From Salinicoccus halitifaciens (GTDB lineage: Bacteria; Bacillota; Bacilli; Staphylococcales; Salinicoccaceae), in assembly GCF_021026095.1 (NCBI RefSeq), contig NZ_JAJNCU010000003.1:1-64000 (forward strand): a stretch of 64,000 nucleotides of DNA, given 5' to 3'. The notes under the pieces are model-generated. The model was not told where the DNA came from. It saw only the letters and a program-made list of their open reading frames with translations, and did not search any database. Both the position numbers and the translations under genes were made by a program. Positions 1 to 64,000 of this stretch are shown piece after piece. Numbering within the stretch: position 1 is the stretch's first letter; each line of letters begins with the position of its first letter.

Positions 1-140
1 TCATCTTGAGCTCGTATGATACTGACAGTATCAATTGCGTTTTTGAGTTGTGCGCCTCAACTGCTTCCATAATGGAAGACTTTTTTATCGGAATTAACGT
101 TGACATATTGTCATTCAGTTTTCAATGTTCTCTTGACTGC
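1..140 (-). other. Possible rRNA-operon leader, or partial CDS, running off the left edge
   Basis: Reading leftward from the promoter at 147-175, the transcript contains TTGAAAACTGAATGA (about 129-115). This resembles the boxA-type leader and spacer sequence of Bacillus and Staphylococcus rRNA operons, where TTGAAAACT is common, so 16S rRNA could lie just beyond the edge. The competing reading is a protein gene: ATG at 106-104 opens 35 codons without a stop (MSTLIPIKKSSIMEAVEAHN...) to base 1. That ATG has no Shine-Dalgarno sequence, which favours the rRNA-leader reading. The rRNA similarity is from memory and unverified. Confidence 0.35.
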
Positions 141-146
141 TTTACT

Positions 147-175
147 ATCATAACATGCCAGTCTAACAAAAGCAA
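147..175 (-). promoter_or_regulatory. Sigma-A promoter firing leftward at the window edge
   Basis: On the minus strand TTGCTT (175-170) and TATGAT (152-147) are separated by exactly 17 bases. This good vegetative promoter would transcribe off the left edge. Confidence 0.5.
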
Positions 176-200
176 GTATGTTATTCAAGTTTTTTATAAG

Positions 201-238
201 TTGTCGGCGCTTTTCTTTATTTCTTTTTCGCCCGACAA
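201..238. repeat. Inverted repeat upstream of the left-edge promoter
   Basis: TTGTCGGCG (201-209) faces CGCCCGACAA (229-238), giving a long stem around an A/T-rich loop of about 19 bases. It lies 25-60 bases upstream of the leftward promoter. No U-tract follows on either strand, so it is not an obvious terminator. Confidence 0.4.
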
Positions 239-245
239 GATATAA

Positions 246-815
246 CTATACAGGACTCTGGAAGGTAATGCAAGCATTAAATTCATTTTCTTTTAAATTG
301 TTTTAAAGCTCGTTTTTCCTGCTGAAACTCCTGCTCACCCACTGCTGTGTCTTGAACACTTAATTGGTGAGTGAACTTAATACTATACCAGCCATTTTAA
401 AGTAATGCAATGGTTTTAACCATTTTTCTTAGAATTATTTAGAGTGTATTGGTAAGGCTACTTCTTATGAACTGCCGACGCTTTTAAGACTGGGGTTCCC
501 ACCTCCGACATTTGTCCCCCCTTAATCTCCCTTCACTTCAATACCCAGCTCTATCCTTATATTTAAGCTTCATCATTATAGTGATTCACCCCTGTTTCTT
601 CTATAGTAAGTATATTAAGCTTCCATGACCCGGAAGGGTTTCTGGTTTCAGCTGCAACATATGATAGCCCCTTATAATGAAGGAACAGGACTTCATACCA
701 TTCGTTGTCCTCCTCTTTCTGCCGGATATGCCTCTTTTAACTATTCCTCTGATCCCCGCCATGACAACATTGACCGGTGATTTCCAATATGAAACAATAT
801 AACTGATTGATAAAA
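246..815. other. Long A/T-rich stretch without a recognisable gene
   Basis: No ORF with a ribosome binding site and no RNA family was recognised here. Short open frames on both strands have no family resemblance. The stretch separates the left-edge transcript from the rightward MFS gene and probably holds upstream regulatory sequence for both. Confidence 0.4.
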
Positions 816-829
816 GAGGAGTGGGATGA

Positions 830-2215
830 ATGGCGAAGGAAAAGGTGCAGTCAAAAGGTGTAGTTGCAGTAGTCATGGCTGCAGCATTTTTATTTACGTT
901 TAGCCAGTTTCTGCTGATCACAGCCTTCCCCACCATCATGGCAGAATTTGATGTCAACGCGACGCAGGTGCAGTGGCTGACGACGGCCTTCCTGCTGACG
1001 AGCATCATATTCATTCCGATGTCCGGGTACTTATCGACCAGGTTTTCATCAAAGGCACTTGTCGTGTTCGCGATGTCATGCATGCTCATCGGAACCATCA
1101 TCGGCGGCTGGTCCCCAGACTTCTGGGTGCTGCTCTTATCGAGAGTCATTCAGGCGATCGGTGCGGGCATCATCCTCCCCCTCGTGCAGACGATATTACT
1201 GATCGTCTTCCCATATGAAAGAAGAGGGTTTGCGATGGGCATGCTCGGAGCTGTAACCAACGTGGCGCCTGCCTCGGCCCCGCCCATCTCCGGATTCATC
1301 ATCGATGTCCTGGACTGGAGGGCGCTGCACTGGGTGCTGCTCCCTCTCGTTGCCCTCACCCTCATTGCCGCCATCTTTTTCATGAAGAACGTACTTAAGA
1401 GGAATCCGGTCTCACTTGATATGCGGTCAATCGTATTATCTGCAATAGGGTTCTCCCTCTTCATATTCGGATTGAGTAATATAAGTGTATATGGATTGTT
1501 CGACTGGCTTGTGATCCTTCCCATCGCGGCGGGCTTGCTCAGTCTGTGGTTCTTCATCACCAGACAGTTCAGCATGCCTTACCCCGTGCTCGATTTAAGC
1601 CTGTTCAAAAACCGGAATTTTACGCTGGCACTGATACTTGTCTTCATCAATATGATGCTGCTCCTCTCCACCGAGACCATTCTGCCGATGTTCTCGCAAA
1701 CGGTGCTCGGGACGAGCGCATTTTTATCAGGCTTCCTGCTTGTGCCAGGGACGATACTGTTGTCCATCATCACTTTCATATCCGGCGCCCTGTACGACCG
1801 CTTCGGCGGGAAGACCATCTCCATCACCGGGTTCGGACTGACTTCATTATCACTCGTGCTGCTCAACACTGTCGGCATGGACAGTTCCCCTTACTTTATC
1901 ATGGGCTATTTCTGCATATTCATGTCCGGGTTCGGACTGACATTGATGCCGCTCGTCACTGTGAGCATGGCAGAACTGACGGAAGATGAAATCCCGCACG
2001 GGTCCGCAATCAACAATACGATCCGCCAGTTCGCGATGACTTTCGGCGTCATCGTACTGACCTCCATCATCAGCATCACCGTCTCCCTGATGGATGCACC
2101 GGTCCGGGTCAGCACTTATTGGGGCACGACTTACGCCTTCGCCGTAATGGCGGTGCTTGCCTTCATCGGGTTCCTGCTCACTTTTATGCTGAAAGATAAG
2201 TCGCGCTACCGATAG
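830..2215 (+). CDS. DHA2-family MFS multidrug efflux permease
   Basis: This is a 461-residue integral membrane protein with about 14 hydrophobic segments, the layout of proton-driven DHA2 (EmrB/QacA/LmrB-type) exporters. A motif-A-like loop (GYLSTRFSSKALVV, about residues 65-78) follows TM2. The TM4 stretch RVIQAIGAGIILP (about 104-116) matches the family RxxQxxGa pattern. The antiporter motif C region reads NVAPASAPPISG, a variant lacking the canonical GP pair. GAGGAG sits 8 bases before the ATG. The gene stands alone, with a terminator right behind it. The family call is firm, but the drug substrates cannot be predicted from sequence. Confidence 0.85.
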   Translation: MAKEKVQSKGVVAVVMAAAFLFTFSQFLLITAFPTIMAEFDVNATQVQWLTTAFLLTSIIFIPMSGYLSTRFSSKALVVFAMSCMLIGTIIGGWSPDFWVLLLSRVIQAIGAGIILPLVQTILLIVFPYERRGFAMGMLGAVTNVAPASAPPISGFIIDVLDWRALHWVLLPLVALTLIAAIFFMKNVLKRNPVSLDMRSIVLSAIGFSLFIFGLSNISVYGLFDWLVILPIAAGLLSLWFFITRQFSMPYPVLDLSLFKNRNFTLALILVFINMMLLLSTETILPMFSQTVLGTSAFLSGFLLVPGTILLSIITFISGALYDRFGGKTISITGFGLTSLSLVLLNTVGMDSSPYFIMGYFCIFMSGFGLTLMPLVTVSMAELTEDEIPHGSAINNTIRQFAMTFGVIVLTSIISITVSLMDAPVRVSTYWGTTYAFAVMAVLAFIGFLLTFMLKDKSRYR

Positions 2216-2217
2216 AT

Positions 2218-2256
2218 GAAAATCTCCGCTCCCTGTTAAGGGGCGGAGATTTTTAT
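2218..2256 (+). terminator. Rho-independent terminator after the MFS gene
   Basis: AATCTCCGC and GCGGAGATT form a strong stem with CCC/GGG extension, followed by TTTTATT on the plus strand. It begins three bases after the stop codon. Confidence 0.85.
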
Positions 2257-2297
2257 TGTTCATTTCAGAATATATTTAATGCCGTCGCCTCCGCGGA

Positions 2298-3203
2298 CTA
2301 GACGCCGAGCAGATATAAGCATATCGGTATAGTGATGATGCTGATCAGAGTCGTGATGAGTGTTGAGAAGGACACCACGTTCGGTTTTACATTGAACTGG
2401 ACCGCAAGCATCGTCGAGTTCGCTGCGACCGGCATTGCATTCAGCAGGATGAAGACCATCTTCATCGTCTCGTCCACCGGCATCACAAGGACCAGCAGCG
2501 CTGCAATCACCGGTGAAATGATCATGCGGATGGATACGACCGCCGTCACATCTTTGATGGCGAAACTTTCTTTGGTGATGCGGGCGAGCTGCATGCCGAG
2601 TATCAGCATGACCACAGGGATGGCGGCGTTACCCGTCATTTCGACGATGTCCATTATCCCTTCATCGAGCCGGATATCGAGAAGCTGGAAAACCACCCCG
2701 GCAATCGCACCGTGGATGACCGGTATTTTGAATATGTTGGTCACCGCCTCCCTCACCGTGATCGTTGCGCCGCTGCCGAACGAGGCGATGAAGATGCCCA
2801 CCGTACTGATGACGAAGCCGTGCAGCACCATGAGCACGATCGCATAATCGAAAGCGACGGCACCCAAAGCAAACAATGCAACGGGTGTGCCGTAGTTTCC
2901 GCTGTTGGGAAATAAAGTCCCGAGCAGTATGGCCGACATATCCTCTTTGGATGATTTCATGAAGTATCCCCATATTATTGTAATCACCATCAATATCCCC
3001 GTAAGCACAAATGTGAAGATGAATAAATACAGATAATCTATCGTAAGGGGATTGCGGTAGAATGTATTGAATGTGAGGATCGGCAATAATATGTAAAGTG
3101 ACATGGCCGATATTGATTTGATGTCGAACTTGAGCATCTTATCCGCGATATAGCCCGCCGCGAACACCAGGAACACAGGGAGGATGATCATGAGTAAATC
3201 CAT
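2298..3203 (-). CDS. AEC-family (auxin efflux carrier-like) transporter
   Basis: This 301-residue protein has about 10 hydrophobic helices, beginning MDLLMIILPVFLVFAAGYI, with the typical glycine/asparagine break LLGTLFPNSGNYGTPVALFALG (about residues 91-112). That pattern is characteristic of the AEC/MleP carriers of organic acids in bacteria. It lies downstream and on the same strand as the aromatic-degradation group at 3360-7474, so export or import of a small carboxylate from that group is possible. A GC-rich hairpin at 3309-3334 partly separates it from the upstream gene. The ribosome binding site is weak (GTGGTG). Confidence 0.8.
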   Translation of the reverse strand: MDLLMIILPVFLVFAAGYIADKMLKFDIKSISAMSLYILLPILTFNTFYRNPLTIDYLYLFIFTFVLTGILMVITIIWGYFMKSSKEDMSAILLGTLFPNSGNYGTPVALFALGAVAFDYAIVLMVLHGFVISTVGIFIASFGSGATITVREAVTNIFKIPVIHGAIAGVVFQLLDIRLDEGIMDIVEMTGNAAIPVVMLILGMQLARITKESFAIKDVTAVVSIRMIISPVIAALLVLVMPVDETMKMVFILLNAMPVAANSTMLAVQFNVKPNVVSFSTLITTLISIITIPICLYLLGV

Positions 3204-3308
3204 TGGGTCACACCACTTTCTGTTGAAGATGAATTGTATCGCCTTATTACACTATATGATAGATGAAATATATGGATCTGCACAGGCTTTATGACGGATG
3301 GAAGAAGA

Positions 3309-3334
3309 GCGGCCCCTCCTGCAGGAGGGACCGC
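3309..3334 (-). terminator. GC-rich hairpin after the hydratase gene, weak terminator
   Basis: GCGGCCCCTCC and GGAGGGACCGC form a near-perfect stem around TGCA. The following minus-strand sequence is only pyrimidine-rich (TCTTCTTCC), so termination may be partial. Confidence 0.45.
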
Positions 3335-3359
3335 AAGCTCACGCAAGATTTACAGGATT

Positions 3360-4139
3360 TCATTTCACAAAAAATGAGACTTCCCCGATTCCGCTGTATT
3401 TCACTGCGACATGATCCCCTTTTTCGATCAGATGGGCCGCTGTGATACCCCCGGTCAAAACCGGCTCGCCCGCTTTGATCACTTTACCTTCCTCACTCAG
3501 CATCCTCGCAAGCCTTGCGACGGAATTCACAGGATTCCCCAGTACGGCTGCACTGGTCCCTGAATCCTTCAGCTCGCCGTTGATTTTCAGGTTGACCCCG
3601 ATCACATCCAGATCAAATTCCGCAGGACCGAAATGCTTCTCACCGAAAACCACACCCGCTGCCGAAGTATTATCTGCAATAACATCAGCCAGTGTGAAGT
3701 TGAAATTCTCATAGCGGCTGTCGATGATCTCAATGGCCGGGATGATGAATTTCGTCGCCTTCAATACATCGAATGCTGTGACGTCCGGCCCCCCCAAATC
3801 TTCTGAGAGCACAAATGCGATTTCCGCTTCTATTTTGGGATGTATGTACCCGCTGATGTCGACATCACCCTCCTCGACCATATGCCTGAATACATAGCCG
3901 TATATCGGATCATCAACATTCATCTGCTTCATCTTCGCTTCGCTCGTCAGACCCATTTTCGGTCCCAGTAATTCATGCCCTTCCTCCAGATGCTGCCGGA
4001 TCAGTTCCTGCTGGATGATGTATGCCTCTTCAATCGTCAATTCCGGATATAAATCGGAAGTGATTTTCTTTATTTCTTTCTTGTCCTTATAAGCATGATG
4101 CACATAATCCGCCAGTTCCTTGATTTTTTGATTGTCCAT
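3360..4139 (-). CDS. 2-keto-4-pentenoate hydratase / 4-oxalocrotonate decarboxylase family protein
   Basis: This protein of about 259 residues belongs to the fumarylacetoacetate-hydrolase-fold MhpD/XylI family, which adds water to 2-hydroxypentadienoate or decarboxylates 4-oxalocrotonate in the lower meta-cleavage pathway. Signatures are LLGPKMGLTSEAKMKQM, the acidic metal-binding stretch HPKIEAEIAFVL, and the C-terminal LTGGITAAHLIEKGDHV. An upstream ATG at 4151 overlaps its own GGAGG. The ATG at 4139 has GGAGGT six bases ahead, so 4139 is chosen. It is the last enzyme of the leftward quinone/aromatic cluster, and its paralogue at 19789 serves the second cluster. Sequence alone does not separate hydratase from decarboxylase. 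Confidence 0.8.
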   Translation of the reverse strand: MDNQKIKELADYVHHAYKDKKEIKKITSDLYPELTIEEAYIIQQELIRQHLEEGHELLGPKMGLTSEAKMKQMNVDDPIYGYVFRHMVEEGDVDISGYIHPKIEAEIAFVLSEDLGGPDVTAFDVLKATKFIIPAIEIIDSRYENFNFTLADVIADNTSAAGVVFGEKHFGPAEFDLDVIGVNLKINGELKDSGTSAAVLGNPVNSVARLARMLSEEGKVIKAGEPVLTGGITAAHLIEKGDHVAVKYSGIGEVSFFVK

Positions 4140-4251
4140 AATGACCTCCATATGAGTTGACCGAAAAGTCTGCTAATTTTTATTATCTTCATATATAGTA
4201 ACACAAATGAAAAAGAGACCTTCGGAAAAGAAGGTCTCTTCATATTTATAT

Positions 4252-4917
4252 TTAATTGCTGCTTCCTCTTTTGACCATTTCGGCGACATTGACTGTGCGG
4301 GTTGCCTGGTGCTTGACGGCATCCTCGACATCTTCAACCATCTTGCCGTCCTGGTCGACGGTGACACTTGTGCCGTACGGGTTGCCGCCTGCACCGAACA
4401 ATACCGGATCCGTATAGCCCGGAGATGCGATGATTGCACCCCAGTGGAGCATTGAAGTATATAATGAAAGTATCGTCGCTTCCTGGCCGCCATTCGGATT
4501 CTGCGCTGAAGACATCGCACTGACGACCTTATTGATCGTTTTACCTTCAGCCCAGATGCCGCCCTGGATATCGATGAACTGTTTCATCTGTGAAGCCATG
4601 GTGCCGAATCTTGTCGGGGTGCTGAATATGATTGCATCCGCCCAGACGATATCATCCGAAGTTGCGACAGGGATATCTTCTGTTGCCTCGATAGTCGCTT
4701 TCCATGCTTCATTGCCTTCAATGACCGACTCGGGCGCCAGCTCCTGGACTTTCAATAACTTGACTTCCGCACCGGCCGCTTCCCCAGCCTCTTTGGCCCA
4801 CTTGGCCATTTCATAGTTTGTGCCACCCATGCTGTAAAATATAACTGCTAATTTAACGTTTTCCATATTGTTTTCATTCTCCTTAGATCTATTGAATAAT
4901 TTTTTGAAAAAGCTCAT
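4252..4917 (-). CDS. WrbA-like flavodoxin-fold NAD(P)H:quinone oxidoreductase
   Basis: This 221-residue flavodoxin-fold protein has an FMN phosphate loop (FYSMGGTNYEMAKWA, about residues 27-41), the substrate-side segment TPTRFGTMASQMKQF (about 100-114) and the WrbA-type tail region PYGTS. WrbA enzymes reduce quinones by two electrons, limiting redox cycling. An N-terminal extension (MSFFKKLFNRSKENENN) precedes the domain. A second ATG at 4866 (MENVKLAV) has AAGGAG only at a long 12-base spacing, so the upstream start with GAAAGTGAG is preferred, though 4866 remains possible. It sits in the MhqR-type cluster between flavin reductase and hydratase genes, fitting a quinone-detoxification role. 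Confidence 0.8.
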   Translation of the reverse strand: MSFFKKLFNRSKENENNMENVKLAVIFYSMGGTNYEMAKWAKEAGEAAGAEVKLLKVQELAPESVIEGNEAWKATIEATEDIPVATSDDIVWADAIIFSTPTRFGTMASQMKQFIDIQGGIWAEGKTINKVVSAMSSAQNPNGGQEATILSLYTSMLHWGAIIASPGYTDPVLFGAGGNPYGTSVTVDQDGKMVEDVEDAVKHQATRTVNVAEMVKRGSSN

Positions 4918-4963
4918 TTTAAATGCTCACTTTCTGTTCTACTTTTGTATTCCTTCTATTTAA

Positions 4964-5572
4964 CTACTCAGGTCTCTCGACGGTGAATATCTCACCGATT
5001 TCAGCGTAGTCATTCCCCGCCAGCCTGCTGACTGCCTTCAGCTTCAGCGGGTCAATATAACCGTTGTGATAAATGTCTTCATCTATATGATAGTGCTTCA
5101 CTCTCAGCAGAAGCAGATCGGTGGTCGGGACGTTTTCTTCATTATATATGACCACATTTTGATACAGTTCTGTTTCATATCTGACTTTTGCTTCATTCAA
5201 GCCCGGCACTGCCACAGTTTTCGACTCTGTTGTTGTGAAGTGAGAAATATCCAGTTCACTTTCCTCTTCAGAAAGGGGTGCCGACGTTTTATTCGCCTCC
5301 TGGACATTATCCACATCCACAACATGCAGTACCGCTTCATTATTTTCAATGATATTCCTTGCCGTATCCTTGCTTTCGCCGCTTGAACGCTGCACGGCGA
5401 CCGACAACATCGGCGGATTGTATGTGACGATGTTGAAATAGCTGAAAGGCGCTATATTGATGACCTCATCCGACATCGTCGCAACGAGCGCAATAGGCCT
5501 TGGGATGACCGACCCGATCAGAAATTTTTTCTTCTCTTTTTCCGTCAGCTGTTCCGGTGAGAAATCCAGCAT
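4964..5572 (-). CDS. Flavin reductase family protein (FMN-binding split barrel)
   Basis: This 202-residue protein opens with the flavoredoxin-type pattern FLIGSVIPRPIALVATMSD (about residues 17-35) followed by INIAPFSYFNIVTYNPPMLSV. It is the flavin-reductase-like split-barrel domain, which binds FMN and uses NAD(P)H. AAGGAG precedes the ATG. It lies 12 bases after the upstream ring-cleaving dioxygenase gene and 46 bases before the WrbA-like gene, so it is co-transcribed with them. Its direct role (quinone reduction, or flavin supply to a monooxygenase not seen nearby) is unknown. Confidence 0.8.
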   Translation of the reverse strand: MLDFSPEQLTEKEKKKFLIGSVIPRPIALVATMSDEVINIAPFSYFNIVTYNPPMLSVAVQRSSGESKDTARNIIENNEAVLHVVDVDNVQEANKTSAPLSEEESELDISHFTTTESKTVAVPGLNEAKVRYETELYQNVVIYNEENVPTTDLLLLRVKHYHIDEDIYHNGYIDPLKLKAVSRLAGNDYAEIGEIFTVERPE

Positions 5573-5584
5573 GAAAGCAACTCC

Positions 5585-6478
5585 TTATATATCCAGTTTG
5601 GGCAGGGTTTTTTCGTATTCAGGTCTGAGATGTTCATACTGCTCCGGCAACTTCAGCGATGTCCCGAGTTCAGAAGGTTCCTCATCTACATCAAATCCCG
5701 GACCGTCTGTTGCAAATTCAAAGACGATGTTGCCCTTTTCACCAGTGTAGATGGATCTGAAGTAATTCCTGTCCCTCACTTCCGTCACACCGTAACCATC
5801 ACTGGTCAAAGCATCCTGCCACTCTTTCAAAACATCCATATCCGGCACCGACCAGGCGATATGGTGCACTGTGCCGATCCCGAAGCGGCCACGCGGCTGG
5901 GGCGGAAGGGATGTCACTATATGATGCTTTTCAGCACCCGCTGTTTCAAAATGATGGTTATCGTCTCCGGTTTCAACCACTTCCAATCCCATCCTGCCCG
6001 TCAGCAGTTCTTTCGTACCTTCCGGATCGGTGGATAACAATTCTGCACCGTGGAATCCGACAATATCATTGGTGTCGGCAGTTTCAGTACCTTCGACGAT
6101 TGCAAGGTCCAGCCCGTGGACGTCAGCAAACTCGAGCGTCTTCGCCCCGAAAAATTCCGTTTCCTCAGTTGTGATGCCGTGGCCGGCAAGGTGCTCAGCC
6201 CAATAATCCATGCTGCCTTTGGGCACGCGATACGCGATTCTGCCGACCTGGCCGCTGCCTTTCCTGCCCACATTATCATTCGTCCATGGGAAGAAAGTGA
6301 TGACGGTGCCCGGTGTAGCGTCTTTGTCTGCAAAGTACAGATGGTACACGCCCGGATCGTCGAAGTTCACCGTCTGCTTGATCAGCCTCTGGCCGAGAAC
6401 ATCCCTGTAAAATCTCAAGTTTTCATTCGGATCGCCGACGATTGCTGTAATATGGTGGATTCTTTTGATTGCTTCCAT
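5585..6478 (-). CDS. MhqO-type ring-cleaving dioxygenase (VOC superfamily), second copy
   Basis: This 297-residue, two-module vicinal-oxygen-chelate protein has likely metal ligands in RIHHITAIVGD (near residue 6), GTVHHIAWSVPD (near 215) and VFEFATDGPGF (near 264). The family opens hydroquinone or catechol-type rings and is known in Bacillus from the MhqR quinone-stress regulon. The longer frame starts at 6505, but AGGAG lies 8 bases before the ATG at 6478, which gives the family-typical N-terminus. It follows a paralogous gene and ends 12 bases before the flavin reductase gene. The actual ring substrate is not determinable here. Confidence 0.82.
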   Translation of the reverse strand: MEAIKRIHHITAIVGDPNENLRFYRDVLGQRLIKQTVNFDDPGVYHLYFADKDATPGTVITFFPWTNDNVGRKGSGQVGRIAYRVPKGSMDYWAEHLAGHGITTEETEFFGAKTLEFADVHGLDLAIVEGTETADTNDIVGFHGAELLSTDPEGTKELLTGRMGLEVVETGDDNHHFETAGAEKHHIVTSLPPQPRGRFGIGTVHHIAWSVPDMDVLKEWQDALTSDGYGVTEVRDRNYFRSIYTGEKGNIVFEFATDGPGFDVDEEPSELGTSLKLPEQYEHLRPEYEKTLPKLDI

Positions 6479-6514
6479 AACTTCATCTCCTGCTTCATAT
6501 ATCATTAACCTTTT

Positions 6515-7474
6515 TTATTTATCTGAACGCGTCGTATCGAAATGGCGGACCTGTGCCTCGATTTCTGCACGTTTCGGTTCGAGCATCGGCGGCAGTGCGA
6601 GGCTCTCGCCCAGAGTCTCATATGGCTCATCACCCATGAAGCCAGGACCGTCGGTGGAGAGTTCAATCAGAATATGTCCGACTCTGGCATAGAGCGCTTC
6701 AAAATAAAATCTGTCCACATTGCCCGAGTGGCCCACACCGAGCTCATTATACCTTTCTTCCCATGCTTTAATCGCATCATGGTCTGCAACGCGGAAAGAA
6801 ACGTGATGAACCTCGCCGTAGCCCTGCTGGCTCTGCCTCGTCTCATCTTTCCTTAAAATCACCTGTCCGCCATTGCCGCCTGCACCGACATCGAAAAGCG
6901 TGACATCCGCTTCCTCAACCACCGGTTTCATATCATATATATCGGTCAGCACCTTTTTGAAATCTTCATAGTAGCTCACTCTGATCTCAATCGGACCCAA
7001 TCCATAGATCGCTTTATCTTCAGGCACGGGGCCGTTCTTCCACGGTGTGCCGGGCGCGACACCTTCATTATTTTCATCCGAAAACAGCTGGTATCTCTGT
7101 CCATCCGCTTCTTCGAACGGCAGGACTTTTTTGCCAAACAGCTCCTGGATGCCTTCATTTTTGACATCGAATTCTTTGAAACGTTCCAAATAATACTCAA
7201 GGGCCGCATCGTCCGGCACCCTGAGACCCGTACGTGAAATCGAGTTCGTACCGCGGACTCCTTTTGGATTGTTCGGGAAGTCGAAGAAAGTCATATCCGT
7301 ACCCGGATTCCCAACATCATCCGCATAAAACGTATGGTATGTCTGGATGTCATCCTGGTTCACGGTCTTTTTGACAAGGCGCATACCGAGCACCTCCGTC
7401 ATGAATTCGTAGTTTCTGACCGCATCGTCCGTCATTGCCGTAACATGGTGGATGCCTAATAATTCTGTACTCAT
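6515..7474 (-). CDS. MhqA/MhqO-type ring-cleaving dioxygenase (VOC superfamily), first gene of the cluster
   Basis: This 319-residue protein has two VOC modules: LLGIHHVTAMTDD (His near residue 9) and GEVHHVSFRVADHD (near 222), with an acidic ligand in LIELSTDGPGF (near 273). It shares repeated family phrases (FYADDVGNPGTDMTFF, TDGPGF) with the gene behind it, indicating duplication. GGGAG precedes the ATG at good spacing. Its leader carries a strong promoter with an abutting MhqR-like operator and a second operator 22 bases from the start codon, so induction by quinones or catechols through a MarR-type repressor is likely. No such repressor is encoded in the window. Confidence 0.83.
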   Translation of the reverse strand: MSTELLGIHHVTAMTDDAVRNYEFMTEVLGMRLVKKTVNQDDIQTYHTFYADDVGNPGTDMTFFDFPNNPKGVRGTNSISRTGLRVPDDAALEYYLERFKEFDVKNEGIQELFGKKVLPFEEADGQRYQLFSDENNEGVAPGTPWKNGPVPEDKAIYGLGPIEIRVSYYEDFKKVLTDIYDMKPVVEEADVTLFDVGAGGNGGQVILRKDETRQSQQGYGEVHHVSFRVADHDAIKAWEERYNELGVGHSGNVDRFYFEALYARVGHILIELSTDGPGFMGDEPYETLGESLALPPMLEPKRAEIEAQVRHFDTTRSDK

Positions 7475-7496
7475 AACAAAACTCCCTTTTATTAAT

Positions 7497-7514
7497 TATC
7501 TCAATTTCGAGATA
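7497..7514. promoter_or_regulatory. MhqR-like operator 1
   Basis: The 18-base sequence TATCTCAATTTCGAGATA agrees at 16 positions with the Bacillus MhqR operator as I recall it (TATCTCGAATTCGAGATA). It lies just upstream of the ribosome binding site of the first dioxygenase gene. The site is seen in the sequence; the regulator is inferred. Confidence 0.6.
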
Positions 7515-7532
7515 TAATTTTTATTTAAAAGC

Positions 7533-7549
7533 TTATATCCTGGATATAA
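7533..7549. promoter_or_regulatory. Perfect 17-base palindrome in the dioxygenase leader
   Basis: TTATATCC-T-GGATATAA is a perfect dyad with a one-base centre, 19 bases upstream of operator 1. It differs from the MhqR-like sites and may bind another regulator. No matching regulator is identified. Confidence 0.45.
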
Positions 7550-7667
7550 ACTTGGTTTCTGCCGCTTCTATTGATGAGTTCCTTCACTTATTCAACATTC
7601 AACTTCTACCCGGCTTAAGGGGAAAGTAAAACATATTGAAGGAAACAAAATTATATTAAATCTTATA

Positions 7668-7685
7668 TATTTCGATTCCGAGATT
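7668..7685. promoter_or_regulatory. MhqR-like operator 2, abutting the -10 box
   Basis: TATTTCGATTCCGAGATT matches 14 of 18 positions of the recalled MhqR operator. It begins two bases downstream of the -10 box at 7687-7692 and would cover the transcription start, the classic position for repression. Confidence 0.5.
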
Positions 7686-7686
7686 T

Positions 7687-7715
7687 ATTATAAGATAAAA
7701 AGCTCTAATAATCAA
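7687..7715 (-). promoter_or_regulatory. Sigma-A promoter of the quinone/aromatic cluster
   Basis: Minus-strand TTGATT (7715-7710) and TATAAT (7692-7687) are spaced by 17 bases, close to consensus. The transcript would have a leader of about 200 bases before the start codon at 7474, containing the palindrome and operator 1. The gap 7475-7744 holds no gene. Confidence 0.6.
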
Positions 7716-7744
7716 GAATCAGGCTTGGGTGCTCAATTATTCTA

Positions 7745-7778
7745 TATAAAAAAACTCCCCTGTCTGAGCAGGGGAGTT
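7745..7778 (-). terminator. Terminator of the dnaX-ybaB-recR operon
   Basis: ACTCCCCTG and CAGGGGAGT form a strong stem (loop TCTGA) followed by seven T residues on the minus strand, three bases past the recR stop. Confidence 0.85.
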
Positions 7779-7781
7779 CCT

Positions 7782-8378
7782 CTATAATTCCGTACGGTAT
7801 TCAATCGCCTTCGACAACGTCACTTCGTCCGCATACTCCAGATCGCCGCCGACAGGGAGACCGTGGGCGAGCCTGGTCGTTTTCAGGCCGATTGGTTTGA
7901 CGAGCCTGGAGATGTACATTGCGGTCGATTCGCCCTCGATATTGGGATTGGTCGCAAGGATGAGTTCCTCGACATTTTCATCTTTCATTCGTTCCAGCAG
8001 GGCCGGGATATTGATGTCTTCCGGTCCGATGCCGTCCATCGGGCTGATTGCACCGTGCAGCACATGGTACATCCCGCTGTATTCGCGCATCTTTTCCATC
8101 GCGATCACATCTTTTGTATCCTGCACGACACAGATGATGCTGCGGTCACGTGATTTATCCGTACATATATAGCATGGGTCCACATCGGTGATGTGACCGC
8201 ATACTGAACAAAACTGCAGTTCCCGCTTCACCTTCATCAGGCTGCGTGAGAAATCGACAACATCTTCTTCTTTCATATTTAAAACATAAAATGCCAGACG
8301 CTGGGCTGTCTTCGGCCCAATGCCCGGCAATTTCATGAAGCTGTCAATGAGCTTTGAAATGGGTTCGGGATAATGCAT
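7782..8378 (-). CDS. recR: Recombination mediator protein RecR
   Basis: RecR is 198 residues long, the usual size, and works with RecF/RecO to load RecA at gaps. The N-terminal helix-hairpin-helix region reads [18 protein letters not shown] (about residues 13-30). A four-cysteine zinc finger follows ([16 protein letters not shown], about 57-72), then a Toprim domain beginning [15 protein letters not shown] and the C-terminal Walker-like region. It starts one base after the ybaB stop, in the conserved order dnaX-ybaB-recR. The ribosome binding site is weak, consistent with translational coupling to ybaB. Confidence 0.96.
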
Positions 8379-8379
8379 A

Positions 8380-8703
8380 TTACATCATTCCCGGAATATT
8401 CAAGCCCTGGGTGTGCTTGCCCAGACGGTCGCTCATCAATGCGTCTGCTTTTGTCATCGCTTCGTTCGTCGCTGCAACGATGAGGTCCTGCAGCATCTCG
8501 ATGTCATCCGGATCCACGACTTCCTCGCTGATCTCGACATCGACGATCTCTTTATGGCCGGATACGGTGACTGTCACCATGCCGCCGCCTGCTGTACCTT
8601 CGATTCTTTCTTCTTTCAGTTTTTCCTGCTCTTCTTCCATCTTCTTCTGCATCTTCTGCATCTGTTTCATCATGCCCTGCATATTATTCATTCCACCGCG
8701 CAT
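8380..8703 (-). CDS. ybaB: YbaB/EbfC family nucleoid-associated protein
   Basis: This small DNA-binding protein of 107 residues forms dimers and coats the nucleoid. The glycine/methionine-rich start [18 protein letters not shown] runs into a charged coiled helix (to about residue 40). The conserved core follows ([23 protein letters not shown], about 35-57), with the C-terminal helix [18 protein letters not shown] precedes the ATG at good spacing. It lies between dnaX and recR as in most Firmicutes and is probably co-transcribed with both. Confidence 0.93.
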
Positions 8704-8776
8704 TTATAATTCCTCCAATATATATCATTTTTCATTTATCCATTATATATGATTCTCATTATACTATAAACCATTA

Positions 8777-10417
8777 TTATTCCCTAGTTTCCACTATGCT
8801 GCTGTCGAAAAGTTCCTTCGCGACATCCGACGGTTTCTTTTCGTTTGATGCAGGCTGGGTCTTTTCGGATTTCCGTTCTTTGATATAATCCGCCCGCACC
8901 TGCTGCCAGCTCGACTGCGGCACGCCGACCACCTGCACTTCTTTGCCGATGATCGTCGGGATGATCGCTTCCAGTTCTTTTTTCTTCTTATCATCTGTGT
9001 TGATCAGCTCGGAATGCACATCACTGTCGAACTTGATCAGGACATGGGTATCACTCGCCGCCACCGGCTCCGAATCCTTGATGAGCGACCTCAGAGCATG
9101 GAAGTTCTTCTCTTCGACATACTGATACACCTGCGGCCATCCGTCCTTCAGCTTCACGATGTCCTCTTTATTGGCTTTATCCAGGACCTTTTCAATCTGG
9201 CTGACTGAATAGCCCTTCCCGCCCGGCCGCTTCGCTTCGGTCCGCCGGCCGTTATTCGGCTGCGGGGAGAACTGGGCGTGCTCAAGGCGTCGTTCCAGCT
9301 CATTCAGCTTCTGTTCTATATGTGTGAGGTCCACTTCGGGGGCTTCCACCACATTGCTCCGCTTAGAGAGCACTTCTATCAGCTTCACGATCACGACTTC
9401 CAGGTGGACGCTTGTGTTCACGGAGAAACGCATCATCACCATCGCATCGTTCAATACATCGATCATTTCATATAGTACTTTATCTTCCACATTGAAGAAT
9501 GCGACGCTTTCATCGATCTCATTTGAATGTTTCATCAAAATGATGTCCCTGATGTAGTAGACGAGCTCATGGATCAGACGCGTCGGGTCTTTCCCTTCAT
9601 CGATGAATTCATGATACTTAATGAAGGCGGCCCTTGAATCCTGATGCTCGATCAGCTTCAGCCACTCATTCAGCGACTCCTGCTTGATGCCGCCTGTGAT
9701 CATGACCACATCATCCAGGGTGATGGTGTCGTTGCTGTATGCAATCACCTGGTCCATGATGCTGAGCGCGTCCCGCATGCCGCCTTCTGCGGTCCTTGCG
9801 ATGTATTCTATCGCACCTTCATCATATTGGATGGACTCGGAATCGGCCACGAATTTCAGCCTTTCGACGATTTCATTATTTTCGATCGCCTTGAAATCAA
9901 ACCGCTGGGTCCGTGAGATGATCGTCGCCGGTATTTTATGCGGTTCGGTGGTCGCAAGGATGAATATCGCATGTTCAGGCGGCTCTTCCAGAGTTTTCAG
10001 AAGTGCGTTGAATGCGCCTGTCGTGAGCATATGCACCTCATCGATGATATAGACTTTGTAGCGGGTGAGGGACGGGGCATATTTCACTTTCTCCCTGAGG
10101 CTCCTGATTTCATCGACACCGTTATTGCTTGCTGCGTCGATTTCAATGACATCATTTGCACTGCCGTCCGTGATGCTGAGGCAGACATCACATTCATTGC
10201 ACGGCTCGCCCTCTGCACCGAACTGGCAGTTCAGCGCTTTTGCGAATATTTTTGCGATGCTCGTCTTCCCGGTCCCCCTCGGACCACTGAACAAATAAGC
10301 ATGTGATTCCTTGTTCCTTGTAATGGCATTTTTCAATGTTTTGGTGACATGTCCCTGTCCTACGACATCCTTGAAACTCTGCGGACGAAAGGCACGGTAT
10401 AACGCCTGATACTCCAT
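8777..10417 (-). CDS. dnaX: DNA polymerase III subunit gamma/tau
   Basis: This is the clamp-loader ATPase subunit, 546 residues. The AAA+ core shows Walker A GPRGTGKTSIAK (about residues 45-56), a zinc-binding cysteine set around CNECDVC (about 64-79), Walker B IIDEVHML (about 124-131) and the sensor/arginine-finger region TTEPHKIPATIISRTQRF. The C-terminal region is charged and variable, as expected for tau domains that contact the replicase and helicase. GGAGGT lies 8 bases before the ATG. The SRP RNA gene sits directly upstream, the usual Bacillales arrangement. No programmed-frameshift heptamer was looked for in detail. Confidence 0.96.
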   Translation of the reverse strand: MEYQALYRAFRPQSFKDVVGQGHVTKTLKNAITRNKESHAYLFSGPRGTGKTSIAKIFAKALNCQFGAEGEPCNECDVCLSITDGSANDVIEIDAASNNGVDEIRSLREKVKYAPSLTRYKVYIIDEVHMLTTGAFNALLKTLEEPPEHAIFILATTEPHKIPATIISRTQRFDFKAIENNEIVERLKFVADSESIQYDEGAIEYIARTAEGGMRDALSIMDQVIAYSNDTITLDDVVMITGGIKQESLNEWLKLIEHQDSRAAFIKYHEFIDEGKDPTRLIHELVYYIRDIILMKHSNEIDESVAFFNVEDKVLYEMIDVLNDAMVMMRFSVNTSVHLEVVIVKLIEVLSKRSNVVEAPEVDLTHIEQKLNELERRLEHAQFSPQPNNGRRTEAKRPGGKGYSVSQIEKVLDKANKEDIVKLKDGWPQVYQYVEEKNFHALRSLIKDSEPVAASDTHVLIKFDSDVHSELINTDDKKKKELEAIIPTIIGKEVQVVGVPQSSWQQVRADYIKERKSEKTQPASNEKKPSDVAKELFDSSIVETRE

Positions 10418-10485
10418 CCAGCGGCACCTCCGAATTATCTTATATCGTTCCCTATTATAACATTAATCCATAATGCATTACGAAC

Positions 10486-10521
10486 TAAAAAAGACTGCAT
10501 CTATTAATAATAGATGCAGTC
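10486..10521 (-). terminator. Terminator of the SRP RNA gene
   Basis: GACTGCATCTATT and its complement form a 13-base stem followed by TTTTTTAG on the minus strand, between the SRP RNA and dnaX. Confidence 0.85.
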
Positions 10522-10531
10522 TCGCATATGT

Positions 10532-10804
10532 AGCCGTGCACCGCTTCTTCGAGAAGACAGCACAAACGTTACTTAAAATACCGACTCAACCCCGGCGACC
10601 CTACGGCACATAGGATTGGCCACTTAATGCTGCTTCCTTCCGGACCTGACATGGTTCGTGACGTCCTATTGCATAGGACCGGGATCTCAACACCGGTAAG
10701 ATTAAGGCAGTCTTCACACTGCTTCCCTCGGAAGCGGAATTCAGCCTTGCTGGAGCGGATTGCAAGTACAGGGCACCGCTAATTCCCCACTTAGCACGGT
10801 ATTT
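10532..10804 (-). ncRNA. ffs: Signal recognition particle RNA, long Gram-positive type
   Basis: This is the RNA core of the signal recognition particle, which targets ribosomes to the membrane. The minus strand carries the universal Ffh-binding domain sequence (GTCAGGTCCGGAAGGAAGCA, around 10650-10630) and a 5' end like Bacillus scRNA (CCGTGCTAAGTGGGGA, near 10797). The span of about 270 bases matches the long form with an Alu-like domain. The promoter lies at 10808-10836 and the terminator at 10486-10521, so it is its own transcription unit, upstream of dnaX as usual. The ends are approximate. Confidence 0.93.
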
Positions 10805-10807
10805 AAC

Positions 10808-10836
10808 ATAATACCAAAATTATTTTTATGATGCAA
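10808..10836 (-). promoter_or_regulatory. SRP RNA promoter
   Basis: TTGCAT (10836-10831) and TATTAT (10813-10808) lie 17 bases apart on the minus strand, with the RNA 5' end 5-8 bases downstream. The -35 box sits just past the treR stop codon. Confidence 0.7.
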
Positions 10837-10843
10837 GTATTAA

Positions 10844-11572
10844 TCATTCACCCGTGAACCTTCTTGAAAAATCGACGAATCTGAACTCGCTTGCCAGGTG
10901 CTTCGATACATTGTACTGGAAAGGTGTGGCATCGCTCAAATGCACAACCGATTTCACATTTGCCGTGTACGGCGGCGTCACGGGACCGAACAGCTCGATG
11001 TCCAGTTCCGTCATCGGTTTGAACGTGATTTCCTTATGTGAATATGAGATGCTGTGACCGAGCCTTTTTTCGATATACTCATATATCGAGTCCTGTGCAA
11101 CCTCTTCCGTCAGGCCCGGCATCATATCATGAATGAAATAATCCATGTCCACGATATGTGTCTTGCCTTCATATTTCCTCTGCCGGACCAGCTGCCAGAG
11201 CATCGTCTCCCCTTTCAGCCCGAGGGCGCTTTGGACATGCGGCACTTCGCCCGCTTCGATTTTATCCATGCTGTGGACAACGGTGGTGTAGACCCTCGTC
11301 TGCTGCGCCTGGACTTCCTTGAAGCTCGTCAGATGGGAGACCGTCAAATTCATCGAAGGATTGTAGATGACTACTGAACCTTTCCCTTTCATCTTTTGGA
11401 TATAGCCGTTTTCCTGGAGCAGGCTGAGCGCCTTCCTCACTGTTTCACGGGAGACCCCAAACTGCCTGAGCAATTTATGTTCAGACGGCAGGACATCCCC
11501 GGCCTCGTATTTCCCCTCGACGATATCACTGGATAACGACTGGTAGATTTGATTGTATTTATTTAGATTCAT
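10844..11572 (-). CDS. treR: Trehalose operon transcriptional repressor (GntR/UTRA family)
   Basis: TreR is 242 residues long. The N-terminal winged helix matches GntR proteins (YEAGDVLPSEHKLLRQFGVSRETVRKALSLLQENGYI, about residues 21-57). The C-terminal UTRA domain senses sugar phosphate, trehalose-6-phosphate in known TreR. It is the last gene of treP-treC-treR, 42 bases after treC. The palindrome TGTATATACA in the treP promoter spacer is the likely operator, so the gene autoregulates its operon. No terminator was seen between treR and the SRP RNA promoter. Confidence 0.9.
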   Translation of the reverse strand: MNLNKYNQIYQSLSSDIVEGKYEAGDVLPSEHKLLRQFGVSRETVRKALSLLQENGYIQKMKGKGSVVIYNPSMNLTVSHLTSFKEVQAQQTRVYTTVVHSMDKIEAGEVPHVQSALGLKGETMLWQLVRQRKYEGKTHIVDMDYFIHDMMPGLTEEVAQDSIYEYIEKRLGHSISYSHKEITFKPMTELDIELFGPVTPPYTANVKSVVHLSDATPFQYNVSKHLASEFRFVDFSRRFTGE

Positions 11573-11614
11573 AGCGTCACCCGGATTTTTTCATTTTGGA
11601 CTTGCCTTCATTCA

Positions 11615-13252
11615 TCATTTCCTGTAGATCATCAGCGCCTCGAAAGGCCTTAATTCATTGTCCCTGTCATCATAATTCGAAATCAGGACTTCACCGCCGC
11701 GCGCAATCTCTTCCGGCCAGGCCACATACTTATCGCTGTAGTTGGCGATCACAAGCAGCGACTCCCCATCGAGCGTTCTTTCATAGACGAATAAATTCCT
11801 GTCCTTCATCAGCATCGGTCTGATGTCGCCCGAAGTGAGGATTTCCATCTCATGCCGCATTTCGATGAGCTTCTTGTAAGTGTAGAAGACGGAAGTTTTA
11901 TCTGCAACAGCTTTTTCAGCGTTGATCTCCGGATAATTGGGTGCAGTTTCGATCCACGGCTCCCCGTCCGTGAAACCTGCATGACGGCTTCCATCCCACT
12001 GCATGGGCGTCCTTGCATTATCGCGGGATTTCTTTTTCAATATATCCATCACCTGCTGGTAGGTGTATCCCTTCTCCCTGAGGATATCATAGGCATTCAG
12101 GGTCTCGACATCCCTGTACTGGTCGATCCGGTTGAAATCCGGATTGGTCATGCCGATTTCCTCGCCCTGATAAATATAAGGTGTGCCCTGAAGGCCGTGC
12201 AGGGAAATCGCAAGCATTTTGGCGCTTCTCACACGGTTTTCCTCATTGTCATCTTTCCCGAAGCGGGAAACCACCCTCGGCTGATCGTGGTTGCACCAGA
12301 AAATCGCATTCCAGCCGTTGCCCTCATGGATGCCGAGCTGCCACTTCATCAGTGTCTCCTTCAGGAGTATGAAGTCGTAAGACGCATCCGTCCATTTCTC
12401 ACCGCCCGGATAGTCCACTTTCAAATGATGGAAGTTGAAGACCGAGTTCAGTTCCTCACGCTCCGGGGCCGTGTATTTGATGCAGTGGTCGATGGTCGTC
12501 GACGACATTTCCCCGACTGTCATGATCTCCTTTCCGCCGAAAGTGCGGCGGTTCATTTCATGGATATATTCATGGATGCGCGGACCATCGGTGTAGAACT
12601 CCTTACCCGGTCCGTCGGAATTTTTGAATTCTCCCTTGGACAGCAGGTTCACGACATCGAACCTGAAACCGTCCACGCCGAAATCGATCCAGTAATTGAT
12701 CATATCATAAATTTCATCCCGGACCTTTTCATTATCCCAGTTCAAATCCGCCTGGGTGACATCGAACAGCCTTAAATAATATTGATTCGTATTATCATCA
12801 TACTGCCAGGCATTGCCGCCGAACTTGGACTCCCAGTTTGTCGGCGGTGAGTCATATGTGCCGTCCTTCCATATATAATAATCCCGGTAAGGATTATCCT
12901 TCGATTTTTTCGACTCCACAAACCATGGGTGCGCCGTCGAAGTATGGTTGAATGCAAGGTCCAGCATGATTTTCAGGCCTCTTTCATGTGCTTCGTCCAT
13001 CAGCGCCTTCAAGTCCTCTTTCGTGCCGAATTCCGGGTTGATTTCATAATAGTTGCTGATATCGTAGCCATTGTCCCGCATCGGGGATTCATAGACAGGT
13101 GTGAGCCATATATAATCGACGCCCAAAAGCTTCAGGTAATCCAGTTTTTCAATGATGCCGCGGATGTCGCCCGTGCCGTCACCGGTCGAATCATTGAAGG
13201 ATTTTGGATATATTTGATAAACTACGGATTTTTTCCAGTCTGAAACTGCCAC
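11615..13252 (-). CDS. treC: Alpha,alpha-phosphotrehalase (trehalose-6-phosphate hydrolase)
   Basis: This 545-residue cytoplasmic GH13 enzyme splits trehalose-6-phosphate into glucose and glucose-6-phosphate. The GH13 catalytic residues are visible: nucleophile Asp199 in DGFRFDVVN, acid/base Glu248 in MTVGEMSS and Asp323 in CNHDQPRVV. The N-terminal VVYQIYPKSFNDSTGDGTGDI is typical of the TreA/oligo-1,6-glucosidase group. The assignment to trehalose-6-phosphate rests on the flanking treP and treR. The start is GTG with AAGGAG upstream. It is named treC here; Bacillus literature uses treA. Confidence 0.93.
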   Translation of the reverse strand: MAVSDWKKSVVYQIYPKSFNDSTGDGTGDIRGIIEKLDYLKLLGVDYIWLTPVYESPMRDNGYDISNYYEINPEFGTKEDLKALMDEAHERGLKIMLDLAFNHTSTAHPWFVESKKSKDNPYRDYYIWKDGTYDSPPTNWESKFGGNAWQYDDNTNQYYLRLFDVTQADLNWDNEKVRDEIYDMINYWIDFGVDGFRFDVVNLLSKGEFKNSDGPGKEFYTDGPRIHEYIHEMNRRTFGGKEIMTVGEMSSTTIDHCIKYTAPEREELNSVFNFHHLKVDYPGGEKWTDASYDFILLKETLMKWQLGIHEGNGWNAIFWCNHDQPRVVSRFGKDDNEENRVRSAKMLAISLHGLQGTPYIYQGEEIGMTNPDFNRIDQYRDVETLNAYDILREKGYTYQQVMDILKKKSRDNARTPMQWDGSRHAGFTDGEPWIETAPNYPEINAEKAVADKTSVFYTYKKLIEMRHEMEILTSGDIRPMLMKDRNLFVYERTLDGESLLVIANYSDKYVAWPEEIARGGEVLISNYDDRDNELRPFEALMIYRK

Positions 13253-13272
13253 TTTAAAAAACTCCTTTATAT

Positions 13273-14724
13273 TTAATCTACATCCACCATGTCTTTAGTC
13301 TGCGCCTTTGCAAATCTGGAGAAGACCAGTGTCAATACAAAAGGCACTACGATCGCAACAATCATGCCGATCAGGAAAAGTCCCCAGAATTCCTGTGTGA
13401 TCGAGATGATGCCGGGCACCCCGCCGACACCGATGCTCGTCGCCGTCAGGACGTTTGCACCGAATATCGCACCGACGACCGAAGTGGTGAGGATCGCGGC
13501 GAGGAATGGGTACTTTAAAGGCAGGTTGACACCGAACATCGCAGGTTCGGTCACGCCAAGCCAGCCGGAAATGCCGGAAGTGAGCGCGAGACCTTCTTCT
13601 TTCTTCTTATTGTTCCTGCGGTATATGAGCCATGCACCGAAAGCGGCGGAGCCCTGTGAAATGTTCGAGATCGCAAGGATCGGCCATAGGAACGTCGCCC
13701 CGGTCGTACCGATCAGCTGCAGATCCACAGCAAGGAACATATGATGCAGGCCCGTGATGACAAGCGGTGCGTAGAACAGGCCGTATACCGCGCCGCCGAG
13801 TATGCCCGCAGTGTCGAACAGCCAGACGATGCTGTCGGAGATGATGCTGCTCGCCCATAACGTGATCGGCCCCACAACGATGAACGTCAGTATGCCGACG
13901 ACCAGTAAAGAGACCGGTGCGACAATCAGCAGCTTGAACATATCAGGCACACGCTGATTCAGGAAGGCTTCGACTTTTGCCAGAAACCATGTCGCCACAA
14001 GTACAGGCAGCACCTGTCCCTGGTAGTTCAACTGCTCAACTTCGAGGCCGAACACGTTCCATGTCGGTATATCAGCGAGTTCCCCCGCTTCCTGGTCGAA
14101 CAATCCGTACTGGCTCGCAAGATCCGGGTGGCACAGTGCCAGGCCGAGCGCAATACCGAGCAGAGGGTTCCCGCCGAACACTCTCATCGCCGACCAGCCG
14201 ATCAGCACCGGCAGGAAGATGAACGGCGCCACTGCGATGAAGTTGATCATGCTCGCAAGACCCTCAATGCCCGGGAAGACGCTGATGAACGATTCGTTTT
14301 CCCAGAACAGACCTTCCGCCGTCAACAGGTTGTTGATGCCGAGCAGGAGGCCGGCGGTAACAATCGCAGGTAAAATCGGTATGAAAATATCACCGAGCAT
14401 CTTGATGAACCGCTGGATTGGATTCATCTTCGTCGCTGCGGCCTTCTTCACTTCCTCTTTGGAGCCGCCGCCTTTACCCGTCTCCTCTTCAAAAATCTTG
14501 AAAGCTTCATCCACCGTCCCCTGGCCGATGACCACCTGGAACTGGTTGTTTGCTGCAAAGGAACCTTTGACGAGGTCGATCTGATCCAATTTCTCCTTAT
14601 CCACTTTGCTTTCATCTTCAAGTGCCAGACGCAGTCTTGTCACACAGTGCGTCGCTGCATTGACGTTTTCCTTACCGCCGATGGCTTCAATGATTTTCCT
14701 GACATCATCACGATTTACCGCCAT
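13273..14724 (-). CDS. treP: PTS trehalose transporter subunit IIBC
   Basis: This membrane permease of 483 residues imports and phosphorylates trehalose. The EIIB domain comes first, with phosphorylation-site Cys27 in NAATHCVTRLRLAL. The EIIC domain (about residues 105-480) has many helices and the family segment GLHHMFLAVDLQLIG. No EIIA domain is fused, so a glucose-type EIIA from elsewhere must supply phosphate. An upstream in-frame start (14760) lacks a binding site, while AAGGGGTG precedes the ATG at 14724. It is the first gene of treP-treC-treR. Confidence 0.93.
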   Translation of the reverse strand: MAVNRDDVRKIIEAIGGKENVNAATHCVTRLRLALEDESKVDKEKLDQIDLVKGSFAANNQFQVVIGQGTVDEAFKIFEEETGKGGGSKEEVKKAAATKMNPIQRFIKMLGDIFIPILPAIVTAGLLLGINNLLTAEGLFWENESFISVFPGIEGLASMINFIAVAPFIFLPVLIGWSAMRVFGGNPLLGIALGLALCHPDLASQYGLFDQEAGELADIPTWNVFGLEVEQLNYQGQVLPVLVATWFLAKVEAFLNQRVPDMFKLLIVAPVSLLVVGILTFIVVGPITLWASSIISDSIVWLFDTAGILGGAVYGLFYAPLVITGLHHMFLAVDLQLIGTTGATFLWPILAISNISQGSAAFGAWLIYRRNNKKKEEGLALTSGISGWLGVTEPAMFGVNLPLKYPFLAAILTTSVVGAIFGANVLTATSIGVGGVPGIISITQEFWGLFLIGMIVAIVVPFVLTLVFSRFAKAQTKDMVDVD

Positions 14725-14750
14725 TCCACTCACCCCTTCATTTACAAAAA

Positions 14751-14779
14751 ACTTTATCATGTATATACAACGAACACAA
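14751..14779 (-). promoter_or_regulatory. treP promoter with TreR-type operator in the spacer
   Basis: TTGTGT (14779-14774) and TAAAGT (14756-14751) are 17 bases apart. The spacer holds the palindrome TGTATATACA (14760-14769), similar to the Bacillus tre operator as I recall it. Repressor bound there would block polymerase. Confidence 0.6.
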
Positions 14780-14834
14780 GCAGTTTCACCTTAGATATCT
14801 GTATTTTCCAAAAACTCAATTTTCTTTTGTAAAA

Positions 14835-14878
14835 TAAAAAAATCACCGGGCTCGGCGAACCGAATCCGGTGATTTTTT
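14835..14878 (-). terminator. Terminator after the acidic surface protein gene
   Basis: AAATCACCGG and CCGGTGATTT pair around a loop that itself holds CTCGG/CCGAA. T-rich sequence flanks both sides, so it may act in both directions. Confidence 0.75.
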
Positions 14879-14946
14879 AGGATAGGAAATATTTTATTAT
14901 TATCAGTTAATATATACCACATTTTAACCATTTAAAACATATAAAT

Positions 14947-15927
14947 TTAATTATTTCTCAATTTTTTTAAAATAAATACAAAAAGGCTGATTAAAATAAA
15001 GACCGTTCCAGTGATAATGAGCGTCCAGTCCATTGAAGTGAACCCGGCCGCCTCCTCTGAAAGCACCACTTCTTCCGTCTCCACCGCTTCATCTTCTTCC
15101 TCAGTCACTTCTTCTTCCGCTGAAGCCAGGGCAATGCGAAGCCCTCTTTTGGATCTGTCCGTCAATTCGATTTCTTCAGGTGCTTCCGCCACTTCATATT
15201 CAGCAGCTTCCACTTCAATTTCGTACTGTCCTGAAGGTATGTCCTCAAAGGAAAAACTGCCGTCCTCTTCAGATTCTATTGTTTGTTCTTCAAATCCGTC
15301 ACCTGTCAAAGTCAGCTCCACACCGCCGACACCAAGATTTTCATCATCCATCACAGTGCCTTCAATCGAGAACGCCTCGACCGGCAGGATGTCCACATTC
15401 ACGACCCGCGGTTCATCTTCCTCTGCAGGCTCTTCCACGACCGGGTCCTCGATGACAGGCACTTCTATTATCGGTTCGGGTTCTGGCTGCGGTTCCGGCT
15501 CAGGCTCCGGTTCTGGTTGTGGCTCGGGTTCCGGCTCAGGCTCAATATACTCTTCCACAGGTTCCCACTCTGAAGGTTCATCGTTATAGTAACCATCGTT
15601 AAACTCATTGTAGCCATTGTCATTATAATTGTTGTAATCATCATTATAGTAGGTGTTATCGTCATACGAATCACCCGGGAAGGTGCCGGACGGCTCTTCT
15701 TCTGAATCACCGGTATCGCCGTTTGACTCCTGGTTGTTGTCCGTGTCCTCTTCCTCCTGATCATCAACGGCCTGTTCATTCATACTCTGACCGGGCTGAA
15801 ATGTATTTGCCATTACGCCGGCCGGAAACAGGACCAACATGAGTGACGATATTATAAACAGCAGTTTGACTTTGATGACTTCCACTCCTCTACTGGTTTG
15901 TTGAATATCCACACTTAAATATATCAT
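14947..15927 (-). CDS. Secreted or surface acidic protein with Glu-Pro repeat and carboxypeptidase-regulatory-like domain
   Basis: The open frame is 326 residues. It contains an export signal (KVKLLFIISSLMLVLFPAGVMA), a long acidic Asp/Asn/Tyr-rich linker, an EPEPEPQPEPEP repeat (about residues 131-155), a carboxypeptidase-regulatory-like beta-sandwich domain (SIEGTVMDDENLGVGGVELTL to about 270) and a C-terminal membrane helix (WTLIITGTVFILISLFVFILKKL). No LPXTG motif is present. The start is uncertain: the ATG at 15927 has no binding site, whereas GAGGAG (15890-15885) sits 8 bases before an ATC codon at 15876 that would begin exactly at the signal peptide. The gene lies 12 bases after an ABC ATPase gene. 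It is probably anchored outside with the acidic linker in the wall. Confidence 0.65.
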   Translation of the reverse strand: MIYLSVDIQQTSRGVEVIKVKLLFIISSLMLVLFPAGVMANTFQPGQSMNEQAVDDQEEEDTDNNQESNGDTGDSEEEPSGTFPGDSYDDNTYYNDDYNNYNDNGYNEFNDGYYNDEPSEWEPVEEYIEPEPEPEPQPEPEPEPEPQPEPEPIIEVPVIEDPVVEEPAEEDEPRVVNVDILPVEAFSIEGTVMDDENLGVGGVELTLTGDGFEEQTIESEEDGSFSFEDIPSGQYEIEVEAAEYEVAEAPEEIELTDRSKRGLRIALASAEEEVTEEEDEAVETEEVVLSEEAAGFTSMDWTLIITGTVFILISLFVFILKKLRNN

Positions 15928-15939
15928 AAACGCAGCAGA

Positions 15940-16725
15940 TTATTGACTGGAAATTGAAAGCCACGGACGTTTATTTTCCCAGTGGACTTTGACCGGAATT
16001 TTATAGATGTCGCTTAAGTTCGCAGATGTCAGGACATCTTCTTTCCTGCCGCCGGTCACCACTTCCCCGTCCTTCATCAGGAGCACGTGTGTGATCACAT
16101 CCGTGATCTCCTCGATATGATGCGTCACATAGATCAGGTGGCTGTTCCTGTCTCTGATGCTCTGTGTGATGCTGAGGACGTCTTCACGCGAGAGTATGTC
16201 GAGGCCCGAGCACGGCTCATCCAAAATCAAGAGGTCCGGGTCCGCCATAAGCGCCCGTCCGATGATCGTCCGCCGCTTCTCACCCTGTGAGAGTGTCCGG
16301 AACACCTGGCCCTTCAAATAATCCAGACGCAGGTCGTTCATGATGCCTTCAGCTTTTTCACGGTCCGCGTCGGTCACTTCCTGATAGATGCCGAACGATG
16401 AGAATTTCCCGCTGAGTACGATATCCTCGACAAGCTGGTTGTTCAATGTCACATCAAAACGCTCCAATGCCGTGGAAACGACACCGATCTTTTTACGCAT
16501 CTCCGGTATGCTCGCCTTGCCGAAAGTCGTATCGAGCACCGTGACGCTGCCCTTCGTCGGATAATTGTATCCGGTGACAATGTTCAAAAGCGACGTCTTC
16601 CCCGAGCCGTTCAGCCCGAGCACCGCCCAGTGCTCCCCCTGGTCCACAGACCAGCTGACATCCTTCAGGATTTCCTGGCCTGATTTGACCCATTTCACGT
16701 TTTGTATGTCGATGATTTTATCCAA
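15940..16725 (-). CDS. ABC transporter ATP-binding protein (YlmA-like), no permease partner
   Basis: This 261-residue ATPase subunit has Walker A GLNGSGKTSLLN (about residues 36-47), the signature LSQGEKRR (about 145-152), Walker B LLILDEPCSGLD (about 166-177) and the switch histidine in YVTHHIEE. Overall it resembles the Bacillus YlmA group of stand-alone ATPases. No membrane subunit is adjacent; the next gene encodes the acidic surface protein 12 bases downstream. It may serve a permease encoded elsewhere, or act non-transport-wise. Confidence 0.8.
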   Translation of the reverse strand: MDKIIDIQNVKWVKSGQEILKDVSWSVDQGEHWAVLGLNGSGKTSLLNIVTGYNYPTKGSVTVLDTTFGKASIPEMRKKIGVVSTALERFDVTLNNQLVEDIVLSGKFSSFGIYQEVTDADREKAEGIMNDLRLDYLKGQVFRTLSQGEKRRTIIGRALMADPDLLILDEPCSGLDILSREDVLSITQSIRDRNSHLIYVTHHIEEITDVITHVLLMKDGEVVTGGRKEDVLTSANLSDIYKIPVKVHWENKRPWLSISSQ

Positions 16726-16776
16726 TATGTATCACTCCAATTTAATCATTACCTATATCATAATCAATTTTTGATG

Positions 16777-16807
16777 TAAAAAGAAGACAGGACACGCCCT
16801 GTCTTCA
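16777..16807 (-). terminator. Terminator after the DUF1307 lipoprotein gene
   Basis: GAAGACAGG and CCTGTCTTC pair around ACACGC, followed on the minus strand by TTTTTAC. Confidence 0.8.
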
Positions 16808-16829
16808 AATTATTCTAAATTTTATGTGT

Positions 16830-17426
16830 TTATTCTTCAACCAGTTCATATCCTTCTTCCAGCAGCTGCTCTTCTGAATCTTCCATACTGATGTAATCTG
16901 CTTCCGAAGCATCCTCTTCAAAACTTTCCTCTTCCAGATTTACTATATCACCAATATTTGCCACGGAATAATCCACTTCAAGCTTTTCGACGATGCCCTC
17001 TTCCCCGTATTCGATGCTCTGGGTCACGCCTTCGACTTCGTTGTACTGTGCCCCGATGGCATCCAGTGCTTCACGCGCTTCCTCTTCCCCCGCTACGCCG
17101 AGCGCTTCATATGTCATCTCAGTTTCAGAAGTCTGCCTTTGAACTTCATCACCTATATAGTAGTACACCAATTCATTGACATAACCTTCCTGCTCATAAA
17201 CGAATGTCTTCGATTCTTCTTCAGAAGTTGCATCCTCCTCTGTACCATCGCTGGAATCCGATTCACCTTCCCCGACTTCTTCCTCTTCCGTCACAGGATC
17301 TCCAGGGCTGTTGGCGCCCTCTTCAACTTCATCGCTTTCTTCAATTGCCGCATCTTCCCCATTCCCACATGCAGCGATTACCAGTGCCATGCCGCCGATG
17401 GTACATAACTTAAGTAAATTTTTCAT
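16830..17426 (-). CDS. DUF1307/YehR-like lipoprotein
   Basis: This 198-residue secreted protein has a lipobox (LVIAAC, Cys20) and a very acidic linker (about residues 23-72). The folded C-terminal domain (KTFVYEQEGYVNELVYYYIGDEVQRQTSETEMTY...) matches the YehR/DUF1307 pattern of small lipoproteins. The domain family has no established function. It is monocistronic, with its own terminator. Confidence 0.7.
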   Translation of the reverse strand: MKNLLKLCTIGGMALVIAACGNGEDAAIEESDEVEEGANSPGDPVTEEEEVGEGESDSSDGTEEDATSEEESKTFVYEQEGYVNELVYYYIGDEVQRQTSETEMTYEALGVAGEEEAREALDAIGAQYNEVEGVTQSIEYGEEGIVEKLEVDYSVANIGDIVNLEEESFEEDASEADYISMEDSEEQLLEEGYELVEE

Positions 17427-17555
17427 GACTGATCTCCTTCGGTTGATTTGAACTTACGCTCATCATTTTATCGTCACTGCAAATATATTCAATCTAACCT
17501 ATATTGCCCTGTTTTCCCTTTCAGTAAACAGTATGTGCAAACGCAGCGAACGGCA

Positions 17556-17584
17556 CAAAAAGACCGGGAACTCTGTCCCGGCCT
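17556..17584 (-). terminator. Terminator after the RclA-like gene
   Basis: GCCGGGA and TCCCGGT form the stem, with TTTTTGTG following on the minus strand. Confidence 0.75.
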
Positions 17585-17599
17585 CATTCCAAAAGCACT

Positions 17600-18919
17600 T
17601 TATACATCAAATAAATTATTAAATGACTCCGCCATCGTCGGGTGCGTGTAAATATTGTTCTTCAGAGCGGTGGCGGGGATATCATGGTCGATCGCGAGTT
17701 TCACGATATTGATGATTTCCTCGGAATTCCTGCCATAGAGGCTCGCCCCGAGTATTTTATCGGTCTCTTTGTCCACCACGGCTTTGAAGACGCCCCGCTC
17801 ATCGTCATCCACTTTATGGCGCGGTATCTCCTTGACCGGAAGTTTGCCTTCGGCCACTTCATGCCCTTTCTTCTTCGCCTGTGAAGCGGTCATGCCGACC
17901 CTTGAAAACGGCGGATCGATATAGACGGTATAAGGCACCGCCCCGCGGTTTTCAGTCGTCCGTCCGCCGTCACCCTTCAGCTGACCGTAGACGATCCTGA
18001 AGTCATCATGAGAGATATACGTGAACTGCATCCCGCCTTTGACATCGCCGAGCGCAAAAATATTATCTGCAGTCGTGCGGAGGTGTTCATCCACTTTGAC
18101 CGCACCGTCCTCATCCAGTTCGACATCCGTGTTTTCTAGCCCCAGCCCTTCAGTGTTCGGACTCCGGCCGGTCGCAATGAGCATCGCATCCGCCTTGAAT
18201 GTGCCGTTATCCGTCTCGGCCACCACAGCATCCCCGTCATTATAGACTTTGGATGTTTCTGTATCACTTACGAATTCGATGCCCGCTTCAACCATATCAT
18301 CATAGACCGCCGTCCCGATATCTTTATCTTCCTTGATCAGAACATGCGGAGACCTGTCGATGACTATCACTTTCGTGCCGAGTGCGGTGAACAATGAAAT
18401 GAATTCCAATGCCACATAGCCCGCACCGAGCACGATAAGGGAATCCGGCTGGTCATCAAGCTCCATGATGCCTTCAGAATCAAAGATGTTATTTGTGGTG
18501 TCGATGCCTTCAATGTCCGGTATATTGCTTTTCGCTCCGGTATTGATGACGACCGTTTCCGCGGTGAGTTCATCTATGACCTGATCTTCCTCCACTATTT
18601 CAACCGTTTTATTATCTTTAAAACGTGCAGTGTTCGTATATATATCCACATTTTCGTTGTCTTCCAGTTTTTTACGATTTTTCTCATTTAAATCGTTGAC
18701 CACATTGGTTTTCCGGCTCATTGCCTCCCTGAAATTCCGGCCGCGTCCCGCTTCTTCAATCAATGTCTTTGAGGGGATGCAGGCTGTATTGATGCATGAA
18801 CCACCGTACATTTTAGGGCTCTTTTCTATAAGCGCCACCTTTTGGCCATCTTCACCGAGGGCCCCTGCGAGTGTCTTGCCGCCTTTGCCGAAACCGATGA
18901 TGATAATGTCATAGTCCAT
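17600..18919 (-). CDS. Pyridine nucleotide-disulfide oxidoreductase, RclA-like
   Basis: This 439-residue flavoprotein has an N-terminal FAD-binding loop (IIIGFGKGGKTLAGAL, about residues 6-21) and the redox-active pair GGSCINTACIPSKT (Cys42/Cys47), as in RclA/mercuric-reductase relatives. An NAD(P)-binding loop follows (VLGAGYVALEFISLF, about 164-178), then the second FAD motif ATGRSPNTEGLGLE and the C-terminal dimerisation domain. RclA proteins protect against hypochlorous acid or copper stress in enterobacteria. Here the substrate is unproven. GGGAGG precedes the ATG. It stands alone with a terminator. Confidence 0.83.
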   Translation of the reverse strand: MDYDIIIIGFGKGGKTLAGALGEDGQKVALIEKSPKMYGGSCINTACIPSKTLIEEAGRGRNFREAMSRKTNVVNDLNEKNRKKLEDNENVDIYTNTARFKDNKTVEIVEEDQVIDELTAETVVINTGAKSNIPDIEGIDTTNNIFDSEGIMELDDQPDSLIVLGAGYVALEFISLFTALGTKVIVIDRSPHVLIKEDKDIGTAVYDDMVEAGIEFVSDTETSKVYNDGDAVVAETDNGTFKADAMLIATGRSPNTEGLGLENTDVELDEDGAVKVDEHLRTTADNIFALGDVKGGMQFTYISHDDFRIVYGQLKGDGGRTTENRGAVPYTVYIDPPFSRVGMTASQAKKKGHEVAEGKLPVKEIPRHKVDDDERGVFKAVVDKETDKILGASLYGRNSEEIINIVKLAIDHDIPATALKNNIYTHPTMAESFNNLFDV

Positions 18920-18992
18920 TTAACACCCTCCCGTCATATTCAATATTATATATATTCCCGGTATGGATGAATTGAAACGATATGTACATGCC

Positions 18993-19640
18993 TTACGGCC
19001 AGAGCAGCAACTTTTCCCACCCATCATCCACTCTTACATATTTGAGGCGGGTATGTACGAGGTCTTTACGCGCCTGGAAAAACTCCATTTCCGACGGAAC
19101 CACCTTGTATAACGTCCATGTCTTGAAAGCTTCCGGGTTTTCTTCAACCAGTCTCGCTGCTTCCCGCATTTCCCGCTCCAGTTCCTCCATGCTTCCAAGC
19201 TCAAAGCTTTGCTTTGCGGTCAGCGACAATGCTTTGGAGGCCGGATGACGCCGGATGAAATCATTCCTGTTCACTTCTTCAGGTGCCGCTTCCGCATGCC
19301 CTGTGATGCGGATCTGCCTGCCGACCTCACGCCAGTAAAACGTCATCGCAACACTTTTATTGCTTTCCATATCCTGCCCTTTCCGGCTTTCGGCGTTCGA
19401 ACCGATGATGAAGCCATCATCCTCCATATCCCGAAGATTGACGATCCGTGAGCTTGGCGCCCCTTCCTCATCCACCGTGCTGAACATGAATACACTCGGC
19501 TCCAAAACCCCCGCTTCCACTGCATGCCCGAACCATTCATAAAAAGTCTCGAATGGATCATCCGGTGCTGTCTCCACCTTAAAATCAGGATAGTCGCCTG
19601 CCAGTGCAGGACTTTTATATATCAGTTTTTTAATGTCCAT
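18993..19640 (-). CDS. pdxH: Pyridoxamine 5'-phosphate oxidase
   Basis: This 215-residue FMN-dependent enzyme makes pyridoxal 5'-phosphate from the pyridoxine or pyridoxamine phosphates. It has the split-barrel core with SSRIVNLRDMEDDGFIIGSN (about residues 62-81), SVAMTFYWREVGRQIRITG (about 95-113) and the C-terminal family tail HTRLKYVRVDDGW followed by WEKLLLWP in place of the usual RLAP ending. AGAGGGG precedes the ATG. It lies between the RclA-like gene and the aromatic operon terminator and appears to be a single transcription unit. The altered tail leaves a small chance of a PdxH-like enzyme with other specificity. Confidence 0.8.
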   Translation of the reverse strand: MDIKKLIYKSPALAGDYPDFKVETAPDDPFETFYEWFGHAVEAGVLEPSVFMFSTVDEEGAPSSRIVNLRDMEDDGFIIGSNAESRKGQDMESNKSVAMTFYWREVGRQIRITGHAEAAPEEVNRNDFIRRHPASKALSLTAKQSFELGSMEELEREMREAARLVEENPEAFKTWTLYKVVPSEMEFFQARKDLVHTRLKYVRVDDGWEKLLLWP

Positions 19641-19747
19641 AATAAACCCCTCTCACTTGTAGACACTCCATATAATTATAACTTTACTGACGATAAATTT
19701 GAAAACTTGAGGCCCGGTCTTGTAACTTTTCAAAAGTTTATACATAA

Positions 19748-19783
19748 TAAAAACACCGGACATCTCTATATTGTCCGGTGTTT
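19748..19783 (-). terminator. Terminator of the seven-gene aromatic meta-cleavage operon
   Basis: AACACCGGACA and TGTCCGGTGTT pair around a short A/T loop, followed by TTTTATTA on the minus strand. It lies six bases past the hydratase stop. Confidence 0.85.
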
Positions 19784-19788
19784 AACAA

Positions 19789-20559
19789 TTATTCAACTGT
19801 GACACTGACTTCACCCAGATTTTCGAATACTGCCTTGAACTGATCGCCCTTTTCGACATCCAAGGCTTTCGTCAGTGCACCTGCAAGTATAACCTCGCCC
19901 TTTTTCAGGCCGATGCCATATTCATGCAGCGATTTGGCCAGCCAGACCACGGCTTCCAATGGGTTCCCAAGAACTGCCGAACCATAGCCCTCATCCAGCT
20001 TCTCATTGTTTTTGAACACTTCCATTTTAATTTCAGGCAAATCAATTTCATGTAATTTCTTCCGACCTTCGCCTAAAATCATTCCCGCAGACGAGCCATT
20101 ATCCGAGACGGTATCTTCGAATTTAATCTTCCAGTCTTTTATACGACTGTCTATCACTTCCGCTACAGGCATGACATAGTCGATTGCCTGAGCGACACGT
20201 TCGACCGTGATGTCACCGCCGTCGATATCTTCCTTCAGTTTAAAACCGATTTCGAATTCGACCCTTGGCCATATGAAATCATCTCTGCTGATTGTCGAAT
20301 CATATATCATATCATCGAATATATGGCCGTAGTCCGGCTTGTCGACACCCAGCATTTCCTGCATTGCTTCGCTCGTCAGGCCTATCTTCTTACCTGCAAT
20401 CTCCACCCCGTCGCTCAGACGTTTCCCGACATACGCAAGCTGTACGCCATAGGCTTCCTGTTCGGTCAACTCAGGGTACCGCCCAGTGAGCGCCTCTATC
20501 GGCTTTCTTTCTTTTTCGGATTCATATATTTCTGATCCGAGTTCCTTAACATCCATCAT
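19789..20559 (-). CDS. 2-keto-4-pentenoate hydratase family protein (lower meta-cleavage pathway)
   Basis: This 256-residue FAH-fold enzyme is a paralogue of 3360-4139. Landmarks are IAGKKIGLTSEAMQEMLGVDKPDYG (about residues 54-78), the metal-binding acidic stretch WPRVEFEIGFKL (about 97-108) and LAGALTKALDVEKGDQF near the end. After the C-C hydrolase it would hydrate 2-hydroxypenta-2,4-dienoate (or an alkyl homologue) to 4-hydroxy-2-oxovalerate. It is the last gene of the operon, 12 bases after the FMN adenylyltransferase-like gene. Two adjacent ATGs can use the AAAGGTG site. No aldolase or acetaldehyde dehydrogenase follows, so the last steps must be encoded elsewhere. Confidence 0.8.
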   Translation of the reverse strand: MMDVKELGSEIYESEKERKPIEALTGRYPELTEQEAYGVQLAYVGKRLSDGVEIAGKKIGLTSEAMQEMLGVDKPDYGHIFDDMIYDSTISRDDFIWPRVEFEIGFKLKEDIDGGDITVERVAQAIDYVMPVAEVIDSRIKDWKIKFEDTVSDNGSSAGMILGEGRKKLHEIDLPEIKMEVFKNNEKLDEGYGSAVLGNPLEAVVWLAKSLHEYGIGLKKGEVILAGALTKALDVEKGDQFKAVFENLGEVSVTVE

Positions 20560-20571
20560 CCAGTCACCTTT

Positions 20572-21399
20572 CTAATTTGCCACAAGTTGATATTTTGTAC
20601 TAGATGAAACTTTATCTTTCCAGTCGATACTAATGCTTCTGTGATTTATCTTTTTCATCAGGCACCTGTGCGTGAAATAAAGCTTCTGATCCCCTTTGTC
20701 GATATATATCTGGCTGTCATATTCCACGTCACCGAGGCTGATTGAAACTTCATAAACTCCGTCACCCGGCAGCATATAATAATCTTCCAGATCCATGTAC
20801 CCGTCTTCAATGCTTGCACGTGTACGATATTCCCTGCCAAGCATTTCGGTCAATTCGTCCATTCTGCCCTGTGCGACAGCCTCACGTATTTTCGTGGAAC
20901 TGATCTTTTCGCCTTGGTACTCCACCTTTTCAACTTTGGTCGCTGTAATTTCCTCTCCCGAATCGTTGAAAATAGTATCGATGCTGCCTGCGCCTTTGAA
21001 CCCGTATGAAAAATCGTAACCGGCAACCGCATGCAGCGTACCCAACTTCAATAAATATTCCTGTACATATTCTTCAGGAGGCATTGAAGCGAAAGTCCTG
21101 GTGAAATCAATGATGTATACAGTGTCGACCCCTAATCCTTCAAAAGCATTGATCTTTTCTTCCAATGGAATTAAATAGTCCACTTTGTTCCTGCCGTCTG
21201 ACAGCACTTCTTTTGGATGCGGGAAAAAAGTCATAACGTTGGTGGATACACCTTTTTCCTCCGCAATTTCCCGGGCTGTCCCGATCACTTTCATATGACC
21301 TTTGTGCACACCGTCGAAAAAACCCAGCGCAACGACATTCTCCTCTGCCTGATCCTGCCAATATCCGAGGTTAGATTCATTGATAAAAATGACTTCCAT
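20572..21399 (-). CDS. FAD synthetase (FMN adenylyltransferase) domain protein lacking riboflavin kinase
   Basis: This 275-residue protein has the RibF N-terminal nucleotidyltransferase motifs: GFFDGVHKGH (about residues 26-35), FFPHPKEVL (about 58-66) and SSTKIREAV (about 168-176). The C-terminal part lacks the riboflavin-kinase PTANL motif, and it is shorter than bifunctional RibF (about 310 residues). It probably makes FAD from FMN, or has an altered role. Position between flavin reductase and hydratase genes in an aromatic operon suggests a dedicated flavin supply for the two-component monooxygenase. AAGGAGG precedes the ATG. Confidence 0.72.
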   Translation of the reverse strand: MEVIFINESNLGYWQDQAEENVVALGFFDGVHKGHMKVIGTAREIAEEKGVSTNVMTFFPHPKEVLSDGRNKVDYLIPLEEKINAFEGLGVDTVYIIDFTRTFASMPPEEYVQEYLLKLGTLHAVAGYDFSYGFKGAGSIDTIFNDSGEEITATKVEKVEYQGEKISSTKIREAVAQGRMDELTEMLGREYRTRASIEDGYMDLEDYYMLPGDGVYEVSISLGDVEYDSQIYIDKGDQKLYFTHRCLMKKINHRSISIDWKDKVSSSTKYQLVAN

Positions 21400-21430
21400 C
21401 TTAAACGCCTCCTTTTGAATATAGATCGGC

Positions 21431-21913
21431 TTATCTGACCTCTTCCAGTTCCAGTTCCTTGAGCTCCCTGTACTTGCCGCAGTTGAAGATGAGCGGGTCG
21501 CCGTCGGTCAATGTCAGGTCGTTGACCTTGCCGATGAAGAGGACGTGATCCCCTTCCGTGTGCTCATTGTACACTTCGCATGACAGCTGACATACCGCAT
21601 CGGATACGACCGGCACACCGGCGAGTTCATCGAATTCGTATTTATCCTCGAACTGTTTCTGGCCTGCAAAGCGCATGGATTCCTCCTGCTGCTCACATGA
21701 CAATACATTGACTGAGAACTTGCCGCTCTGTCTGATGCGATCCAGCATCTTCGCCTTGTCCCCGATTGAAATGACGATAAGTTTCGGATCGAGTGAGACG
21801 GACATGAATGCATTGGCCGTCATGCCGTATGCTTCACCATCCACCTCCGTTGCGATTACGTTGACACCTGTAGCAAATTTACCCATTGCGTTTCTGAATT
21901 GACGATCATCCAT
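21431..21913 (-). CDS. Flavin reductase, partner of the two-component monooxygenase (HpaC/HsaB-like)
   Basis: This 160-residue split-barrel flavin reductase opens with the family pattern FRNAMGKFATGVNVIAT (about residues 6-22) and has GMTANAFMSVSLDPKLIVISI (about 30-50) plus the C-terminal HVLFIGKVNDL. It would use NAD(P)H to reduce free flavin, which diffuses to the oxygenase at 25285-26466. GGAGG precedes the ATG. It starts 12 bases after the permease gene. Confidence 0.85.
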   Translation of the reverse strand: MDDRQFRNAMGKFATGVNVIATEVDGEAYGMTANAFMSVSLDPKLIVISIGDKAKMLDRIRQSGKFSVNVLSCEQQEESMRFAGQKQFEDKYEFDELAGVPVVSDAVCQLSCEVYNEHTEGDHVLFIGKVNDLTLTDGDPLIFNCGKYRELKELELEEVR

Positions 21914-21925
21914 GAAAAATTCCTC

Positions 21926-23338
21926 CTATTTTGGTTCTTCACTGATTTTGGTTATGATTGGTTTCGTCGTGCTTTCTGCAGCATTTTCTTCTTCTTTAGA
22001 CTTTTTCTTATCACCCAGCAAGCTTGTCTTCTGAATCAGGAAATAAAGCACAAAACCTGATATTAAGGCAGGAGCCGCACCGTATAATGCCAAAATGATT
22101 GCCATCAGTCCGGCCACGCCCATTTCACTTTCAGTGCTCACCTGCTTCATGCCGATTGTAATACATAAATAGCCGGTCAATATCAGCGTTAATGACAAAG
22201 CGATCGGCAGGAACGGTGCAAAAAAGGATACGATCGGAAGCAGCAGTATTCCTACAGTGAAAGCAATCAGCATCGTATTTGCGCCGGAATAAATGGAGTC
22301 CATCGCTTTCTTGCCGTAAGTATAGCGCTCTGCCACCGAGGCGGTGCCTGCCGTGAATATCGGACCCGACATGCCCGGATGTGGTGCAATCAACGCGTTC
22401 AATAAATTCCTCAGTGCTGTAATCTTATGCAGATTACTGAAGCTGTAAGTAATCTTTTCATCCGGTCTCGCTTTTTCGGCACGCTTCATCAATTGATCCC
22501 CGACGATGATGTCACCATATGCAATGATGTATGCCATTATTGCGATCGGAATAGCTGAAATGAACATATCAATACTGGGAAAACCAATTACGAAAGGTGT
22601 AATCGCCCATACTTCCTGAAAAGCCAGAGGCGTAAGACCCCATTCTATCACCGGCAATTCATACTCCCCGACAACCACTCCCACTACGATAGCTACCAGT
22701 ATAGCCGGTAAAATCCCGTAGTTTGCAATATTTTTTACCCAGTTGTGATTTTTGGTGACCTTCTTAAAGGACATTGAGAACATTATGAACAGGCAAAGTA
22801 CGGCTCCGACTGTTATGGCAACCGGCGTCACAGACATACGTCCCCCCGGTTCAAGTTCCGTCATGATTGCTGCAATACCTGCGCCTATCAATATTCCTGC
22901 CTTCAATGAATTCGGCAGCTTAGCCACAACTTTTTCACCTATACCGCTGAATGCGAACAAGAAATAGATGAGGGCGAGCACTATTTGGACGGCGATTATG
23001 GCATGGACCGCCTCGGTACCTGTTTCGTACCCCTGCAGAAATACCACAATCAGCGGGATGAGTGCAGTGATGAATCCCGAGACGAACGGTACCCCCATCG
23101 AAGATGGCAGCAGCATCAATAATTGGTTGATGACGGTTATCGTCACAGCCGCGCTGAATGATATCCCCATAAAGCTCGTCATGATTTCCACCATGCTCAA
23201 ACCTGCTGTAAATAAAACCAGCCCTTGAAAAAATTCCGCTTTTTCAATCCGGTAATGCAGGAATGGCAATCTGATCTTCAACGATCCGAGCGGCCAATAC
23301 GGCTGTTCTTCACCATCTTTTCTTTTATAGAAGCTCAT
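21926..23338 (-). CDS. NCS2/SLC23-like permease, probably for the aromatic substrate
   Basis: This 470-residue membrane protein has about 12-14 helices. Features such as APHPGMSGPIFTAGTASVAERYTYG (about residues 314-338) and SLKAGILIGAGIAAIMTE (about 143-160) recall the nucleobase/ascorbate (NCS2) transporter fold, but the family call is tentative. It lies inside the meta-cleavage operon between hydrolase and flavin reductase genes, so uptake of the aromatic growth substrate is the natural inference. The tail is charged and cytoplasmic. SulP-type or another permease class remains possible. Confidence 0.6.
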   Translation of the reverse strand: MSFYKRKDGEEQPYWPLGSLKIRLPFLHYRIEKAEFFQGLVLFTAGLSMVEIMTSFMGISFSAAVTITVINQLLMLLPSSMGVPFVSGFITALIPLIVVFLQGYETGTEAVHAIIAVQIVLALIYFLFAFSGIGEKVVAKLPNSLKAGILIGAGIAAIMTELEPGGRMSVTPVAITVGAVLCLFIMFSMSFKKVTKNHNWVKNIANYGILPAILVAIVVGVVVGEYELPVIEWGLTPLAFQEVWAITPFVIGFPSIDMFISAIPIAIMAYIIAYGDIIVGDQLMKRAEKARPDEKITYSFSNLHKITALRNLLNALIAPHPGMSGPIFTAGTASVAERYTYGKKAMDSIYSGANTMLIAFTVGILLLPIVSFFAPFLPIALSLTLILTGYLCITIGMKQVSTESEMGVAGLMAIILALYGAAPALISGFVLYFLIQKTSLLGDKKKSKEEENAAESTTKPIITKISEEPK

Positions 23339-23399
23339 ATCAATTTCCCCCTTGATGATATGGTCTGTATGATGAATTCATCATACAGACCATCCCTCA

Positions 23400-24251
23400 T
23401 TAATCTTTATACGGCTCCAGGAAATCGATGATCACTCTGTTGAATTCCTCGACCTGTTCCCACTGCGGCCAATGACCCGCGTCGTTGATTACAGTAAGCT
23501 CTGCGCCTGGTATCATATCTTTTATAGGGCCAGCCTGTTCTACAGTCGACGTTGGATCATGATCGGTCCAAGCAAGCAGTGTAGGCGCCTGGATTTTTCC
23601 GCACCAGGAAGGGTCCCAGATATATTGCTTTCTTGCTTCAGGTTCCTGCAGATAGACGATGTTATGCACCGCCTTCTGATAGGAAGGTTGAGTGTAGATG
23701 TCATAGCGGACCTGAATCAGTTCATCGGTCACGACACTCTTGTCATACATCAGCCACTCCAGACGTGTCTTCACGTTTTCATAGTTTGCTTCAAGCACCG
23801 CTTTCAAAGTGGATGCCTTCAATCTCTCCATCACTTCAGGATCACTGTTGACGTTACCTGGTGTATTCAGGACCATGGCTTTGACATATTCAGGATGCTC
23901 GGCTGCAAACCATGCCGATACCCATCCGCCAAGTGACTCACCTGATAAGAACACTTTTTCGTAACCCAGTGCATTGATGACATCCAAAAGATGGTCACTG
24001 TAAGTATCGATGCCGTAAGGCTTGTCCGGTTTATCGGTATAGCCGTGTCCCAGCATATCCACAACATAGAGTTTAAAGTGTTCCGCCAGGCCCTTGACGT
24101 TTTTACCATATGCTTCAATATGACCTCCGGTGCCATGCAGCAGAATCAGCGGCTCACCTTCGCCCGCTTCCAGCACACGAGTTTTCACACCGTTGGCATC
24201 CAAATAAAACAACCTGAATTCTGTATCTTGTACTTCTGTCCAAAGTGACAT
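23400..24251 (-). CDS. Alpha/beta hydrolase, meta-cleavage product (C-C bond) hydrolase-like
   Basis: This 283-residue alpha/beta hydrolase has an oxyanion loop LLHGTGGHIEAY (about residues 37-48), nucleophile Ser106 in SGESLGGW, likely acid Asp232 in AWTDHDPTST and His260 in NDAGHWPQW. The fold and motifs match DmpD/TodF/BphD/HsaD enzymes, which hydrolyse the ring-opened 2-hydroxy-6-oxo-dienoate to a carboxylic acid plus 2-hydroxypentadienoate. It directly follows the extradiol dioxygenase gene and precedes uptake and hydratase genes, fitting this step. GGAGG precedes the ATG. Confidence 0.8.
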   Translation of the reverse strand: MSLWTEVQDTEFRLFYLDANGVKTRVLEAGEGEPLILLHGTGGHIEAYGKNVKGLAEHFKLYVVDMLGHGYTDKPDKPYGIDTYSDHLLDVINALGYEKVFLSGESLGGWVSAWFAAEHPEYVKAMVLNTPGNVNSDPEVMERLKASTLKAVLEANYENVKTRLEWLMYDKSVVTDELIQVRYDIYTQPSYQKAVHNIVYLQEPEARKQYIWDPSWCGKIQAPTLLAWTDHDPTSTVEQAGPIKDMIPGAELTVINDAGHWPQWEQVEEFNRVIIDFLEPYKD

Positions 24252-24300
24252 GAATAAATACCTCCACTAAAATTATGTTTTTATAAATTATGTTTATTTT

Positions 24301-25254
24301 TTAATTGTTGACTTTCGAACCTACCCACTCTTTGTTTACAGGAGTGGTCTCAAAGAATGCATCAGGTACAGCCGGACCCCACCACAATCTGCCTTTTTCG
24401 TCATATTCCTCTTTCGTCCAGCCGATCGGCGGAAGATCCTGATCCCGGTTGTAGTCGCCGGAATAGATTTCAATCCTGTGACCGTCCGGGTCGCGTATAT
24501 ATAGGAAGAATGCGTTTGATACGCCGTGACGGCCCGGGCCGTACTCGACGGAATCGCGGTAGCCTGCATCAGCCAGCAGGTCGGCGGTCCTTACAACTGC
24601 TGAGACACCGTCGACGATGTAAGCAATATGGTGAAGCGCGGTTTCTTCCTGTTTAACGAGCGCCACATCATGCGTCGATGTTTTCGCCCTTGTCCATGCA
24701 GCGAATTTTTCATCGCCGTCCTGCACATATTCCGAAATGCTGAAGCCGATCTTCTCCCAGTAGTTCCATGCTTCGTCCACACTTTTCACCCGGAGGTTCA
24801 TATGGTCGATCCGCACCGGAGGGATACCGTTGAAAATGTGTGTGTTACGCATCGGCAACTTTTCCACGCCCGGTTTTCCCTGACCAACATCAATCTGCTG
24901 CATGGAGTGATAGAATTCCACCGGGTGACCACTCGGTTCTGCCACTCGTAACGTTCTGCCTCGTCCTGGATGGACGCCTTCAATCATTTCCGTTTCGATA
25001 CCCATTTCATGATGCAGCGCCTCCAGCTCATCCAGGTATTCTTCACTTGATACCCTCAAGCCGAAGTTGGCCAGTGCAATCTCTTCACTTTCAGTGAGGA
25101 CCAGCGTATGGGTATCAAACTCATCCGTCGCCCGTAAATATAAACTGTTTTCAGTGCGGTCCACCTTGATGAACCCTAAAGTATCCACGTAAAACTTCTC
25201 TGATGCGTCTAAATTTGAAACGTACAATTCGATTTGTCCAAGTCTTAAAATCAT
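24301..25254 (-). CDS. Two-domain extradiol (catechol 2,3-) dioxygenase, HpaD-like
   Basis: This 317-residue type I extradiol dioxygenase matches homoprotocatechuate 2,3-dioxygenase in its C-terminal active site: GPGRHGVSNAFFLYIRDPDGHRIEIY compressed over residues 239-264. By comparison with the Brevibacterium enzyme (numbering from memory) the iron/manganese ligands are His151, His209 and Glu262, and the second-sphere residues His195, His243 and Tyr252 are all kept. The arginine that binds the acetate carboxylate (Arg243 there) is replaced by Tyr238, and a C-C hydrolase rather than a semialdehyde dehydrogenase follows. The substrate is therefore more likely an uncharged alkyl- or aryl-catechol. 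GGGTGGG precedes the ATG. Confidence 0.85.
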   Translation of the reverse strand: MILRLGQIELYVSNLDASEKFYVDTLGFIKVDRTENSLYLRATDEFDTHTLVLTESEEIALANFGLRVSSEEYLDELEALHHEMGIETEMIEGVHPGRGRTLRVAEPSGHPVEFYHSMQQIDVGQGKPGVEKLPMRNTHIFNGIPPVRIDHMNLRVKSVDEAWNYWEKIGFSISEYVQDGDEKFAAWTRAKTSTHDVALVKQEETALHHIAYIVDGVSAVVRTADLLADAGYRDSVEYGPGRHGVSNAFFLYIRDPDGHRIEIYSGDYNRDQDLPPIGWTKEEYDEKGRLWWGPAVPDAFFETTPVNKEWVGSKVNN

Positions 25255-25284
25255 AATTTCCCACCCTTTATCAATATTTAGTTT

Positions 25285-26466
25285 TTAGCCTCTGGTGCCG
25301 CTGTCGAAGCCGAACAGATCCTGTCCGTAAGCTGCCACTGCGTCCTCATTCAATGATGTTTTATGTGTCGCCAGTGAAATCAAATCTCTAAAGAACAATT
25401 CTATCGGGCCGCCTTTATACAGTGCCCCGCCACCAAGTGTCAGGATGATGCGCATCCCGATGTCCACACATAGCTTGATCAGTTTCGTACGGAGGGCGAA
25501 GAACTCTCCATTTTGAGTTTTACAGCCGTCTTTCTCATAATCTTCCAACAGATTGATGTATTTTTCGAGCATTGCTTCCGCCGCCATGAAGTCCTGGGAT
25601 ATTTCTGCCATTACACGTTGGCTTCTAGGTGATTCATTTTCATATATGCCATCCATCAGACGGTACCTTTTTTCAGTCTGCTTTTTGAATTCTGCAATCA
25701 TTCTTTCCGCAGCTCCCACTGCCATTACCGGGAATCCAAAATAGAAAGTAGGGAACAATGGCTTATGGTAGAACGGGTAGTCCTTTTCATAATTCTCCAT
25801 AGGCGGTCTTCTCGTCTCTTCAGCTTCCTTCACCTTAAAGATCCTCGAATCCGGGACGAATACATTTTCAAGGACAACCTGGTTGCTTCCACTGCCTCTT
25901 AATCCGAAAGTATCCCAGTTTTCAATAACCTGAAGTTCTTTTCTCGGGACGATTGGCAGAATGAATTCATTTTCACCGTTTTCATTGTCCGCCTTCAAAC
26001 CGACACCTACCCAGTCTGCATGGTTCACACCGCTGACAAAGCTCCATTTTCCACTGATGAGGTAACCGCCTTCAACACGTTCGCCTTCGCCGACAGCCGC
26101 AAAAATATCTGCAATTAAACCGCCTTGTCCATAAATCTCATCCTGTCCTTCCTGAGGAAGGTATGCCGGCAGCATATTATGAAGCGGATATAAAAATGAT
26201 AACCACGCTGCAGATAAGTTATAATTTGAGACCTTGCGCAGTACCTTTACAAATGTTTTGAGTTCCACACCAGGACCGCCCTGGTTTTTAGGAATCATCA
26301 TCTTAGTGATGCCGACTTCCTTCATGAGTTCGACCACTTCAGGTGAGACACTCGCATCCTCTTCAGCTTGCTGCGCTTTCTCTTCTGCAAGTTCGCCAAC
26401 TCTTCTGGCACCTTCCAGTAACTCTTCTTCAGTTAATGAAGCATAGTTTTTAACTGATTGTGTCAT
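25285..26466 (-). CDS. Two-component flavin-dependent monooxygenase, acyl-CoA-dehydrogenase fold (HsaA/HpaB2-like)
   Basis: This 393-residue protein has the acyl-CoA dehydrogenase architecture: helical N-terminus (MPKNQGGPGVELKTFVKVL, about residues 57-75), a beta middle domain with GGYLISGKWSFVSGVNHADW (about 134-153) and a C-terminal four-helix domain. There is no CoA-pathway context. With a flavin reductase in the same operon it fits group D phenol monooxygenases that add oxygen ortho to a phenolic OH. A TTG two codons upstream is in frame, but the ATG at 26466 has AAAAGGGG at better spacing. It is the first gene of the operon and would produce the catechol for the next enzyme. Confidence 0.8.
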   Translation of the reverse strand: MTQSVKNYASLTEEELLEGARRVGELAEEKAQQAEEDASVSPEVVELMKEVGITKMMIPKNQGGPGVELKTFVKVLRKVSNYNLSAAWLSFLYPLHNMLPAYLPQEGQDEIYGQGGLIADIFAAVGEGERVEGGYLISGKWSFVSGVNHADWVGVGLKADNENGENEFILPIVPRKELQVIENWDTFGLRGSGSNQVVLENVFVPDSRIFKVKEAEETRRPPMENYEKDYPFYHKPLFPTFYFGFPVMAVGAAERMIAEFKKQTEKRYRLMDGIYENESPRSQRVMAEISQDFMAAEAMLEKYINLLEDYEKDGCKTQNGEFFALRTKLIKLCVDIGMRIILTLGGGALYKGGPIELFFRDLISLATHKTSLNEDAVAAYGQDLFGFDSGTRG

Positions 26467-26536
26467 TCTCAAAACCCCTTTTATTTAAATTTTCTGTTTT
26501 GTATACGGTTTCAACTATGTCATTTATTCTATATCA

Positions 26537-26568
26537 TGAGTTTTCAGAAAACTAGGACATCGAATGTC
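26537..26568. promoter_or_regulatory. Palindromes upstream of the aromatic operon (candidate operators)
   Basis: AGTTTTC-A-GAAAACT (26539-26553) is a perfect 15-base dyad and GACAT-CGA-ATGTC (26556-26568) a second. They lie 70-100 bases upstream of the first operon gene. The 13 bases TGAGTTTTCAGAA at 26537-26549 recur upstream of the GntR gene at 29199-29211. Confidence 0.4.
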
Positions 26569-26633
26569 AGAGATTTTAGATAAAATGAACAAACTTTGTC
26601 ACATTGTGATTTAAAAATCAATCTTTTAAGGCA

Positions 26634-26669
26634 AAAAAAGAAGTCAGCCTATGTCAGACTGACTTCTTT
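26634..26669 (-). terminator. Terminator overlapping the end of the PucR-type regulator gene
   Basis: AAAGAAGTCAG and CTGACTTCTTT form the stem, and the regulator's TAG stop (26651-26649) lies in the loop. Seven T residues follow on the minus strand. The last coding codons thus double as one arm. Confidence 0.8.
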
Positions 26670-28508
26670 AATGACGATGACCGCTTTTATGACGAGCAGC
26701 AGATGGTTGCTTACATTGGGGTCCCGCAGGTCTTTATCAAGTAATTCTTCAATTTTTTGAAGTCTATGTCTCAAACCGCTCATGGATAATGCCAGATCTG
26801 CTGAAGTGTTTTTTAAATTCCCTCCATTGGATAAGAAGTAATACAAGGTCTTCAACAGCTCCTTGTCCAGTTTGCCGTCCTCATCGTATAATCCTTTCAG
26901 CTCTTCATCAGCAATATGCTCGATACTGCTCTTATTATTGGCATTGATCAACGCCCCCACCACACCAAGCTCTTTATAGTAGACTGTGTCATTCTGTATA
27001 GCCAAATGTCTTGCGATCACCGCTTCTTCCATGACCTGTCCGGTATGCTCAATGCCGGTATGGAGATTACTGACCCCGACCAGCAGGTTATTGCCCGGCA
27101 GTTTGTCCTTGATTCTCTTCCTGTAACCTTCAATCAATGAATGGATATCATCAGGTGACAACACCAGCGTCGTGATCCGGTCATTGATGATGCCGGTCAG
27201 CACTGTCTTGTCCTGCTCTTTAAAGTAAGTATACGTCTCCTCCTGCACTTTTTCCTGGAAGGAAAACTCCGCTTCAATTGAATCGAAAGGTTTATCCGTA
27301 TCCGACACAAAAATTGCATAAGGTTCATCGAAGTCAATGCCGATATACTTTCCTCTTCGCAGCAGTTCGGATTTAGAGCCTTCTTTATAGATCACCTGCT
27401 CGAGATAATGTCCTTTCATACGTCCGAGTGCTTCAACCTGGGCTTTTTCATTCTGCATAACCAAGGCGACGGAGTTAGATAAATGCTCCAGGAATAAATG
27501 CTCTTCGTGATAAGTCGAATCTTTCCTTGCACTGACGATGGTCGAACAGTATCCGAAAATCTCCTTTTCCACAAGTATAGGAACTATAAGCCGATGATAA
27601 TACTCCATCTCATGAACATACTTTTTAAAGGGGAAGATATACCGCCCTTTTTCTTCAACAAGGAATTTTGGTATATCGATTTCACTGTCCCTTTGCAGCA
27701 CTTCTATATCTTCTTTTGAAAAGCCCGCGGAAGCGATGGTTTCGAACTCCTGGTTATCGATTGTCAGCGGCATTCTGGTGAATATGTGTGCCGTCTCTAC
27801 GATGGAATCCAGGTCCCTGCCGTTCACCACCGCTTCAGTCAGCTCTTTTTGATAATCTGAGAGTGAAGTGATGAATGTTGTCTGCTCCAACAGTTGGTCA
27901 TAGGTCACTTCAAGTTCCTTGACGATTGGTGTGCTGTCCAGGAGTCCGACGGGCAGATGATCCACATCCCCGCGCCACTCCTCCTTCGGCCTGACCATCC
28001 ATTGACATGCATGGTCACCACTCGCAACACAGGTGATTTCTTTCGCAATCAGGGGTTTATTGAAAATGGTCGACATCAAGCCGCTAGAATAGCCTGCCAG
28101 AGTATGGCAGACAGGGACTTCCGATGGGCCAAAATGATCCAGGTGTTCCTTCACTTCGTAAGATTCATGCCATTCGCCCCTTCCCACCAATGTCTTAAGC
28201 GTGCCGTCCTCGTTATACTCGATGTCACATTCATGGTCGATCCCGCTTATATGACCGTTCCGGATATGCAGTTGCGGCCCTTCAATGACATACTGTTCCA
28301 ACGGTTTCGGTACCTTGAGCAGTTCATGAGCATCCTGTACACCCATGTCCCAGCCGAACTGGAACAGGAAACTGTCGAGGCGGGATTCGCCGATATGTTT
28401 GGCGATATTTCGACGCAATATCCCCATGGAAGACTTGGATAACCTGAGTTTTTCGTTTCCTTCCGATTTCATGGGTTTCACACGGTTTTCCCCTACAGAA
28501 ACTTTCAT
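26649..28508 (-). CDS. Aromatic-sensing regulator: XylR_N/V4R sensor fused to a PucR-type HTH
   Basis: This 619-residue regulator has an N-terminal XylR_N plus V4R sensor (about residues 20-175) like DmpR, XylR and MopR. The MopR zinc ligands, as I recall them, correspond at a constant offset of 21 to Cys134, Glu157, Cys160 and Cys168, and the phenol-contacting Trp to Trp113. A middle GAF-like region (about 220-360) follows, then a CdaR/PucR-type segment and a C-terminal helix-turn-helix (NLKNTSADLALSMSGLRHRLQKIEELL, about 568-594). There is no sigma-54 AAA+ domain. It lies just upstream of the meta-cleavage operon, so phenol-dependent activation of that operon is likely. AGGAGGG precedes the ATG. 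Confidence 0.82.
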   Translation of the reverse strand: MKVSVGENRVKPMKSEGNEKLRLSKSSMGILRRNIAKHIGESRLDSFLFQFGWDMGVQDAHELLKVPKPLEQYVIEGPQLHIRNGHISGIDHECDIEYNEDGTLKTLVGRGEWHESYEVKEHLDHFGPSEVPVCHTLAGYSSGLMSTIFNKPLIAKEITCVASGDHACQWMVRPKEEWRGDVDHLPVGLLDSTPIVKELEVTYDQLLEQTTFITSLSDYQKELTEAVVNGRDLDSIVETAHIFTRMPLTIDNQEFETIASAGFSKEDIEVLQRDSEIDIPKFLVEEKGRYIFPFKKYVHEMEYYHRLIVPILVEKEIFGYCSTIVSARKDSTYHEEHLFLEHLSNSVALVMQNEKAQVEALGRMKGHYLEQVIYKEGSKSELLRRGKYIGIDFDEPYAIFVSDTDKPFDSIEAEFSFQEKVQEETYTYFKEQDKTVLTGIINDRITTLVLSPDDIHSLIEGYRKRIKDKLPGNNLLVGVSNLHTGIEHTGQVMEEAVIARHLAIQNDTVYYKELGVVGALINANNKSSIEHIADEELKGLYDEDGKLDKELLKTLYYFLSNGGNLKNTSADLALSMSGLRHRLQKIEELLDKDLRDPNVSNHLLLVIKAVIVIKEVSLT

Positions 28509-28549
28509 GCCTTCCCTCCTGATTAATCCATCTTATTCTTTGTTCGTAT

Positions 28550-29185
28550 TTAAATTAAAGACTTCCCCCTACAGCAGTATTCACATGCCTCTTCCAGGTG
28601 CCTTCGGAGCAATTCGGATGCACGCGCCACATCCCCGTCCTCCAGTGCTTCCACCAACCGTGTATGCTGGCTGATGATTTCATCCTGATGGTCGATCGTC
28701 ACTTCACTTGTGATGTCCACCAGCGTACGGAACACATTCCGCTGCGTATTCCAGAGATGCATCAGCGTTTCGTTCCCCGACATCTTTACAAGAAGGTAAT
28801 GGAAGGATAAATCCGTTTCTATATCACGTGTTTCAAAATCACTGGCATTCTTCATCATACGGATATAGTCATACAAGTGGCTTTTATATTTTTCGAACAA
28901 TTCACGGTCCATCCGGTTGATGGCGTGCGTCTCCAATAAAATGCGGGCATCATACAAGTCCCGGATGCCTTTGATGTCATAACCGACGGCCACCGTCCTG
29001 CCGTTCGAACGTTTCTCGGCCATCCTTTCGGCGGTCAATATCATCAGTGCATCACGGATAGGGCCCCGGCTGACTTCATACCGCTTGGCAAGCGTCACTT
29101 CCCCAAGCCCTTCCCCCCGTTCATATTTTCCAAGGACGATTTCTTTTCTCAATTGATCCGCTATTTCTGCGGCATTATACTGCAT
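28550..29185 (-). CDS. GntR family regulator, FadR/FCD subfamily
   Basis: This 211-residue protein has an N-terminal winged helix (LGEVTLAKRYEVSRGPIRDALMILTAERM, about residues 27-55) and an all-helical FCD effector domain with the likely metal-binding residues Asp78 (LYDARILLETHA), His129 (LSFHYLL), and His near 175 and 197 (QHTRLVEAL, RRHLEEA). Such regulators usually sense small carboxylates and repress catabolic operons. It ends 41 bases before the PucR-type gene and is probably co-transcribed with it. A 13-base motif shared with the meta-cleavage operon promoter overlaps its upstream region. Confidence 0.85.
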   Translation of the reverse strand: MQYNAAEIADQLRKEIVLGKYERGEGLGEVTLAKRYEVSRGPIRDALMILTAERMAEKRSNGRTVAVGYDIKGIRDLYDARILLETHAINRMDRELFEKYKSHLYDYIRMMKNASDFETRDIETDLSFHYLLVKMSGNETLMHLWNTQRNVFRTLVDITSEVTIDHQDEIISQHTRLVEALEDGDVARASELLRRHLEEACEYCCRGKSLI

Positions 29186-29198
29186 GAACTCACTCCTT

Positions 29199-29211
29199 TG
29201 AGTTTTCAGAA
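29199..29211. promoter_or_regulatory. Second copy of the 13-base motif TGAGTTTTCAGAA
   Basis: The motif is identical to 26537-26549 and lies 14 bases upstream of the GntR start codon, next to AAGGAG. Binding there could block translation or transcription of the regulator gene. A 12-base partial match inside dnaX warns that chance copies occur. Confidence 0.3.
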
Positions 29212-29266
29212 TTGTTTAATTTATATTATAAGTTTAGAAAACACCGGCCGGTTTGTCAATCTGGCA

Positions 29267-30076
29267 TTAAACTACGCCAAGTTTTAAATCATCTGTTTTT
29301 ACAAAAGTATATTCTGCATGGAATTCATATGGCCGGAGATGGACCGCAGAATACCCTGCTGCAAAGAGTGATCCGAACTTCTCCCGCGTCTTCATCCGCC
29401 AGTCCAGTGCGAGCTCCGGATCCTCCGCTTTCAATTGCTGGAAATCTTTTGGAACCGCAAGCATGTAGGCAGGCGCATCCAGGCCCCCGGCTTCCCCTTC
29501 AATATATACAGGGAGGCCGCTTCCATTCCTCCCTACAGCATTCAAAGGCACCGCATCATCTGGAGCCTGTATTTGCCGCTCCTTGACATGAGGGCTGTCG
29601 AGATGCCAGTCCACCTCGAATCGGTCGGATGGGAGTCCTTTATTGATCCCGTCTTTCATTTCACCATAGCAATTTTCGATATATGTATTGCAGATGCCGT
29701 TTAATTTGGTCAGGTTCAAATAAGCATTCCGCGTCTCAAGCGGATCGAATGTCCATCGGATGAGGTCGTAGCCTTTTGCGATGGCAATTTCCCGCTGCCG
29801 CCATTTCAGCTGCTCGCCGATTTTCCGGGAGCGGTGCGCCGGCCTGATGCCGAGCATATGGGAGCACAAAAATGTCCTCTCGTCCCTGAATCCGGCAAAC
29901 CCGTAGCTGAACCCGACGATGTCACCGCCTTCGAAAGCCCCGAGCATGATGCCACCGTTTTTGACGGCGGTATACGTCTGATGCAGAGGCACCGGCACCT
30001 GCTCCCATATCTGCTGTTCTATATCCTGAACCATGGCCAGCTCATCCATGGTCTTTAATTCTTCAATTACTGCCAT
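29267..30076 (-). CDS. GNAT-like acetyltransferase of the COG3375 type
   Basis: This protein of about 269 residues has the acyl-CoA-binding GNAT segment LGIRPAHRSRKIGEQLKWRQREIAIAKGYDLIRWTFDPLETRNAYLNL (about residues 78-124). That DPL...NA..N pattern is typical of COG3375 proteins, which are poorly characterised. The ORF's first codon at 30094 is a TTG that overlaps the GGAGGG binding site, so the ATG at 30076 is chosen. It lies upstream of and on the same strand as the GntR and PucR regulator genes, separated by about 80 bases. Any link to aromatic metabolism is only positional. Confidence 0.7.
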   Translation of the reverse strand: MAVIEELKTMDELAMVQDIEQQIWEQVPVPLHQTYTAVKNGGIMLGAFEGGDIVGFSYGFAGFRDERTFLCSHMLGIRPAHRSRKIGEQLKWRQREIAIAKGYDLIRWTFDPLETRNAYLNLTKLNGICNTYIENCYGEMKDGINKGLPSDRFEVDWHLDSPHVKERQIQAPDDAVPLNAVGRNGSGLPVYIEGEAGGLDAPAYMLAVPKDFQQLKAEDPELALDWRMKTREKFGSLFAAGYSAVHLRPYEFHAEYTFVKTDDLKLGVV

Positions 30077-30165
30077 GCCGTCGACTCCCTCCAATATAAT
30101 TCATCTGAACTTTTCATTTACTATAATACGGAATCCGGCCTGGCACAATAAACATCGTGGTTAAA

Positions 30166-30204
30166 AAATAAAAAACCGCCCCGGAAATCATTCCCGGAGC
30201 GGTC
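30166..30204 (-). terminator. Terminator after the SDR gene
   Basis: ACCGCCCCGG and CCGGAGCGGT pair around AAATCATTC, and a T-rich run (TTTTTTATTTTTT) follows on the minus strand. Confidence 0.85.
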
Positions 30205-30217
30205 CAGTATCTTCATA

Positions 30218-30955
30218 TCATTGTGCGGTATAACCGCCGTCGACCAACAGTGTGATACCGGTTGTAAATTCATTTTCTGCAAGAAAAATCACTGCATGCG
30301 CAATCTCTTCCGGTTCACCGAGGCGGCCGATCGGATGCTTAGCCACCAGATTATCATAATACTCCCCCAGTGCATCCCTGTTGACCATACCCGATTCCAC
30401 GTAACCCGGCGCAACTGCACTGACCCGGATCTTATCTTCCGCATACTGCAGCGCAACCGACTTCGTCATCAGATTGACCGCACCTTTCGAGGCATTGTAT
30501 GCGAACGCAGTCGGTTCACCGACGCTGCCGAGTATCGAAGCGGTGTTGATGATCGCACCGTCCCCAGCTTTCCTCATTTCGGGAATCGCATGCTTGGATC
30601 CAAAGAATACACCATCCTGGTTGATGTTGATGACTTTCTTGTAATCTTCATAAGATAACTCGTGCATCTCACCCTGTGCACCGATACCTGCATTGTTGAA
30701 CATCACATCCAGCCTGCCGAACTTATCGACCGCACTTGCGATCAGGTTTTTGACATCCTCTTCCTTAGATACATCAGTCACCGTGAACAGCACATCCCCG
30801 TACTGGCTCAAATCTTTCTCCGCCGATTTGCCCGCTTCTTCATTATAGTCACCGATCACGACTTTGGCACCCTTCTCCAAAAACGCCCTCGCTGTCGCCA
30901 GACCAATTCCCGAAGCACCACCTGTAATTACCGCCACTTTATCTTTAAGATCCAA
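30218..30955 (-). CDS. Short-chain dehydrogenase/reductase (SDR), TTG start
   Basis: This 245-residue classical SDR has the cofactor loop ITGGASGIGLATA (about residues 9-21), NNAGIG (about 84-89) and the catalytic Ser-Tyr-Lys set: Ser near 137, and Tyr-x-x-x-Lys in AFAYNASKGAV near 150. The C-terminus fits glucose-1-dehydrogenase or 3-oxoacyl reductase relatives. An ATG-led extension to 30997 is possible, but a perfect AAAGGAGGT lies 7 bases before the TTG at 30955, which starts exactly at the domain (MDLKDKVAVITGG). Substrate unknown. It is next to the aromatic region but has its own terminator. Confidence 0.85.
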   Translation of the reverse strand: MDLKDKVAVITGGASGIGLATARAFLEKGAKVVIGDYNEEAGKSAEKDLSQYGDVLFTVTDVSKEEDVKNLIASAVDKFGRLDVMFNNAGIGAQGEMHELSYEDYKKVININQDGVFFGSKHAIPEMRKAGDGAIINTASILGSVGEPTAFAYNASKGAVNLMTKSVALQYAEDKIRVSAVAPGYVESGMVNRDALGEYYDNLVAKHPIGRLGEPEEIAHAVIFLAENEFTTGITLLVDGGYTAQ

Positions 30956-31087
30956 ATTGCATACCTCCTTTGTATTAATCATAGGTTTTATACCCAAATC
31001 TTTTATATAACACTCATTTACTGGTGCTTATACAGCTAACATATATCAAATGATTAAAAAGGCAGATGAAGATTAGAAGTGATAAAT

Positions 31088-31120
31088 AACGACCCGCACC
31101 CAGTATGGGCGCGGGTCGTT
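31088..31120 (-). terminator. Hairpin after the tandem membrane-protein genes
   Basis: AACGACCCGC and GCGGGTCGTT form a 10-base stem, with a weak T-tract (TATTTATC) on the minus strand. Confidence 0.6.
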
Positions 31121-31181
31121 GAACTTTGGGAATTAATTAATATATATATAGTATTTTGCTGAAATTTCATTATATGAATCC

Positions 31182-32273
31182 CTATACATCATTCGACGAT
31201 TTGTACTGTTCACGGTAACGCTGGCGGTATCCGTATGTGCTCTTCTTGATCAGGTCCTGATCCTGGACGCCTGCGCCGATTGCGCCGACCACCGTGGAGA
31301 GTGAGGCTGCAAACCATGCGACTTCGATATAGAACACGATCGTGACTTCATCCGGGACGATATGGTTGACCACATACCCGGGTGGAAGCAGGACCAGTGC
31401 CGCTGTAAAGAACATCATATACAATACGGCAAAGTAGAATAACACGGAAATGAAGAGTGTCTGGGCCGTCGCGCCATTATAAAGTATGAGGATCCGTTTA
31501 TTCTCCTTCCCCCTGACCTTCTCCCAAAGATCATGGGAAATGATGATCCATAAAGCCATCGCAGAGACCGCAAGCAGTGATATGGCAATCATCCGGCCGA
31601 GCGGAAAGAGGTTGCTCAAGTTCCACATCGTTGAAAACAACATACTGAATGTGCCGGTCGCAAAGGCCAGCGCCACGACCGAACTCAGGCTCCGCATCAT
31701 ATTGAACGGGTTATTCGCCCAGGACATGCCGGCGATGAGGCGCAGCCGTCCGCGCCAGCTGTCTTTGATGTAGTAGACCGAATGGTCGGACTCCGTTTCA
31801 TCCAGGAACACCTCTTCATAGTAGACCCGGCTTGTCTTCAAGTAGTTGTTGAATGTCGCCGTCAGTTCTTCCCGGCCCGCATCTTCGCGGATATTGCCAA
31901 GGATTGAAACGATTGTTTTGAGCACACTCTGCTTGATCGGCGGCCAGCCGAATGCCGGCAGTGAGATCAGGCCGACCCCTGTCTTATTGTTGATATCAAC
32001 CGTCGTGATCATCTCTTCATGATAGACCGGCAGATCAGTGATGAAGATCGTATGGTCCCAATCATACTTCTCCCGATACTCGTCGGTCTTCTCATAGAGT
32101 TCCTCGATCAGCTCCGCATAGCCGGTGAGAGGGTCCACATGTGTGCTTACCTCCCATTCGATGTCCTCATCCAGTTCCCGGCCGAGCATGTCCGGCAGTT
32201 CTGCTTTGATTTGTTTCGCAAGACGATCCGGCGCCCCGGGAGCTGCAACAATGCCGATATGTTTTTCCGTCAT
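31182..32273 (-). CDS. Membrane protein of unknown function, second tandem paralogue
   Basis: This 363-residue protein has a cytosolic alpha/beta-like N-terminal half (HIGIVAAPGAPDRLAKQIKAELPDML to about residue 160) and a membrane half beginning WRGRLRLIAGMSWANNPFNMMRSLSSVVALAFATGTF (about 180-216) with four or five helices. The ORF extends far upstream in frame, but that part is antisense-like read-through of the previous gene. The ATG at 32273 has GGAGGAG and lies one base past the upstream stop. The paralogue shares the same halves in order. Relatives in Bacillaceae are, as I recall, sometimes labelled methylene-tetrahydrofolate dehydrogenase, which the sequence does not support. Confidence 0.7.
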   Translation of the reverse strand: MTEKHIGIVAAPGAPDRLAKQIKAELPDMLGRELDEDIEWEVSTHVDPLTGYAELIEELYEKTDEYREKYDWDHTIFITDLPVYHEEMITTVDINNKTGVGLISLPAFGWPPIKQSVLKTIVSILGNIREDAGREELTATFNNYLKTSRVYYEEVFLDETESDHSVYYIKDSWRGRLRLIAGMSWANNPFNMMRSLSSVVALAFATGTFSMLFSTMWNLSNLFPLGRMIAISLLAVSAMALWIIISHDLWEKVRGKENKRILILYNGATAQTLFISVLFYFAVLYMMFFTAALVLLPPGYVVNHIVPDEVTIVFYIEVAWFAASLSTVVGAIGAGVQDQDLIKKSTYGYRQRYREQYKSSNDV

Positions 32274-32274
32274 A

Positions 32275-33492
32275 TCATTTCTCCTCCTCCGCTTCGTCAT
32301 GCTCCTGCTTTTCGCCGGAATACGATTCTTCTTCTTCATCCTTTTCATCGTGCTCCTGCTTTTCACCGGATTCATCAGCTTCCTCGTCATCCGCTTTTGA
32401 TTCTTCTTCTTTTTCCTCTTCCAGCTGCCTGTACCTGTACCACTGCCTGTAGGAATAAGTGATGTTCCGTATCTTGTCTTCCTCTTCCACGGTTGAACCA
32501 AATGCACCGGCGAGGATCCCGGCGGAGGCGGCAAACCATATCAGATCCAGATAGTCATGCCACTCCACATTCAATTCGACATTCGGATCGGTCCATGTTT
32601 CAAAGAGCCCCATTGGGACGAAGGTGAGGATGGAGATCGTGAGCAGCAGACTGACCACGGCGTAACTCACAAGCGTCAGAATCAGGAGGGTCAGCAGGGT
32701 CGTGAAGTTGTAAAGGCGCCTGTATGCAGGCTGGTTCCGTGATGACCGCATCTCCCATAAGTTATGGGCATAAATCAGCCAACCGACCATCCCCGCCACA
32801 GCAATCACCATCAGCAGAATCAACCGCCATGCGGAGTAATCGAGACTGAGTTCCCAAGGTGTCCGGAATATTGATATGTAAGTCCCGGTCGCAAATGCCA
32901 ATGCCACAATCGTCCTGAAATTACGGAACTCCGTCAGCGGTTCATTCAGGGAGGTCATGCCCCCGATGAGCCGGAGCCAGCCGCCGACCGTCGATTTGAG
33001 TATATAGCGGTGCCTCTCGTCCTCCTCATCTATCGACTTGACCGAGGCGATTCGGTTTATGAAATCCGGTTGGACGTCCTCTGTGTCTTCTTCCGATCCT
33101 TTGCCATACAGTATTTCCATATGGTGGACCAGGAGGGTCTCGAGCTTTTTTTTATTCCTGAAGACCCCGATTGCAGGGACGGAAACCAGTGAAAGCTTCC
33201 TGTCGTAATCGAATTCGGAGAGGACAACTTTCTTGTTCGATATACTCGGAAGGTCGGTGACAGCGATCGCCATATCCCAATCATTCTCTTTCTGGATTGA
33301 TCCCAGCCTGTCGAAAATCTCATTGATATATTCAGCTGAGCTTGCCAGAGGGTCTGTCTTAAAGTCGATGTCCCAGTCGATATCCTCCTCCATGGAGGGA
33401 CCTTCCAGTTCATTCAAGCTCTCCATGATATCCCTCAGGAACTTCTCGGGCAGGCCGGGCGCCGAAACCACACCGACAACCATTTTCTTCAT
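32275..33492 (-). CDS. Membrane protein of unknown function, first tandem paralogue with charged repeat tail
   Basis: This 405-residue protein is homologous to the following gene: VGVVSAPGLPEKFLRDIMESLNELEG at the N-terminus, then GGWLRLIGGMTSLNEPLTEFRNFRTIVALAFATGTY (about residues 170-205) and several membrane helices. The C-terminal tail (about 355-405) is highly charged and contains the phrase SGEKQEHDE twice. Translational coupling (one-base gap) suggests the two products form a hetero-complex. The N-terminal half may be a soluble sensor or enzyme domain. No known catalytic motif was recognised. Confidence 0.7.
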   Translation of the reverse strand: MKKMVVGVVSAPGLPEKFLRDIMESLNELEGPSMEEDIDWDIDFKTDPLASSAEYINEIFDRLGSIQKENDWDMAIAVTDLPSISNKKVVLSEFDYDRKLSLVSVPAIGVFRNKKKLETLLVHHMEILYGKGSEEDTEDVQPDFINRIASVKSIDEEDERHRYILKSTVGGWLRLIGGMTSLNEPLTEFRNFRTIVALAFATGTYISIFRTPWELSLDYSAWRLILLMVIAVAGMVGWLIYAHNLWEMRSSRNQPAYRRLYNFTTLLTLLILTLVSYAVVSLLLTISILTFVPMGLFETWTDPNVELNVEWHDYLDLIWFAASAGILAGAFGSTVEEEDKIRNITYSYRQWYRYRQLEEEKEEESKADDEEADESGEKQEHDEKDEEEESYSGEKQEHDEAEEEK

Positions 33493-33587
33493 TGTTTTCC
33501 ACCGCCTTCCTCTGTACTTCCACTTCTTCCCGGATGCATGTCTATACCCGTTTAAATCTGAAACATTCTCTGCACACCCCGCCGCCT

Positions 33588-34049
33588 TTACAGGAGAGGA
33601 CTTTGAATATCCAGTGTCATCACCACTTCATTCACTTCTTCTTCAAACCCGGATTCCTCGAAACCCAGAGTTCTGAGCAATTTTTCCATTGCTTCGTTGC
33701 CCGTGACGTAGTCGGCGATCAGAACGTCATAACCGTCATCACTCCTCGCCATTTCTATCACGTGTTCCACGAGTTCACGGCCGTATCCCTTGCCCTGGTG
33801 GCACTCATCAATCATCATGCGCCATATCATATACTTCCGCTCTTCTGCATCAAGATCCAAAAGCAGAAAACCGACCATCTCATCGCCCTTGTATACTGCG
33901 TATGGAAATGTATCCCCGTTTTCACGGTACAGCCAGCATTCCGCAATCGACCGTACATTCGGTGCGACGAACTTCTCCTGTGTGTCATGGACTTTCAAGC
34001 CGATGACCTCGTAAAAATTATCTTCCCCTATTTCCTTTAATTGAATCAC
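33588..34049 (-). CDS. GNAT acetyltransferase, polyamine/diamine acetyltransferase-like
   Basis: This 153-residue single-domain GNAT has the acetyl-CoA loop CHQGKGYGRELVEHVIEMA (about residues 83-101) and IADYVTGNEAMEKLLRTLGFEE (about 110-131), resembling the Bacillus BltD/SpeG-like group. The start is GTG with AAGGT close upstream. It is a single gene between the tandem membrane paralogues and the HbpS-like gene. The acceptor is a guess. Confidence 0.72.
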   Translation of the reverse strand: MIQLKEIGEDNFYEVIGLKVHDTQEKFVAPNVRSIAECWLYRENGDTFPYAVYKGDEMVGFLLLDLDAEERKYMIWRMMIDECHQGKGYGRELVEHVIEMARSDDGYDVLIADYVTGNEAMEKLLRTLGFEESGFEEEVNEVVMTLDIQSPLL

Positions 34050-34071
34050 ACCTTCATCCCCTGTCCATAAA

Positions 34072-34107
34072 AAATAACCATCACTTTTATTTTAAAGTGA
34101 TGGTTAT
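34072..34107 (-). terminator. Terminator after the HbpS-like gene
   Basis: AACCATCACTTT and AAAGTGATGGTT form a 12-base stem, followed by ATTTTTTAT on the minus strand. Confidence 0.8.
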
Positions 34108-34129
34108 ATGTTGTCCATTTTCTATAATC

Positions 34130-34543
34130 TTACTTATTGTCTTCAAAAGCTTTGACAGCCGCTTCAGCCACCTGTACATCCTGTGGCACCGAGCCGCCGC
34201 TCACGCCGACTGCACCGACGACTTTGCCGTCTTTCTCAAGCGGGATACCGCCGCCGAATACGACGATGCGTCCCTGGTTCGTCGTGTTCAGGCCGAACAG
34301 TTCAGCTTTCGGCACTGTCGCCTCTTCAAGCGCTGATGTCGGCATTTTCAATGCGACAGAAGTCCATGCCTTGTTCTGTGCAACGTCAAGGCTTGCGATC
34401 CATGCATCATCCATACGATGTGTCGCAATCAGGTTGCCCCCTGCGTCCACAACGGAAATCACCATTTGTACACCGATGTCCGATGATTCCTTTTCCGCGC
34501 TTTCAATCAGTTTCTTCGCCAGTTCCAAATTCAATTCACTCAC
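34130..34543 (-). CDS. HbpS/GlcG-type heme-binding-like protein (DUF336)
   Basis: This 137-residue protein matches the GlcG/HbpS fold: VQMVISVVDAGGNLIATHRMDDAWIASLDVAQNKAWTSVAL (about residues 25-65), GRIVVFGGGIPLEKDGKVVGAVGVSGGSV (about 91-119) and the C-terminal D..VAEAAVKAF. Streptomyces HbpS binds heme and senses redox stress. GlcG relatives sit in glycolate and aromatic loci without a fixed role. The start is GTG with AGGAGGT eight bases ahead. It is monocistronic, with its own terminator. Confidence 0.82.
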   Translation of the reverse strand: MSELNLELAKKLIESAEKESSDIGVQMVISVVDAGGNLIATHRMDDAWIASLDVAQNKAWTSVALKMPTSALEEATVPKAELFGLNTTNQGRIVVFGGGIPLEKDGKVVGAVGVSGGSVPQDVQVAEAAVKAFEDNK

Positions 34544-34735
34544 TAGAGTACCTCCTGATTTTAATTAATGATCCATGTATTTGCTCAAGATGTGATTCAT
34601 GCTGCTGCCCCCAGTCTATCACAGTGCAAATTCATTGTGTAGGAACCTGCATGAATATTCATTTTATTCCGTAATTTTTACCGTCCGTAAAATTTCCTGT
34701 AGTATAATGAATTGAATACCACTAGGAGGAATATC

Positions 34736-35845
34736 ATGGCAATCGATTATCATTCAAGGTTGAATCAATTCATTTCGGCTGCGTCAGATAAAAATACCGG
34801 GCTGCTCATCATCACCGACCCGGTCAACATCTTCTACTTCACCGGTTTTTATGCGGATCCGCATGAACGGTATATGTCGCTCGTCATAGATTCTGCCGGT
34901 GAGAGTCATCTCTTCGTTCCGGCGCTGGACCGGGATGCGGCCGTTGAAAAGGCAAAGGTCGATCATATCATCCCCATTTCCGACGAGGAGGATCCGTTCG
35001 ATATATTGGGGCAGCATCTCGAAGCTTCCGTCCATACCATCGGGGTGGAGATGAACGTTATGACGGTCGCGCATCAGAACGGCATCAAGTCCATTTACGA
35101 TACAGCGTCGTTCGTGGACATCCAGTCCGAGATCAATGCCCTCAGAGTCTATAAATCGAGGGATGAGGTCGAGGGCTTGAAAAAAGCGGTGGAGATCATT
35201 GAAAAGGTGCTGGATAAAGGACTTGAAACCATTGAGAGGGGGATGACGGAGGCGGATCTCGTCGCTGAATTCGAATACTTGATGAAGAAATACGGCGCAT
35301 CGGGCCCGTCGTTCTCCACGATGGTGCTTTCCGGTGAGAAGGCTGCCCTCCCCCACGGCAATCCGGATGATACGAAGCTTGAGGATGGGGATTTCCTCCT
35401 GATCGACTTCGGCGTCATCACCTATGACAGGTACTGCTCCGACATCACAAGGACGTTCGTGATCGGTGAAGCGGATGAAAAGCAGAGGAAGATCTACGAT
35501 ATCGTCAGGCGCTCCACCCAGGCGGGCGTGGATGCGGTGAAAGCAGGCGTGCCGCTGAAGGCATTCGACATCGCAGCAAGAAATGTCATCGAGGAAGCGG
35601 GCTACGGCGAATACTTCAACAACAGGGTGGGCCACGGCCTGGGCATTGAAGTGCATGAAGCACCGTCCATCCACCATTTGAATGAAGACATCGCAAAACC
35701 AGGCATGGTCTTCACAATCGAGCCCGGCATCTACATCCCGGGTTACGGCGGTGTCCGCATCGAAGAGGAAGTCTACATCAATGAAGACGGCAAAGCGGAA
35801 GTGCTGACGAACTATCCGAGGGATTTGCGGGAAATCGCCTTATAG
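34736..35845 (+). CDS. Xaa-Pro aminopeptidase / prolidase (M24B)
   Basis: This 369-residue protein has a creatinase-like N-terminal domain (to about residue 120) and a pita-bread M24 catalytic domain. Metal ligands expected for the family are present: Asp in LLIDFGVITYDRYCSDITRTF, His in NRVGHGLGIEVHE, and Glu in FTIEPGIYIPG and RIEEEVYI. It removes N-terminal residues before proline or splits X-Pro dipeptides. A TTG-led extension to 34712 exists, but AGGAGG lies seven bases before the ATG at 34736. It stands alone, converging on the oligopeptide-binding lipoprotein gene. Confidence 0.88.
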   Translation: MAIDYHSRLNQFISAASDKNTGLLIITDPVNIFYFTGFYADPHERYMSLVIDSAGESHLFVPALDRDAAVEKAKVDHIIPISDEEDPFDILGQHLEASVHTIGVEMNVMTVAHQNGIKSIYDTASFVDIQSEINALRVYKSRDEVEGLKKAVEIIEKVLDKGLETIERGMTEADLVAEFEYLMKKYGASGPSFSTMVLSGEKAALPHGNPDDTKLEDGDFLLIDFGVITYDRYCSDITRTFVIGEADEKQRKIYDIVRRSTQAGVDAVKAGVPLKAFDIAARNVIEEAGYGEYFNNRVGHGLGIEVHEAPSIHHLNEDIAKPGMVFTIEPGIYIPGYGGVRIEEEVYINEDGKAEVLTNYPRDLREIAL

Positions 35846-35849
35846 AAGA

Positions 35850-35886
35850 CAAAAAACAGGACTGAATTTTATTCAGTCCTGTTTTC
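35850..35886. terminator. Bidirectional terminator between two convergent genes
   Basis: AACAGGACTGAAT and ATTCAGTCCTGTT pair around TTT, with A-rich sequence on one side and TTTTCATTT on the other, so it serves the prolidase gene and the lipoprotein gene. Confidence 0.85.
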
Positions 35887-35888
35887 AT

Positions 35889-37469
35889 TTACTCTTTACT
35901 GACGTCGCTTAAAAAGTGGAAGCTCGCCGGATGCTGGGCATACCCTTCGATATCCTCACTCATACCCGTCAGCAGATATGGATGATAGATCGGGATGATC
36001 GGCGCTTCTTCTATGATGATCTCCTGTGCCTCTTCGTACAGTGCGAGACGTTCATTTTCATCAATTTCAACCCTTGCGTCTTCCAGCAGTGCATCGACTT
36101 CTTCATTTGCATAACGGGATCTGTTGCCTGAATCCCCGATGCTCGAAGAGTGGAATAATGGATAAAGACCGTAATCCGCATCCATCGTCACCGTCCCCCA
36201 GCCGCCGATGAACATTTCATGGCTGCCGCTGCCGACGTAATCCAGATATGCGCCCGGATCGATCTGATAAATCTCAAGGTCGATGTTCAACTCCTGCAGC
36301 TGCTCCTGGATATATGTCGCGATATCGGCGGCCGTCCTGTCCTGGACGACGATTTCGGCCGCGAAGCCTTCTTCATAGCCGTTCTCTGACAACAGCTCCT
36401 GCGCCGCTTCGACGTCATATCCGATGCCGTCTATATCCTCACTGTGGCCGAACACCGCCGGGCTCAGCAAAGTGTCCGCAACGACGGCTTTGCCTTCAAG
36501 CATAATGCTGATGATGTCCTCTTTATCAATCGCATGGGCGATTGCCTGACGGACGAGCGGATCATCGAACGGTTCAACTTCAGTGTTGAAGCCGACATAC
36601 TCCATCCTGACACTTTCCGTTTCATTCACCGTCGTGCCTTCACCGGAATTGATCTGTTCGAAGTCATTCGGATCGAGCGGGAAAATCAGGTCCGCATGAC
36701 CCGTCTGAAGTTCGGCGATGCGCGTCGCATCTTCAGGCACTGCGTTGAATGTGAATACATCCGCTTCCGCCGCCTCGCCCCAGTACGCTTCATTTTTGAC
36801 GAGGGTCACATAGTCGCCTTCAGAAATCTCTTCAAATTGATAAGGGCCGGTCCCGACCGGGTTTTGATGTACGGCGGTCAACTGCTCGTCAGCCGCATAG
36901 TCCTCCTCGATCACTGCAGGACTGATCATGCCGCCTGCAGGATGTGCAAGGTGTGACGGAAGTGCTGCGAACGGGCTGGAAGTATGGATATGTACCGTAT
37001 AGTCATCGATGACTTCCACCTCTTCGATCAGCTCGAATAAAAATGCGACTGGCGATCCGACTGCTTCATCCGTCACCCTGTCGAGATTCGCTTTCACCGC
37101 TTCTGCATCCAGCACCTCCCCGTCATGGAACTCCACACCTTCCCTGATCTGGAATTCCCATGTCGTGTCGTCGACCTGTTCATAACTTTCGGCAAGCCCC
37201 GGCTCCAGCTCAAGTTCAGGGGTGAACTCCACGAGCCTTTCATAAATGTTCACGTTCACATGGTTCGACGGCTGATCATTCGCCGCATGCGGATCCAGTG
37301 AGTTCGGTGTCGCAAGCAGGCTCATATTGATCGCTTCCTCATCCTGCTGCCCTTCAGCTTCCGCCGATTCTTCAGAAGTTTCTTCGGCCGCTTCATCCAC
37401 TCCGCCGTCATCGGTGCAGGCGCCGAGCACGAAAAGCGCAGAAAAAACCAACAATAAATATTTCCTCAT
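35889..37469 (-). CDS. Oligopeptide/opine-type ABC transporter substrate-binding lipoprotein
   Basis: This 526-residue SBP family 5 protein has a lipobox (LFVLGAC, Cys18), an acidic linker, and core motifs PNSLDPHAANDQPSNHVNVNIYERLVEF (about residues 56-83), GLAESYEQVDDTTWEFQIREGVEFHDGEVL (about 94-123) and NPVGTGPYQFEEI. Such proteins capture peptides, nickel complexes or glutathione for Opp/Dpp-type importers. No permease or ATPase gene is adjacent, so it is an orphan binding protein. GGAGG lies 11 bases before the ATG. Confidence 0.88.
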   Translation of the reverse strand: MRKYLLLVFSALFVLGACTDDGGVDEAAEETSEESAEAEGQQDEEAINMSLLATPNSLDPHAANDQPSNHVNVNIYERLVEFTPELELEPGLAESYEQVDDTTWEFQIREGVEFHDGEVLDAEAVKANLDRVTDEAVGSPVAFLFELIEEVEVIDDYTVHIHTSSPFAALPSHLAHPAGGMISPAVIEEDYAADEQLTAVHQNPVGTGPYQFEEISEGDYVTLVKNEAYWGEAAEADVFTFNAVPEDATRIAELQTGHADLIFPLDPNDFEQINSGEGTTVNETESVRMEYVGFNTEVEPFDDPLVRQAIAHAIDKEDIISIMLEGKAVVADTLLSPAVFGHSEDIDGIGYDVEAAQELLSENGYEEGFAAEIVVQDRTAADIATYIQEQLQELNIDLEIYQIDPGAYLDYVGSGSHEMFIGGWGTVTMDADYGLYPLFHSSSIGDSGNRSRYANEEVDALLEDARVEIDENERLALYEEAQEIIIEEAPIIPIYHPYLLTGMSEDIEGYAQHPASFHFLSDVSKE

Positions 37470-37548
37470 TTAAAAAACAGCCTCCTGATAGTGATTACCT
37501 TCATTATACCTAGTAACACACTATGAATAAAGGGGCTGTTTTACAACT

Positions 37549-38070
37549 TCAACGCCGTTCCCTTTCCATCAAAACATTATAGTGATGCTTTTCATGGATA
37601 TACCCCACTTTGATCATCTGCACGACATTCGGCCAGTTTGGCACAGGGTCGGGGTATCTGATCGTATAGGCCTCCCTGTCCGTGAGGTCCATGACCATCT
37701 TTTCAAGCTTTTCCGTCTCCGCCTCAAGCATCAGCCTGAGCTCGCCTTTTGAATACCTTCGATCCATCTTCGGCTCCAGTATTTTCGGCGCCTTCATCGT
37801 GGGACCGGCATAGATGTTGTGCATATAGCCATTTTGTTCAGCGGCCTTTATTCCGCCTGCTTTAATGAAGAGCCTTGCTGCGGGAAGGTAGACTTGAGAG
37901 AACTGTCTTGTGAGCCTGAGCAGCAGGTAGCAATGGTAGATGACTTCCCCGATGCTCCATTTATCCGGCTCGGCCCTTTTGTAGATGTCCCCGTTGAATT
38001 CTGCCGTTTTGAAGTAATGGTCCCTCAGTGCTTCGAGTTCATTGAAAGTCTTTTCGATTTCATGGTTCAC
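37549..38070 (-). CDS. DinB family protein
   Basis: This 173-residue four-helix-bundle protein has the expected three metal-binding histidine positions: KWSIGEVIYHCYLLLRL (near residue 47) and GYIHEKHHYNVLMERE near the C-terminus. DinB superfamily members include stress-induced proteins and thiol-dependent transferases such as bacillithiol S-transferases. The precise role is unknown. It starts four bases after the GNAT gene at 38075-38590, so the two are probably co-transcribed. Confidence 0.75.
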   Translation of the reverse strand: MNHEIEKTFNELEALRDHYFKTAEFNGDIYKRAEPDKWSIGEVIYHCYLLLRLTRQFSQVYLPAARLFIKAGGIKAAEQNGYMHNIYAGPTMKAPKILEPKMDRRYSKGELRLMLEAETEKLEKMVMDLTDREAYTIRYPDPVPNWPNVVQMIKVGYIHEKHHYNVLMERERR

Positions 38071-38074
38071 ATCA

Positions 38075-38590
38075 TCACCCTTTACTGAATGTGCCGGTAT
38101 AGCTGAACATCCCTTTCACATTTCGAAGTGCGCCCGCTTCCAGTTCTTTGATCAGGAATGCCGCTTCCGGCATTTCAAACGATGCGGAAATACCCAGATC
38201 AGCGGCCGGCACGTAACCCGGGGTGCCGTAAAACTCAGGCGAGCCCAAAATGCTGATATATGTATATCCTGCATCCGCCGCCGTCTTTTCCGCGCCCCTG
38301 ATCAAGGCATTGCCGATTTCAAGATGATTCAGCCCCGGCCGCACCGCGACGGGCCCGAGTGCGAGTCCTTCAATGCCGTCGACACTCACCTCGCTCATCA
38401 AGATGTGTCCGAGCACCTGCTCGGCTTCCACAGCCACGAGTTCGAATGCCGGGTTGTAGGACTTTTCGGCGCGTATCCTTTTCACAAGCTCCGCTTCACC
38501 CTGATATCCCTTTTCGGATTCCGTGAAACTGTCCCTGAGGAGTAACTCCACCTCATTGAATTCCGTGACTTTGATGCTTCTGACTTCCAT
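38075..38590 (-). CDS. GNAT N-acetyltransferase (YhbS-like)
   Basis: This 171-residue GNAT carries EQVLGHILMSEVSVDGIEGLALGPVAVRPGLNHLEIGNALIRGAEKTAADAGYTYISILGSPEFYGTPGYVPA in motif order A-B, giving the YhbS pattern of a predicted acetyltransferase with LGPVAV and GxPEFYGxPGY. An upstream ORF start at 38623 is rejected because AAAGGAG lies 7 bases before the ATG at 38590. It overlaps no other gene and leads directly into the DinB gene. The acceptor is unknown. Confidence 0.78.
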   Translation of the reverse strand: MEVRSIKVTEFNEVELLLRDSFTESEKGYQGEAELVKRIRAEKSYNPAFELVAVEAEQVLGHILMSEVSVDGIEGLALGPVAVRPGLNHLEIGNALIRGAEKTAADAGYTYISILGSPEFYGTPGYVPAADLGISASFEMPEAAFLIKELEAGALRNVKGMFSYTGTFSKG

Positions 38591-38738
38591 ATCTTTCTCC
38601 TTTGACACAATATTTTTGTGCATGTTGTTTTGTCTTTCAAATACCCTGAAGCAGGCAGTTTAATCGTCCTCTTTTGCCTCAAATGTTACAATTGATGCCA
38701 TCAGTGGATATTTTCCCGGAAGAAGGGGGCGTTCAATT

Positions 38739-38918
38739 ATGAACCTTAAAGAAGATGGGGTAAAATCCCCTAAAGACAGCGAAACAAATGATACGCAGAG
38801 TGAAGTGATCGAACTGAAATCATTCAGCCTGGATTCCTCCGAAGGCCTTATGTGTGATTTCAACACCGGCATCTGCGGACCGGTGGACAAAGAGGAAAAG
38901 GAAGAGGATGAAAAATGA
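38739..38918 (+). CDS. 59-residue two-cysteine protein translationally coupled to the DsbA/FrnE gene
   Basis: The peptide begins MNLKEDGVKSPKDSETNDTQ and carries SSEGLMCDFNTGICGPVDKE (about residues 34-53) with two cysteines nine apart, then a charged tail. AAGGGGG lies 9 bases before the ATG. The TGA overlaps the next ATG as ATGA, which argues that it is translated. It is short, acidic and has no signal peptide. The cysteine pair next to a thiol oxidoreductase gene suggests a substrate, partner or metal-binding role. No family was recognised. Confidence 0.6.
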   Translation: MNLKEDGVKSPKDSETNDTQSEVIELKSFSLDSSEGLMCDFNTGICGPVDKEEKEEDEK

Positions 38919-39562
38919 AGATAACAATATGGTCGGACTTCGTATGCCCGTTCTGCTTCATCGGACAGGCACACCTGGATGCGGCACTTGAAAATTTCGA
39001 GCATAAGGATGATGTGGAAGTTGAATATAAGAGCTACCTGCTCATGCCGGATGCTGAATATCAGCCGGGACTTTCCTATTATGAATTCTTTGCGGATAAA
39101 TTCGGCATGACGGTCGAAAAAGCCGAGAAGCAGCTTAAACAGCAGGCCGAGTCGGCAAAAGCATCAGGCGTCGTCATGAACCACGACATCGCCAAAATCG
39201 CCAATACATTTGACGGCCACCGTGCCTTCCAGTATGCAAAAGATCAGGGCAAAGGCACGGATTTCTTCAAGCGCTTTTACGCTGCCCATTTCACGGAAGG
39301 TGAAGTGCTGAGTGATACGGATACGATTGTGCGCATCTCCGAAGAGATCGGACTTGACGGCAACGCGGTGCGAAACGTTGTGGAAAATGCAGAGAACACG
39401 GATAAAGTGCAGGAGGACATCAGCCAGGCCAGACAGCTTGGCGTGCAGGGCGTGCCATTCTTCCTTGTAAATGACAAATATTCGATTTCAGGCGCACAGC
39501 CGGTCGAACTGTTCCAGCAGGCACTGAACCAGATCTGGCAGGAAGAACAGACAGCAGAATGA
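38915..39562 (+). CDS. DsbA family oxidoreductase (FrnE-like)
   Basis: This 215-residue thioredoxin-fold protein with a helical insertion has the redox motif CPFC in WSDFVCPFCFIGQAHL (Cys11/Cys14) and the cis-proline loop LGVQGVPFFLVNDKYSISGAQP (about residues 173-194). There is no signal peptide, so it acts in the cytoplasm like FrnE/YwbO proteins linked to thiol stress. It overlaps the small two-cysteine gene by four bases. A bidirectional terminator follows. Confidence 0.88.
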   Translation: MKITIWSDFVCPFCFIGQAHLDAALENFEHKDDVEVEYKSYLLMPDAEYQPGLSYYEFFADKFGMTVEKAEKQLKQQAESAKASGVVMNHDIAKIANTFDGHRAFQYAKDQGKGTDFFKRFYAAHFTEGEVLSDTDTIVRISEEIGLDGNAVRNVVENAENTDKVQEDISQARQLGVQGVPFFLVNDKYSISGAQPVELFQQALNQIWQEEQTAE

Positions 39563-39568
39563 TTCATA

Positions 39569-39604
39569 TAAAAAACGAGGATGCCCGTGCATCCTCGTTT
39601 TTAT
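39569..39604. terminator. Bidirectional terminator after the FrnE-like gene
   Basis: AAAACGAGGATGC and GCATCCTCGTTTT pair around CCGT, with A/T tracts on both sides. Its right edge includes the stop codon of the convergent gene at 39601. Confidence 0.85.
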
Positions 39605-39987
39605 AATTTCCTGACTTCGAAACTTTCAAGCCCTTTGACTTTCCCGGTTTCAAAATAAGTGTGGAAGTAGTGCTGCAGTGAGTACTCATCCAGATGCTCT
39701 TTATAATAAACTTTCCCCTTGTCCGGTGAATCTTCCGAAGGCAGTGCCTCCACCGTAAACATGCCCATTTCCCCGGTTGCCTGCACCACCCCTATATCCA
39801 GCTCCTGGTTCAGCTGTGCGAGTGATACAAATCCGGTCTGCCCTTCTTCAAGCAGTTCCAGCGCTTTATACACGTCATCGATGGTCGGTGCGTCATTGCC
39901 GCCCTGATCCATAGTGAGCGATGTATACGGGTCTCTATCTTTATCACCTGCCGGCTGACTGCTTCTGAACATATCAAATATTCCCAT
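39601..39987 (-). CDS. Hypothetical protein, 128 residues
   Basis: A soluble, acidic protein starting MGIFDMFRSSQPAGDKDRDPY, followed by a segment rich in short helices (TIDDVYKALELLEEGQTGFVSLAQLNQELDIG, about residues 35-66). AGAGG precedes the ATG. It has no signal, membrane helix or cysteine, and no family was recognised. Its stop codon lies in the right arm region of the terminator at 39569-39604. The middle looks like a small helical, winged-helix-like fold, but this is only an impression. Confidence 0.55.
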   Translation of the reverse strand: MGIFDMFRSSQPAGDKDRDPYTSLTMDQGGNDAPTIDDVYKALELLEEGQTGFVSLAQLNQELDIGVVQATGEMGMFTVEALPSEDSPDKGKVYYKEHLDEYSLQHYFHTYFETGKVKGLESFEVRKL

Positions 39988-40037
39988 GGAATCCTCTTCC
40001 CTTTAATATATTTCCCGGGTAATAAAACCCCGGCCGA

Positions 40038-40601
40038 TCATTCAAAACTGTCGCTCCAATTGATGATTTCAGCCCCCTCGACGGAGACTTTCCCCCTGCT
40101 CAGCACGTGGGGGACGAACTTGAACATGGCCACACGATTTCCCTTTTTACATTCCTCCACGAAATACTCGAGCGTCTCCATCGGCAGTGCTTCCGCTTCC
40201 CTGTACGCACCGATATCCAACACCTCGACATTTTCCATGGCGATGGGCGCTTCCGCCCCCTTATAATATTTTTTATCAAAGCGGTACAATACATTCTTGT
40301 TGTCTTTCAAGTGCTCTATGGGTATCTTATAGAACTTCAAGTCATCCTTCAAGTTCAGGTCGAGCTTCTTCAATTCCCTGTAAACATGATGCGGATGCAA
40401 TGCGGAAAAATGGACGACATCATTCCACAGGCAGTCGAGACAGGGCACTTTCCTGTCCATCAGAAATTCCCTTTCCGGGTGGTCATCATATTTGCTGATG
40501 TACTTCGCATACAAATTTTCATCCAGAGCCTTCATCCAGTTCAAAGGTATGAGATGATGGCCGGACATGTTTTCAGGCACCAGGTGATAAACGAAATTCA
40601 T
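40038..40601 (-). CDS. Conserved hypothetical protein, 187 residues
   Basis: The protein begins MNFVYHLVPENMSGHHLIPLNWMKALDENLYAKYISKYDDHPEREFLMDRKVPCLDCLWNDV with a C-L-D-C pair (about residues 58-61) and several histidines (HFSALHPHHVYREL). GGAGGG sits just before the ATG at 40601, so the longer frame to 40616 is rejected. Proteins with the YHLVPENMSG opening occur in several bacteria, but I know no function. It ends a short leftward run with the GNAT at 40622. Confidence 0.6.
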   Translation of the reverse strand: MNFVYHLVPENMSGHHLIPLNWMKALDENLYAKYISKYDDHPEREFLMDRKVPCLDCLWNDVVHFSALHPHHVYRELKKLDLNLKDDLKFYKIPIEHLKDNKNVLYRFDKKYYKGAEAPIAMENVEVLDIGAYREAEALPMETLEYFVEECKKGNRVAMFKFVPHVLSRGKVSVEGAEIINWSDSFE

Positions 40602-40621
40602 GCTTCCCTCCCCCATTCATA

Positions 40622-41245
40622 TCAGTCGTCGCTCAAACGTTTCAGCATATGGTAGGCTGTGAAATCCTTCTTTTGAATGGTCTCCATCGTCCTGTAGCCG
40701 AGTTTCTCATAATAAGCCACATTTTCTGCGTTGGCCGTATAAAGATAGAGCGGGCGTCTGACCGACTCCGAATATTCATCGAGTGCCGCCATCATCGCAC
40801 GTCCGATCCCCTTGCCCTGGAAATCCGGGTCCACCGCAAGCATCTCAAGGAGCAACGCATCTTTCGGTATGGCCGCAGGCTGCTGCATCGCTTTATACAG
40901 CCTGTAGAGCTTTTTATATTTGACTCTCTTCACAACAGGCGCGACCTTCCTAAGCTTCCTGATGATCTGCTTCAAGTTCGAAAGGCCATGCCCCTCACCC
41001 GTCATCCTCATCGAGTAGACACCGGCGATCTCACCTTCATACAAAGCAACATCAACCTTTTCCCCGTGCTTTTTAAACACCGTCAGTTCAATCTGCAGCA
41101 GCTCGGCGAAAAGCGCCTCCGTTTCCGGGTCGCTGAAATCGAATGTGTTCCTGGCGAACTCCTCTGTCTGGAAACTCTTTGAGATTACACGCGCTGCCTG
41201 TTCGATATGCTTTTTTTCCATCGGGATAATCTCTATTGAACTCAT
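40622..41245 (-). CDS. GNAT N-acetyltransferase
   Basis: This 207-residue GNAT has the acetyl-CoA segment LLEMLAVDPDFQGKGIGRAMMAALDEYSE (about residues 131-159) and LYTANAENVAYYEKLGYRTMETIQ (about 165-188). The N-terminal part includes a basic stretch (KLRKVAPVVKRVKYKKLYRLYKAM). GAGGAG precedes the ATG at 41245; the frame to 41287 has no binding site. It is co-directional with the hypothetical gene at 40038, 20 bases apart. Confidence 0.75.
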   Translation of the reverse strand: MSSIEIIPMEKKHIEQAARVISKSFQTEEFARNTFDFSDPETEALFAELLQIELTVFKKHGEKVDVALYEGEIAGVYSMRMTGEGHGLSNLKQIIRKLRKVAPVVKRVKYKKLYRLYKAMQQPAAIPKDALLLEMLAVDPDFQGKGIGRAMMAALDEYSESVRRPLYLYTANAENVAYYEKLGYRTMETIQKKDFTAYHMLKRLSDD

Positions 41246-41329
41246 AACCGGCTCCTCTTTTGGGTATTTGCATCCTTTTATTTTCATTATACAATAAATG
41301 ACCTCTGAATATTACTTCAAATAAAAATC

Positions 41330-41809
41330 TCATATCCCTACTCCGATATTACATCTCGGCGGAATCCTATCCGCTGCCCACTTGCTGAACAGCAGTGCTT
41401 CATATTTTTCATACGCTTCTTCCGTATAACACCGCTCCGTGCCGTACACATAAAACGGCGGAATCTTTTCTTCGCTGAACAGATTTCCATCGAGCTCTTC
41501 CCTGATCAGCCGGTCCAGGCCCGCGAGGTCCTCACGGAATGCCGCCGACCGCTTGCCGCCCCGCCGCCTGTGTTCCTCATCCATCGCCTTGAGCATAGCG
41601 AGCGCATCCGGCAGATGAGGCCTGCCTTCATTGTAGACCGCCTTCACCACAGGGTGGTGGAGGTACCGCGTATTCACTTCGACCAGTCCCATGCCGCCGA
41701 GGCAGACACGGATGATCTGATACAGTTCCAGCACCTGCTTCGACAACCGCCTGTTATCGAGGAACCTCGCACTGACATTATGATCCGGACTCACCCTGAA
41801 TATCTGCAT
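41330..41809 (-). CDS. Pyrimidine dimer DNA glycosylase-like protein
   Basis: This 159-residue protein starts MQIFRVSPDHNVSARFLDNRRLSKQVLELYQII, the N-terminal pattern (D.RRL.K...E..Q) of the Pyr_excise / endonuclease V-like family that acts on UV-damaged DNA. VNTRYLHHPVVKAVY and a basic stretch EEHRRRGGKRSAAF follow. It overlaps the upstream gene by one base (TGATG), so the two are translated together. The family assignment is from memory of phage and bacterial relatives and is moderate. Confidence 0.5.
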   Translation of the reverse strand: MQIFRVSPDHNVSARFLDNRRLSKQVLELYQIIRVCLGGMGLVEVNTRYLHHPVVKAVYNEGRPHLPDALAMLKAMDEEHRRRGGKRSAAFREDLAGLDRLIREELDGNLFSEEKIPPFYVYGTERCYTEEAYEKYEALLFSKWAADRIPPRCNIGVGI

Positions 41810-42885
41810 CAGCCTTCCATGCCCTCATTTCTGTAATAATCGCCGAGGCGTGCATATTCGGGAAGGGCCTTCAGCACCTCATCGCGCTTTTTTGGCCATT
41901 CCTCATCACTGTACTGCGCCTTCAGCTCATTGAAAGGTTCCATGTTATTGACATCATACCGGGTGGTGAGCAGCCAGAGCTCTTCGAGGTAAGCCTCATG
42001 ATCCTTCTTTATCTTATACAATTCCTTCAACTGGACCGTATACTCCCGGCTGAGTCCATGCGGCTTATGATGGATTTCCCTGCCTGCTCTCAACAGTTCA
42101 ATCGCCTGATCATACTCCCCGTTTGAAATGTGCCGGTCTATCGCGAACCGCCTCACTTCAAAGAGGTCCAGATGATCCTCGATGAACGCATCCATCTTAT
42201 CTTCATCATCCATCTGCTCCGCCAGTTCCAGATAGAATTTCGCCCATTTCTCAAGCTCCGCTTTATCCGGCGCGGCTTCACCGACCAGCGACCCGATCTG
42301 CTGGCCCGCGATCTGCAGCTTTCTTTCCATCTGGTTCGGTTCCCTGAAATTATCCAGCAGGAATTCAAGGTACTTATCCGTATCCGTCGCATCACCCAGG
42401 CTCGCATGCCTTGAAATGATCCATCTGAACATTGTGACGGCCACCGACCTCGGCCCGTTGTTCAGGATCGCCTGCCACACCCTGAAGATTTCATCCATGA
42501 TTTCAGATACCACCCCGCCGGCATCTTCTATATGAAGTTTATTGATACGGAGGAAAATCAGCTTGGTGATATCAAATGCTTCTTCGAAATACTTGTTGTT
42601 GACGAGGCCGGTGACTTCATTGTTCAGGAAGTCGTTCAAACCTTTCTCCATCCTTCTCGCTTTCGAATACGGCACAAAGCTGCCTTTGTCGACATTCGGA
42701 TTGACGATTTCCTGATACCGCTTCTTATACTGGTCGAAGTCTCCTTCGGTCAACTCATTGTTGCTGAGGAGCCTGAGGCGCATCACCAGGTTCTCGTCTT
42801 CACTGAGCAGATCCACCACGAAATTCTGCAGCGTTTCCTGATCCGTATTTTCCACAAGGTGCCTCAATTCATTCAAGTTCGTCAT
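41809..42885 (-). CDS. Conserved helical-repeat protein of unknown function
   Basis: This 358-residue protein is predicted to be almost all helical, with many amphipathic pairs (about residues 85-350) and no membrane span or signal. The N-terminal MTNLNELRHLVENTDQETLQNFVVDLLSEDENLVMRLRLL and the later pattern KWAKFYLELAEQMDDEDKMDAFIEDHLDL resemble TPR/HEAT-like scaffolds. In related genomes such proteins can accompany SWIM zinc-finger proteins, but that link is a recollection. It is coupled to the DNA glycosylase-like gene, hinting at DNA maintenance. Confidence 0.55.
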   Translation of the reverse strand: MTNLNELRHLVENTDQETLQNFVVDLLSEDENLVMRLRLLSNNELTEGDFDQYKKRYQEIVNPNVDKGSFVPYSKARRMEKGLNDFLNNEVTGLVNNKYFEEAFDITKLIFLRINKLHIEDAGGVVSEIMDEIFRVWQAILNNGPRSVAVTMFRWIISRHASLGDATDTDKYLEFLLDNFREPNQMERKLQIAGQQIGSLVGEAAPDKAELEKWAKFYLELAEQMDDEDKMDAFIEDHLDLFEVRRFAIDRHISNGEYDQAIELLRAGREIHHKPHGLSREYTVQLKELYKIKKDHEAYLEELWLLTTRYDVNNMEPFNELKAQYSDEEWPKKRDEVLKALPEYARLGDYYRNEGMEG

Positions 42886-42991
42886 TTTCTCACCCGCTTA
42901 ATCAGTTTTCTCACTTCAAGTATACATGAATGCAGTCGCTTCCAAAGGGAAAATACTTCGGGATTTTCATAATATTCCTGCCTTAATACCG

Positions 42992-43017
42992 GATTAATGG
43001 CAGAAAATTCAGGGTAT
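42992..43017 (+). promoter_or_regulatory. Sigma-B-type promoter of the catalase gene
   Basis: GATTAA (42992-42997) and GGGTAT (43012-43017) are separated by 14 bases, close to the general-stress consensus GTTTAA-N13/14-GGGTAT. The -10 ends 36 bases before the ATG. Bacillus katE is a known sigma-B gene. Confidence 0.6.
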
Positions 43018-43053
43018 TGAATAGATAGATTAAAATTTCAGGAGGGGTTTTGA

Positions 43054-45042
43054 ATGTCTAAGAAAAAAGACGAACTGAGGCAACGCGACACGATTGATAA
43101 CACCAAAGAAGCTCCGCTGACGACGAACCAGGGGTTGCCCATGAGTGAAGATGAATTTTCTTTGAAAGCGGGGGAAAGGGGACCGACTTTGATGGAGGAT
43201 TTCCATCTCCGCGAGAAAATCACCCACTTCGACCATGAACGGATTCCCGAACGCGTCGTCCATGCCCGGGGTTTCGGCGTCCACGGTGAGTTTGAGTTAT
43301 ATGAATCACTTGAGAAGTACACGAAGGCGAAATTTCTGACGGAACCTGGTAAGAAGACACCTGTATTCACACGTTTTTCGACTGTTGCCGGAAACCGTGG
43401 TTCAATGGATATACCCCGTGACGTCCGTGGCTTTGCGACGAAATTTTATACCGAAGAAGGAAACTACGACCTGGTGGCTAATAACATGCCTGTATTCTTC
43501 ATGCAGGACGCGATAAAATTCCCGGATATGGTGCATGCAGTCAAGCCTGAACCACATAATGAGATTCCTCAGGCAGCTTCTGCCCATAACACTTTCTGGG
43601 ATTGGGTGGCCATGAATACTGAAAGTGCCCATATGGTCATGTGGCTGATGAGCGACCGGGCACTCCCGAGAAGCTACAGCATGATGGAAGGTTTCGGTGT
43701 GAACACTTTCAGGCTCGTCAATGCCGAAGGCAGAAGCCACTTCGTCAAATTCCACTGGAAACCTCTGGACGGCACCCACTCTGTCCTATGGGACGAAGCA
43801 CAGCTCATCAACGGCAAGAACATCGACTTCAACCGCCAGACGCTGTGGAAAAATATAGAAAATGGCCAGCCCGCGGAGTTCGAACTGGGCCTCCAGATCA
43901 TTCCCGAAGAGGATGAATTCAAGATGGACTTCGATATTTTGGATCCGACGAAATTATGGCCGGAAGAAGACGTGCCTGTACAGATTGTCGGCAAGTTGTC
44001 GTTGAACCAGAATGTCGATAATTACTTTGCGGAAACCGAGCAGGTCGCATTCCATCCGGGGCATGTCGTGCCGGGCATCGACTTCAGCAATGACCCGCTG
44101 CTGCAGGGGCGTTTATTCTCCTATACGGATACACAGCTCATCCGTCTCGGCGGACCGAACTTCCACCAGATTCCGATCAATCGCCCAATATGCCCGTTTT
44201 CGAACAACCAGCGTGACGGTTACCATCAGTCTTACATCCATAAAGGCGGTACGGCACATCATAAGAACCATATGAACAACAACCAGCCTGAGCCGCTCAG
44301 CCCGGAAAAAGGCGGATATGAACACTATAATGAAAAAGTCGAAGGGCGGAAAGTACGCGCAAGGAGCGACAGCTTCAAAGACCATTTCAGCCAGGCGAAG
44401 ATGTTCTTGAACTCCCTGTCAGAACCGGAGAAGCAGCATCTTTACGATGCATTCAGCTTCGAACTCGGCAAATGTGATATGGAAATCCGGAACCTCGTAC
44501 TGAAGGAACTGATCAATAAAATCGACCGTGACCTCGCGGAGTATGTGGCTGATCAAACCGGAGCCGAGCTTCCTGAAGAGAATGAAGAATCCACATACGG
44601 AAAAAGCTCTCCTGCACTCAGCATGATGAACACGAATTTTTCCTTGAAGACTCGCACAGTCGGTGTCATCGTCACACCAGATGTCACAGAAGACACTTTG
44701 AATGAAACAAAATCGAAGCTTGAAGATAATGGCCTGCAGGTCAAATTCATCTCGGATAAAATGCATAAGATCGGCGATATTACATTGGATGAGACGTTCG
44801 ATACGGTGCACTCCGTCCTGTTCGATTCCATGATTATCATGACTGGCGAATCAGAGCTGCCGGCACCGGCGGTCGAGCAGCTGGAGATCGCGTATAAGCA
44901 CAAAAAAGCGATTGGTTTCGGCGGAAACGTCTCTTTTGATCAACTCTCCTTCTCCGATGGGGAAAAAGGCGTATCCAATATAGAGACCGACCTTGATATA
45001 TTCCTCGACGACGTCAAGCATCACAGAGTATGGGACAGATAA
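43054..45042 (+). CDS. katE: Large-subunit heme catalase (KatE/HPII type)
   Basis: This 662-residue catalase decomposes hydrogen peroxide. The distal His70 sits in [14 protein letters not shown], the catalytic Asn in [12 protein letters not shown] (about residues 142-153), and the heme ligand Tyr357 in [11 protein letters not shown]-terminal flavodoxin/DJ-1-like domain ([20 protein letters not shown] onward, about 535-662) marks clade 2 large-subunit enzymes. AGGAGGGG precedes the ATG. It sits behind a sigma-B-type promoter and is followed by a terminator and a tandem hairpin array. Expression in stationary phase or salt stress is expected. Confidence 0.95.
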
Positions 45043-45051
45043 GTGCACTTG

Positions 45052-45083
45052 ATGAGCCCCGGATTTCGGGGCTCTTTTTATTT
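45052..45083 (+). terminator. katE terminator
   Basis: GAGCCCC and GGGGCTC pair around GGATTTC, followed by TTTTTATTT. Confidence 0.85.
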
Positions 45084-45112
45084 GGTCCGGCAATGGTAGA
45101 GCTGTGCTGTCG

Positions 45113-45394
45113 CTACCGGCCAAACGAAACCCCAATTGGCCGATGGGAGCAGTCTACCGGCCAAACGAAGATCCACTTGGCCGATGGAGGCAATCTACCG
45201 GCCAAACGAGACCCCACTTGGCCGATAGGGGCAGTCTATCGGCCAAACGAAAACCCACTTGGCCGATGGGGGCGGTCTACCGGCCAAACGAGACCCCACT
45301 TGGCCGATGGGGACAGTCTATCGGCCAAACGAGACCCCACTTGGCCGATGGGGACAGTCTACCGGCCAAACGAGACCCCACTTGGCCGATGGGG
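45113..45394. repeat. Tandem array: seven units of exactly 41 bp, each an imperfectly looped hairpin
   Basis: GGCCAAACG recurs at 45118, 45159, 45200, 45241, 45282, 45323 and 45364, always 41 bases apart; the last unit is shortened to about 36. Each unit holds CGGCCAA and TTGGCCG as inverted arms around a 12-base loop. The arms are identical in all seven units while three loops differ. The array fills the gap between the katE terminator and the sodC terminator of two convergent genes. Open frames across it on the plus strand are repeat-encoded and lack a convincing ribosome binding site. Confidence 0.92.
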
Positions 45395-45405
45395 TTTTAT
45401 TCATC

Positions 45406-45440
45406 AAAAAAAGCAGAACCCCCAATAAGGGGTTCTGCTC
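45406..45440 (-). terminator. sodC terminator
   Basis: AGCAGAACCCC and GGGGTTCTGCT pair around AATAA, and seven T residues follow on the minus strand. Confidence 0.85.
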
Positions 45441-45451
45441 TGCATCAATCA

Positions 45452-46045
45452 TTACTCCTGTGGTTCCGTGATGACACCGCAAGCCACCGGGTCTCCGGCA
45501 TCGCCTGACGGCTGGGAGACATAGTCATCCGGATCTTCATGGATGATTAAAGATGTACCGCTGTCGGTCATGAGGGAAGTCTCGACTTCCTCATCCAGGA
45601 TCGTCACGTTTTCAGCCGGGACTTCGGTCGACACTGTGCCGTCCTCAGCCACTTCTATGTTTTCAAGATCTCCGGCATGCGGGCCGTCCTCATGGTCGAA
45701 CCCATGGGAGGCATCCGTTGGATTAAAGTGGCTTCCGGCCGTCTCAAAGGTCGGTCCTTCGCACATTCCTGCATCATGTATATGCATGCCGTGTTCGCCG
45801 GGCTCCAGCCCTTCAGCTTCAAGCGCAATCGTGAGGCCGTCCTCTTCAGATTCAGACAGCACCGCCGTGCCGATCGGCTCTTCCTCAGTGTCGTACATCG
45901 TCACTTCGATTTCCTCCGAAGGCGCCTCTGCCGCGCCGTCGCCGTTTCCATCTTCCTCGGCACCCCCGCCGGATTCTTCATCCGCACCGCAGGCCGCCAG
46001 TACAAAAACCATCATGAACAATGGTATAAATGCCCATCGCTTCAT
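45452..46045 (-). CDS. Cu/Zn-type superoxide dismutase lipoprotein
   Basis: This 197-residue exported protein has a lipobox (VLAAC, Cys19) and an acidic Gly-rich linker. The SOD fold shows the copper/zinc ligand stretches GEHGMHIHDAGMCEG (about residues 83-97), GSHFNPTDASHGFDHEDGPHAGDL (about 103-126) and SLIIHEDPDDYVSQPSGDAGDPVACGVI (about 165-192). The conserved cysteine pair (in MCEGP and VACGVI) is present. It would detoxify superoxide at the outer membrane face, next to the catalase gene but in the opposite direction. Some relatives (YojM) are inactive; here the ligands look complete. Confidence 0.87.
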   Translation of the reverse strand: MKRWAFIPLFMMVFVLAACGADEESGGGAEEDGNGDGAAEAPSEEIEVTMYDTEEEPIGTAVLSESEEDGLTIALEAEGLEPGEHGMHIHDAGMCEGPTFETAGSHFNPTDASHGFDHEDGPHAGDLENIEVAEDGTVSTEVPAENVTILDEEVETSLMTDSGTSLIIHEDPDDYVSQPSGDAGDPVACGVITEPQE

Positions 46046-46118
46046 TAAACATCCCTCCTTAACTTTACTGGGTCTGTTCCCTGTTCAGGGTGGAATAAAA
46101 CCGGTTCTGCATTAAACG

Positions 46119-47306
46119 TCATTCCAAATCGTAATTGGCACCTCTTGAATACTGGTTGGATGCATCCCAGAGCAGGAATTCATCTATACCGTTGTCTTTA
46201 AGTGCCTGGATCTGTGCTTCGACTTCATCTGCGCCATACTCCAAATAATTTCCTGCACCGAGGTAGGATGCGGTGAAGTCCTGCAGCCACGGCCTGCTGA
46301 TCGGCGGGTCGTCAAGTTCTGCAAGCACTGCGTTTTCTTCCTGCGCATATTGATTGATCACTTCATACGGTTCGGTATCCGGGGCATCGATGCCGAATAA
46401 TCCCGGTCCCCAGTGGCTTGGATAGATCATTGAAGAAATGACATCCACTTCTTCCGAGATACGGCTGAAGTCCTGTCCGATACCTTCCGCCGCACCATGC
46501 GTTGCAGAGTACCCGAAGATGTCGACGGATACGTCCACACCGTAAGGCTGCAGCTCATCATATGCATATTCAACGAAGTCGGTCACTGCATCGACCCTCC
46601 GTTCACCGGCTTCCCTGTCGTCGTCATATTCCCCAAGGTCATAATCAAGGGAATCCCCGTAAAATTCGAACCCTTCCGGGAATCTGACATAGTCGAACTG
46701 GATTTCCTTAAATCCGAGCTTCGCCGCTTCCACCGCGATATCGACATTGTAATCCCATACTTCCTTCAGGAAAGGATTGACGAAGTTTTCACCACGTCCG
46801 TTCGCCCAAACCGAGCCATCGGCGTTCTGGAAGGACAACTCCGGTGCCTCTGCAGCAAGCCTCGAATCCTTGAATACGACGATGCGTGCAATCGGATAAA
46901 TCTGATTCTCTTCCATCTGCGCCATCAGCGTCTCAGGGTCGACGTACGAATGCATGTTATCGACTGCAACTTCATTCTCAAGCGGCAGCTCCATCATGAT
47001 GTCGCCCATGTCCTCTTTCACGTCTATGACCATCGAATTCAATCCGGAAGTGCTCACATAGTCGACCAGTTCGTTCATCGGCTGTTCGCTCCCGGCGATG
47101 TAGCCCGAGACGAATATGCCCCTGACACCCTCCTCCGGATAAGGTATTTCAACACCGCTGTCATAGGTGAAGTGTGACGGCATCTCTTCCGGCGCATTTA
47201 AAACCGGCTCATCGCTGATGTCCAGCACATCGGCATCCGCCTTTCCCGCAGTCACCGCGGAAATGACAGCAAACAGCATGACCGCCATTAATGATTTCAT
47301 CTTCAT
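46119..47306 (-). CDS. Secreted putative glycoside hydrolase (DUF4015, TIM barrel)
   Basis: This 395-residue protein has a signal peptide (MKMKSLMAVMLFAVISAVTAGKADA) and the DUF4015 pattern: VRGIFVSGYIAGS (about residues 60-72), LNSMVIDVKEDMGDIM (about 89-104) and the barrel segments LGFKEIQFDYVRFPEGF (about 198-214), VDVSVDIFGYSATHG and DVISSMIYPSHWGPG. It is probably a cell-envelope polysaccharide hydrolase. Its ATG overlaps the upstream deacetylase stop by four bases (ATGA), so the three envelope genes form one operon. Confidence 0.85.
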   Translation of the reverse strand: MKMKSLMAVMLFAVISAVTAGKADADVLDISDEPVLNAPEEMPSHFTYDSGVEIPYPEEGVRGIFVSGYIAGSEQPMNELVDYVSTSGLNSMVIDVKEDMGDIMMELPLENEVAVDNMHSYVDPETLMAQMEENQIYPIARIVVFKDSRLAAEAPELSFQNADGSVWANGRGENFVNPFLKEVWDYNVDIAVEAAKLGFKEIQFDYVRFPEGFEFYGDSLDYDLGEYDDDREAGERRVDAVTDFVEYAYDELQPYGVDVSVDIFGYSATHGAAEGIGQDFSRISEEVDVISSMIYPSHWGPGLFGIDAPDTEPYEVINQYAQEENAVLAELDDPPISRPWLQDFTASYLGAGNYLEYGADEVEAQIQALKDNGIDEFLLWDASNQYSRGANYDLE

Positions 47307-48154
47307 TCCGAATCCTCCGTTTCCATGCTCTCAATATTTTCAGGGTCTACAATTTCATACCCCTCTGCTTCAAGCCCCTCTACGATGTCCGGTAATGCCG
47401 CGGCAGTCCACTCCCTGTCGTGCATGAGCAGGTTTGCGCCATCCGTGAGAAGTTCCGTATTGACCATGATGTCCGCCAGCGCCCCGGGATCCTGATAATC
47501 CGCCTCCCAGTCATAGCCGTAAGTCCAGTTCATCAGTGTCATGCCCTCTTCTTCAGCGATGCGCACCGATTCTTCGGTGTTGATGCCGAACGGCGCCCTG
47601 AAGAATCTTGGACGCTCACCGGTGATCTCCTCGATCAGGTCGCTCGTGACGGTGATCTCTTCCCTCGTCTCTTCCGGTGTGATCTGGTTCAGGTACGGGT
47701 GCGTCGTGGTGTGGTTGCCGATTTCAAAGCCCATCGCATGGATTTCTTCGAGCGCTTCCTGGCCCGCTTCATCCTGGATGAACATGCCGTTTACGAAAAA
47801 TATCGCACCGGCATCCATCTCACTCAATGTTTCCGCCATTTCGACCGCCTGTCCGTCCGGTGCATCATCGATCGTGATCAATGCGACTTCGGGATCTGCG
47901 TCATCGATCGGCACGATCTGAAATGTTTCAGGATGCACTTCATAGGAGAACCCAGGCTCGGTTTCTTCCGTTGCTTCCGTTTCGTCAGCTGTGCCTTCTT
48001 CAGGAGCTGCCTCTTCCCCGGCCGCTTCTCCTTCCGACTCTTCGGCAGCCTGGTCTTCAGGCGCCTCCGGCTGTTCTGCGTCCTCTTCATCGCCGGCACC
48101 CCCGCAGGCTGCAAGCAGCAGGACGAACATCAGCATGAATATATGTTTCATCAT
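47303..48154 (-). CDS. Polysaccharide deacetylase (CE4) lipoprotein
   Basis: This 283-residue protein has a lipobox (LLLAAC, Cys17) and a long acidic Glu/Ala linker (to about residue 70). The NodB domain shows motif 1 as ALITIDDAPDGQ (about 90-101, with TIDDAP in place of TFDDGP), the metal histidine motif GNHTTTHPYL (about 147-156) and motif 3 RFFRAPFG (about 186-193). It likely removes acetyl groups from wall glycans. It overlaps its upstream and downstream genes by ATGA. Confidence 0.87.
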   Translation of the reverse strand: MMKHIFMLMFVLLLAACGGAGDEEDAEQPEAPEDQAAEESEGEAAGEEAAPEEGTADETEATEETEPGFSYEVHPETFQIVPIDDADPEVALITIDDAPDGQAVEMAETLSEMDAGAIFFVNGMFIQDEAGQEALEEIHAMGFEIGNHTTTHPYLNQITPEETREEITVTSDLIEEITGERPRFFRAPFGINTEESVRIAEEEGMTLMNWTYGYDWEADYQDPGALADIMVNTELLTDGANLLMHDREWTAAALPDIVEGLEAEGYEIVDPENIESMETEDSE

Positions 48155-48786
48155 GACTCATCCTCCCCGCTGAGGAGTTCCATTGCATGATTTTTATTCT
48201 CCTCCAGATTCGTCAGGGATTCGTTCAGGGAGCGGTAATGCTCATCGAGTGATTCATGCTGCTCGTTCACCGTCTCGAGGCCTTCGTTGAAATCCTCATA
48301 ATCTGCTGATGACTCCCCGAGTGAATTGTAATACTCACGTTCTGCTTCCAATACTTCTTCGTACTGGGGGATGAACGCTTCCATCGTCCCATTGATCGAC
48401 CCGAGGTTTTCCGTAATGGATGATACGGTGTCCTCGATCTCCGCCTCGTCTTCCTGGAAAGTGACCTCCTGCAGTTCCTCATTCACGGATTCATGGGTCG
48501 AGACGCCTTCCCTCAAGTTCTCCAGGACGGCGCTCCTTTCATCCACATTCGTGAACACTTCTGCCGAGGAGTCGGCAAAATTCGATAAATTTTCTCCTTC
48601 AAGCGATGTTTCAAAATCCTCCTGAAGCTGATCTTCGTAGTTGATGAGTGTTTGCAAGTCCTGTTGTAATGATGATTCTTCAAGTGTTTCCATCTGGTCT
48701 TCCACCTGGGCGGAGGCGTTGCCGCACCCTCCCATCACTAATATGACACCTGATAATAAAAACATTTTTTGCAATCCTTGTCTCAT
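48151..48786 (-). CDS. YkyA-type cell-wall binding lipoprotein
   Basis: This 211-residue protein has a lipobox (LVMGGC, Cys21) and is otherwise a long acidic helical coiled coil (about residues 28-205; NLREGVSTHESVNEELQEV and LETVNEQHESLDEHYRSLNESLTNLEENKNHAMELL). It matches the Bacillus YkyA family of putative cell-wall binding lipoproteins. AGGAG precedes the ATG. It is the first gene of the envelope operon with the deacetylase and the glycoside hydrolase. Confidence 0.8.
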   Translation of the reverse strand: MRQGLQKMFLLSGVILVMGGCGNASAQVEDQMETLEESSLQQDLQTLINYEDQLQEDFETSLEGENLSNFADSSAEVFTNVDERSAVLENLREGVSTHESVNEELQEVTFQEDEAEIEDTVSSITENLGSINGTMEAFIPQYEEVLEAEREYYNSLGESSADYEDFNEGLETVNEQHESLDEHYRSLNESLTNLEENKNHAMELLSGEDES

Positions 48787-48951
48787 ACATATCTCCTTAT
48801 ATTTGGTTTAGAGCCATTATAACAACTATATATGGAAAAGGTATGTATAATCCTGCTTTTTTTGAAGAAATTGGGGGAAAAGGGAATTCGCTGTACGTTT
48901 AGCCGTCTTCCCCACGGGTTACAGTACAATAAAGATCGGAAGGTGAATGAA

Positions 48952-49686
48952 ATGAATGAGCTGCTGAACTATACGGAACACAGGACCGCACCCCTGCCCT
49001 CCGGCCCGTGGGTGATGTTCCAGAAATGGGAAGAGGTGGTGACCCTCCACATCCCCGTCGATCCGGAGGAGTTATCCCATCATGTGCCCGATGAGCTTGA
49101 GCTGGATGTATATGAAGGGCGGGCATGGATCTCGATATTCCCGTTCAATGTAAAGAACCTGAAGTTCAGGAATATACCGAGGTTCCCGTATTTCCATAAA
49201 TTTCTGGAGCTGAACACGAGGACCTACGTGAAGCATAAAGGCATACCGGGTGTTTATTTCTTCAGCCTGGATGCCGAAAAGATCATTCCGGTGCTCGGTG
49301 CCCGGACGGCGACGCTCCCGTATTATAAAGCGAAGATGAAGAGGCAGAGGAAAAACGGATGGACACATTTCTACAGCAGACGCCAGCATGACGCAAAAGC
49401 ATGGTTCGACGGCAGGTATAAAGTCCTGTCCAGTGCCGCACCGTCCGAGGAAGGCACGCTGGACCACTGGCTGTTCGAGCGCTACAGGCTGTATAAGACG
49501 CTCGGGGGGAAAGTGATGCATATCGGCATCCACCATCTGAAATGGAAGCTTGCCGACGTCTCAGTCGACTATGATCCCGATTCCATCAATTCACTACTGC
49601 CCGGCGATATGACCGGGGAGCCCGTCATCGCGCACTATACGCCGGAACTGGATGTACTTTTCTGGCCGCCTTACAAGTCCGAGTGA
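48952..49686 (+). CDS. YqjF family (DUF2071) protein
   Basis: This 244-residue protein has the DUF2071 pattern PWVMFQKWEEVVTLHIPVDPEELSHHVPDELELDVYEGRAWISIFPFNVKNLKFRNIPRFPYFHKFLELNTRTYVKHKGIPGVYFFSLDA compressed over about residues 18-108. The function of the family is unknown; the fold is acetoacetate-decarboxylase-like in relatives. The ORF extends to 48832, but GGAAGG lies before the ATG at 48952, where homology would begin. It is divergent from the envelope operon. Confidence 0.82.
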   Translation: MNELLNYTEHRTAPLPSGPWVMFQKWEEVVTLHIPVDPEELSHHVPDELELDVYEGRAWISIFPFNVKNLKFRNIPRFPYFHKFLELNTRTYVKHKGIPGVYFFSLDAEKIIPVLGARTATLPYYKAKMKRQRKNGWTHFYSRRQHDAKAWFDGRYKVLSSAAPSEEGTLDHWLFERYRLYKTLGGKVMHIGIHHLKWKLADVSVDYDPDSINSLLPGDMTGEPVIAHYTPELDVLFWPPYKSE

Positions 49687-49693
49687 TGCGTGA

Positions 49694-50173
49694 TCACCCT
49701 ATTGGCCTGCTCATGATGATCTGCCGGCCGACCGGCCCTTCAAAACTGCGGCCCGTGTCTTTGAATCCGGCTTTTTCATATACATGCTGTGCCGCTTTGT
49801 TTCTGACATTGACGCCAAGGACCACTTCGTCGACATTACCGTAATGTGCTTTCACGAAAGCATCGAGCTTCCGAAATGAGCCACTGGCGATGCCCCGGCC
49901 CTGCTTCCTCGAATCGACGGAATAGCTGAACATCACGAGCGCATCCGGATTGTCGCTGTATTCCTTCACCACACTGCCGCTCTGTAAAATAAAGACCCCG
50001 GCAACACTGCGCTGGATGATCAGCACCATCCGGCGCCGGGGATCATGCAGGCAGCTTTCGAGCACATCCAGCGGCCGGGCGGAAAAGTGCGCATCCTCAT
50101 CCGTCAGTACATACGCCTTCAAGTCATCGTAGTATGAATCATCGTAGAACTTCAGCTTCACTTCTTCAGTCAT
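49694..50173 (-). CDS. GNAT N-acetyltransferase
   Basis: This protein of about 159 residues carries the acetyl-CoA motif VDSRKQGRGIASGSFRKLDAFVKAHYGNVDEVVLGVNVRNKAAQHVYEKAGFKDTG over about residues 85-139, typical of RimI/RimJ-like GNATs. Three start codons lie close together (GTG 50182, ATG 50179, ATG 50173). AGGTG spacing favours 50173. It converges on the YqjF gene with only seven bases between stops. The acceptor is unknown. Confidence 0.75.
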   Translation of the reverse strand: MTEEVKLKFYDDSYYDDLKAYVLTDEDAHFSARPLDVLESCLHDPRRRMVLIIQRSVAGVFILQSGSVVKEYSDNPDALVMFSYSVDSRKQGRGIASGSFRKLDAFVKAHYGNVDEVVLGVNVRNKAAQHVYEKAGFKDTGRSFEGPVGRQIIMSRPIG

Positions 50174-50255
50174 ATCCATCACCTGTCTGTCGGAATTTCA
50201 ATCATTGTTCATGATACTATATAAATGGTCACTTTTATAACCGGGAGGGGTTTGA

Positions 50256-50708
50256 ATGATACTGGTCAGTGCATGCCTCATCGGAGAAAATGTACGCTAT
50301 GACGGCAACAACAGTCTAAATGAGAAAATCAGGCGCCTGATGGATGCGGGCCGCGCACTGCCCGTCTGCCCGGAAGTTTTCGGCGGCCTGCCGACACCGA
50401 GGCATCCGGCGGAAATCCAGGGCGGGGACGGGCATGATGTGCTGGAAGGCAGGGCCAGGGTCGTCGACACTGCCGGCAAAGACGTCACCGCACACTTTTT
50501 AAAAGGTGCATACGACACACTCGAGATTTTCAGGCAATACGCGCCCACAATGGTCGTCCTGAAGGAAAACAGCCCGTCATGCGGCAGCAAAGCCATTTAC
50601 GACGGCACCTTCAGCGGCAATAAAGTCCCCGGCGCCGGTGTGACGACGGCCCTTTTGGAGAAAAACGGCATCAAGGTCATATCGGAAAAAGAGTTTGAGG
50701 CATTATAA
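50256..50708 (+). CDS. DUF523 family protein
   Basis: This 150-residue protein shows the family pattern MILVSACLIGENVRYDGNNS (residues 1-20), LPVCPEVFGGLPTPRHPAEI (about 36-55) and VLKENSPSCGSKAIYDGTFSG (about 95-115), with three conserved cysteines (Cys7, Cys39, Cys104). The cysteines suggest metal or iron-sulfur binding, and the family has no proven role. GGAGGGG precedes the ATG. It converges on the BCCT gene at a shared hairpin. Confidence 0.85.
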   Translation: MILVSACLIGENVRYDGNNSLNEKIRRLMDAGRALPVCPEVFGGLPTPRHPAEIQGGDGHDVLEGRARVVDTAGKDVTAHFLKGAYDTLEIFRQYAPTMVVLKENSPSCGSKAIYDGTFSGNKVPGAGVTTALLEKNGIKVISEKEFEAL

Positions 50709-50740
50709 AAAGCGGCTGTCCATCAGGACAGCCGCTTAAA
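50707..50740 (-). terminator. Terminator of the first BCCT gene
   Basis: AAGCGGCTGTCC and GGACAGCCGCTT pair around ATCA, with five T residues following on the minus strand. The plus strand has only TAAATTAT, so it may also partly terminate the DUF523 gene. Confidence 0.82.
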
Positions 50741-50746
50741 TTATGG

Positions 50747-52429
50747 TCACTCACCTTTTTTTGTTTCCTTGTTTGTTTCCGTATCTTCATCTTTGCCCAC
50801 TTCTTCACCTTCAGGAATTTCTTCAAATTCATCAGGCAGTGTCTTCTCGAATGCTTCAATTTTTTCTTCCAGCTCTTTTTTGGTCTCTTCTTCGTAGCCA
50901 GGTTCATAGAGCAGGTGTCTTCTTTCAAGTTCGATGATGTGGTATTCGCTGCGCAGCGCCTTATACAAGGATATCGCAAGCAGCACGACGATGAAGGTGA
51001 ACGGGAATGCGGCAATCAGCATCGCCATCTCAAGGGCATTCAGGCCGCCTGAGAATAACAGCACCATTGCGGTACCGGCAAGGATTGCACCCCACGTAAG
51101 CTTCACTTTAAGCGGCGGGTTCAAGGAACCGCCGGTCGTCAGCATGCCAAGCACGAATGTACCGCTGTCGGCGGATGTGACGAAGAATGACGCAATCAGC
51201 AGTATTGCGATCCCCATGATGATCGGTGCTGCCGGATAGTTCTCGAGGAAGGCGAAGAGTGCAACCTCATTCCCTTCATCCACCATCAGGCTGTAGAGCC
51301 CGCCATTCAGGATGCCGTCGGTTTCAATGCCTGCGACACCGAAGACCGCAAACCAGAGGGCACTGAACAATACAGGCACACCCATTACGCCAAGGATGAA
51401 TTCACGTATTGTACGCCCGCGGGAGACACGCGCGATGAAACTGCCGACGAAAGCCGCCCAGCCGATCCACCATGCCCAGTAGAACAGCGTCCAGTCATTC
51501 AGGAAACCGCGGTCACCTTCGAATGCATTCATGCCGAGCGTCATGCTCGGAAGATTTTGCACATAGTTACCGAGGTTCGTCATGAACGCCTCGATCATCT
51601 TCACGGAAGATCCGAAGACGAATACGAAGAGCATGAGCGCTATCGCCATGATCACGTTGCCGATGCTCAAGTAACGGATCCCTTTATTCAGACCCGTCGC
51701 AGCCGATGCCACAAATGCAAGTGTAATCAGGATGACGACGATCATCTGTGTGACGATGGTGTTTTCTATGAAGTCGAAACTGTAGCTGAGTCCTGCTGAA
51801 ACCTGCGTTGCACCAAGACCGAGGGACGTTGCGATACCGAATATCGTACCGAATACCGCAAGCACGTCCACACTCTTACCCATCCATCCATTCGCCCTGT
51901 CGCCGAGCAGCGGGACGAGCGATGAACTCATGAGCAGCGGTGCCTTATGTCTGAAGTTGAAGTACGCAAGCGCCAGTCCGACGACCGCATACACGGCCCA
52001 AGGATGCAGGCCCCAGTGGAATAATGTATACTGCAGCGCTTCCTGCTGGGCGGCAACCAATTCACCTTCGACCGTCGGCGGATTATAGTAATGGGTCAGC
52101 GGCTCGGTGACACCGAAGAACACAAGACCGACACCCATACCTGCCGTGAACAGGAATGAAAACCATGTGAATGCTCTGTACTGCGGCTTTTCATCCTGCC
52201 TGCCGAGCCTGATCTTACCGTACGGGCTGATGATCAGGAACAATGCAAAGAGTACAAAGCCGGTCATCGCGAGCATATATACCCATCCGAACGTATTGGA
52301 TATGAAATCATTCACATAACCGAGTATCATCTCAAGGTTACCGGGGAAGAAGACGCCCCATAATATGAATACAAACGCTATCGCCAGAGAGATATAAAAG
52401 ACTGAAGTGACCTTTGACTTACTATTCAT
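50747..52429 (-). CDS. BCCT family betaine/carnitine/choline transporter (OpuD/BetP-like)
   Basis: This 560-residue secondary transporter has about 12 helices. The BCCT signature region WTLFYWAWWIGWAAFVGSFIARVSRGRTIREFI spans about residues 307-339, and aromatic residues of the betaine cage occur here and in HWGLHPWAVYAVVG (about 138-151). A long charged cytoplasmic tail (about 520-560) is present, typical of osmotically sensed carriers. It imports compatible solutes by sodium symport. AGGAGGG precedes the ATG. A second BCCT gene lies at the right edge. Confidence 0.93.
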   Translation of the reverse strand: MNSKSKVTSVFYISLAIAFVFILWGVFFPGNLEMILGYVNDFISNTFGWVYMLAMTGFVLFALFLIISPYGKIRLGRQDEKPQYRAFTWFSFLFTAGMGVGLVFFGVTEPLTHYYNPPTVEGELVAAQQEALQYTLFHWGLHPWAVYAVVGLALAYFNFRHKAPLLMSSSLVPLLGDRANGWMGKSVDVLAVFGTIFGIATSLGLGATQVSAGLSYSFDFIENTIVTQMIVVILITLAFVASAATGLNKGIRYLSIGNVIMAIALMLFVFVFGSSVKMIEAFMTNLGNYVQNLPSMTLGMNAFEGDRGFLNDWTLFYWAWWIGWAAFVGSFIARVSRGRTIREFILGVMGVPVLFSALWFAVFGVAGIETDGILNGGLYSLMVDEGNEVALFAFLENYPAAPIIMGIAILLIASFFVTSADSGTFVLGMLTTGGSLNPPLKVKLTWGAILAGTAMVLLFSGGLNALEMAMLIAAFPFTFIVVLLAISLYKALRSEYHIIELERRHLLYEPGYEEETKKELEEKIEAFEKTLPDEFEEIPEGEEVGKDEDTETNKETKKGE

Positions 52430-52653
52430 TCATAAACCCTCCTAAAATTTTGTGCCATCCACTGATGTAGACGAAGACAGACTTTGCGGCCCGGGACAAA
52501 AAAAGGCCTTTATAGTAAAATCTTACCCTAAAAGACCCCCCATAATCCAGAACCCGCAGCATTTCCGTCCATATAACAGCAGGCACTTACCGCACCAAAC
52601 CTAATCATGGTAACATGTCCACCCCCAAAATAAAACACCCCGGCCGGTTTTTA

Positions 52654-52682
52654 TTGTCACCGGCAGCCTTTACATCTACACT
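52654..52682 (+). promoter_or_regulatory. Promoter of the aspartate-dehydrogenase-like gene
   Basis: TTGTCA (52654-52659) and TACACT (52677-52682) lie 17 bases apart, about 30 bases before the ATG at 52712. The rest of the gap 52430-52653 shows no gene. Confidence 0.55.
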
Positions 52683-52711
52683 GATATCAACAGACGATAC
52701 GGAGGGATATC

Positions 52712-53491
52712 ATGAATATAGGTTTAATCGGATCCGGTGCGATCGGCCGGTATCTGCTTGAAAAAATCAATAAGGAGAAGCATCAGGCACTCGCCATTAA
52801 ATGTGTACTCGTCAGGAACAGGGAAAAGTATCAGCATCTCGAGGCGGAATACGGCGTCACGCTCCATACGGACCGGGAGGCCTTTCTCGCATCGGACATC
52901 GATATGGTCGTTGAAGCGGCGAACGTCGAGACGGTGCGCGCCCTGCTTCCGGAAGTGATCCAAAAGAAAGACACGATGCTGATCAGTGTCGGTGCCCTGG
53001 TCGATGAGGCCCTTCTTGAGGAAACCGGCCGCCTTGCAGAGGCGCATGGACATAAGCTGCATCTGCCATCCGGCGCGATCGGCGGCCTCGACCTGATCCA
53101 GAATGCGAAAGCACTCGGCAACCTGGAGCAGGTGGAACTGATTACACGCAAGCCCGCACATTCATTGACGGAGGAAGTACTTACGGAGGAAAAGACCGTC
53201 TTCAGCGGCAAAGCGTACGAAGCCATCGAGAAGTTCCCGAAAAACATGAATGTCTCGATCATCCTGTCACTGGCGGGCCTCGGCATCCGGGACACGGACG
53301 TCCGGCTGATCGCCGACCCCGGGATCGATAAGAACATCCATCAGATCAAACTGTCGGGCGGCTTCGGGGAAGCGGAACTCACCATCAAAAATGACCCGCT
53401 CCCTGAAAACCCGAAAACGAGCGCGCTTGCAGCACTCTGCATCATCGGGACACTTGAGCGCCTCGAGGAAAACATCAAATACGGAAATTGA
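52712..53491 (+). CDS. L-aspartate dehydrogenase-like protein (NadX family)
   Basis: This 259-residue protein has an N-terminal Rossmann loop (IGLIGSGAIGRYLLEKI, residues 3-19), the DUF108/aspartate dehydrogenase core with VVEAANVETVRALLPEV, ISVGALVDEALLEETGR and LPSGAIGGLDLIQNAK (about 116-131), and VKLSGG-like IKLSGGFGEAELTIKNDPLP. Aspartate dehydrogenase makes iminoaspartate for NAD synthesis, or oxaloacetate. No nadA or nadC is adjacent, so a catabolic or other amino-acid role is equally possible. GGAGGG precedes the ATG. A terminator separates it from the membrane-protein pair downstream. Confidence 0.8.
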   Translation: MNIGLIGSGAIGRYLLEKINKEKHQALAIKCVLVRNREKYQHLEAEYGVTLHTDREAFLASDIDMVVEAANVETVRALLPEVIQKKDTMLISVGALVDEALLEETGRLAEAHGHKLHLPSGAIGGLDLIQNAKALGNLEQVELITRKPAHSLTEEVLTEEKTVFSGKAYEAIEKFPKNMNVSIILSLAGLGIRDTDVRLIADPGIDKNIHQIKLSGGFGEAELTIKNDPLPENPKTSALAALCIIGTLERLEENIKYGN

Positions 53492-53498
53492 CTGAAAC

Positions 53499-53531
53499 GT
53501 GGAAATCCGGGAGGGGTTTCCATGTTTTATT
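53499..53531 (+). terminator. Terminator after the aspartate-dehydrogenase-like gene
   Basis: GTGGAAA and TTTCCAT pair (one G-U) around a G-rich loop, followed by GTTTTATTT. Confidence 0.65.
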
Positions 53532-53558
53532 TCCCGGTATTGTAATCTGAATTTTCAG

Positions 53559-53587
53559 TTGCGGCGGGATTTCAATACTGATACAAT
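53559..53587 (+). promoter_or_regulatory. Promoter of the structured leader and DUF5058 operon
   Basis: TTGCGG (53559-53564) and TACAAT (53582-53587) are exactly 17 bases apart. The expected start at about 53594 gives a leader of about 170 bases. Confidence 0.55.
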
Positions 53588-53593
53588 ATAGCT

Positions 53594-53692
53594 TCGGGAT
53601 AAGGTCCGGTTGGGACGGAAAGTGTCCATACGCTGAAGAATGTAACCGCTTCAACATCAAAATCCGTCTGAATTTTGGAAGCGTTTTTGATG
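53594..53692 (+). ncRNA. Two-state leader RNA (candidate riboswitch or attenuator) before the DUF5058 gene
   Basis: The leader can form a terminator: CGCTTC (53647-53652) with GAAGCG (53678-53683), an inner CAAAAT/ATTTTG stem (53658-53663 with 53672-53677), then TTTTT. A competing fold pairs TGAAG (53634-53638) with CTTCA (53649-53653) and CATCAAAA (53655-53662) with TTTTGATG (53685-53692), destroying the terminator and burying its U-tract. Upstream, GGAC (53613-53616) can pair with GTCC before it (53604-53607) or after it (53624-53627). A nine-codon reading frame TTG...TGA (53610-53636) also lies here. It resembles no riboswitch class I know. Structures are by eye, unfolded by software. Confidence 0.5.
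53676..53690 (+). promoter_or_regulatory. cre-like sequence in the leader
   Basis: TGGAAGCGTTTTTGA resembles the CcpA site TGAAAGCGTTTTCA with about three mismatches. It coincides with the terminator arm, so the likeness may be incidental. Confidence 0.2.
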
Positions 53693-53764
53693 TGGTACAT
53701 TGCAGGTGTGCCGACCGGCCTTATCGCGGGCAGTTTATTTTAAAAAAAGAAAGAGGTTATACAT

Positions 53765-54469
53765 ATGACAGGCATGGAATTTGCAAATCATCCAGTCGTC
53801 TGGATATTCGCTTCGGCGATCATCATCGTCGTGATGTTCCAGGCATTCAAGTTTCTTTCGATGTCGAAGAAGCGGGCAAAAGAGATCGGCCTTACGGATG
53901 AAGAAATCAACCGCTCCATAAAAACAGGCGCCATCACGGCAATCGGCCCTTCAATCGGCATCATCATCGTGGCGGTCTCCCTCATTTCACTGATCGGGAA
54001 CCCGCTGACCCTGATGCGTATCGGCGTCATCGGTTCGGCACCGATTGAGAGTGTCGGCGCCCAGCTTTCTGCAGAGGCTGCGGGCGTACAGCTCGGCAGT
54101 GCAGGCTTCACTCCAGAGGTCTTCTCCCTCATCGTCTGGGTGCTATGCGTCGGCGGTGCGGGCTGGATGATCTTCACAGTGATTGCGACACCGTCGCTGA
54201 ATAAGATCCAGGAAAGATTGAGCCGTAAACCGAAAGGCAAACACATCCTCGGCATCGTAGCCAGCGGTGCGATGATCGCCATATTCGGTTCACTTCTGTC
54301 GAATGAGTTTTTAAACGGCGGCACCTACATATTCGCCGGGGTGGTCGCCATGGTCGTCTCGTTCATCATCAATACGACCGCAAACAAGAAAAATATCGGC
54401 TGGCTGAAGGAATGGTCACTCGGTTTTTCGATCCTCGCCAGCCTGATCGCCGTATATTTTATAGTATAG
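53765..54469 (+). CDS. DUF5058 family membrane protein
   Basis: This 234-residue protein has about six membrane helices and begins MTGMEFANHPVVWIFASAIIIVVMFQAFKFLSMSKKRAKEIGLTDEEINRSIKTGAITAIGPSIGIIIVAVSLI over the first 74 residues. That is the DUF5058 layout: a helix, a charged amphipathic segment, then a glycine/proline-rich helix. The family has no proven function. AAAGAGG precedes the ATG. It ends 13 bases before its membrane partner gene and is preceded by the structured leader, so the pair is probably induced by a small molecule. A two-part transporter is the likely role. Confidence 0.75.
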   Translation: MTGMEFANHPVVWIFASAIIIVVMFQAFKFLSMSKKRAKEIGLTDEEINRSIKTGAITAIGPSIGIIIVAVSLISLIGNPLTLMRIGVIGSAPIESVGAQLSAEAAGVQLGSAGFTPEVFSLIVWVLCVGGAGWMIFTVIATPSLNKIQERLSRKPKGKHILGIVASGAMIAIFGSLLSNEFLNGGTYIFAGVVAMVVSFIINTTANKKNIGWLKEWSLGFSILASLIAVYFIV

Positions 54470-54482
54470 GAGGTATTCAATA

Positions 54483-55127
54483 ATGGATAGTTATGCTAAA
54501 TCAACACACTTTTGGGGCCGCCTTACACTCAGTATAGGAATATTGATTTCATTCGCACTGCCCCTCTACCTTTCATTCGTCATGGGGTACCATCCCGGTT
54601 TCCCTCTCATATTGAACGCATTTTTCGCCTATGCCGCAGTCATAGGGGTCGTCTGGTTCCTTGAACCGATCATGTACTACCCGGTGCTCGGATCCGCTGG
54701 TACATACATTGCCTTCTTTACGGGGAATATTTCAAATATGTGTCTTCCTGCGGTCGCAGCATGCCAGGACGCAGTCGGTGTCGAACCGAGTTCTGAGAAA
54801 GGGGAAGTCGTCGCCACACTCGGCATCAGTGCAGCATCCATAGTGAACAAGCTCATACTCGTGCCCGTGATACTTGCCGGGCTCTGGCTGTTGACCGTCA
54901 TACCGGAAGACATCCAGCAAATCTTCCCGTACGTGCTCCCGGCCATCTTCGGGGCGGTATTCGTACAATTCGCCGGCAGGCTGCCGTGGTACGGAATCCT
55001 GGCACTCGCCATCGGTTTCCTTGTCAACGCTTCCCCGGTGCCTTTATTCGCCAAAAATTTACTCTGTGTGCTGCTCGTCGTCGGAATCATGCTCCTGATC
55101 GACAGACGCAAAGAGACAGCCGCCTGA
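54483..55127 (+). CDS. Membrane protein partner of the DUF5058 protein
   Basis: This 214-residue hydrophobic protein has about seven helices. A short conserved-looking reentrant segment YIAFFTGNISNMCLPAVAACQDAVGVEPSSEKGEVVATLGISAASIVNKLI (about residues 74-123) carries two cysteines and small residues, unlike a simple helix. GGAGG lies eight bases before the ATG, and the 13-base gap indicates co-translation with DUF5058. No family name was recognised. I infer a heteromeric transporter or channel, substrate unknown. The aspartate-dehydrogenase-like gene upstream hints at an amino acid. Confidence 0.7.
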   Translation: MDSYAKSTHFWGRLTLSIGILISFALPLYLSFVMGYHPGFPLILNAFFAYAAVIGVVWFLEPIMYYPVLGSAGTYIAFFTGNISNMCLPAVAACQDAVGVEPSSEKGEVVATLGISAASIVNKLILVPVILAGLWLLTVIPEDIQQIFPYVLPAIFGAVFVQFAGRLPWYGILALAIGFLVNASPVPLFAKNLLCVLLVVGIMLLIDRRKETAA

Positions 55128-55149
55128 TTTTTATATGATCTCGAGATAC

Positions 55150-55181
55150 TAAAAAGGGGGACTCCATATGGAGTCCCCCTT
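55150..55181 (-). terminator. Terminator for helD, distal to the 51-bp array
   Basis: GGGGGACTCC and GGAGTCCCCC pair around ATAT, followed by TTTTTAG on the minus strand. The tandem array lies between helD and this terminator, so it should be transcribed as the helD 3' untranslated region. On the plus strand the tract is only TTAAT. Confidence 0.8.
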
Positions 55182-55202
55182 AATCATGCCGGGAGGTTGC
55201 TG

Positions 55203-55508
55203 CTGTTCAGATAGGACCGGAAATCCGGATAACTGAACACTTGAAGGCCGTTACTGTTTAGATAGAGCCGGAAATCCGGATAACTGAACACCTGAAGGCC
55301 GTTGCTGTTTAGATAGAGCCGGAAATCCGGATAACTGAACACCTGAAGGCCGTTACTGTTCAGATAGGCTTGGAAATCCGGATAACTGAACACCTGAAGG
55401 CCGTTGCTGTTTAGATAGGCCTGGAAATCTTGCTAACTGAACACCTGAAGGCCGTTGCTGTTTAGATAGGCCCAGAAATCAGGATAACTGAACACTTGAA
55501 GGCTCCGG
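55203..55508. repeat. Tandem array: six units of exactly 51 bp with inverted arms
   Basis: CTGTTYAGATAG recurs at 55203, 55254, 55305, 55356, 55407 and 55458, a strict 51-base period. Units hold TGTT(C/T)AG and CTGAACA as outer arms and, in most, CCGGAAATCCGG inside. Unit five is changed in the centre (AATCTTGCT) but keeps the arms. Because 51 is a multiple of three, the minus strand encodes a 17-residue repeat (FSYPDFRLYLNSNGLQV), but no ribosome binding site was seen. The array lies between two convergent genes, like the 41-bp array. Confidence 0.92.
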
Positions 55509-55511
55509 CAC

Positions 55512-57566
55512 TCAGTCCAGCAGATACAGATTCCTCGTCGCACGGGATGCGAGTACGTATTTGACGAGGGGAAGGTCGTCATAAAACGACGATTCCGTGA
55601 TGATGACGGTATTGTACTCGAAGCCTTTCGACAAGTAATAAGGCAGGACGAGATAATCCTGATTATAAATCGTGTCGACTTCCTGCAGGTTTTTCAAACC
55701 CGGAATGTCATCCTTCAATTCCTCAAAAATACGGTCCGCCGCTTCCCGTGACGGTGTAATGATCGCCATCTGCTCCGGCATGTCCCGACTTACCATCGAC
55801 CGGATATGCGCCGCTTCATCTTCAACATCAATAAACTGCACGTCCTGTCCGTCGACGGAGACCGAATCGATGCCGCCGGGCACGATGGTATTCAAATAAT
55901 CGTTGATTTGGTTCGTCGAGCGGTAGGACTTCTGAAGCTGCATCACATGATGGTCGTCTGCGATCAATTCCGGACTGCCGACCGGATGGATCTGCTGGTG
56001 CTTATCGCCGAGGCTCGTGAATGTCGCATTCCGATAATAGTCCTTCATCACTGCATACTGGATGTTGGAATAGTCCTGGACTTCATCAAGGATGACGTGG
56101 CGTATCTTTTTATTGCCCGCGCCGATGATATGGATGTACAGGTACAGCATGGGTGCAAGGTCCTCATATTTGAAGTCGTTGCGCTTGATGTTTTCTATCG
56201 TTTCGCGCCGCACGGCCTTGTCCGCAATCGACCGGACATACACCTTCTCAAGCTGGACGAACCTGAACCGGCGTATTTGCGCATGGAGGGCTGCGAGCTC
56301 TTTTGTGGCCTCATCATTGGCCATCTTCTTCAACTCTTCCCTCTCACCGATATACTCGGGCGATTCGTCGAGCGCCTTGAACTTCTCCCCAGTCAGCTGC
56401 TTCAGCTCCCTACGGTATATATCCAGCAGGTCTTCATAGATCTTATGCAGACGGCGCGTGACGGGATGGGCGCCCAGATCCTCGTAGAACACCCTTTCAA
56501 TCAGTTCTTTCGGGACAAGCACTTTCCCGCCGTATTTCAAATCCCGGAAATGCATCCCGTATTCACCGAGTCTTTCGATATACTGCTTCAGATGGCTGAA
56601 GTATTCAACGGACGTCTTGTACTTATATGCCGATGCATCCTCGTGGCCCAGCCGCTGGATGTTTTCTGCGAGCGACTCGAACCTGCGCCCGTTGAAATAA
56701 ATGAATGCGTTACGCATGCGGTAGAACGTCATATTTTTGACATTCTCCTCGCCGAGCTCCGGCAGCACGTCGGACACATAGTCGTTGAACACTTCATTCG
56801 GTGACATCAGCATGATGTTCTCCGCCTTCAGGCGGTCCCTGTACGTGAACATCAAATACGCGATGCGCTGCATCGCAAGCGACGTCTTACCGCTCCCCGG
56901 CGGACCGTAGACGAGCGTGTCCTGGTTGAGCGGCTGGCGGATGATGATGTTCTGTTCGCTCTGGATCGTTGCAACGATATTTTTAAGTTTCGACCTGGAA
57001 GAATCGGTGATCAGCTGCTGGAGCATCTCATCGCCGATGTACAGATCGCTGTCGAACATGTTCAAAAGCTTCCCGCCCTCGATCTGGAACTGGCGCCTGA
57101 GCGTGACGTCGCTTTTTATTTTCGTACCGTCGGGAATCCTGTAGGTCAGTTCACCGACGCGGTTCTCGTAAAATAAACTCGCAATCGGCGTACGCCAGTC
57201 GTAGATCAGGATATTGTGTTCATTATCCTGGATGGTCGCACCGCCGATGTACACCGGCTCCCCGTCCACGACCAGCTTGCCGAAGTAAGGCTTATGCATC
57301 AGACGCTCAGTCGTCTCCCGCATGTCTTCTATATAATTGAATTTCATTTCAGTCATGCGCATTTCCGGCACCATCGAAATGAAGTCCATGACGTTGCCGT
57401 CTTCAAAATCGAATGTATTGGACACATCGTCATTCAGTGCTTTCCGCGTCTCAAGAATATCTCCGGATGTCATATCCAGCTGTTTCGAAAGGCTCGCATT
57501 ATATGCTTTCAGGAAATTCACCGTGAAGTCCAGATGCCCCGCTTCATGTTCAAATTCATTCCCCAT
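55512..57566 (-). CDS. helD: RNA polymerase recycling helicase-like protein HelD
   Basis: This 684-residue UvrD-like superfamily 1 protein has an N-terminal coiled region (about residues 10-90), Walker A DTLVYGPPGSGKTSLAMQRIAYL (about 217-239), the Walker B region HVILDEVQDYSNIQYAVM (about 487-504), LGDKHQQIHP (about 517-526) and motif VI-like YVLASRATRNLYLLD at the end. HelD frees stalled RNA polymerase from nucleic acid. It is shorter than B. subtilis HelD (774 as I recall), mainly from shorter loops. GAGGAG precedes the ATG. The array and terminator form its 3' region. Confidence 0.88.
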   Translation of the reverse strand: MGNEFEHEAGHLDFTVNFLKAYNASLSKQLDMTSGDILETRKALNDDVSNTFDFEDGNVMDFISMVPEMRMTEMKFNYIEDMRETTERLMHKPYFGKLVVDGEPVYIGGATIQDNEHNILIYDWRTPIASLFYENRVGELTYRIPDGTKIKSDVTLRRQFQIEGGKLLNMFDSDLYIGDEMLQQLITDSSRSKLKNIVATIQSEQNIIIRQPLNQDTLVYGPPGSGKTSLAMQRIAYLMFTYRDRLKAENIMLMSPNEVFNDYVSDVLPELGEENVKNMTFYRMRNAFIYFNGRRFESLAENIQRLGHEDASAYKYKTSVEYFSHLKQYIERLGEYGMHFRDLKYGGKVLVPKELIERVFYEDLGAHPVTRRLHKIYEDLLDIYRRELKQLTGEKFKALDESPEYIGEREELKKMANDEATKELAALHAQIRRFRFVQLEKVYVRSIADKAVRRETIENIKRNDFKYEDLAPMLYLYIHIIGAGNKKIRHVILDEVQDYSNIQYAVMKDYYRNATFTSLGDKHQQIHPVGSPELIADDHHVMQLQKSYRSTNQINDYLNTIVPGGIDSVSVDGQDVQFIDVEDEAAHIRSMVSRDMPEQMAIITPSREAADRIFEELKDDIPGLKNLQEVDTIYNQDYLVLPYYLSKGFEYNTVIITESSFYDDLPLVKYVLASRATRNLYLLD

Positions 57567-57675
57567 CAGACCACTCCTCTTTTTAAATGCATTGCTTATA
57601 ATACAACGATTGAGGCAGAAAAAGTAGTCTTATGTTTGTATGCCCCATATGATATACTGGATTTGTTAAATGCAG

Positions 57676-57712
57676 GGAGCGGCTCCGGGAGGGGTGCGCT
57701 CCTTTTATTTTT
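57676..57712 (+). terminator. Terminator-like hairpin upstream of mtlA
   Basis: GGAGCG and CGCTCC pair around a G-rich 15-base loop, followed by TTTTATTTTTG on the plus strand. A shorter alternative stem GGAG/CTCC (57676-57686) overlaps the left arm. No gene precedes it on this strand. A TATACT box lies near 57653, so it may end a short leader transcript. Confidence 0.5.
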
Positions 57713-57817
57713 GTCACGGACTTTGTGACAAAGCCGATGCGGGATTTGATTGTTTATGCGGACGATTCACCTTAAAATTGAATCAACAATAAATATCAAT
57801 CTGAAGGGGTGACGCAT

Positions 57818-59293
57818 ATGGCAGAAGAAACAGCTCGAAAGAGCGGCATTCAACGTAAAGCGCAGGCGTTCGGATCATTCCTGAGCAGCATGATCATGCC
57901 GAACATCGCAGCATTCATCGCATGGGGCCTGATTACGGCATTATTCATCGAAGCCGGATTTTTCCCGAATGAGAACATCGCCGGCATGGTCGATCCGATG
58001 ATCATCTACCTTTTACCGCTCCTCATCGCATTCACGGGCGGACGTCTCGTCCATGATACACGTGGAGGGGTCGTCGGTGCGACGGCGACGATGGGTATCA
58101 TCGCAGCAGCGGATTCGCCGATGCTCCTCGGCGCCATGATCATGGGTCCGCTCGGTGGTTACCTGATGAAGAAAGTCGATGAGTTCCTGATCCCGAGGAC
58201 GAAGCAGGGGCTTGAGATGCTGGTGAACAACTTCTCGGCCGGTATACTCGCATTCCTGCTTGCCCTCCTCGGCATGTACGGGTTGGGGCCGCTTGTGCTT
58301 GGACTGACGGAACTGCTTGGACAGGGCGTCGATCTGATCATCGGCTGGGGTGTGCTGCCGCTGGTCAGCATATTCATTGAACCGGCGAAAGTCCTGTTCC
58401 TGAACAACGCGATCAACCACGGTGTACTGACGCCGCTCGCAACAATCGAAGCGTCGGAGATGGGCCGTTCCATCCTGTTCACTCTCGAATCCAATCCGGG
58501 ACCGGGCTTCGGCGTACTGCTCGCCTACATGTTCTTCGGCAAAGGCACGGCACGTGCCACAGCGCCGGGGGCGGCATTCATCCAGTTCATCGGCGGTATC
58601 CATGAAATCTACTTCCCGTACATCCTGATGAAGCCGATGCTCCTGATCGCAGTGATCCTCGGCGGCGCATCCGGCATACTGACCTACAGCATTCTCGGTT
58701 TCGGCCTGGCAGCACCGCCGGCACCCGGCAGCATCATCGCCTACGTGCTGACGACACCGGGCGGGGAATACATCCAGATGATTGCAGGTGTCGCCATCGC
58801 GACAGCCGTCTCATTCACGGTTTCCGCATTCATACTGAGGTATACGAAACAGCCTGAAGGCGACCTGACGCAGGCGACTGCACAGATGGAAGCGCAGAAA
58901 GGCAAAAAATCCTCCGTTGCAGGCACGCTCTCCGCCGCCGACGGGGAATCCGAAGCGATGAAGGCACTGAAGGAAGAGAGCACCGATGTGGATTCCAGCA
59001 TCGATTATGCGAACGTCGAGAAAATCGTCTTTGCATGCGACGCCGGAATGGGCTCGAGTGCGATGGGCGCAGGCATGCTGAAGAACAAGTTCAAAAAAGC
59101 GGGCCTCGACATCGATGTCACGAACTCGGCCATCAACCAGCTGAAAGGTGATGAAGACATCATCATCACGCAGAAGACGCTGACAGAACGCGCCGAGAAT
59201 AAAGTGCCCGATGCCCATCATATTTCGGTCGACAACTTCCTGAACAGCCCGAAATACGACGAATTGCTTGAAGAATTGAAAAAACATCAATAA
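57818..59293 (+). CDS. mtlA: PTS mannitol transporter subunit IICB
   Basis: This 491-residue permease has an EIIC domain of about eight to ten helices (to about residue 340; GGRLVHDTRGGVVGATATMG and AINHGVLTPLAT near 200) and an EIIB domain with phosphorylation-site Cys407 in IVFACDAGMGSSAMGAG. EIIA is the separate protein MtlF. A GTG three codons upstream overlaps the AAGGGG binding site, so the ATG at 57818 is chosen. It is the first gene of mtlA-mtlR-mtlF-mtlD, the staphylococcal order. Confidence 0.94.
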   Translation: MAEETARKSGIQRKAQAFGSFLSSMIMPNIAAFIAWGLITALFIEAGFFPNENIAGMVDPMIIYLLPLLIAFTGGRLVHDTRGGVVGATATMGIIAAADSPMLLGAMIMGPLGGYLMKKVDEFLIPRTKQGLEMLVNNFSAGILAFLLALLGMYGLGPLVLGLTELLGQGVDLIIGWGVLPLVSIFIEPAKVLFLNNAINHGVLTPLATIEASEMGRSILFTLESNPGPGFGVLLAYMFFGKGTARATAPGAAFIQFIGGIHEIYFPYILMKPMLLIAVILGGASGILTYSILGFGLAAPPAPGSIIAYVLTTPGGEYIQMIAGVAIATAVSFTVSAFILRYTKQPEGDLTQATAQMEAQKGKKSSVAGTLSAADGESEAMKALKEESTDVDSSIDYANVEKIVFACDAGMGSSAMGAGMLKNKFKKAGLDIDVTNSAINQLKGDEDIIITQKTLTERAENKVPDAHHISVDNFLNSPKYDELLEELKKHQ

Positions 59294-59339
59294 ACTGGAT
59301 TTAAATCAACAGAATAAATGAATCCGGGAGGACGCCATT

Positions 59340-61340
59340 ATGATCAGTTCAAGGGAAAAGAAAATCATCACTGAACTCATATATCATAATGGCGCCTTTT
59401 TATTGATCAACGAAATCGCTTCAAAGCTCGGCGTCTCCTCGCGCACCGTCCACCGTGAACTCGTCAATGTCAGAAAAACGCTCGATGCATTGAATATCCC
59501 GCTCGAAAGCGAGTACAGGCGCGGCATCCGCATCGACATCACACCCCTTGAGCGGGATGCGCTGACGCGCTACATCGCTGAGAACTCCGCAAAAGACTTG
59601 AGTGCGGAGGAGAAGCAGGTCGCACTGATCTACAACCTGATGCTCCGGCCGGAAGGCACGAAGAAGAGTGCCCTCGCTTTTGAACTCGGGTCGAGCGAAC
59701 ACGCACTGGATGAGCTGATCAGCGACTTGAACCGGGAACTATCCCCTTATGATCTTTCGATCACAAAGGACCGGCGGGCAGGCGTCCACCTGAATGGCGA
59801 CACTTTGAACAAGCAGAATTTCCTCACCAACATGATGGTCGATGAACTGAATTCCAACAGCATCTACTCGGTCATCGAGAACAACTTCGTGTTCAGTTCC
59901 CTCATCAACGATAAACTGCTCGGCGTCCTTGAAGTCGACCATATCTTCAAAGTCGAGCGGCTCTTGATGGATGAACTGGTGATCCTGCCCTATCAGCTCA
60001 CCGAAAACGCCTATCTGAACTTGACGCTCCATATCGTCCTCGCGATCGAGCGGACAGTCAACACCCAGGCCGTGGAAATAAGCCCCGCAATCAAGGAAGA
60101 GCTCGCGGACACCGAGGAATACGAAGTCTCAAAAGCGCTGACGCTGAAGATCGAAGAAGCGTTCGGCATCACATTCCCGGATGAAGAAGTTTATTTCATC
60201 ACGATGCATCTCCGGGGCAGCAAAAGGAAGTCCCAGGCGGAGGCGGGCTCCGGCAGGACGGAGGCACAGACCAAAAAGTTCATCCGCAAGGTCGGTGAAA
60301 AGATGGATTACCCTTTTCATGCATACCCGGAGCTGCAGGAAGGCCTTGTGCTCCATATCGAGCCGATGCTGCACCGCCTGGAATCCAACATCATCACGGC
60401 GAACCCGCTGCTTGAAGTGATCAAGGACCAGTACCCCGCCCTGTTCCGGGCGAGCGGGGAGGCATTCAGGGAAGTCTTCGGCATTGAAAAGGTGGATGAA
60501 TCGGAAATCGGGTTTTTAACCATCCATTTCGGGGGTATCCTGAAAGCGAACCCTCCTGTTGAAATCACGACGGTGTGTTCGTCCGGAATCGGCACGAGCC
60601 GCATCCTCTCCAATCAGCTGCGGACGCATTTCCAGAACATTCATATCAAGCGTGAACTGTCGATTTCCGAACTCGCAGACACGCAGTTCGGCGAAGATGA
60701 ACTCGTGCTCAGCACCGTACCGCTCGATATCGACAATTATATACTGGTGACCCCGCTGCTCGACGACTACAGCGTGAAGAAAATTTCCGAAGCCATCCAG
60801 GAGAGCGGCACCGCGGGAGTTTACACGGCCAAAAAGTCACGGCAACAGGAAAATAAAGATATCGACATCGACAAGATCCTGCAGGCGACGGAGCTGTTCC
60901 ATTTCAAAAAGCACATTGAACTGGATGAAAAGATGGAAGCACCCGCTGCAGCGGGAGCGGTTCTGGCAGAACATTCAAGCATTCAGGACATTGAGGCGAT
61001 TATGAGCATTTTAAATGAGCGGTACAGGATGACTGGTTTCATCATCGGGGAATCCGGATTTTCATTCCCGCACGTCAAATCCGGATCCATTACTAAACAT
61101 GAAATGCTGATCGTTAAAAATCGTGAAGGGTTCATTGATAAGAACTACCGCGGCGAACAAGTCACGGTGGAGCATCAGATCCTCCTGCTCGTGCCGGAGG
61201 CCACAAAGATCAACGAGCTGATCAGCGATATCAGCGTGCTGCTCGGTGAATATCATGAAGACATCGCTTCGCTCATCGACAGCGGAAAAATCGAAGAGAC
61301 GATTAAAGACCATATCAAATACAATTACGGAAAGGACTAA
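59340..61340 (+). CDS. mtlR: Mannitol operon transcriptional activator (PRD-containing)
   Basis: This 666-residue activator has an N-terminal HTH (ELIYHNGAFLLINEIASKLGVSSRTVHRELVNVRKTL, about residues 10-46), a second HTH, two PTS regulation domains (about 170-280 and 300-400), a GatB-like EIIB domain with Cys413 in TTVCSSGIGTSRIL and an EIIA-like domain with His578 in GFSFPHVKSG. By analogy with Bacillus MtlR (Cys419, His599 from memory), phosphorylation of these residues and of the PRD histidines sets activity. GGGAGG precedes the ATG. It lies inside the operon it controls. Confidence 0.93.
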   Translation: MISSREKKIITELIYHNGAFLLINEIASKLGVSSRTVHRELVNVRKTLDALNIPLESEYRRGIRIDITPLERDALTRYIAENSAKDLSAEEKQVALIYNLMLRPEGTKKSALAFELGSSEHALDELISDLNRELSPYDLSITKDRRAGVHLNGDTLNKQNFLTNMMVDELNSNSIYSVIENNFVFSSLINDKLLGVLEVDHIFKVERLLMDELVILPYQLTENAYLNLTLHIVLAIERTVNTQAVEISPAIKEELADTEEYEVSKALTLKIEEAFGITFPDEEVYFITMHLRGSKRKSQAEAGSGRTEAQTKKFIRKVGEKMDYPFHAYPELQEGLVLHIEPMLHRLESNIITANPLLEVIKDQYPALFRASGEAFREVFGIEKVDESEIGFLTIHFGGILKANPPVEITTVCSSGIGTSRILSNQLRTHFQNIHIKRELSISELADTQFGEDELVLSTVPLDIDNYILVTPLLDDYSVKKISEAIQESGTAGVYTAKKSRQQENKDIDIDKILQATELFHFKKHIELDEKMEAPAAAGAVLAEHSSIQDIEAIMSILNERYRMTGFIIGESGFSFPHVKSGSITKHEMLIVKNREGFIDKNYRGEQVTVEHQILLLVPEATKINELISDISVLLGEYHEDIASLIDSGKIEETIKDHIKYNYGKD

Positions 61341-61346
61341 TGTTTT

Positions 61347-61772
61347 ATGATCAAAAAAGAGAACATCAAACTGAACCAGAGTGCAGCTACAAAAGAAGAG
61401 GCAGTCAAGGCGGCAGGCCAGATTTTAGTGGATGCAGGTGCTGTGGAACCGGCGTATATCGATTCCATGCTTGAACGTGAATCCGTCGTATCGACGTTCA
61501 TGGGCAACGGCCTTGCGATTCCCCACGGCACGGAGGACGGCAAGTCTTCAGTCAAAGAAAGCGGACTGTCACTGATCCAGATTCCGGAAGGCGTCGATTT
61601 CGACGGCAACGAGGCGAAAGTCGTGCTCGGAATTGCAGGCAAGGGGAATGAACACCTAGAACTGCTCCAAAGGATTGCGATCATCTTCTCCGAAGAGGAA
61701 AACGCCGAGAAAGTGATCAATGCATCTTCCGCCGAAGAAATCATCGAGATTTTCGAGAGCGAGGAAGATTAG
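61347..61772 (+). CDS. mtlF: PTS mannitol transporter subunit IIA
   Basis: This 141-residue EIIA domain has the phosphorylation-site His60 in [17 protein letters not shown] and the companion [16 protein letters not shown] (about residues 34-49). It passes phosphate from HPr to MtlA. It starts six bases after mtlR and ends one base before mtlD, so the genes are tightly coupled. Confidence 0.93.
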
Positions 61773-61773
61773 G

Positions 61774-62874
61774 ATGAAAGCAGTCCATTTCGGCGCAGGC
61801 AACATTGGCCGGGGGTTCATCGGAAAGGTCCTGCATGACAACGACTATTCCGTGACGTTCGCCGATGTCAATTTGGACATCATAGAGGCACTCAATCAGG
61901 ACCGCGCCTACACTGTCCATATCGCAGAGGAAAATGGTGCCTCGTATACGATCGATGATGTGGCAGGGATCAACACCGCCCAGCATCCTGAGGCGCTGAG
62001 AGCAGCAATCATGGAAGCGGACATCATCACGACCGCCGTCGGCGTGAACATCCTGCCCGTCATCGCGAACGCCATCGCGCCCCATCTGGAAGCACGCGCA
62101 GCAACCGGGCGGCCGCTCAATATCATCGCATGCGAGAACGCGGTGATGGCGACGGATGCTTTAAAGGAAGCGATCCTCAACACCACCGGCAGCATCGATC
62201 CAGACATCGTCAGCTTTCCGAACTCCGCTGTCGACCGCATCGTGCCGATGCAGACCAACGACAATATACTGGATGTCAAAGTCGAACCGTTCTTCGAATG
62301 GGTGATCGAGGAAGACGCCTGGGCCGGTGAAGAAAAGCTTGAAGGCGTCACTTATGTATCGGACCTCATGCCCTATATTGAAAGGAAGCTTTTCACCGTG
62401 AATACCGGCCACGCCGCCATCGCCTATTACGGCCGCACGCTCGGACTTGATACGGTGTCGGAAGCAATGGGCGATGAAAGAATAGAATCATTTTTAAGGG
62501 ACGTGCTGTCGGAAACCGCCGTCTACCTGACGGAAGTCTATGACTTCAGCCGGGCGGAGCAGGATGAATATATAGAGAAAATCATCGGCCGTTTTAAAAA
62601 TGCGCACCTTTCCGATGACTTGAACAGGGTTGGACGCGGCGTACTCAGGAAACTCGGCCCGGACGACCGCATCATCAAACCGCTCACCTGGCTCCATGAG
62701 CACGGGTTGAAGCATGATGCACTGGCAAGACTGGTGTCTTTTGCACTGCAGTTTGATAATACTGAAGATCCCGAGCAGACCAGGATGAACACTCTGATAA
62801 GAGAGTCAGGCATCGCCGCCTTCCTCAAAAAACACAGCCGGCTGTCCGAAAAGCTGATCAGGGAAATCACCTGA
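61774..62874 (+). CDS. mtlD: Mannitol-1-phosphate 5-dehydrogenase
   Basis: This 366-residue NAD-dependent enzyme makes fructose-6-phosphate from mannitol-1-phosphate. The cofactor loop is at the start (MKAVHFGAGNIGRGFIGKVL, residues 1-20). The substrate region has NSAVDRIVPMQ (about 149-159), and the catalytic lysine/asparagine/histidine set lies in KLFTVNTGHAAIAYYG (about 207-222). The ORF extends 18 codons upstream, but that part lies inside mtlF and the ATG at 61774 gives the family-typical start. A terminator follows. Confidence 0.94.
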   Translation: MKAVHFGAGNIGRGFIGKVLHDNDYSVTFADVNLDIIEALNQDRAYTVHIAEENGASYTIDDVAGINTAQHPEALRAAIMEADIITTAVGVNILPVIANAIAPHLEARAATGRPLNIIACENAVMATDALKEAILNTTGSIDPDIVSFPNSAVDRIVPMQTNDNILDVKVEPFFEWVIEEDAWAGEEKLEGVTYVSDLMPYIERKLFTVNTGHAAIAYYGRTLGLDTVSEAMGDERIESFLRDVLSETAVYLTEVYDFSRAEQDEYIEKIIGRFKNAHLSDDLNRVGRGVLRKLGPDDRIIKPLTWLHEHGLKHDALARLVSFALQFDNTEDPEQTRMNTLIRESGIAAFLKKHSRLSEKLIREIT

Positions 62875-63024
62875 CATGAATATTGCCGTAGAATGAAACC
62901 CGTACATCAAAATGATGTACGGGTTTTTATTGTGTTCATCCAGGTTAATTATGTAAACTGTACCGCCGAAAACGGCACTGATTGCGAGGACCGCAACCGA
63001 AATGAGGGTTTCTGTAATGACCAT
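62806..63024 (-). CDS. Possible 72-residue hydrophobic peptide antisense to the mtlD 3' end
   Basis: The peptide begins MVITETLISVAVLAISAVFGG with a single membrane segment, and AAAGGAA lies six bases before the ATG. The first 30 residues recall small membrane toxins in shape. However, the rest runs through the mtlD terminator and its coding end on the other strand, where a long frame can arise by chance. Kept as a low-confidence gene. Confidence 0.25.
   Translation of the reverse strand: MVITETLISVAVLAISAVFGGTVYIINLDEHNKNPYIILMYGFHSTAIFMSGDFPDQLFGQPAVFFEEGGDA
62896..62930 (+). terminator. mtl operon terminator
   Basis: AAACCCGTACATCA and TGATGTACGGGTTT pair around AAA, followed by TTATTG; T-rich on both strands. 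Confidence 0.85.
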
Positions 63025-63079
63025 GGCAGTTCCTTTCAGTTCGAATTCAGCTTTCCTCTATACTATACGTTGTCCGGCA

Positions 63080-63110
63080 ACAATAAAAGCCCTCACTCGG
63101 AGGGCTTTCA
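63080..63110 (-). terminator. Terminator of the second BCCT gene
   Basis: AAAGCCCTC and GAGGGCTTT pair around ACTCG, followed by TATTG on the minus strand, 12 bases past the BCCT stop. Confidence 0.75.
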
Positions 63111-63121
63111 GATAAAGAGTA

Positions 63122-64000
63122 TCAGTCCTGCTTCTTTACAAACAATCTTCTGGTGCCTTGATTCTTGTACCTCGGCCGTTCTTCATTCAGTGATATGAAC
63201 AGTGACCAGGTCATCAGTATGATGACGACCGAGAAAGGCAGTGCTGCGACGATGAGCATGTTCTGTATGGACTGCACGCCGCCGGTATAGATCATGATGA
63301 CCGCAAATGCCGATAATATCACGCCCCAGCTCACTTTCACAAAGCCCGCCGGATAGTTATTGCCGTTTGTCGACAGCATACCGAGGACAAACGTCGCGGA
63401 ATCCGCGGATGTCACGAAGAATATCACGACGATCGTCACCGTGAATAAACTCATCAGGTAGCCGAACGGATACTGTTCCAGCATGGCGAAGGTGGCCGTT
63501 TCAGTGGCATATTCCGAAATCTGCGCGATGCCGTTCGCCTCCAGGTTGATGGCTGAAGCGCCAAAAACGGTAAAGAAGATGAACATGACAAGTGAAGGGA
63601 CGGCGAGCACACCGATGATGAATTCCTTGATCGTCCGGCCTCTTGAAACCCGGGCGATGAAGATGCCGACGAACGGTGCCCATGAAATCCACCAGGCCCA
63701 GTAGAATATCGTCCAGTCGATCACCCAGTTCATCTGCGCCTCATCATTCATCGGAAGACGGAGACCCATCTCAAAGAAATTCGCAATATAATTCCCGATC
63801 GAATGTGTGAACATGTTCAGGATATACAGCGTCGGACCGATGATGAAAAGCGCGAGTAAAACGATCGCCGCAAGCGACATATTCAAGTTGCTCAGCCGCT
63901 TGATGCCCTTGTTGATCCCCGCCCAGGCGGACCATGTGAAGAGCACTGTGGATGCCGCAATGATCGCAAACTGGACCGGGAAGTTCGACGGGATGTTGAA
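63122..64000 (-). CDS. BCCT family osmolyte transporter, partial (5' end beyond the window)
   Basis: Only the C-terminal 292 residues are visible; the frame is open through base 64000 (FNIPSNFPVQFAIIAASTVL... at the edge). The BCCT signature WTIFYWAWWISWAPFVGIFIARVSRGRTIKEFI is present, as in the gene at 50747-52429, along with SADSATFVLGMLSTNGNNYPAG. The C-terminal tail is short, unlike the long acidic tail of the first copy, which may mean different osmotic regulation or substrate. Its own terminator follows. Confidence 0.9.
   Translation of the reverse strand, partial: FNIPSNFPVQFAIIAASTVLFTWSAWAGINKGIKRLSNLNMSLAAIVLLALFIIGPTLYILNMFTHSIGNYIANFFEMGLRLPMNDEAQMNWVIDWTIFYWAWWISWAPFVGIFIARVSRGRTIKEFIIGVLAVPSLVMFIFFTVFGASAINLEANGIAQISEYATETATFAMLEQYPFGYLMSLFTVTIVVIFFVTSADSATFVLGMLSTNGNNYPAGFVKVSWGVILSAFAVIMIYTGGVQSIQNMLIVAALPFSVVIILMTWSLFISLNEERPRYKNQGTRRLFVKKQD

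Follow-up and report, generated by a model that had tools for sequence, protein, structure and literature searches.

The window considered here, a 64,000-nucleotide stretch of the Salinicoccus halitifaciens genome (contig NZ_JAJNCU010000003.1, positions 1 to 64,000 of the forward strand), contains a gene for a long catalase of the katE type and, converging on it, one for a Cu/Zn superoxide dismutase, and in the gap between their 3′ ends lies a tandem array of hairpin units with the terminator of each gene facing it. The catalase shares 87% identity with its counterpart in Salinicoccus sp. YB14-2. The features are as follows.

43054..45042, + strand: katE-type long catalase, 662 aa, the left convergent gene (Pfam PF00199, PF06628, PF18011)
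45054..45079, + strand: intrinsic terminator of the catalase gene, hairpin GAGCCCCGGATTTCGGGGCTC then a T run, facing the array (read from sequence)
45113..45394, + strand: tandem array of seven 41-bp hairpin units of family A, 5′ CTAY-CGGCCAA-N12-TTGGCCG-ATRG-linker 3′ (TRF, unit list, whole-genome pattern, covariance model matches)
45117..45142, + strand: unit 1, core palindrome CGGCCAA-N12-TTGGCCG (read from sequence)
45158..45183, + strand: unit 2, core palindrome (read from sequence)
45199..45224, + strand: unit 3, core palindrome (read from sequence)
45240..45265, + strand: unit 4, core palindrome (read from sequence)
45281..45306, + strand: unit 5, core palindrome (read from sequence)
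45322..45347, + strand: unit 6, core palindrome (read from sequence)
45363..45388, + strand: unit 7, core palindrome, its linker truncated by the end of the array (read from sequence)
45406..45438, - strand: intrinsic terminator of sodC, hairpin and T run, facing the array (read from sequence)
45452..46045, - strand: Cu/Zn superoxide dismutase, sodC, the right convergent gene (Pfam PF00080)

TRF gives the array a period of 41, 6.9 copies and a score of 450, and the seven unit cores, beginning at 45117, 45158, 45199, 45240, 45281, 45322 and 45363, are separated by steps of exactly 41 throughout, just as a first-pass annotation of this DNA had described. That annotation was also right that all seven units have the same arms, CGGCCAA and TTGGCCG, that the 12-base loop departs in units 1, 2 and 4, and that the array sits between two terminators of convergent genes, the Pfam assignments of catalase and Cu/Zn superoxide dismutase and the terminators as read agreeing on this. 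Absent from it is that the 15-base linker also varies (CTAC/CTAT, ATGG/ATAG and others), and its hairpin, correct in the arms, was too short, as the stem extends to 11 positions, CTA[CT]-CGGCCAA ... TTGGCCG-AT[GA]G, most units having a T.G wobble and those that start CTAC a C.A mismatch. Could such a row of palindromes be accidental? With at most one mismatch allowed, the palindrome pattern occurs 67 times in the whole S. halitifaciens genome and not once in the reversed control, and so the array is not a product of chance.

A BLAST search with the katE-sodC array gave 15 matches in its own genome, representing 12 arrays on contigs C4, C5, C6, C7 and C10, and matches in five of 60 genomes (its own included), all of one genus. 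A covariance model of family A matches five of 33 genomes of the bacterial family, these being five of the six from the genus and none of the 27 others, and G004, the sole genus genome lacking a match by that model, is 80% complete. The strict palindrome, again with one mismatch allowed and with reversed controls at zero, is found 10 times in G005, five times in G001, four in G003, twice in G002 and not in G004, these being the other genomes of the genus. Of the 61 steps between adjacent units of the family, 60 measure 41 and the remaining one 40, and there are in addition three double steps of 82. Seven of the 12 S. halitifaciens A arrays lie within one 75-kb region (C10, 37-112 kb, loci L009-L013). 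Stretches of C10 at 45-85 kb have a raised GC content (53-54%) and a GC skew near zero, and the G001 region syntenic to the array-dense part of C10 is likewise rich in arrays. Are these arrays the traces of something mobile? A single mobile unit was considered and rejected, the identical A units of G001 and G003 sharing flanks and thus being one orthologous locus; mobile cargo was rejected too, there being no match among 72,556 plasmid and 50,697 phage records.

The array is no special element of katE and sodC but one of 79 arrays, in 16 sequence clusters, of a class defined by its periods. Of the 82 non-coding tandem arrays that TRF found in the Salinicoccus stretches read, 79 have a period of 41 (n = 47) or 50-52 (n = 32), the three misses having periods of 34, 26 and 87 (the last a tRNA cluster), in a set from which periods below 15 were dropped and from which an ORF filter excluded as ‘coding’ some arrays of 41, 51 and 52 bp (one of each in S. 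halitifaciens, one of 41 in the G001 C4 region and two of 51 in G002), at least one of them, L016 beside topB, wrongly. Fifty stretches of S. halitifaciens (1.012 Mb) contributed 41 non-coding arrays, 21 at 41, 19 at 50-52 and one at 34; a 400-kb region of G001 contributed 15 at 41, eight at 51 and one at 26; 17 stretches of the G001 contig C1 (340 kb) two, both at 51; in G005 (86 kb) the period was 41 for 10 arrays and 51 for one; from G002 (291 kb) came two at 51 besides the tRNA cluster, and from G003 (13 kb) a single array at 41. Altogether the reading covered about 1.0 of the 2.68 Mb of the S. halitifaciens genome, some 0.75 Mb of G001 and lesser amounts of G002, G003 and G005, with G004 covered by the searches and read at its katE locus only. 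The stretches around family A and 51-bp matches were selected for their arrays, and the G001 C4 region for its synteny with the array-rich contig C10. Where 36 S. halitifaciens stretches were picked regardless of arrays, 11 of 14 intergenic arrays with a TRF score of at least 60 had a period of 41 or 50-52, the other three having periods of 21, 24 and 34 and about two copies each. In the G001 C4 region a score of at least 60 combined with a codon-usage gene finder put 23 of 26 arrays at the class periods (the others at 22, 26 and 60), and a score of at least 80 with the ORF filter 23 of 24. The same pipeline found no non-coding array in 400 kb of a genome of a sister genus, G032, while the 1.05 Mb of 79 catalase loci from other bacteria yielded four, with periods of 52, 57, 122 and 150.

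By sequence similarity four of the 16 clusters have period 41 and 12 have 50-52, and none mixes the two. Under a strict test only 42 of the 79 consensus units exceed shuffled sequences in palindromy at p 0.05. The window holds a second array of the class:

55201..55503, + strand: array of 51-bp units, stem TGTTTAG.../...CTGAACA (TRF)

It too sits between convergent gene calls (54582-55127, + strand, and 55512-57566, - strand), and it has 10 matches in its own genome and eight in G005, the remaining 38 of the 40 genomes searched having none.

How general is the location between convergent genes? In the 36 S. halitifaciens stretches chosen regardless of arrays, and for gaps of at least 100 bp, arrays occupy seven of 21 convergent gaps compared with three of 212 others (Fisher p 2e-6), and in the 400-kb G001 C4 region 13 of 33 compared with nine of 106 (p 1e-4); the G002 stretches have arrays in two of 21 convergent and none of 93 other gaps. 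In 14 stretches of G001 C1 the counts are none of 15 convergent gaps and one of 75 others, so that array density is uneven. A set of 78 arrays, partly selected around known ones and omitting those flanked by a gene on a single side (L163, L020, L023 and L258), divides into 54 in convergent positions and 24 not. Gene calls came from a custom finder, by which single genes may be miscalled.

At six loci, whose names here are a reading of the encoded proteins (crp, fabI, trpS-fabF, galU, prfC and katE), the arrays are built from as many as three types of unit, namely A (CGGCCAA/TTGGCCG), B (CGCTCA/TGAGCG) and C (AACGGACCGTC/GATGAGCCGTT), all keeping a 41-bp register to within one base. When S. halitifaciens is compared with G005, where the flanking proteins are mostly 93-99% identical, the order of types is retained at these loci and the copy numbers differ, as follows (letters denote types, numerals copies).

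crp: C2-A7-B3 in S. halitifaciens, C7-A1-B1 in G005
fabI: C5-A7-B2 (the B units degenerate) in S. halitifaciens, C1-A5-B1 in G005
trpS-fabF: C1-A5 and an A/B chimera in S. halitifaciens, C8-A2-B4 in G005
prfC: A8-C2 and a broken C in S. halitifaciens, A1-C7 and a broken C in G005
galU: B3-A6 in S. halitifaciens, B7-A1 in G005
katE: A7 in S. halitifaciens, A1-B5 and a broken sixth B in G005

The first-pass annotation had proposed counting copies in related genomes, and downstream of katE the number is indeed seven units in S. halitifaciens, one in G002, and one A and five B in G005; the repeat thus occurs in relatives, with hairpin shape kept between A and B, and the result that the annotation had named as refuting its view (a repeat missing from every relative, with freely diverging arms wherever it is present) was not obtained. 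In the 600 bases read downstream of katE in G001, G003 and G004 there are no units, the sequence there being different. The G005 contig ends about 100 bp past its katE array (end of L020, C12:34634). The chimeric unit at the end of the trpS-fabF array (L009, 12755-12780, - strand) has a 5′ arm of type A and a 3′ arm of type B, which do not pair, and looks like a recombination product.

Over a greater distance, of eight S. halitifaciens array gaps that have their flanking genes side by side in the G001 region, five carry an array there as well, of the same period class (four 41/41 and one 51/51), compared with none of 39 array-less gaps with conserved neighbours (p 4e-5), in a sample partly picked around arrays. 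The fabI locus, with arrays in S. halitifaciens, G005 and G001, was left out of the eight because an intervening gene is uncalled in G001, and one of the three array-less G001 counterparts has a single A-type unit (C4:971776). Loci and period class, then, tend to persist between species and it is the unit types that expand or shrink.

Is it the sequence of the arms or their pairing that is kept? A and B units pair on one axis, in 95% and 83% of cells respectively, and when slid by 1-3 positions in at most 49% and 50%, whereas the best axis of C units is half a base off that of A and B, with 61% paired. Within family A, 41 distinct units are 94.7% paired with no two-sided cell at all, so arm conservation inside the family is uninformative, and the view that it suggests selection, which the first-pass annotation had taken, is not supported in that form: invariant arms within one homogenised array prove nothing by themselves. 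The arms of A and B differ by two paired changes, G-C/C-G and C-G/T-A, and when the two families are taken together 43 cells show two-sided change, compared with 15 in shuffles (none of 500 reaching 43), these cells not being events and nearly all stemming from the two pairs. Family B alone has two-sided change at five pairs, each in one or two units that are partly degenerate or out of register. The idea of selection for a hairpin shape is partly supported: shape is retained where the arms differ, between A and B, and within family A there is no compensatory change. Paired changes show that the shape has been retained, which does not prove selection as template switching could also yield them.

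To what known elements might the arrays be compared? The REP and BIME sequences of E. coli and Pseudomonas (GTAG/CGTC families) are, according to the literature, also many short intergenic imperfect palindromes with G.T pairs in their stems, they prefer convergent and unidirectional 3′ gene ends, and in P. fluorescens SBW25 they form tandem arrays (PMC3116915, PMC3733652, PMC1525189). Dispersed intergenic imperfect palindromes are what is found here too, in the 12 A arrays of S. halitifaciens and in the 79 arrays and 16 clusters of the class. However, the SBW25 separations are given as 112 and 72 bp (same sources), while the Salinicoccus units run head to tail at 41 or 50-52 bp and form many unrelated sequence clusters; BIME units are described as alternating in orientation (PMC2817692), in contrast to the head-to-tail order in the Salinicoccus arrays printed. 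REP and BIME sequences are accompanied by RAYT transposases. A search for the Y1 (RAYT) transposase domain, PF01797, that was positive in five of 14 control genomes, E. coli among them, found none in the S. halitifaciens genome, and a RAYT-driven REP was rejected for lack of a Y1_Tnp domain there. Staphylococcus aureus STAR elements share with the present arrays an intergenic location, tandem units and variable copy number, and their repeats, put at ‘about 50 nucleotides’, come near the 50-52 class; in the main text of that paper their locations are said to be unconserved between species and the words ‘convergent’ and ‘hairpin’ do not appear (PMC3532100). The STAR period as there defined (a 14-bp motif and a 40-44 bp spacer, giving 54-58) does not suit the 41-bp arrays, and the 50-52 class, though in line with ‘about 50’, falls short of 54-58. 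The 14-bp motif, T(G/A/T)TGTTG(G/T)GGCCC(C/A), does not occur on either strand in 1.012 Mb of the S. halitifaciens genome, and on that account identity with STAR was rejected.

Intergenic minisatellites of the VNTR/MIRU type are likewise tandem units with a copy number that varies between strains. The Salinicoccus arrays differ from them in their two narrow period classes, which span many sequences, in their palindromic units and in their concentration in convergent gaps. ‘False CRISPR’ elements resemble them in regular period, repeated palindromic core and variable middle (PMC5294841), but the seven loops of the katE-sodC array are near-identical, or homogenised, rather than unique spacers. 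With Rfam, positions 44500-46000 gave 18 sub-threshold matches and none at gathering score, for which reason a known structured RNA family was rejected. In the open-access literature, a scope that is no proof of absence, searches for intergenic repeats of Salinicoccus, for repeats of 41/51 bp and for hairpins between convergent genes located no paper on this class, those on convergent-gene hairpins being judged by title or abstract; the S. halodurans genome paper reports 58 tandem repeats without, in the text available, describing them (PMC4667468). We place the class among the intergenic palindromic repeats, as a variant that is neither REP nor STAR.

What might such arrays do? Arrays of mostly imperfect palindromes, fixed in period and variable in sequence, are concentrated between convergent genes, often at the same loci across the sampled Salinicoccus species, a pattern suggesting that what is maintained is the spacing and the hairpin shape, not the sequence. 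Taken together, the convergent gaps, the recurring loci, the fixed period, the exchangeable sequence and the palindromic shape argue that it is the number and pitch of the palindromes that matter. The interpretation to which we tentatively give first place, going by sequence, is that the arrays are DNA boundary elements akin to BIMEs, topological or nucleoprotein in nature, at convergent junctions, with pitch and shape counting for more than sequence. Each unit would be an interchangeable palindromic module, and a pitch near four or five helical turns would bring the modules to much the same side of the helix, though phasing of this kind rests on two period values (41/4 = 10.25 and 51/5 = 10.2), and at 10.5 bp per turn seven units drift out of phase, which tells against it. 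A protein or topoisomerase sitting on the array might absorb the torsion of converging RNA polymerases or keep them apart. Positive supercoils are reported from GapR-seq to gather at convergent junctions (PMC8360656), and with gyrase described as binding REPs (PMC1525189, PMC3733652) it is, by analogy, the obvious candidate occupant. Units would multiply or contract by slippage or unequal recombination, any type being acceptable in register, and so sequence would shift while pitch stayed. Also weighing against a boundary role are the uneven density of arrays, the 24 of 78 arrays outside convergent positions, the three of eight loci that lack an array in G001, the lack of units downstream of katE in G001, G003 and G004, the absence of two-sided change within family A, an A/B contrast that amounts to two events, and the count of only 42 in 79 consensus units that pass the strict palindrome test. 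Of the earlier candidates, an insulator, a DNA-binding array or a recombination-prone spacer, a boundary role would fit the enrichment in convergent gaps and the recombination-prone part the changes in copy number. An improbable extension is that the arrays are a chromosome element indifferent to sequence, a gauge or docking lattice for positive supercoils in which sequence is free provided register is kept: pitches of 41 and 51 bp (10.25 and 10.2 bp per turn) would phase exactly only in DNA overwound by about 2.4-2.9% relative to 10.5, as it would be between converging polymerases.

Ranked close behind the boundary interpretation, and a serious if likewise tentative contender, is that the arrays are a neutral or selfish satellite, with units growing by slippage and surviving only in places free of promoters and regulators, namely at convergent gene ends, where neutral repeats would do least harm; that regulatory DNA is absent from convergent gaps is an argument already made for REPs (PMC1525189). 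Palindromy would then come from quasipalindrome template switching, a process known in E. coli (PMC7202029), which could make the A/B paired changes, and the period from descent from two ancestral units. Such a satellite is favoured by the strong shifts in copy number of unit types between S. halitifaciens and G005, by the uneven density of arrays over the genome and by the tendency of adjacent arrays in the G001 region (C4 793-1193 kb, L259-L278) to share a family, as local spread would give (nine of 22 pairs where 3.3 are expected, p 5e-4, or 4.4 when shuffled within period class, p 0.006). It accounts poorly for two narrow period classes held over 16 clusters that have no detectable similarity, satellites being expected to drift, for the recurrence of array loci in G001 (five of eight compared with none of 39), and for the lack of any non-coding array in the 400 kb of the sister genus. 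An RNA-level trap comes third and we consider it unlikely: read-through transcripts would fold into a row of hairpins that stops polymerase or exonucleases and so prevents antisense between convergent genes. Palindromes function in both directions, which would suit convergent genes, and the conserved T.G pairs of A and B resemble the GT pairing used to argue for transcribed REPs (PMC3733652). Arrays might even substitute for terminators, with both sides having a recognised one in 17 of 40 convergent array gaps while 58 of 96 array-free gaps have one for each gene, a rough comparison as the whole gap was searched in the latter and a shorter stretch in the former; but at least one recognised terminator is present in 37 of those 40. 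No Rfam family reaches gathering score, and the stabler strand is lagging-sense in 16 and leading-sense in 17 of 33 convergent 41-bp arrays, so that no strand stands out as the sense one. Because a row of RNA hairpins needs no exact 41 or 51 pitch and folding energy favours neither strand, a role at the level of DNA rather than RNA is indicated. A strand-specific RNA was separately rejected, the excess of G.T over A.C in family A coming mostly from one column and folding energies favouring no strand.

To our knowledge, intergenic palindromic repeats have been known for decades with no agreement on their function. In these arrays the period and the locus tend to be retained as one sequence gives way to another, which separates pitch and shape from sequence and makes function testable. 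Should the arrays prove to handle torsion where genes converge, Salinicoccus would offer dozens of natural replicates, and if they are neutral they would be an unusually clear bacterial satellite with strict control of period.

The strand of the A-type unit opposes the local gene majority in all 12 S. halitifaciens A arrays, a rule that the other families break. Might the units then be a polar replication element, placed on one strand relative to the fork and pausing forks before head-on genes? The 12 of 12 speaks for it, and we regard it as very improbable nonetheless, with seven of the 12 on C10, in stretches where GC skew is -0.011 to 0.046 and the + strand gene share goes down to 0.53, with, as read from the consensus units of other families, one G001 family alternating in orientation between 876 and 902 kb, the B units at C4:62.6 kb pointing against the adjacent A array and two arrays of the same family in L185 (C1) pointing opposite ways, and with sense as judged by energy showing no link.

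The window also has short tandem repeats within ORFs, at 15472-15543 (18/36 bp) and 32293-32392 (51 bp, two copies), unlike the intergenic class.
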